From contig JAFDCW010000007.1 of NCBI GenBank assembly GCA_019312705.1, positions 1 to 20,385 on the forward strand: a DNA stretch of 20,385 nt, written 5' to 3'. How positions within the stretch are numbered: the stretch's first letter is position 1; each line of letters starts with the position of its first letter. Position numbers and translations under genes: made by a program. The notes under the pieces are model-generated. The model searched no databases, was not told the origin of the DNA, and saw only the letters and a list, made by a program, of their open reading frames with translations. Shown in pieces: positions 1 through 20,385 of the stretch. The stretch is from Deltaproteobacteria bacterium (lineage in GTDB: Bacteria; Myxococcota; Polyangia; Polyangiales; B10-G4).

Positions 1-20
1 ATTCTCTGAATCCGGTTCAT
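1..20 (-). CDS. Start of a further gene, translationally coupled (partial)
   Basis: Only the first codons are inside the window: ATG at 20..18 reading M-N-R-I-Q-R before the edge. Support for a real start is contextual. The ATG overlaps the TGA stop of the large upstream gene as ATGA, and a strong Shine-Dalgarno (GGAGG) lies 7 nt upstream, inside the last codons of that gene. This suggests an envelope-related partner translated with the giant lipoprotein. The product cannot be identified from seven codons. Confidence 0.5.
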
Positions 21-3000
21 CGCCGCACCTCCGGCCAACCTTCGGCCTCGCCAGCGCTGACATCCCTACCTTCGATGACCCAGGCCACGGCTTCGGGTCC
101 GTCGGGCTCGAAGACCACCGGCATCACCTCGACCTTCTGGTCTTCTTGGCCCTCGTTCCAGACCATGATCAATTCGCCGGCGATGGGCGTCGCCCGCTGC
201 CCCGTCGCGCGATCCTCGTCCGGGACCTTTGCTCTGCGCACCTCGATGCGATAGCGCCCGTCTTCGGATTCGCGGATGTCGAAGGCCTCGAGGCCGTGCT
301 CGGGGACGATGTCGGTCGGGCGAGAGAGACCCAGCTGTGGATGTGCTGCCCACAGAGAGAGCCGCGCGTCCGGGTGGGACCAGGTCAGGGTGACCCGCAG
401 ATCGCCCGCCTCGCGAAGCACACCCGAGCGGCGCATGCGGGCGAGGAGCGCTTCTACGCGCTCTTGGTCGTCGGCGGCTTCGGCTTCGCGGCGAAGCTTG
501 GCGAAGCGCACGCTCGACCAGAGGATCGCCGCCCGGGCGGCGCCCCCGGCCATGCCTGGCTCTTCGGTCTCGGCAACGCGTTGCTCGAGGCGCAGGGCCT
601 CGTCGACGCGCCCGGCCCCTGCGGCCGCCTGGGCGAGGTAGAGCAAGACACTCGGGTCGTCGGGGCGGATCTCCGCGAGGGTCTGGTACTGACGATAGGC
701 CTCCTCGTACCAGCCGTGGGCCCGGTAGAGGTCGCCGAGGCGCCGCCGCGCCATCTCGTCGAGGGGTGCGAACTCGACGATCTCGCTGAAGACTCGGCGA
801 GCTTCGTCTTCGTCGCCGACGCGCAGGTACATCTCCCCTATCGCCGTGCGCACGCCGGGGTCCGCGAGGGGGTCCCGGCGCAGTCGATGGGCGAGGCGCT
901 TGGCCTCGGGAACCCGGTCCTGGGCCTCGAGCTCTTCGAGCAGTCGGAGCTTCAGGTCGAAGCTGAAGGGGAACTGGTGGATGAGACCGCGGATGGCGCG
1001 GATTTTCCCCGCACCGTCCCCGGCCCGCGAGATGACCTGGCGGACCAGCTCCCCGTCGACGCCGCGGGTGAGGCCGAAGGCATCACGGACCGCGCGCAGG
1101 TCTTCGGGGCTGCGCACCCGGCGAAGGATGGCGGCGCGCATGAAGCGCCGAGCGCTCGAGTCCGAGAGGTGCCGGTAGACACCGATGAGGGGCGTCACGC
1201 CGCCGGCCTGATTCAAGATCAACCGGAGCAGCGCCCGGCGGTCGCGCCACGAGGGCACTTCACAGGCGGTGCGCGCGGCGTCGTAGACCCCGACCCAGCC
1301 CGCCGCATCGGTGTGCCGGCCGAGGCGTTCGCGCCAGAGCGCTCGTCGGTCGTCGAGCATGAGCCCGGCGGCGTCGCTGCAGCGCCGGGCGCGGTGCAGG
1401 TGGATGCGGTAGGTCGTTCTCACGCGGGTCGTCACGCCGCCGCCGCCACCCTTCGAGAAGGTGAACGGGTAGTTGACGACGACGATGCCGCCTCCGTTCG
1501 GCGCCGGAAACTGCCACCTGCGGATCGCGAGGGTGAGGCACTGCTCGACGGTCGCATCACCGAGGGTCGAGTTCTTGATCGATGCGGACTGCACCCTGCC
1601 CGTGGGTGAGATGACGAAAGACGGAGTCACCACCCCAGCCAGGTCGGGCCTCTGCTGCAGCCGTTGCTCGTAGCAGAAGCGCACTTCGTTCGAGTGGCGC
1701 CGGACGATTCGTCGGATCACCTCACGAGAGAGGGAGCCACGGACTTCGGCGTTCCCGGACCGCACACGAGCCGTCGTAGATGACGGCTGGTTTTGAGCGC
1801 CGCGGCCGTAACCCGACCCGGTCCCGCCGCCGCTGCCATGACCGATGGTGCCAAGGCTCCCGAGGCCTGTTTGGCTGTCGCGCGAATCGTCTTCACGGCC
1901 GCCGACGGAGTCGCCGAGCAGGCTGTCGAGAGCGATTGTCCCATCGCCCGCTCCGCCGCCGCCCCGGCCGGTGCCGCGCATGCCCATGCCGCCGAAGCCG
2001 AACGACCCCGAAACGTCTTCTTCCATGTCGCCCAGAAGCCCAAGGTTCCCGTCCGCCGCCATCCGGTCCTGGTCGTTGGCCGCCTCTTCCCCGAAGGCCG
2101 CCTGGTCGGCGGGCGGTCCCGCACCCTCGGAGCGCTCGTGCTGAGCCGCGCCCGCTCGTCGGGCACGCCGCGGGGCGTCGACCGCGGGCTCTGCCTCGGG
2201 CATGATCGGCGCCGGGGTAGCTGCGGGCCTGCGGCGCGTCTCGGTTGTCGCCTCGGTCCGGGTCGTCGTGCCCGCGGGACCCTGGTCGGCGTACCTGTTC
2301 CCCTGGGGCTCCCCGGGGTCCCCACCCATCTGCGCTTCCTCATCGGCCTCCATCATGGGCTCGTTGACGGCAGCGGCCTCACCCTCATCGTTGCTCGAGG
2401 GCCACCCCTGCTCCGGGGCGCTGGACGGCGCCGCCTCCGACTTCGCGCCGTCGTCACACGCCGCCATCGCAAGAGGAAGCACCGCGAGCAGCGGAGCTCG
2501 GGTCAGGTGCCCCGGTACCGCGGCCCGGCGGCGAGGCAAGTCCTTCATGCCGTAGCGCCGCGTGATGCCGTCGACCATCAGGCCGCCGCGGTCGATGAGG
2601 TTCAGGGCCCCGGGGCCCATGTTGCGCAGCTCCCGAGCGCTCGGCACGTAGTAGCTGGTGAAGGGCGTGATCAAGCCGTAGCGAGTGCCGAGTTCGGCGA
2701 TCTCTTCGCGCGTCGCTCCTTCGAGGAGCTGCTGGCGGAGACGCTCCCCGGCCCAGCGCAGGCGAAGATCCGTCGCGTCCTGGCTGTCCTTGGTAGAGAC
2801 CGCCACGGTCACCTCGAAGGGCTCACCGCGGATGAGACCGCGGACCGTGACCTCGGACGGAGGGTCGCCACGGACGCGGCCCGCGATGGGCAGGACCTCG
2901 CCCCGAACCACGTCGACGGGGCGCCGCGGGAAGGCGTTGTCGATGCCGGCCCCGAGGTCGACTTCGACTCGCTGGGCGAGGGGCCTCGTCGCGTGGGCAA

Positions 3001-4951
3001 GCAGTTCGAGGGCCGCGTCCGCGGCGCCCGTCCGCTCTTCGACACGCACCGCGAGACCGCCCCCGCGGGTCAGGGTCTCGAGCAGGTCGAGGTTCGCCGA
3101 CGCGCCGACACCGACTGCGTAGAAGCGCAAGGGATGGTTCAGGCGCGCGAAGCGGGTGAGCAGCCCCTCGGCGCCGAGCTCGCCCACCGTCGGCGCTCCA
3201 TCGCCAACATAGATGACAGCCCCATTTCGAGTCGGGTCGAGGAGCTCGGCGGCCTGAACGACCGCAGCTCCGATGTCTGTCGCTCCGCCGGCGCTGACCC
3301 GGCTGAGCCCCTCGAGCAATGCATCGAGGCGTTCCGGCGTCGCCGCCCCGAGGCTCGGCGCGTCGGTGCCATCGACGCTGCGAATGGCGAGGTCGCTGGT
3401 GACGATTGCGATCCGGTCTTCGGCGCCGAGGTGAGCCGCGAGGGACTCGACGACGCTCTGCCCGAGCTCGAGATGGGTGCGGTCCGTCGCCGCCGAAACG
3501 TCGGCGACGACGACCAAGTCCAGGGAATCCCCAGGGCCAGACGCGTCTTCGGCGCCCGGCGCGACCCTGGCGAGGCGGGACCCGAAGATGCCCTCCGGGA
3601 GGACCAAGGGCAGGTACCAGTAGTCCCGCTCGTCGGCTTCGTTGGTGATGATTCGGGAACCGGGGTCCCGCGCCGGGGGAGCGTGGGCCGCCCGGCGGGC
3701 CGTCTGGGCCGGGGTGGCGTCGCCATCTCCGGCGCCATCGACGAGCTCGAGCCAGAAGTCCGCTCGGGGCCGAACGTCACTCTGGCGCAGTTCGACCGCC
3801 GTTCCTTCCACCGAAGCACCGAGGCCCGCCCGGAGGGTTGTCGCCCCGGCCTCGCCGAGGTCGGCGGTGATGAAGAGCTCTTGCACGTGAGGAGCCCGAG
3901 CGCCTCCGCCCATCGGGTAGGTATAAATCCGCGGTGCCCCCGCCCGGGGCCGCGCCAACCACTCGGCGTAGCGGATCACGATGCGTCGGGATTCACCCGC
4001 GGCGATGGGATAGATGCGCGCGCGATAGGCGCCCGGGGCGTCCCACTCGAGCAGCGCTGGATCGTCGGTCGACCCGCGGTAGACCTGAGCCTCGTAGGCC
4101 TGTCGTGCCTGAGCCTTCTCGCGCACGTAGCCATCGACGAGGCGCCCCTCGCGGTCCACGGCAAAGCGCTGGAGCACGGCGGACTGGGGCACCCGCACCC
4201 GGTAGAGGCCCTCGACGGTCTCGGAGGCCGGATTGAAGAACTCTTGTTCGACCTCGGTGATCGCGAGGTCGCCCTCGACGCGCACGCGCACGTCGAGGCG
4301 ACGGATGGCGAGGGGCCACCGCGCGCGGCCGATCTCGTCGGGCACCCGAGCTTCGAGCATGCCGACCCCCCGAGGCGCTTCGTCGTCGCTCGGCCCGGGG
4401 CGCGCGAGGCCACCGGTCCAGTCTTCCCAGAGGGTCGCCGTTTCGATCACCGGCGCTGTGGCCGTGAGGATCAAGCGCTCTCCGGCTCGGGCCGAACCGC
4501 GGGTCTCACCGGACTGGAATCCGACTTCGCCCCGGACGACGTAGACCTCGACGCGGGCCCCCGAAAGGGAAACGCTCGCCGCGGCATCGCTGAGGCGCAG
4601 TTGGCCGCTCTCGGTCGAGAGTTCGACGATATCCCCGGTGAGAACGTCGGCGAATACGAGCCCCTGAGCGAGAGAGACCAACCCGTCGACATCGACGGTA
4701 GTGCGAGTCTCGGGGCCGAGGAGGATCTCCGTGCCCACGTCGAGGTGCACCCGCGCGAGGGCATCCGCACCCGTCGCGATGGGCTGACCAACCGCCGCCC
4801 GGGCGACCCGCGGGGCCGAGGCCTCGCCGAGGCGCACGTCGCCGCGGACGGGCCAGACCGTCGCGACCGTCGTATCGAGGCTCGCGACCGTATCGTCCCC
4901 GCAGCCCGCAAGCAGCAAGGTGCCCATGACTACCGCAAACTTAAAATCCAC
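17..4951 (-). CDS. Giant envelope lipoprotein: FecR-like, VIT, VWA, AgmX/PglI C-terminal and TPR regions
   Basis: Predicted 1644-residue exported lipoprotein. I chose GTG at 4951 because AAGGGG lies 8 nt upstream and the protein then opens with a compact lipoprotein signal (LLLAGC, Cys17). An ATG at 5098 is in frame but adds 49 residues with no signal character. Order from the GTG: FecR-like beta region about 30-180, VIT about 200-335, VWA about 476-650, an internal hydrophobic segment ending in a second lipobox (Cys832), a Gly/Glu-rich linker 840-1070, an AgmX/PglI C-terminal (TonB-C-like) domain about 1070-1167, helical TPR-like repeats about 1300-1510, and a C-terminal beta domain about 1514-1631 resembling DUF2135. 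The VWA metal site reads D-V-S-A-A, so the third MIDAS residue is Ala; Thr558 and Asp584 are present. VIT-VWA proteins usually act as surface scaffolds; the role here is inferred. It lies downstream of sixA and is coupled to the next gene by ATGA. Confidence 0.85.
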   Translation of the reverse strand: MDFKFAVVMGTLLLAGCGDDTVASLDTTVATVWPVRGDVRLGEASAPRVARAAVGQPIATGADALARVHLDVGTEILLGPETRTTVDVDGLVSLAQGLVFADVLTGDIVELSTESGQLRLSDAAASVSLSGARVEVYVVRGEVGFQSGETRGSARAGERLILTATAPVIETATLWEDWTGGLARPGPSDDEAPRGVGMLEARVPDEIGRARWPLAIRRLDVRVRVEGDLAITEVEQEFFNPASETVEGLYRVRVPQSAVLQRFAVDREGRLVDGYVREKAQARQAYEAQVYRGSTDDPALLEWDAPGAYRARIYPIAAGESRRIVIRYAEWLARPRAGAPRIYTYPMGGGARAPHVQELFITADLGEAGATTLRAGLGASVEGTAVELRQSDVRPRADFWLELVDGAGDGDATPAQTARRAAHAPPARDPGSRIITNEADERDYWYLPLVLPEGIFGSRLARVAPGAEDASGPGDSLDLVVVADVSAATDRTHLELGQSVVESLAAHLGAEDRIAIVTSDLAIRSVDGTDAPSLGAATPERLDALLEGLSRVSAGGATDIGAAVVQAAELLDPTRNGAVIYVGDGAPTVGELGAEGLLTRFARLNHPLRFYAVGVGASANLDLLETLTRGGGLAVRVEERTGAADAALELLAHATRPLAQRVEVDLGAGIDNAFPRRPVDVVRGEVLPIAGRVRGDPPSEVTVRGLIRGEPFEVTVAVSTKDSQDATDLRLRWAGERLRQQLLEGATREEIAELGTRYGLITPFTSYYVPSARELRNMGPGALNLIDRGGLMVDGITRRYGMKDLPRRRAAVPGHLTRAPLLAVLPLAMAACDDGAKSEAAPSSAPEQGWPSSNDEGEAAAVNEPMMEADEEAQMGGDPGEPQGNRYADQGPAGTTTRTEATTETRRRPAATPAPIMPEAEPAVDAPRRARRAGAAQHERSEGAGPPADQAAFGEEAANDQDRMAADGNLGLLGDMEEDVSGSFGFGGMGMRGTGRGGGGAGDGTIALDSLLGDSVGGREDDSRDSQTGLGSLGTIGHGSGGGTGSGYGRGAQNQPSSTTARVRSGNAEVRGSLSREVIRRIVRRHSNEVRFCYEQRLQQRPDLAGVVTPSFVISPTGRVQSASIKNSTLGDATVEQCLTLAIRRWQFPAPNGGGIVVVNYPFTFSKGGGGGVTTRVRTTYRIHLHRARRCSDAAGLMLDDRRALWRERLGRHTDAAGWVGVYDAARTACEVPSWRDRRALLRLILNQAGGVTPLIGVYRHLSDSSARRFMRAAILRRVRSPEDLRAVRDAFGLTRGVDGELVRQVISRAGDGAGKIRAIRGLIHQFPFSFDLKLRLLEELEAQDRVPEAKRLAHRLRRDPLADPGVRTAIGEMYLRVGDEDEARRVFSEIVEFAPLDEMARRRLGDLYRAHGWYEEAYRQYQTLAEIRPDDPSVLLYLAQAAAGAGRVDEALRLEQRVAETEEPGMAGGAARAAILWSSVRFAKLRREAEAADDQERVEALLARMRRSGVLREAGDLRVTLTWSHPDARLSLWAAHPQLGLSRPTDIVPEHGLEAFDIRESEDGRYRIEVRRAKVPDEDRATGQRATPIAGELIMVWNEGQEDQKVEVMPVVFEPDGPEAVAWVIEGRDVSAGEAEGWPEVRR

Positions 4952-5059
4952 AGTCCGTCCCCTTTTGCTCGTTCTCGGCCCGACCGTCTCATCCAGGAGC
5001 GTTCCCGCGCAAATCCGGGCCCCTGACAGACGCCCGTTGTACGCCGAAGTTCTCCAAAC

Positions 5060-5082
5060 CTGGGTCGACCTCGTAGACCCAG
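5060..5082 (-). terminator. Short hairpin between sixA and the giant lipoprotein gene
   Basis: CTGGGTC at 5060-5066 pairs with GACCCAG at 5076-5082 around a 9-nt loop. On the minus strand only a weak GTTT follows the stem, so this is at best a weak or attenuating terminator after sixA. It may also be chance in GC-rich DNA. Confidence 0.25.
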
Positions 5083-5101
5083 CCATTTCGTCCCCCATTG
5101 G

Positions 5102-5121
5102 GAGCTTTCTCGAGCTTTCTC
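5102..5121. repeat. Tandem 10-bp direct repeat
   Basis: GAGCTTTCTC occurs twice head to tail in the non-coding gap between sixA and the giant lipoprotein gene. It could be a regulator binding site or a simple duplication; nothing else supports a role. Confidence 0.4.
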
Positions 5122-5132
5122 AACAGAACGAC

Positions 5133-5633
5133 TCAGCGCGGAATGCCGTCGACCTGGTCGATTCGCCTCGGGATCGAAGGGTCCACCGCCCAGTCGAACC
5201 TGCCCGCGGACCCTTGGCCCCGGGTCGCGACGCACACCGCACCGGTGCGAAAGCCCGGATAATTCGCAACGCCGGTCAGGTGGGCGGCCATCGAGCGGGC
5301 GAGGGGCTCGTGGCCGACGAGGGCGACCGTCGCGTCTGGGTCTTCGACCTCGTCGAGGGCCGCGAGGGCCTGCGCCGTCGTGCCCCCGGCGAGGGCCGCC
5401 CACACGTGCAAGGGCCCATCGAAACCCACCGGCCCGGTGAGGATTTCCGCCGTCTGCACCGCCCGGACGAGAGGACTCACAAACACCCGGTCGAAGCGCA
5501 CGCCCTCTCCGTCGAGAAAGTTGGCGACCGTACGAACCGTCCGCCGGCCACGCTCGGTCAGCCAGCGATGACCATCGGTATCGACCCCGTACGGATCGAT
5601 CGCCTCGCCGTGGCGAACGATGAGAACTCGCAT
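5133..5633 (-). CDS. sixA: SixA-type phosphohistidine phosphatase
   Basis: A 166-residue histidine-phosphatase superfamily protein, close to E. coli SixA (161). The catalytic RHG motif sits at the very N-terminus (MRVLIVRHGEA) and the second catalytic His is in VGHEPLA. The family region LTERGRRTVRTVANFL and the SPLVRAVQTAEIL segment are intact. SixA enzymes remove phosphate from phosphohistidine, for example on HPt domains or NPr, in the cytoplasm. I chose ATG at 5633 because it places RHG near residue 8, as in the family; an ATG 33 nt upstream adds residues without a visible ribosome site. It lies 71 nt after the Ser/Thr kinase gene on the same strand, so the two may be co-transcribed. No histidine kinase or phosphorelay protein is adjacent. 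Confidence 0.85.
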   Translation of the reverse strand: MRVLIVRHGEAIDPYGVDTDGHRWLTERGRRTVRTVANFLDGEGVRFDRVFVSPLVRAVQTAEILTGPVGFDGPLHVWAALAGGTTAQALAALDEVEDPDATVALVGHEPLARSMAAHLTGVANYPGFRTGAVCVATRGQGSAGRFDWAVDPSIPRRIDQVDGIPR

Positions 5634-5704
5634 CCATCGGTTGTACCAGATGCGAGGCCCCGGCATCGAGGGCTCAAGTCAATTCGGGAGCCGGCCGCGC
5701 GAAC

Positions 5705-6721
5705 TCAAGCGGCGACGACTTCGCCGGGCAGGGTCTCGGCCCATTCGGGAGCAGCCTTGCCTGTGCGCAGGCGGCGGGCGATGCCTCCCTCGACGGTCCG
5801 CTGGTCCCCGGCGTGTACCCGAAGCGCGCGACGCAGGGCGCGGGTGCTGCGGAAACGGCCTTCGGGTTCCCGGGAGAGGGCGCGGGCGACGAGCTCGTCC
5901 ATCTCCCGAGTCACGTTGTATGCAGCGAGGCAGACCCGCGGCGCGTCTTCGCGGATGATGCGCTTGAGCAGCGCGGTAACGTTCGACGCGCTGTAAGGAA
6001 CCTTACCAGCAAGGCATTCGAAGAGGACCACGCCGAGGCCGAAGACATCGGCTCGGGCATCGACGTCGGGGTTCCCCGAGGCCTGCTCCGGCGAACAATA
6101 GGTCGGGGTCCCATAGACCCGGCCACGCTCCGCTTCCCGAGACGCGTGGGGCATCGTTTCGGCCGCACAGACCCCGAAGTCGATGAGGCCGACGGTGAGG
6201 TCACCGGTCGGGCTGCGGTCGAGGAGAATGTGCTCGGGCTTGATGTCTCGATGCACGTATCCGCGGGCGTGGCTCGCATCGAGGATGCTCGTGACGCGCA
6301 TGGCGATCACCGCCGTGTCCGCTGCGGACAGGGTGCCCTCGCGGAGGAGGAGTCGAGCGAGGCTCTCGCCATGAAGGCGCTCCATAACCAAATAGGGGGA
6401 GCCGTCCTCGAGCTGTCCGTTGTCCAGTACGGCGACGATACCCGGGTGGGACACCCTCCGCGCTACCTCGGCCTCGCGCATCAGGCGGGCGACGAGGTCT
6501 GCATTGTAGGCGTATACGGGGCGCATGACCTTGACGACCACGCTCTCTCCGTCATCGATCCGGGTCGCCTCGAAGACTACGCCGGTCCCGCCCACACCGA
6601 TCGTTCCGCCGAGCTGGTAGCGGCCATCGAGGACCGTCCCTCTGAGCTCGGATCGTTCGCGTGCACCCATCCCACCGAACATCAGGGAGCCGGGCTGAGG
6701 GGTCAAAAAAACGGATCGCAT
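5705..6721 (-). CDS. Hanks-type Ser/Thr protein kinase with altered catalytic loop
   Basis: A 338-residue soluble kinase made almost entirely of the catalytic domain (about 33-300), with no transmembrane or sensor domain. Visible motifs: Gly-rich loop GVGGTGVV (42-49), VVVK with Lys64, HRDIKPEH (157-164), DFG (181-183), activation-segment end GTPTYCSPEQ (204-213) and ARADVFGLG. The catalytic-loop residue normally Asn, a magnesium ligand, is His164. The Lys, Asp159 and DFG Asp are kept, so activity is possible but may be reduced or changed. The start is uncertain: ATG 6721 lies just after the methyltransferase gene but has a poor ribosome site, and ATG at 6682 or 6670 would remove a seven-T run from the coding sequence. 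Neighbours are a DNA methyltransferase upstream and sixA downstream. Confidence 0.88.
   Translation of the reverse strand: MRSVFLTPQPGSLMFGGMGARERSELRGTVLDGRYQLGGTIGVGGTGVVFEATRIDDGESVVVKVMRPVYAYNADLVARLMREAEVARRVSHPGIVAVLDNGQLEDGSPYLVMERLHGESLARLLLREGTLSAADTAVIAMRVTSILDASHARGYVHRDIKPEHILLDRSPTGDLTVGLIDFGVCAAETMPHASREAERGRVYGTPTYCSPEQASGNPDVDARADVFGLGVVLFECLAGKVPYSASNVTALLKRIIREDAPRVCLAAYNVTREMDELVARALSREPEGRFRSTRALRRALRVHAGDQRTVEGGIARRLRTGKAAPEWAETLPGEVVAA
6705..6711 (-). repeat. Homopolymer run (T7 on the minus strand)
   Basis: Seven consecutive T on the coding strand lie at the extreme 5' end of the kinase gene, codons 6-8 if ATG 6721 is used and in the leader otherwise. Such runs are rare in this GC-rich window and can slip during replication or transcription. 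Confidence 0.6.
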
Positions 6722-6750
6722 CTCTCCCGCCCGGGGGGCCGGCGGCGGGC

Positions 6751-7977
6751 TCAGCCCAGCAGCAAGAGGTGCTCCCGGCGGGGGTCTCCGCCCCGAAAAT
6801 CCGGCCTCTCCTGGGATGCCGACGCGATGACACGCAGCTTCGCCCGAGGGGCGAGGCGGTTGACCTGCTCGTCAGCGGGCACGCGGCGGTTTCCGACCTC
6901 TCCGTCGCCCATGAGCATGATAATCGGCACGCGTTCATGCGTGCGCACGGCGGCCATGGACCCGAGCAGGTCGGCGACCTCGCGATCCCAGGTCCGGAGG
7001 CCGTCCGCTCCCTTCAGGCGCCGGCGCGCGCCGACCTCGTTGCGCTCGAAGTGCCGGGGGTCGATCTTCAGCCACGCATAACGACGCGCGTGGTGATCGA
7101 CATAGTCGTAGGTGCCGCCGTAGGGAGGCGAGGTGATGATCAGGTCGGCCCGGACACGAGGTGGCAGGACCCGCGGCAGCCGTCGAGCGTCGCCCTCGTA
7201 GAAGAGCGGCCGGTGAGCTCGCTCCGGGGCGAACTCTGAGAGCACTTCCCACCGTTCCACGACCTCGAGGGCCTTGCGCAGGAAAAACTCGGTGGGCAGG
7301 CCTTTGCGGATGCCCCGGGACGATTGGCTCGACGGGTCCTGGGCGGCGTCCTGAGATGCGTCGTGTTTGCTGGTGTCCGAACGCTGGCTCGAGACCTTCA
7401 CCACGATAGACGAGAAAACCATTTCGAAGGCGCGGCGGTCCTGGTCGTCGTCGATGGCGCGGATCTCTTCGAGCAGCCCCGCGAGCTCTTTGAGGGTGTG
7501 CCCCGACCAGTACTGGATTTCGTCCCGGGGGATCGGCGCCCGGGCGTCGACCCGGGACCGCACACGAGTCTCGGAGCGCTCGGCGATCTCGTTCGCGATA
7601 TTGACGAAGCGGTCTCGACCGCCCTCCCGGCGCAGCTCGGTCTTGACCGCTGCGATCCTGAGGGCGAGGGGGTTCAGGTCGACGCCGACGGGGCGATTGC
7701 CGGCGATCATCGCCTCGATGGCCACCGTGCCGCTGCCAACGAAGGGGTCGAGAATCGTCTCGTCGGTGGACGAGAAGTTCGCAACCAGGCTTCGAGCTAT
7801 CCCTGGATGCATGCGCGCCGGGTAGCTATGAAAGCCGTGGGTGAGCTCGCCGTGGTCGACTTCGGTGACGTTGTCGAGGGCCTCGGCGAGCAGGGCCGCG
7901 GCGTCCGCATCTCCGGCGGTCGTCACCGCTCCGCCGACGTGGTTTAGCGGGGTGCGGCGTTTGTCGTCATGTCTCAT
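6751..7977 (-). CDS. Orphan DNA methyltransferase (amino-methyltransferase class, SPPY)
   Basis: A 408-residue SAM-dependent methyltransferase. The SAM-binding motif DPFVGSGT is at 77-84, followed by GVDLNPLA. The catalytic motif SPPY is at 283-286 in the context TSPPYGGTYDYVDHH. The N-terminal HGFHSYPARMHP element (48-58) and the C-terminal RREHLLLL are typical of exocyclic-amino DNA methyltransferases in which motif I precedes motif IV. SPPY is commoner in N4-cytosine enzymes, but N6-adenine or an RNA target cannot be excluded. A Ser/Asp/Gln-rich insert spans about 198-222. No restriction endonuclease or specificity subunit is adjacent, so it looks solitary. ATG 7977 overlaps the upstream stop as ATGA, indicating translational coupling to the TrmN6-like gene. 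Confidence 0.83.
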   Translation of the reverse strand: MRHDDKRRTPLNHVGGAVTTAGDADAAALLAEALDNVTEVDHGELTHGFHSYPARMHPGIARSLVANFSSTDETILDPFVGSGTVAIEAMIAGNRPVGVDLNPLALRIAAVKTELRREGGRDRFVNIANEIAERSETRVRSRVDARAPIPRDEIQYWSGHTLKELAGLLEEIRAIDDDQDRRAFEMVFSSIVVKVSSQRSDTSKHDASQDAAQDPSSQSSRGIRKGLPTEFFLRKALEVVERWEVLSEFAPERAHRPLFYEGDARRLPRVLPPRVRADLIITSPPYGGTYDYVDHHARRYAWLKIDPRHFERNEVGARRRLKGADGLRTWDREVADLLGSMAAVRTHERVPIIMLMGDGEVGNRRVPADEQVNRLAPRAKLRVIASASQERPDFRGGDPRREHLLLLG

Positions 7978-8780
7978 GGGCTGGGCGCCTCCGCCTGGTT
8001 GACGGGTAATCCGAAGAAGCGTCGCAGATCGTGGGCCGCGGGGGTACGGGCGCCGCCCTCATCACGGGCCACCAGGGGCGCCGAATGCTCGAAGGCATCC
8101 GGATTCTCTAGCCCCCCGACGAACGTGAAGACGCCGAAGAGGGGACCCTTCTTGCCCGCCCGGGGGATGACATCCCGGCGCCGGAGGGCGGACAGCCCCG
8201 CAGCCCGGCCCCCGTCGAGGGCGCGATCCGGTGCCCGGGCCCCGGCGCAGACGACGACCCGGCCCCCCGGTGCAAGGACCGTCGCCGCGGCCGCGAGGTA
8301 GTCTTCGACGCCGCCGCGGAGCTCTACCCGAGCATGGGCCTTCTGAGAATCCGGAGGCAGGGTGCCGTCCTTGGGGTCGAAGTACGGCGGCGTGCCGGTG
8401 ATGAGATCGAAGGGCGCCCCAGGAAGGGCCCGGAGGGCGTCGTGGTCGCGGAGGTCGCCGTGAAGAAGGACGACGCGGTCCCCAAGCGCGTTCCTCGCGA
8501 CGTTGCGCTGGGCGAGCTCGTACGAAACCTCCTGGGCCTCGAGCCCGACGAAGCGCGCCGTCGGCAAGCGGTGGGCCAGCATGATCAACACCGACCCGAT
8601 GCCGCAGCCGAGGTCGAGGCAGGAGAGCGTACCGTCGACTTCGGGCACCGCCTGGGCCGCCTCCCAGGCGGTGACGACGTCGTCGAGAGAATAGCGATGA
8701 CCGCGCCGCCGCTGCCATACGCGGAAGGTCCCGGCGATGGCATCGTCTGTGAGTTCGTCCAAGGGCGAGGTGTGTAGCAC
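7974..8780 (-). CDS. trmN6: tRNA1(Val) adenine-N6 methyltransferase-like protein (TrmN6/YfiC family)
   Basis: A 268-residue SAM-dependent methyltransferase. The SAM motif LDLGCGIG is at 55-62, the acidic loop is GLEAQEVSYELAQRN, and the catalytic motif region reads TGTPPYF (128-134). The upstream QRRRGHRYSLDDV and downstream RVELRGGVEDYLAAA segments fit YfiC/TrmN6 proteins, which methylate A37 of tRNA1(Val). The first residue of the (N/D)PPY motif is Thr, unlike classical amino-methyltransferases, so the substrate assignment is tentative. The start is GTG at 8780; no better start is open upstream, and no strong ribosome site is visible. It is first in a minus-strand gene run and diverges from mscS over a 99-nt gap. 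Confidence 0.72.
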   Translation of the reverse strand: MLHTSPLDELTDDAIAGTFRVWQRRRGHRYSLDDVVTAWEAAQAVPEVDGTLSCLDLGCGIGSVLIMLAHRLPTARFVGLEAQEVSYELAQRNVARNALGDRVVLLHGDLRDHDALRALPGAPFDLITGTPPYFDPKDGTLPPDSQKAHARVELRGGVEDYLAAAATVLAPGGRVVVCAGARAPDRALDGGRAAGLSALRRRDVIPRAGKKGPLFGVFTFVGGLENPDAFEHSAPLVARDEGGARTPAAHDLRRFFGLPVNQAEAPSP

Positions 8781-8806
8781 GGTACGAATACAAGGCGAAT
8801 CCGGCC

Positions 8807-8846
8807 TTGACCGTTGGGACCGGCGCCCAATACTCGGGCGGCCCGA
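8807..8846 (+). promoter_or_regulatory. Candidate promoter and operator for mscS
   Basis: TTGACC (8807-8812) and AATACT (8829-8834) are spaced by 16 nt, giving 5/6 and 4/6 matches to housekeeping -35 and -10 boxes. A TTGGG/CCCAA inverted repeat lies in the spacer. A perfect TCGGGC-G-GCCCGA inverted repeat (8834-8846) lies right after the -10, where a repressor could bind. Inference only. Confidence 0.35.
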
Positions 8847-8879
8847 AGGTAAGAAACACGGAACGGCGGAGAATCGACG

Positions 8880-9716
8880 ATGGACGAACAGACCCTACTC
8901 TTCTTGGTCGAACAGGCCCGCGAATGGGGCGTGAAGCTTGGCGGCGTGCTCATCGCGCTCTTCGTCGCGTGGGTCATCGCCGGATGGCTCAGCAACAGAG
9001 TGCGCAGGGCCCTCGAAGGTCGGAAGTTCGACGCGACTCTGACGCGCTTCTTCTCGAAGATGGTCCGCTACGCGATCCTCATCTTCGCAGGCCTCGGCTG
9101 CCTCGGGGTCTTCGGCATCGAGACCACCAGCTTCGCGGCGGTCCTCGCCGCAGCGGGCCTCGCCGTGGGCCTCGCCTTCCAAGGCACCCTGTCGAACTTC
9201 GCGTCCGGGATCATGTTGCTGGTCTTCCGGCCCTTCAAGGTCGACGACTTCGTCGATGCCGGCGGCGTCACCGGGACCGTCGAGGAGATCGAGCTCTTCA
9301 CCACCGTGTTCAAGACGCCGGACAACAAGCGAGTCATCGTCCCGAACAGCGCGATCTTCGGCTCGACGATCACCAACGTCACCCACTACCCCACACGCCG
9401 TGTCGACATCCCTGTAGGCGTGGACTACGGCGCGTCGACCGAAGAGACGCGCAAAGTGCTGGACACGGTGCCCGGCAAGGTCGAGGGCGCGCTCTCGGAC
9501 CCGGCGCCCCAGATCTTCCTCAAGAGCCTCGGCGGCTCCTCGGTGGACTGGGTCGTGCGGGTCTGGTGCAACACCGAGGACTACGGGGACGTCTACCAGC
9601 GCACCATCAGCCAGACGAAGCTCACCCTCGACGAGGCGAAGCTCGGCATCCCCTACCCGCAGGTGGATGTGCACCTCGACGCCGAAGCCGTGGAGGCGCT
9701 GCGCGCGAACAACTGA
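8880..9716 (+). CDS. mscS: Small-conductance mechanosensitive channel (MscS family)
   Basis: A 278-residue inner-membrane channel, near E. coli MscS (286). Transmembrane helices lie at about 20-38 and 62-82. The pore helix, about 84-116, is an Ala/Gly-rich stretch ending in LSNFASGIMLLVFRPFKVDD. The beta domain follows with GTVEEIELFTT and VPNSAI, and the C-terminal IPYPQVDVHL segment is intact. MscS opens under membrane tension to release solutes after osmotic downshock. The start is well supported: GGAG lies 8 nt before ATG 8880. It is transcribed away from the trmN6-like gene, and its own promoter candidate lies in the 99-nt gap. No terminator is evident after its stop, so read-through into the zinc-ribbon gene 89 nt downstream is possible. 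Confidence 0.93.
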   Translation: MDEQTLLFLVEQAREWGVKLGGVLIALFVAWVIAGWLSNRVRRALEGRKFDATLTRFFSKMVRYAILIFAGLGCLGVFGIETTSFAAVLAAAGLAVGLAFQGTLSNFASGIMLLVFRPFKVDDFVDAGGVTGTVEEIELFTTVFKTPDNKRVIVPNSAIFGSTITNVTHYPTRRVDIPVGVDYGASTEETRKVLDTVPGKVEGALSDPAPQIFLKSLGGSSVDWVVRVWCNTEDYGDVYQRTISQTKLTLDEAKLGIPYPQVDVHLDAEAVEALRANN

Positions 9717-9805
9717 ACAGACGAACATCACTTTCATCTCTGTGAGAAATCACTCAGCATGCAGGCTGCGCTTCGGTGCCACGATTTGATCTTCACGGAG
9801 GTTTC

Positions 9806-10264
9806 ATGAGCTCGCGTCTTCTTCCATGTCCTGGCTGCGACCGGCACGTTCGTATCGCCGAGTCCCTCTGTCCGTTCTGCGGTGAGGCATTGCCCCTCGC
9901 CTACCAGAGCGCGGGGCCTGCGCTCCTGCCCGCCGGTCGCCTCGGGCGCGCCGCCAAGTTCGCCTTCGGCGCGGCGGTCGCCGGCGTGGTCGTGGTGAGC
10001 GGCTGCGGTGACGACACGGCGCCCGCGGACTCTGGCACCGGCAGCGACTCGGGCGTCACGGACTCGGGCTCCGGCGGCGACTCGAGCGTCACGGACTCAG
10101 GCTCCGGTGACGACGCCGCCGTCGACTCGGGGGGCGTCATGCCCGCCTATGGTGCGCCGGCCGACGCCGGGATCGGGAGTGACGCGGCGGCGGATGCGGC
10201 GGCGGACGCTGGGCCTCCTGACGGGTCGTCCATGGCGCTCTACGGCGCGCCCCCCGAGGGCTGA
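9806..10264 (+). CDS. Zinc-ribbon protein with lipobox-like segment and Asp/Ser/Gly-rich tail
   Basis: A 152-residue protein. A treble-clef-like zinc ribbon at residues 8-25 has CPGC and CPFC, spaced as CxxC-10-CxxC. A hydrophobic stretch at about 50-66 ends in VVVVSGC (Cys67), looking like a lipoprotein signal placed internally. The rest is low-complexity and rich in Asp, Ser, Gly and Ala. It contains an 11-residue tandem repeat (VTDSGSG...) and two YGAP motifs (115-118 and 146-149). I chose ATG 9806 because GGAGG lies 5 nt upstream; an in-frame ATG at 9776 lacks this. I do not know its function. Proteins with this plan seem to recur in myxobacteria, from memory and unverified. A strong terminator follows 15 nt after the stop. 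Confidence 0.8.
   Translation: MSSRLLPCPGCDRHVRIAESLCPFCGEALPLAYQSAGPALLPAGRLGRAAKFAFGAAVAGVVVVSGCGDDTAPADSGTGSDSGVTDSGSGGDSSVTDSGSGDDAAVDSGGVMPAYGAPADAGIGSDAAADAAADAGPPDGSSMALYGAPPEG
10054..10119 (+). repeat. Tandem 33-bp imperfect repeat inside the zinc-ribbon gene
   Basis: Two copies of a 33-bp unit, 10054-10086 and 10087-10119, encode the repeated VTDSGSG block of the acidic tail. They differ at a few positions, mainly in the second half. This is expansion of a low-complexity linker. Confidence 0.6.
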
Positions 10265-10279
10265 GCAGCGCACGTATCA

Positions 10280-10330
10280 AAACGCGCGACGGCGCCGCAC
10301 CTTCTCGGGTACGGCGCCGTCTTCGCGTTT
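10280..10330. terminator. Strong bidirectional intrinsic terminator
   Basis: GACGGCGCCG (10288-10297) pairs perfectly with CGGCGCCGTC (10312-10321). The stem is extended below by AAACGCG (10280-10286) with CGCGTTT (10324-10330), and ACC/GGT can pair inside the loop. A-runs on the left and T-runs on the right allow it to work in both directions. It sits between convergent genes: 15 nt after the zinc-ribbon gene and about 110 nt after the stop of the propeller lipoprotein gene. Confidence 0.85.
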
Positions 10331-10439
10331 GCGGTTCGATTCAGCGGCCGGCTTCGGCAACATCGACGAAGTCCGGGCCGTCTGGTCCGACAGGATCAAT
10401 TCGTTTCGGGCCGCCGCGCTACGGTCCGCCCAGGTCGCG

Positions 10440-11435
10440 TCATTCGCCCGGGGCGAGGTGCCGGCGCCAAGCGATGCCTTGGGCCCCCGAAGGGACCGCC
10501 AGGTTCCCGCCGACCGCGAAGAGCTCACCGTCGACGCCGAACACCGCGTGGTAGTCGAGGAACTCGTCGGGCAACGCCTCTTCGTAGGTGAAGGTCGCCG
10601 TGTCGAAGACGGCGATGGTGCCGCGCAGACCGACGATGTGAGCAACCCCGGGCTCGCGCATCCAAACGCCATTGAGCCCGGGCAGTGGCGACAGGGACTC
10701 GGTGCGCCACTCGGTGCCGTTCCAATGGGCCGCGATCCCGTTCGAGCGCCCACCGACCATGGTGACGTCGTTCGGCCCCGTGCCCCAGACGGCGACCAGG
10801 TCCCCTTCGGCGCCGACGAGGACCTCTTCCCACGTCGAGCCGTCGTAGTGTACGACCGCGCCAGAGTCACCGACGGCGTAAACGTCGGTGGCGCTCGAGC
10901 CCCACACCTTGAAGAGGGCGTGCACGGGGGTGGGGGTCAGGGCCGGGACCGTGACCGACGACCATGCCGACCCGTCGAAGTGGATCAGCGTTGGCACTCC
11001 ATCGGCGGCCCGCGCCGTCCCGCCGACGGCCCACACGTCGTTCGACGCCGCCCCCCAGACTCCCCAGAGGTCCTGGTCCGTCGAAGAATCCAAAATGGAC
11101 CAGGCGGTCCCGTCGAAGTGCAGGGTCGTTCCGTCGTTGCCGACGACGTGAACGTCATCGGAGCCGAAGCCGATGGTCCAGTTCAGGAGCGGGAAGGAGG
11201 CCGGAAGCTCAACTTCGGTGCCCTCGGTCCCATCGAAGCTCAGCAGAACTCCCTCGGCCAGACTTCCCCCGGCGGAGTAGAGGTCCGTCGGCGACGTGCC
11301 CCAGATGTTCATGCGCCAGCCGGCCGCGCTCGCGTCGAAGGCTTCGCGCCAGGTCGTATCGACTACCGGGTCGGTCGGACAGCCGGCGGCGAGGAGAAGC
11401 AGAGCGAGGGCGCTTAGATTGAATGAAATCCGCAT
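10440..11435 (-). CDS. Seven-repeat beta-propeller lipoprotein
   Basis: A 331-residue predicted lipoprotein: a short basic N-terminus, hydrophobic core, then LLAAGC with Cys19. The mature part has seven repeats of about 40-45 residues of the type VWG..x.DVYAVG..G...H.DG..W. The best copies are around VWGAASNDVWAVGG and VWGSSATDVYAVGD; the sixth and seventh are degenerate. Seven repeats fit a seven-bladed propeller attached to the outer membrane or periplasmic face. Such families are frequent in myxobacteria, with unknown ligands. I chose ATG 11435 because the signal peptide begins there. No Shine-Dalgarno precedes it, and a -10-like TATATT ends 9 nt upstream, suggesting a leaderless message. 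It is monocistronic, convergent with the zinc-ribbon gene and divergent from the short membrane protein gene. Confidence 0.88.
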   Translation of the reverse strand: MRISFNLSALALLLLAAGCPTDPVVDTTWREAFDASAAGWRMNIWGTSPTDLYSAGGSLAEGVLLSFDGTEGTEVELPASFPLLNWTIGFGSDDVHVVGNDGTTLHFDGTAWSILDSSTDQDLWGVWGAASNDVWAVGGTARAADGVPTLIHFDGSAWSSVTVPALTPTPVHALFKVWGSSATDVYAVGDSGAVVHYDGSTWEEVLVGAEGDLVAVWGTGPNDVTMVGGRSNGIAAHWNGTEWRTESLSPLPGLNGVWMREPGVAHIVGLRGTIAVFDTATFTYEEALPDEFLDYHAVFGVDGELFAVGGNLAVPSGAQGIAWRRHLAPGE

Positions 11436-11444
11436 TGGAGCGGG

Positions 11445-11472
11445 AATATACGCGCCGAGCCGCGGGCGTCGA
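11445..11472 (-). promoter_or_regulatory. Candidate promoter very close to the propeller lipoprotein start
   Basis: On the minus strand TCGACG (11472-11467), a 16-nt spacer and TATATT (11450-11445, 5/6 match to -10) precede ATG 11435. Nine bases separate the -10 from the ATG, so transcription would start within about 0-3 nt of the start codon. The AT-rich TATATT stands out in this GC-rich region. Confidence 0.4.
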
Positions 11473-11530
11473 GGGAAGGCTCGGCCGACTTGGTGCGCCA
11501 TGGGGTTTTGAGCTGTTAGGATCAGCCGCG

Positions 11531-11791
11531 ATGGCCCTCGATGATACCAACGACCCCCGAGGTCCCAAGCTCCTCCGGCGCCTCGAGACGTTCCTCGATG
11601 TGTCCTACGCCCTGCTCTTCGTCGAGATGCTGCGCCAGCTCCCGCGGACCGAGGATTTCGATCCAACGAGCGACGCTTTCGGGATTCTTCGCATCTTCAT
11701 CGATCGACCCACGGACATGAAGTGGCTCCTGACCAAGATCCTCGGGGGAGAAGGAAACGCACACGAAGAGGACGAGCCCGTCACCCCATGA
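11531..11791 (+). CDS. Short membrane-associated protein, possibly a truncated TMEM175-like protein
   Basis: An 86-residue protein with one hydrophobic segment at about 22-38 preceded by LLRRLETFLD. This is reminiscent of the first helix of TMEM175/DUF1211 channels, whose signature begins RLExFSDG. In such proteins several further helices would follow; here the frame ends soon after TDMKWLLTKIL with an acidic tail. Two readings are open: a genuine small protein, or a gene cut by rearrangement at its junction with the CPBP gene, whose stop lies 11 nt inside this frame on the other strand. The ATG at 11531 has only a weak, distant AGGA upstream. The family link is from memory and weak. Confidence 0.5.
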   Translation: MALDDTNDPRGPKLLRRLETFLDVSYALLFVEMLRQLPRTEDFDPTSDAFGILRIFIDRPTDMKWLLTKILGGEGNAHEEDEPVTP

Positions 11792-12524
11792 CGAGCTGAT
11801 AGGCAACAAGCATCAAGAAGGCGTCGACACAGAGGTGGCTCAGCCAGCCGCCCAGGACGGTCCCCTGTCGTTCGTACATGACCGTCCAGAGCAGGCCGCC
11901 GACGGCCACCGCGACGGCCATGAAGACGGCGAGCCCGACGGAGAAGAACTGGAGCGTGAGGACTAGGTGGTGGGCTGCAAAGGCGACGGCTGCGATCCCG
12001 TGCGCTACCCACGGGCGGCACTTCTCGCGGAGCTGACCGTAGACGAAGAAGCGCCAGTAGTACTCCTCGAGGCCCGAGTGGATCACGGAGATGAAGATCG
12101 CGAAGAGCACGAAGTGCTGACGGAACCCGAGGGCCTCCGCTTTGTCGGTGGCCGCGCCGGCCCCCTGGCGCACCAGGTCACCGAGAGGCGTCAGCATGAG
12201 AACTACGCCGAGGCCCGCGATCAGCACGCCCGAGCCGAGGCCCGTGAGCAGCACCGCCCGGCGCGACGGCCACTTTGCCTGCTGATCATCGCGTCTGCGG
12301 GTGAGGCCGTTTACGCCAATGCTTCCCAGGAAGAAGAGCGGATAGACCAGCGTGAAGACCTTAGTGAGCGTGTAGGCCGCCTGCCCCAGCGCGCCTTCGG
12401 GCACCCAAACGAAGTAGATGAGCGAACCGAACAACGGCACCACCAAAGCCGGCAGCAGCGCCAGCCAGCCGATCGAACGCGACGTGAAGTGATCGGAGCG
12501 GAGAGCAAGGGCAGAAGTTCGCAT
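11781..12524 (-). CDS. CPBP-family intramembrane glutamic protease
   Basis: A 247-residue multi-pass membrane protein with about six to seven hydrophobic helices. The CPBP (CaaX protease/Abi) catalytic motifs are present in order: EEYYWR with Glu153, Glu154 and Arg158, FAAHH at about 182-186, and HLCVD with His230 and Asp234. These motifs match Rce1-like and bacteriocin-immunity-like members, which cut substrates within the membrane; the substrate is unknown. I chose ATG 12524 because it starts a plausible short basic N-terminus; an in-frame ATG at 12560 adds a Cys-rich stretch and neither has a good ribosome site. The gene is convergent with the short membrane protein and overlaps it by 11 nt. 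It lies downstream of the palindromic element on the same strand as the two regulators. Confidence 0.87.
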   Translation of the reverse strand: MRTSALALRSDHFTSRSIGWLALLPALVVPLFGSLIYFVWVPEGALGQAAYTLTKVFTLVYPLFFLGSIGVNGLTRRRDDQQAKWPSRRAVLLTGLGSGVLIAGLGVVLMLTPLGDLVRQGAGAATDKAEALGFRQHFVLFAIFISVIHSGLEEYYWRFFVYGQLREKCRPWVAHGIAAVAFAAHHLVLTLQFFSVGLAVFMAVAVAVGGLLWTVMYERQGTVLGGWLSHLCVDAFLMLVAYQLVMG

Positions 12525-12648
12525 GGGATGCCCGCAGCATCTGCGAGAGCCGTGCCACACGACATCCCCTGACTATTTCGAGAACCTCGCCCGCACGACG
12601 CCGGGCGCCGAACCTCACCTGTACACGGCACGCAAGACCGCGAGCATC

Positions 12649-12658
12649 AGGTGCACCT
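12649..12658. promoter_or_regulatory. 10-bp perfect palindrome upstream of the CPBP gene
   Basis: AGGTGCACCT is a perfect palindrome about 125 nt upstream of the chosen CPBP start. It could be an operator. A 10-bp palindrome can also occur by chance, and no second copy was seen. Confidence 0.2.
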
Positions 12659-12680
12659 AGCGGGACGCGCGACCGGTGCG

Positions 12681-12805
12681 GAAAAGGCGTCCACTTGCGT
12701 CAGTCACCGAGCGCGCCCGCAGGGGCCGACCGAGCCGTACCCTTCGTACGGCGACCGAGGTTCCGAGGACGTAAGCCGGTGAATGGCGTGAGTGGGCGCC
12801 TTTTC
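12681..12805. repeat. 125-bp near-palindromic element able to form a long structured RNA
   Basis: Bases 12681-12702 pair with 12784-12805 without a break (22 pairs, four of them G-U in a plus-strand RNA). One mismatch follows, then six more pairs (12704-12709 with 12777-12782). Inside are a perfect 7-bp hairpin (GCCGTAC/GTACGGC, 12734-12740 with 12746-12752), flanked by the direct repeat CGACCGAG, and a 4-bp hairpin (12715-12726). The outer ends are GAAAAGG and CCTTTTC. The last two bases of the NtrX-like gene's stop codon lie inside the right end. It may be a terminator for the regulator operon, a small non-autonomous repeat, or a non-coding RNA. No coding frame is evident in it. Confidence 0.75.
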
Positions 12806-14173
12806 ACTCGCCGCGCTTGATTCCTAGGGCCTTCATCTTCTTGTAGAGATGGCTGCGCTCGAGGCCGAGGCCGGCGGCGGTGTTGGTGATGTGGCCCTTG
12901 TTGTGCTCGAGGGCGCGGAGGACTAGGTCTCGCTCGGCCTCTTCGAGCATCTCCCGAAGCGGGCGGTCGGGCCGGTAGTAGCCGCCGCCGGTGCGGCCGC
13001 CGCCACCGATGGGCAGGAACGCCCTGGCGTCCGCTTCGGTTACGGCGTCGCCGGGGGTCAGGATGACCAGGCGTTCGATGAGGTTCTTCAGCTCGCGCAC
13101 GTTGCCCGGATAGTCGTAAGCGCCGAGTTGTTTGAGAGCACCGTCCGAGAGCGTCTTGCCTCGACGGTCGTTGACCTCGCAGGCGAGCCTGAGAAACGCC
13201 GACGCCAGGAGCGGGATGTCTTCTTTGCGCTCTCGAAGCGGGGGTACCCGGAGCGGAAGCACGTTGAGTCGATCGTAGAGGTCCGCCCGAAACTCGCCCT
13301 CGTCGATGGCCTCGAGGAGGTTCTTGTTGGTCGCTGCGACGACGCGCACGTCGACCTCGATGAGGTCACCGCCGCCGACTCGCTCGATTTCGTTTTCCTG
13401 GAGGACCCGCAGGAGCTTCGCCTGCATCGCCGATGGCATGTCCCCGACCTCATCGAGGAAGAGGGTACCGCCGTCGGCCCGCTCGAACTTGCCCCGGCGC
13501 TGCTTCGTCGCGCCGGTAAACGCCCCAGCCTCGTGGCCAAAGAGCTCGCTCTCGATGAGCTCCCTCGGGACCGCCGCGCAGTTGAGCTTCTCGAGGCGCC
13601 CGTCGGCCCGTTTTGACGACTCGTGAATCGCTCGGGCGACGAGCTCTTTGCCGGTTCCTCGTTCGCCTTGAATGAGGACCGTCGCCTGCGCGCTCGCCGC
13701 GAGGGCGATACGCTCCTTGAGCTCGCGTATCGGGGCGCTCTCACCGAGCAGCCCAGCTGTCGCCCCGGCTCGACGCTTGAGCTCGGCGTTCTCGGACTCG
13801 AGCTTGCGAAAGCCTAGGCAACGGTCGATGGAGAGCAGCAGGCGCTCGGTATGGATCGGCTTCTCGATGAAGTCGTGGGCGCCGAGACGTGTCGCCTCCA
13901 TCGCCGTCTCGATGCTGCCGTGGCCGCTCATCACGATCACCGGCACGTCGTTGCCCTGCTCGCGGAGGCGACGCAACATCTCGAGGCCGTCCATGCCAGG
14001 CATCATCACGTCGAGGAGCAAGAGGTCGTAGGCGGCCTTCTGCACCTTGTCGAGGGCGATGCCAGCGTTGCCGGCGACGTCGACCTCGAAGTCCTCGATA
14101 CGCAGCGCCCGGGACAATGCACTGAGGATGTTCTTCTCGTCGTCGACGACGAGCAGGGAGCCATTGCTATGCG

Positions 14174-14177
<4 letters not shown>
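12804..14177 (-). CDS. NtrC-family sigma-54 response regulator (NtrX-like)
   Basis: A 457-residue regulator. Receiver domain 1-120 has the acidic pair D12/D13, phosphoacceptor Asp56, Ser85 and Lys106. The AAA+ domain, about 143-375, has Walker A GERGTGKE (171-178), GAFTGA (218-223) and Walker B LFLDE (239-243), followed by a Fis-type helix-turn-helix at about 414-452 ending in [15 protein letters not shown]. The GAFTGA loop contacts sigma-54, so this should activate sigma-54 promoters after phosphorylation. The C-terminal helix resembles NtrX. The start is GTG 14177, which overlaps the upstream stop as GTGA, with AGGAG 8 nt before it. It is the last gene of a coupled four-gene block. No histidine kinase is nearby. 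Confidence 0.93.
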
Positions 14178-15615
<1,438 letters not shown>

Positions 15616-15619
<4 letters not shown>

Positions 15620-17034
15620 TTGGGCACGCAGCGGTCCCCGACGACGGAAGTGTCGGCCGGGCGATCACCAGGGAGCCCGGTGCAGAGAAAGGAGAGCACC
15701 GCTTGGCGGCCGACGGAGCCCGCAGACGGCTCCGAGCGCCTCGCTACGCCGAGGCCCGAAGGCCATACCTCGACGACCCCGCCCACCCCGTCGTCGAGAC
15801 CAGGTTGGCTGTGGGTGCGCGCCGTGGCCGCGCTCGGGTCGAGGCCCCCGGCCCCGCCCGGAATGAAGAAGACGACCCCGGCGCGCTCGACGCCGGCGAC
15901 GACCGCCGAAGGCGCTCCGACCACCAGGTCACCGTCGCCGTCGCCGTCGAGGTCTCCGACCGTGACGTCGACGCCGAAGTTCGACCCGGCGCAGACCACT
16001 TCCGGGTCGACGTCGGGGCAGGTGACAATCGTCGGGGCCGCACCCCAGGGCTGGCATCCACCGCCGGCGGGTGCCGCGCCGCTGGCGTAGACGCGAACCT
16101 CGTCGGCGCCCTCGTCGGCATTGCCGACGATGACGTCCGGGGCCCCGTCGCCGTCGACGTCGCCGTAGGCCACCGCCCCGGCAAAGCCGAGGGCCGGGTC
16201 ATCGATGCACGCGTCGACCGTCGCGGTGCCATCCGAGGCGACGGTGAATACGACCACCCGGCCTCCGTCCGGGGCGGTCACGGCGACGCGCGCCGAGGTC
16301 CCTCCGGTCCCGTTGGCGACGTCGAGGTCCGTGCCGAGGTGCGAGGTCGACGGTGCCGTCCCGGACGGGAGGACGATCTCGACGATCGCGGATCCTTGCA
16401 CGCGGTAGACGCCGCCAGCTCCGGAATTTACGCGAGGCGCGCCGAGGATGGCGACGCCGAGCTCGAGGCCCGGAGCGACCGCATCCCCGGACGCTCCGAG
16501 GCCAAGGTCGATGGGCCCGCCCCCGAGGCTGCGAATGTTGGGATCGGATTCACAAATCATCGAAAACCCTCCCTCGACGGGCGCGGTCGCCATGAGGCAC
16601 CCCTCGAGGGTTTCGGTAGAGCTGAGAGGCCACCGGGGGATGCCGATCAGAGCCGCTCCGGCACTCCCCAAGCAGTCTCCTTCGTCGTCGCAGGTGTCCG
16701 AGAGGGGGGCGCTGAGGTCGATGTCTCCGTTGGCCCACCCACGGTAGATGGCGACCGGCGAACCCGGCCCCGCGCCCACCGCGAGGCGCGACTCCGCGGC
16801 CGCGCTGCCGAGGGAAAAGGCATACCCTTCCAGCACGGATCCAAAGGGATCGCGGGAGGTGAAGCCGCTGGCCCGGGGGATGACACGGGTGCTCGCCGTC
16901 TCCCCGAGCTTGTCGAACTCGAAGGGGTTGCACGCGGTCACCAGAGGCGCCGAAAGCACCGCGAGCACCGAAAGCAACAAGAAGAGCGAGCCACGAAGCC
17001 GCTGTGCGAGCGAAGCGTTGCTAGCGTTGGTCAT
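15616..17034 (-). CDS. FG-GAP/VCBS-type repeat lipoprotein
   Basis: A 472-residue predicted lipoprotein. The N-terminus has a basic residue cluster, a hydrophobic stretch and LVTAC with Cys35. The mature protein has repeats ending in calcium-loop-like motifs: [10 protein letters not shown] (291-300) and [10 protein letters not shown] (360-369), each followed by V(I/V)VG and an FG-GAP style AP or NAD turn. The N-terminal repeats are degenerate. The C-terminal part contains several Cys residues (327, 339, 348, 451, 469) that may form disulfides. This plan suggests an integrin-alpha-like propeller on the envelope; its ligand is unknown. ATG 17034 shares one base with the upstream TGA (TGATG), and the stop overlaps the NtrC-like start (ATGA). 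A longer in-frame reading upstream is only the shadow of the PEGA gene. Confidence 0.83.
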
Positions 17035-18608
17035 CAGAAGTTCCAGCTCCCGGCGGCGCCGGCGCCGGTGGGGGTGATGAACGGGGCGACGGCCCAGTCC
17101 CGGGGCTCGAGGACCGTCCCCGTCGAATCGGGCAGCGTGTCCGTGAGGAAGTAGTAGAGCGAGAGACCCCCGAGGACGATCGCGACACCGAAGGCGATGT
17201 CGGCGGCGATGAAGAGAATCTGCCCCGTGGAGATGCGGTCGTCGTCGTTGGCGAGGGCGCCGGCGTCGCGCTCCGCTTCGAGCTCGCTGCGAATGTTGGC
17301 GCCGATGACCGCCGCCGTGATGCCTCCGCCGACGAAGAGCGCCCCCGCCACCAGCGTCGCCCAGGCCCCGCCCCGGTCGGGCGATGGGCGCAGACGAACT
17401 CGAACGGGGGTCATTTGCCCACGCTCGACCTCGATGCGCGCGCCGTAGCGCTTCATGCCATCGGCAGCGACTTCGATGCGATGGGGCCCGGCGGCCACGG
17501 CCCCCTCCCAGGGAACGTCGCCGACGTGGTTGCCGTCGATGAAGATCCGGGAGCCGCGAATGTTGCCGCTGACCCGGACGCGACCGTCGGTGCTGCGATT
17601 GAGAGCGACGGCGGTCTCCGTGGTCTCGCCGAGGCCGACCTCGACCTCGAGCTCGTGGGGGTCGTAGCCCGGACGCTCGACCCAAACCCGGTGGGTGCCG
17701 ACGGGGACGACGTTGGACCACGGTGTGCGCCCGACCTCGCCGGCGTCGTGGTCATCGAGGAAGACCCGTGCCCCGGGCACGTCGCTGGTGACGCGCAGGT
17801 GGCCCATGAACTGCCCCTGGCTCATCTCGACGATGATGACGTACATGTGACCGGGGCGCACGTTCACGCCGGCTTCGACGGTGCGGTAGTCGGGGTGCTC
17901 GACGACCACTCGGTACTGCCCGTGGTCGACGGTGGGGGCGAGGGGCGCCGGCCCCGAAGTCACATCGACCTCGCCCCGGCGAATGGTGACCTCGGCCCCG
18001 GCTGGGTTCGTGCGAATCGAAACGAGGGATTTCATCTGCTCGGCGGTGGTCTCGCCGATGGCGACGGTGAGAGAAGCTTCGCTCGCGGCGATGGCCGCCG
18101 CGTCTTGTCCGTCTTGTCCGTCTTGCCCCACGACGGCCGGATCGGTTGAGGCGTCGGTCCCGTCCCCGGCCTGGGTTCCGCCAGCGACCCCCACCGCAAC
18201 ACCACCGTCCCGAGCAGCATCCTGACCGGCAGCCCGGGTACGCAGCAGGTCCACCCGGCGCCTGACTTCGTCTGCGTCCTCAGCGTCCGGGTCGGCCTCG
18301 AGATAGCGGGCGAAGAAGTCTGCGGCCCGACCGTAGTCGGCGTTACGTTCGTAGGCGACGGCAGCGTTGTAGAGAAAAGCCCCCGAAGGCTGCGCCTCGT
18401 AGGCCGCCTTGAACTCCTCGGCCGCCTCGAGATAGCGCTCTTGGACGTAGAGCTCCTGGCCCTGCTCCATGTGCTGCCGAGCAACATCAGCGGGATCCGA
18501 AGCCTCGTCGGATGTGGCCGACTCGGTCGACTCACCTTGCGCAACCGCCACGGACCCCCGGCCCATGGTCAGCACCCCCGCCGCGAATATCCAAAGAAAA
18601 GCTCGCAT
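17034..18608 (-). CDS. Exported TPR protein with three PEGA domains and two C-terminal membrane helices
   Basis: A 524-residue envelope protein. A signal peptide (1-24, likely cut after AVAQ) is followed by TPR repeats about 38-122 and a low-complexity linker with GQDGQDGQD at 161-169. Three PEGA domains lie at about 195-262, 270-336 and 343-406; the second has [13 protein letters not shown] and the third [14 protein letters not shown]. Two hydrophobic helices at about 415-438 and 461-488 suggest inner-membrane anchoring of the C-terminus. PEGA domains are surface or periplasmic beta modules common in myxobacteria. ATG 18608 has GGAGG about 5 nt upstream. It heads the block that continues with the FG-GAP lipoprotein and the two sigma-54 activators; overlap with the next gene is TGATG. 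Confidence 0.88.
18101..18127 (-). repeat. Three-copy 9-bp minisatellite in the PEGA gene
   Basis: The unit CGTCTTGTC occurs three times head to tail, the last with one change, and encodes GQD-GQD-GQD. Copy-number change in multiples of 9 bp would lengthen or shorten the linker in frame. Confidence 0.7.
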
Positions 18609-18629
18609 GCCGCCTCCGCCTCGGCGCCG

Positions 18630-18658
18630 ATGCTACACCTATCGGGCGAGCACAGTAA
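18630..18658 (-). promoter_or_regulatory. Weak candidate promoter for the PEGA-regulator block
   Basis: On the minus strand TTACTG (18658-18653), a 17-nt spacer and TAGCAT (18635-18630) lie about 21 nt before ATG 18608. The matches are only 2/6 and 4/6. A GGGCG/CGCCC inverted repeat (18644-18663) overlaps it. No sigma-54 motif was seen. Confidence 0.22.
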
Positions 18659-18705
18659 CGCCCACGGAGCCCGCTCATAGCGAGGGGGTGACGAGGGCGA
18701 CCGCC

Positions 18706-19251
18706 ATGGCCGACGAGCAACAACCAACGAGGAAGGAGCAGATCGTTCGGAAGTGGATCCGGACCGCCCTGCCCTGGGTCCTCCTCGCCGCGGCAGCCTG
18801 GCTCGCCCTCTCGGATTTCACGGCCCGGAGCCTCGTCGAAACGGGGACCGAGGCGCCCATCCTCGAAGCCAGCCTGGCCTCCGGGGAGGTCTTTGCCCTG
18901 GCCGAGCACCGGGGCGAACCCGTCGTCGTAAACTTTTGGGCCACGTGGTGTGGGCCCTGCCGCGCCGAGGCTCCCGCCCTGACCCGCATCCACAACCGCC
19001 TGGCCCAGTCCGGAGGCCTGGTGGTGGGAATCAGCGCTGACCGCCTGCCCCTCGACCAGGTCGCCCGAGCCGCCCGCGGCCTCGGCATGGCGTACCCCAT
19101 CGCCCGAGCGCCCGAAGAGACCTTCGCCCGCTTCCGCGTCACCGAGCTCCCGACGACCTACGTCGTCTCCCCCGAGGGACGCGTCGTCTGGTCCCACGTA
19201 GGCGCCGTCAACGAAGAAGAGCTGGGCCGGGCCCTCGCGGACTATCTCTAG
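18706..19251 (+). CDS. Membrane-anchored TlpA/ResA-like thioredoxin
   Basis: A 181-residue protein with a cytoplasmic N-terminus, one transmembrane helix at about 21-37, and a thioredoxin-fold domain facing the periplasm. The active site is WCGPC (Cys82, Cys85) in the context [16 protein letters not shown]. The cis-proline loop is LPTTYVV (Pro149), and GRVVWSHVG closes the fold. Such proteins reduce or exchange disulfides, for example in cytochrome c maturation or envelope protein folding. ATG 18706 has GAGGG 8 nt upstream; a GTG 18 nt earlier is also open. It diverges from the PEGA gene across a 97-nt gap and is followed after 26 nt by the SanA-like gene, so the two are probably one operon. 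Confidence 0.92.
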
Positions 19252-19277
19252 GGGGGACGAACCATGGGACCGAAATC

Positions 19278-19817
19278 ATGGCGCCGATGACTCCCCTGGG
19301 GTGGTTCTTCAGAGCCCGCTCCCGCCCCTTCGTTTACGAGAGCGCCGACGATGTGCCGACGCGATCGGTGGTCATCGTACCCGGAGCCCGGGTTCGGGAC
19401 GGCGAACCCTCGGTGGTCCTCGGCGACAGGCTCTCGGGCGCCCTCGACCTTCTTCACGCCGGGACCGTCGACCGGGCCCTCATCTCCGGGGGCCCGGTCG
19501 AGATTCCGGTGATGCGCCGCTGGCGCCGGGACCGGGGAATTTCTTCGGACAGAATCCAGAGTGACCCCGGCGGTCTGCGCACGCTCCTGACGATGGAACG
19601 AGCCAAGGCGCTCTTCGCCATCGAAGGCGCGGTCATCGCGACGAACCGTTTTCACTTGCCGCGGGCCGTTTTGCTGGCTCGGGCGATGGGAATCGACGCC
19701 GTGGGCCTCGTCGTGGACCGCCAGGTCTATGCAAAAAAACACCGCGACGAGGCCCGAGAGGTCGTCGCCCAGGGCCGGGCCCTGGTCGACCTAGGGGTCC
19801 GGCGGTTTCAGGGGTGA
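19278..19817 (+). CDS. SanA/YdcF-family DUF218 protein without the usual membrane anchor
   Basis: A 179-residue DUF218 protein. Family landmarks are VVIVPGARV near 31-39, PSVVLGDRLSGALDLL (44-59), ALISGG (67-72), the Asp/Gly segment DPGGLRTLLT (96-105) and the strongly conserved TNRFHLPRAVLLARAMGIDAVG (122-143). SanA-like proteins affect envelope barrier function and vancomycin sensitivity in enterobacteria; their chemistry is poorly known. Most carry an N-terminal membrane helix. Here only a short MAPMTPLGWFF precedes the domain, so it may be soluble or loosely attached. GGGA lies 7 nt before ATG 19278; ATG 19287 is an alternative. It follows the TlpA-like gene by 26 nt. Confidence 0.85.
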   Translation: MAPMTPLGWFFRARSRPFVYESADDVPTRSVVIVPGARVRDGEPSVVLGDRLSGALDLLHAGTVDRALISGGPVEIPVMRRWRRDRGISSDRIQSDPGGLRTLLTMERAKALFAIEGAVIATNRFHLPRAVLLARAMGIDAVGLVVDRQVYAKKHRDEAREVVAQGRALVDLGVRRFQG

Positions 19818-19854
19818 TCCCCCGGGGACGAGGCCCGGTTTGACAGGGGATCAC
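19814..19854 (+). terminator. Stem-loop overlapping the SanA-like stop codon
   Basis: GTGATCCCC (19814-19822) and GGGGATCAC (19846-19854) form a perfect 9-bp stem over a 23-nt loop; the stop codon is inside the left arm. No T-run follows, so it is either a U-less terminator or an mRNA-stability hairpin between this operon and the tolQ-like gene. Confidence 0.45.
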
Positions 19855-19881
19855 TCGCCGTGATTCAAACCCCGACAGCCC

Positions 19882-20385
19882 ATGGAGAACTCAATCCTCG
19901 TCAATTTTGTCATGCTGCAAGTCGCCGCCGAACAGGCGGAGGGTACGCGCGCGACCCTCGACCCCTGGACGCTCGTCATCGAGGCCTCGCCGGTCGTGCA
20001 GTTGGTGATGCTCGCCTTGGTGCTGATGAGCGTCGGGTGTTGGTTCATCATCGGCGCCAAGATCGTCCGCCTCTCGCAGGCGACCCGGTCCAGCACGAAG
20101 TTCCTCGACCTCTTCTGGGGCGAGAGCGGCGCGGCCTGGAATGCCGAGCGCCTCGAGGGTGTCTACGCTCAGATCAAGAGCTTCGACGGATCGCCCGTTG
20201 CGAGCGTCTTCCGGGCGGGTTACGTGGAGCTCGCCCGCATCGCCGGTGACTCGGCGCCGGCCGGTGGCGACACGGAAAACATCGACCGGGCACTGCGCCG
20301 CGCTCGGTCCAATGAGTTCAACCGCCTCGAGAACTACCTGCCCTTCCTCGCCACGACCGGTGCCACCGCGCCCTTCATCGGCCTC
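19882..20385 (+). CDS. tolQ: TolQ/ExbB/MotA-family proton channel protein (5' part)
   Basis: The frame is open for 168 residues and runs off the window. The first helix is at about 38-58 (VVQLVMLALVLMSVGCWFII). A cytoplasmic loop follows, with FRAGYVELARI and an RALRRARSNEFNRLENYLPFLATTGATAPFIGL segment leading into the second helix, the best match to TolQ/ExbB. These proteins form the proton-driven stator that energises TolA or TonB at the envelope. TolQ is preferred over ExbB because of the loop pattern and length, not from a search. The ATG at 19882 has no clear ribosome site; ATG 19912 is an alternative. A tolR/exbD-like gene would be expected just beyond the window. Confidence 0.82.
   Translation, partial: MENSILVNFVMLQVAAEQAEGTRATLDPWTLVIEASPVVQLVMLALVLMSVGCWFIIGAKIVRLSQATRSSTKFLDLFWGESGAAWNAERLEGVYAQIKSFDGSPVASVFRAGYVELARIAGDSAPAGGDTENIDRALRRARSNEFNRLENYLPFLATTGATAPFIGL

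What the first reader, a model, noticed from the sequence alone, without database searches (positions are those of the whole stretch)
12681..12805. Long near-palindromic intergenic element with wobble pairs biased to one strand
The outer arms pair over 28 positions with one mismatch. All four non-Watson-Crick positions in the first 22 pairs are G-U if the plus strand is transcribed, but A-C mismatches in a minus-strand RNA; the single outer A-C beyond the sixth inner pair points the other way. An internal perfect 7-bp hairpin is flanked by an 8-bp direct repeat. The right end supplies two bases of the upstream gene's stop codon, as palindromic repeats inserted at gene ends often do. It could be a multi-copy repeat, a structured small RNA, or an unusually elaborate terminator. 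I do not recognise it as a known RNA family.
Basis: partly seen in the sequence, partly recalled or inferred. Interest (0 to 1): 0.7.

Follow-up and report, generated by a model that had tools for sequence, protein, structure and literature searches.

The report
Stop-codon hairpin repeats in myxobacteria

Summary
In detail: 12681-12805 folds at -80 kcal/mol on + (z -7.7) and -63.5 on -. It is not a single-copy terminator. The close relative G141 carries at least 35 placed copies and has a different palindrome at the orthologous ntrC end. A covariance model built from 24 G141 copies plus the window matches 72 of 317 genomes of the class at E<=0.001 (50 at E<=1e-8), with up to 134 matches in one genome. 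Rfam has no match (only sub-threshold miRNA models). Conserved are the length, an apical core (CGAGCGCSCCCGCAG...CGAGGASGWAAGCCG) and pairing; the 28-bp outer stem is free in sequence but covaries strongly. On + G.T outnumbers A.C 139:4, 107:6 and 183:12. Orientation is nearly fixed: in 117 of 126 cases with a called right neighbour that gene is read towards the element, so the better-folding strand is its template strand. Best reading: a dispersing, non-autonomous hairpin element recognised through the template-strand fold; ssDNA versus RNA is undecided. In other genomes the core rides in small TIR-bounded units.

The parts
12681..12805 (+). whole hairpin element (family A), 125 nt; + is the strand whose fold is conserved
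   Evidence: 137.7 bits on +, 43.6 on -; the window is in the model, so the score is not independent
12681..12709 (+). left arm of the outer stem; outermost ~10 bp site-specific, sequence otherwise free
12777..12805 (+). right (gene-side) arm; TTTTC runs on into sequence shared with the element-free G141 site
12708..12722 (+). 5' half of the conserved apical core, CGAGCGCGCCCGCAG
   Evidence: strict core on both sides in 88 of 104 copies
12764..12778 (+). 3' half of the conserved apical core, CGAGGACGTAAGCCG
12727..12734 (+). direct repeat CGACCGAG, first copy (one side of a symmetric internal loop)
   Evidence: unpaired in the folds
12752..12759 (+). direct repeat CGACCGAG, second copy
12734..12752 (+). 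apical 7-bp hairpin
   Evidence: two-sided changes among copies
12804..14177 (-). NtrC-type response regulator whose stop codon (12806-12804) overlaps the element's right end
11781..12560 (-). downstream gene, CAAX (Rce1-like) protease family; the element lies about 120 nt before its called start

Best explanation
12681-12805 is one copy of a non-autonomous, dispersing hairpin element family of Myxococcota. SHOWN: many copies at mostly unrelated genes; near-constant length; conserved apical core; free but covarying outer stem; near-fixed orientation with one end at a stop codon; the strand whose fold is kept is the template strand of the abutting gene. INFERRED: the element is recognised as a folded single strand, most likely single-stranded DNA during movement, by a factor encoded elsewhere that reads the apex, much as integron integrase reads the folded attC bottom strand; copies survive at stop codons because they do little harm there. 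The outer ~10 bp seem to be re-specified per site in some genomes, perhaps by copying the host sequence at the gene end into the far arm. No mobilising enzyme was identified.
For: G141 has 39 BLAST matches at E<=1e-5 (some are second pieces of one copy) and 35 distinct right-strand copies in the loci. Right-side proteins are mostly unrelated (117 proteins all-against-all; exceptions: the nrdJ group, a few 27-38% paralogue pairs, one orthologue pair). Right neighbour read towards the element: 48 of 49 (G198), 27 of 32 (G141), 42 of 45 (other); its stop lies within -13..+9 nt of the end in 36 of 48, 22 of 27 and 36 of 42; the mirror case on the left (plus-strand stop in that range) is 1 of 27, 2 of 17 and 7 of 25. 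G.T:A.C on + 139:4, 107:6, 183:12. + folds better in 103 of 104. Nested and composite palindromes. Sharp outer boundary in 25 of the 50 G198 copies, those with the anchor motif. The same core inside TIR units with equal TNA triplets at both sides in 12 of 14 copies with both flanks (read by eye), + folding better in 14 of 14.
Against: No true empty/filled pair was found: the four G180 sites compared with G178 are deletion remnants or chimeras. Six orthologous copies behind nrdJ keep their pairing by two-sided changes in place (11 of 45 pairs), which looks like selection on site rather than parasitism, or templated repair of palindromes. No general target duplication (9 of 25 against 7.1 expected in G141, 18 of 50 against 14.0 in G198; 12 of 25 against 5.8 for 5-mers in G141, chosen; 14 of 50 against 12.0 in G198). 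Y1 transposases only loosely co-occur (50 of 72 element genomes, 105 of 245 others; 22 carriers without, among them G194, G196 and G201, not corrected for kinship). In the G452 and G467 units the + fold has fewer G.T pairs than the - fold (2 against 4, 3 against 4). In one G178 subfamily the arms are constant, not site-specific.
Confidence: 0.45

Rival explanations
1. A structured RNA is made from the + strand (antisense to the gene end), for instance as a barrier against antisense or convergent transcription entering the gene, and its fold is selected in place.
For: G.U-tolerant pairing on one strand, the argument used for the L17 downstream element (passage of PMC2864571); conserved unpaired core positions; pairing kept in place behind nrdJ; about half of the called left neighbours run on + and would transcribe it (25 + 13 + 21 convergent cases against 18 + 11 + 17 tandem ones).
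Against: In the tandem cases, the window included, no called neighbouring gene transcribes +; outside ten pairs the left flank of the G198 subset is not conserved, so no shared promoter is evident; no Rfam match; copies decay in G180.
Confidence: 0.27
2. A REP-like element acting in the sense mRNA: a hairpin at the stop codon that stalls ribosomes, sets translation or protects the 3' end from decay.
For: Position: E. coli REPs within 15 nt of a stop codon are reported to stall ribosomes and lower translation, nrdAB among the cases (passages of PMC12306157), and here a nrdJ-type gene carries the most persistent copies. The sense strand still folds strongly in the window (-63.5 kcal/mol).
Against: The kept fold is that of the other strand: wobbles are A.C in the sense RNA, and the sense strand folds worse in 103 of 104 copies, by 19.3, 11.4 and 13.3 kcal/mol on average in the three sets.
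Confidence: 0.2
3. An intrinsic (bidirectional) terminator, unusually long.
For: AAAAGGCG...CGCCTTTT ends in this copy; the scan calls a + strand site at 12785-12800.
Against: Multi-copy and spread over a class; T-rich 3' tail at only 4 of 104 + and 8 of 104 sense ends.
Confidence: 0.03

Closest known systems
REP/BIME palindromes and RAYT (Y1) transposases
   Same: Many dispersed palindromes at gene ends, nested or composite, G.T pairs in stems, ends that can supply a stop codon (passages of PMC3733652); REPs within 15 nt of stop codons (passages of PMC12306157)
   Different: About 125 nt instead of 20-40; no GTAG at either foot in 104 of 104 copies; nearly fixed orientation; conserved part is the apex; Y1 enzymes not obligatory
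integron attC sites
   Same: Sited behind genes (recalled), structure rather than sequence conserved, only the bottom strand of the folded site is used (passages of PMC2727003); here too the better-folding strand is the one complementary to the coding strand
   Different: No R-box-like pair at the two ends in 104 of 104 copies (box consensus recalled); dispersed, at core genes such as ntrC and nrdJ, not in cassette arrays as far as seen
MITEs (small TIR-bounded non-autonomous elements)
   Same: In G452, G537, G441, G527, G403 and G467 the core lies in units with TIRs and mostly equal TNA triplets
   Different: The window type has no TIR/target duplication of that kind; arms vary by site
L17 downstream element (candidate structured RNA)
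   Same: Structured motif just behind a gene, more stable on one strand through G-U pairs, transcribed strand uncertain (passage of PMC2864571)
   Different: Tied to one gene; this family is behind many; no Rfam match

Membership tests
REP (GTAG/CGTC superfamilies) | unpaired GTAG (or CGTC) tag at one foot of a short hairpin | tested here: not met
   GTAG within 8 nt of either foot in 0 of 104 copies; stem 28 bp against 5-13 bp (passage). CGTC occurs inside the window's stem only, not as an unpaired foot (by eye); not tested in other copies
REP (GTAG/CGTC superfamilies) | dispersed multi-copy extragenic palindrome | tested here: met
RAYT-mobilised element | co-occurrence with, and flanking of, a Y1 transposase gene | tested here: inconclusive
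   50 of 72 carriers and 105 of 245 others have PF01797 (Fisher odds ratio 3.0, p 9e-5, kinship not corrected); the two Y1 genes of G141 show no A copy beside them by eye
integron attC | R boxes (RYYYAAC/GTTRRRY, recalled) at the two ends | tested here: not met
   0 of 104 copies have both, 3 of 104 have one; none in the window element
integron attC | strand-selective folding of the strand complementary to the gene | tested here: met
   (folding by RNA energies; recombination not testable)
integron attC | integron integrase in the genome | not tested
MITE | terminal inverted repeats with a direct target duplication | tested here: inconclusive
   12 of 14 TIR-carried copies in six other genomes have equal triplets (by eye); window type: no general duplication
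intrinsic terminator | GC-rich hairpin followed by a T-tract | tested here: not met
   family: 12 of 208 ends; this single copy does look like one
known Rfam family | match above the curated score | tested here: not met
   0 matches at gathering score in the window; best E 0.36 to a miRNA model far below its cut-off; 0 at E<=0.5 in five family loci

The most novel reading that the evidence does not exclude
A new kind of mobile DNA hairpin that targets stop codons: it is recognised as single-stranded DNA of the gene's template strand through a conserved apical core, and at each insertion its outer arm is rewritten to match the host gene end, giving site-specific inverted arms instead of a direct target duplication.
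Probability: 0.25. Interest if true: 0.85.

Novelty: new variant of a known kind. Interest (0 to 1): 0.62.

Why it matters
It makes a general question testable: do some bacterial interspersed palindromes live as folded single-stranded DNA, as RNA, or as translation or termination signals? It offers hundreds of natural copies at known positions in genomes whose small mobile DNA is little studied, and it warns that stem covariation alone does not prove an RNA gene.

Tried and rejected
Distant relatives first: six myxobacterial genomes gave only chance-level matches to the element (best E 0.01), and eight relatives showed no such element behind the orthologue by eye; BLAST of the element against 30 orthologous loci hit only the coding part in L091 and L112 and short chance pieces. 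It looked like a single-copy feature until G141 was found and searched whole.

Target duplications; the G141 signal used a narrower window picked after and is exploratory.

Mobiliser: the two Y1 genes of G141 are not flanked by A copies by eye; the second has its own ends (GGGGACGGTATAAACTTTCTCAC). Autonomous version: the TIR pattern in three genomes showed paired ends about 180-200 bp apart; many unpaired ends, often near contig edges, leave the question open.

G178/G180 as an insertion/empty pair: rejected; the four sites compared are remnants or chimeras. Deletion between short repeats explains the junctions (inference).

Cautions. R1 and R2 describe one long hairpin, so weak matches may be unrelated palindromes; even the wrong strand of true copies scores 42-55 bits, so the genome totals (45, 134 and so on at E<=1e-5) may count some copies twice; 96 of the 134 G198 matches are listed, all at different places. 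Of the 72 genomes, 29 besides G141 were checked by sequence; only the best 11 candidates per genome were scored there. Gene calls are from my own codon-usage caller; the 'other' set of 49 rows includes the window, ten orthologous nrdJ copies and one copy entered twice (L201/L282). Alignments A3, A4, A6 and A9 were fitted to the model's structure; A2 was aligned by sequence. The outer-arm profile dropped 25 of 50 G198 copies that lack the anchor motif, among them a subfamily with fixed ends. One search had no positive control in its own set. Energies are RNA parameters only.

Full report
WHAT IS THERE. The palindrome at 12681-12805 lies between an NtrC-type regulator gene (12804-14177, -) and a Rce1-like protease gene (11781-12560, -). 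No whole genome is held for the window.

IT IS ONE COPY OF A FAMILY. A protein search in the class of a relative gave G141, whose NtrC is 97% identical over 457 residues. G141 holds 53 BLAST matches to the element at E<=10, 39 of them at E<=1e-5, some being second pieces of one copy, and 45 model matches at E<=1e-5; 35 distinct right-strand copies lie in the loci scanned. The window holds just this one. At the orthologous spot G141 has another palindrome (here B, GGGGACGCGTGATTGCTTAATTGCATTACC...), whose arm also stands beside several A copies; a third hairpin, C, is nested inside several A copies. These are mosaic, nested palindromes.

DISTRIBUTION. Model R1 (24 G141 copies and the window) matches 72 of 317 genomes of the class at E<=0.001, 50 of them at E<=1e-8. 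In 12 genomes searched more deeply the matches number 4 to 134. A broader model, R2 (57 sequences), matches 39 of 377 genomes drawn from the phylum at E<=1e-8 and 0 of 40 in a mixed set outside the class, two Anaeromyxobacter among them, at E<=1e-4. The class includes Polyangium sp. 15x6 and MAGs labelled Myxococcales, Polyangiaceae and Polyangia.

ANATOMY. Length is 125-126 nt in 25 intact G141/window copies, 123-127 in the best copy of 29 other genomes and 118-126 in 50 G198 copies. The apical core is conserved; a strict form of it is present on both sides in 88 of 104 copies (23 of 25, 45 of 50, 20 of 29). The outer stem is free in sequence but paired. In 32 matches from other genomes 94.4% of 1416 cells pair, 37 of 45 pairs show two-sided change, and covariation is 0.735 against 0.173 +- 0.011 in shuffles and at most 0.116 when slid (alignment fitted to the model). 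In the sequence-only alignment of 25 G141/window copies the figures are 98.2%, 23 of 45, and 0.323 against 0.121 +- 0.008, at most 0.056 when slid.

THE OUTER ARM. In the 25 G198 copies with the anchor motif, Watson-Crick or G.T pairing is 23-25 of 25 over ten positions and then 5-11 of 25; the outermost two pairs are among the least conserved yet are still paired. In G141 the end is similarly sharp, and outer arms read GAAAAGG, CCAATGG, TGAATCG, GCCCTGG and so on, each with its own complement. In one G178 subfamily the arms are constant. In the window, TTTTC of the right arm continues into a stretch shared with the A-free G141 site. That the gene-side arm is host sequence and the far arm its copied complement is an inference from this.

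ORIENTATION AND POSITION. In three sets the right-hand gene is read towards the element in 48 of 49, 27 of 32 and 42 of 45 called cases, with its stop codon within -13..+9 nt of the element's end in 36 of 48, 22 of 27 and 36 of 42. The left side shows this far less (1 of 27, 2 of 17, 7 of 25 plus-strand stops in that range). So the element is asymmetric in use though nearly symmetric in sequence.

WHICH STRAND. Wobbles on + are G.T in 139, 107 and 183 cells against 4, 6 and 12 A.C. + folds better in 25 of 25, 49 of 50 and 29 of 29 copies. + is the template strand of the abutting gene and hence not in its mRNA; where the left gene is also on - (as here) no called neighbour transcribes +. This argues against a role selected in the sense mRNA and leaves ssDNA or an independent RNA.

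HISTORY AT ONE LOCUS. Behind a nrdJ-type ribonucleotide reductase gene (named from its sequence, recalled) the gene end could be read in 19 of 20 loci (G157 not). Six carry type I copies (G178, G177, G171, G184, G185, G176), three type II (G169, G181, G175), G183 and G180 II/I chimeras, G182 a truncated copy, G177 a second element in tandem; G173 shows only TGACGGGCCCTCAG; G174 (partly masked there), G167, G202, G163 and G141 show no A-type copy by eye; G198 has its own subtype a few nucleotides behind the stop, an independent arrival. Types I and II share the outer arm CTGACGGGG/CCCCGTCAG in several genomes though their inner stems differ. Among the six type I orthologues 11 of 45 pairs changed on both sides, covariation 0.247 against 0.111 +- 0.019. 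In G180, close to G178, the four sites compared are remnants or chimeras, and one scored match remains.

CARRIERS. In G452, G537 and G441 the same core sits in ~180-bp units with ends AGAGGGTGTRKYCAAA; other ends occur in G527, G403 and G467; equal TNA triplets flank 12 of 14 copies with both flanks (by eye). The end pattern occurs 36/37, 32/27 and 9/9 times (forward/reverse, one mismatch allowed) with 0 for the reversed control. + again folds better in 14 of 14, by 0.5 kcal/mol in the G467 copy; in the G452 and G467 copies the - fold has the more G.T pairs, against the general bias.

MOBILISER. Y1 transposases are associated but not obligatory. None was tied to the element.

LITERATURE. Passages only were read in PMC2864571, PMC2727003, PMC3733652 and PMC12306157; all other papers were seen as listings. 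Searches of the held open-access library on palindromic repeats in myxobacteria, attC, stop-codon MITEs, REP/RAYT, structured RNAs in Myxococcota, repeats in Sandaracinus/Sorangium/Polyangium and attC in Polyangia listed no such family; that is no proof that it is unpublished.

VERDICT. A real, conserved, dispersed hairpin family, new as far as these tools show. It works like a folded-strand mobile element (attC- or REP-like) but fails a defining test of each. Mechanism is open: ssDNA element 0.45, + strand RNA 0.27, sense-mRNA control 0.2.

Noticed in passing
L328-L342, L345, L346 (G537, G452, G441, G527, G403, G467): The same hairpin core inside ~180-bp TIR-bounded units with three or more different end sequences and mostly equal TNA triplets outside.
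   Followed up: partly
L091 about 1200-1500, and left of A copies in L122, L126, L128, L129, L136, L139, L141, L149, L150: A second palindrome (B) stands where the window has A; its arm AATTAAGCAACCACGCGTCCCC adjoins many A copies in G141. The window's left flank (12662-12675, GGGACGCGCGACC) resembles its end.
   Followed up: partly
L123, L129, L148, L150, L152, L153, L155, L156, L158: A third hairpin (C, core AAGGCGAAAGGGCGACGTCAGTCGACCGGAGC) is nested inside A copies at several positions, with its own variable but matching outer arms.
   Followed up: partly
L171:870-1940 (-) and L172:1345-2349 (+): Two Y1-type (RAYT-like) transposase genes in G141; the second lies between inverted ends GGGGACGGTATAAACTTTCTCAC.
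   Followed up: partly
L296, L287, L289, L349 (G180) against G178: A close relative in which the A copies compared have decayed by deletion or recombination while G178 keeps intact ones.
   Followed up: yes
L176:931-1192 (G177): Two A elements in tandem behind the nrdJ-type gene, a likely source of the type I/II chimeras in G180 and G183.
   Followed up: partly
window 14174-14177: Two NtrC-like regulator genes (12804-14177 and 14174-15619, both -) overlap by four bases.
   Followed up: no
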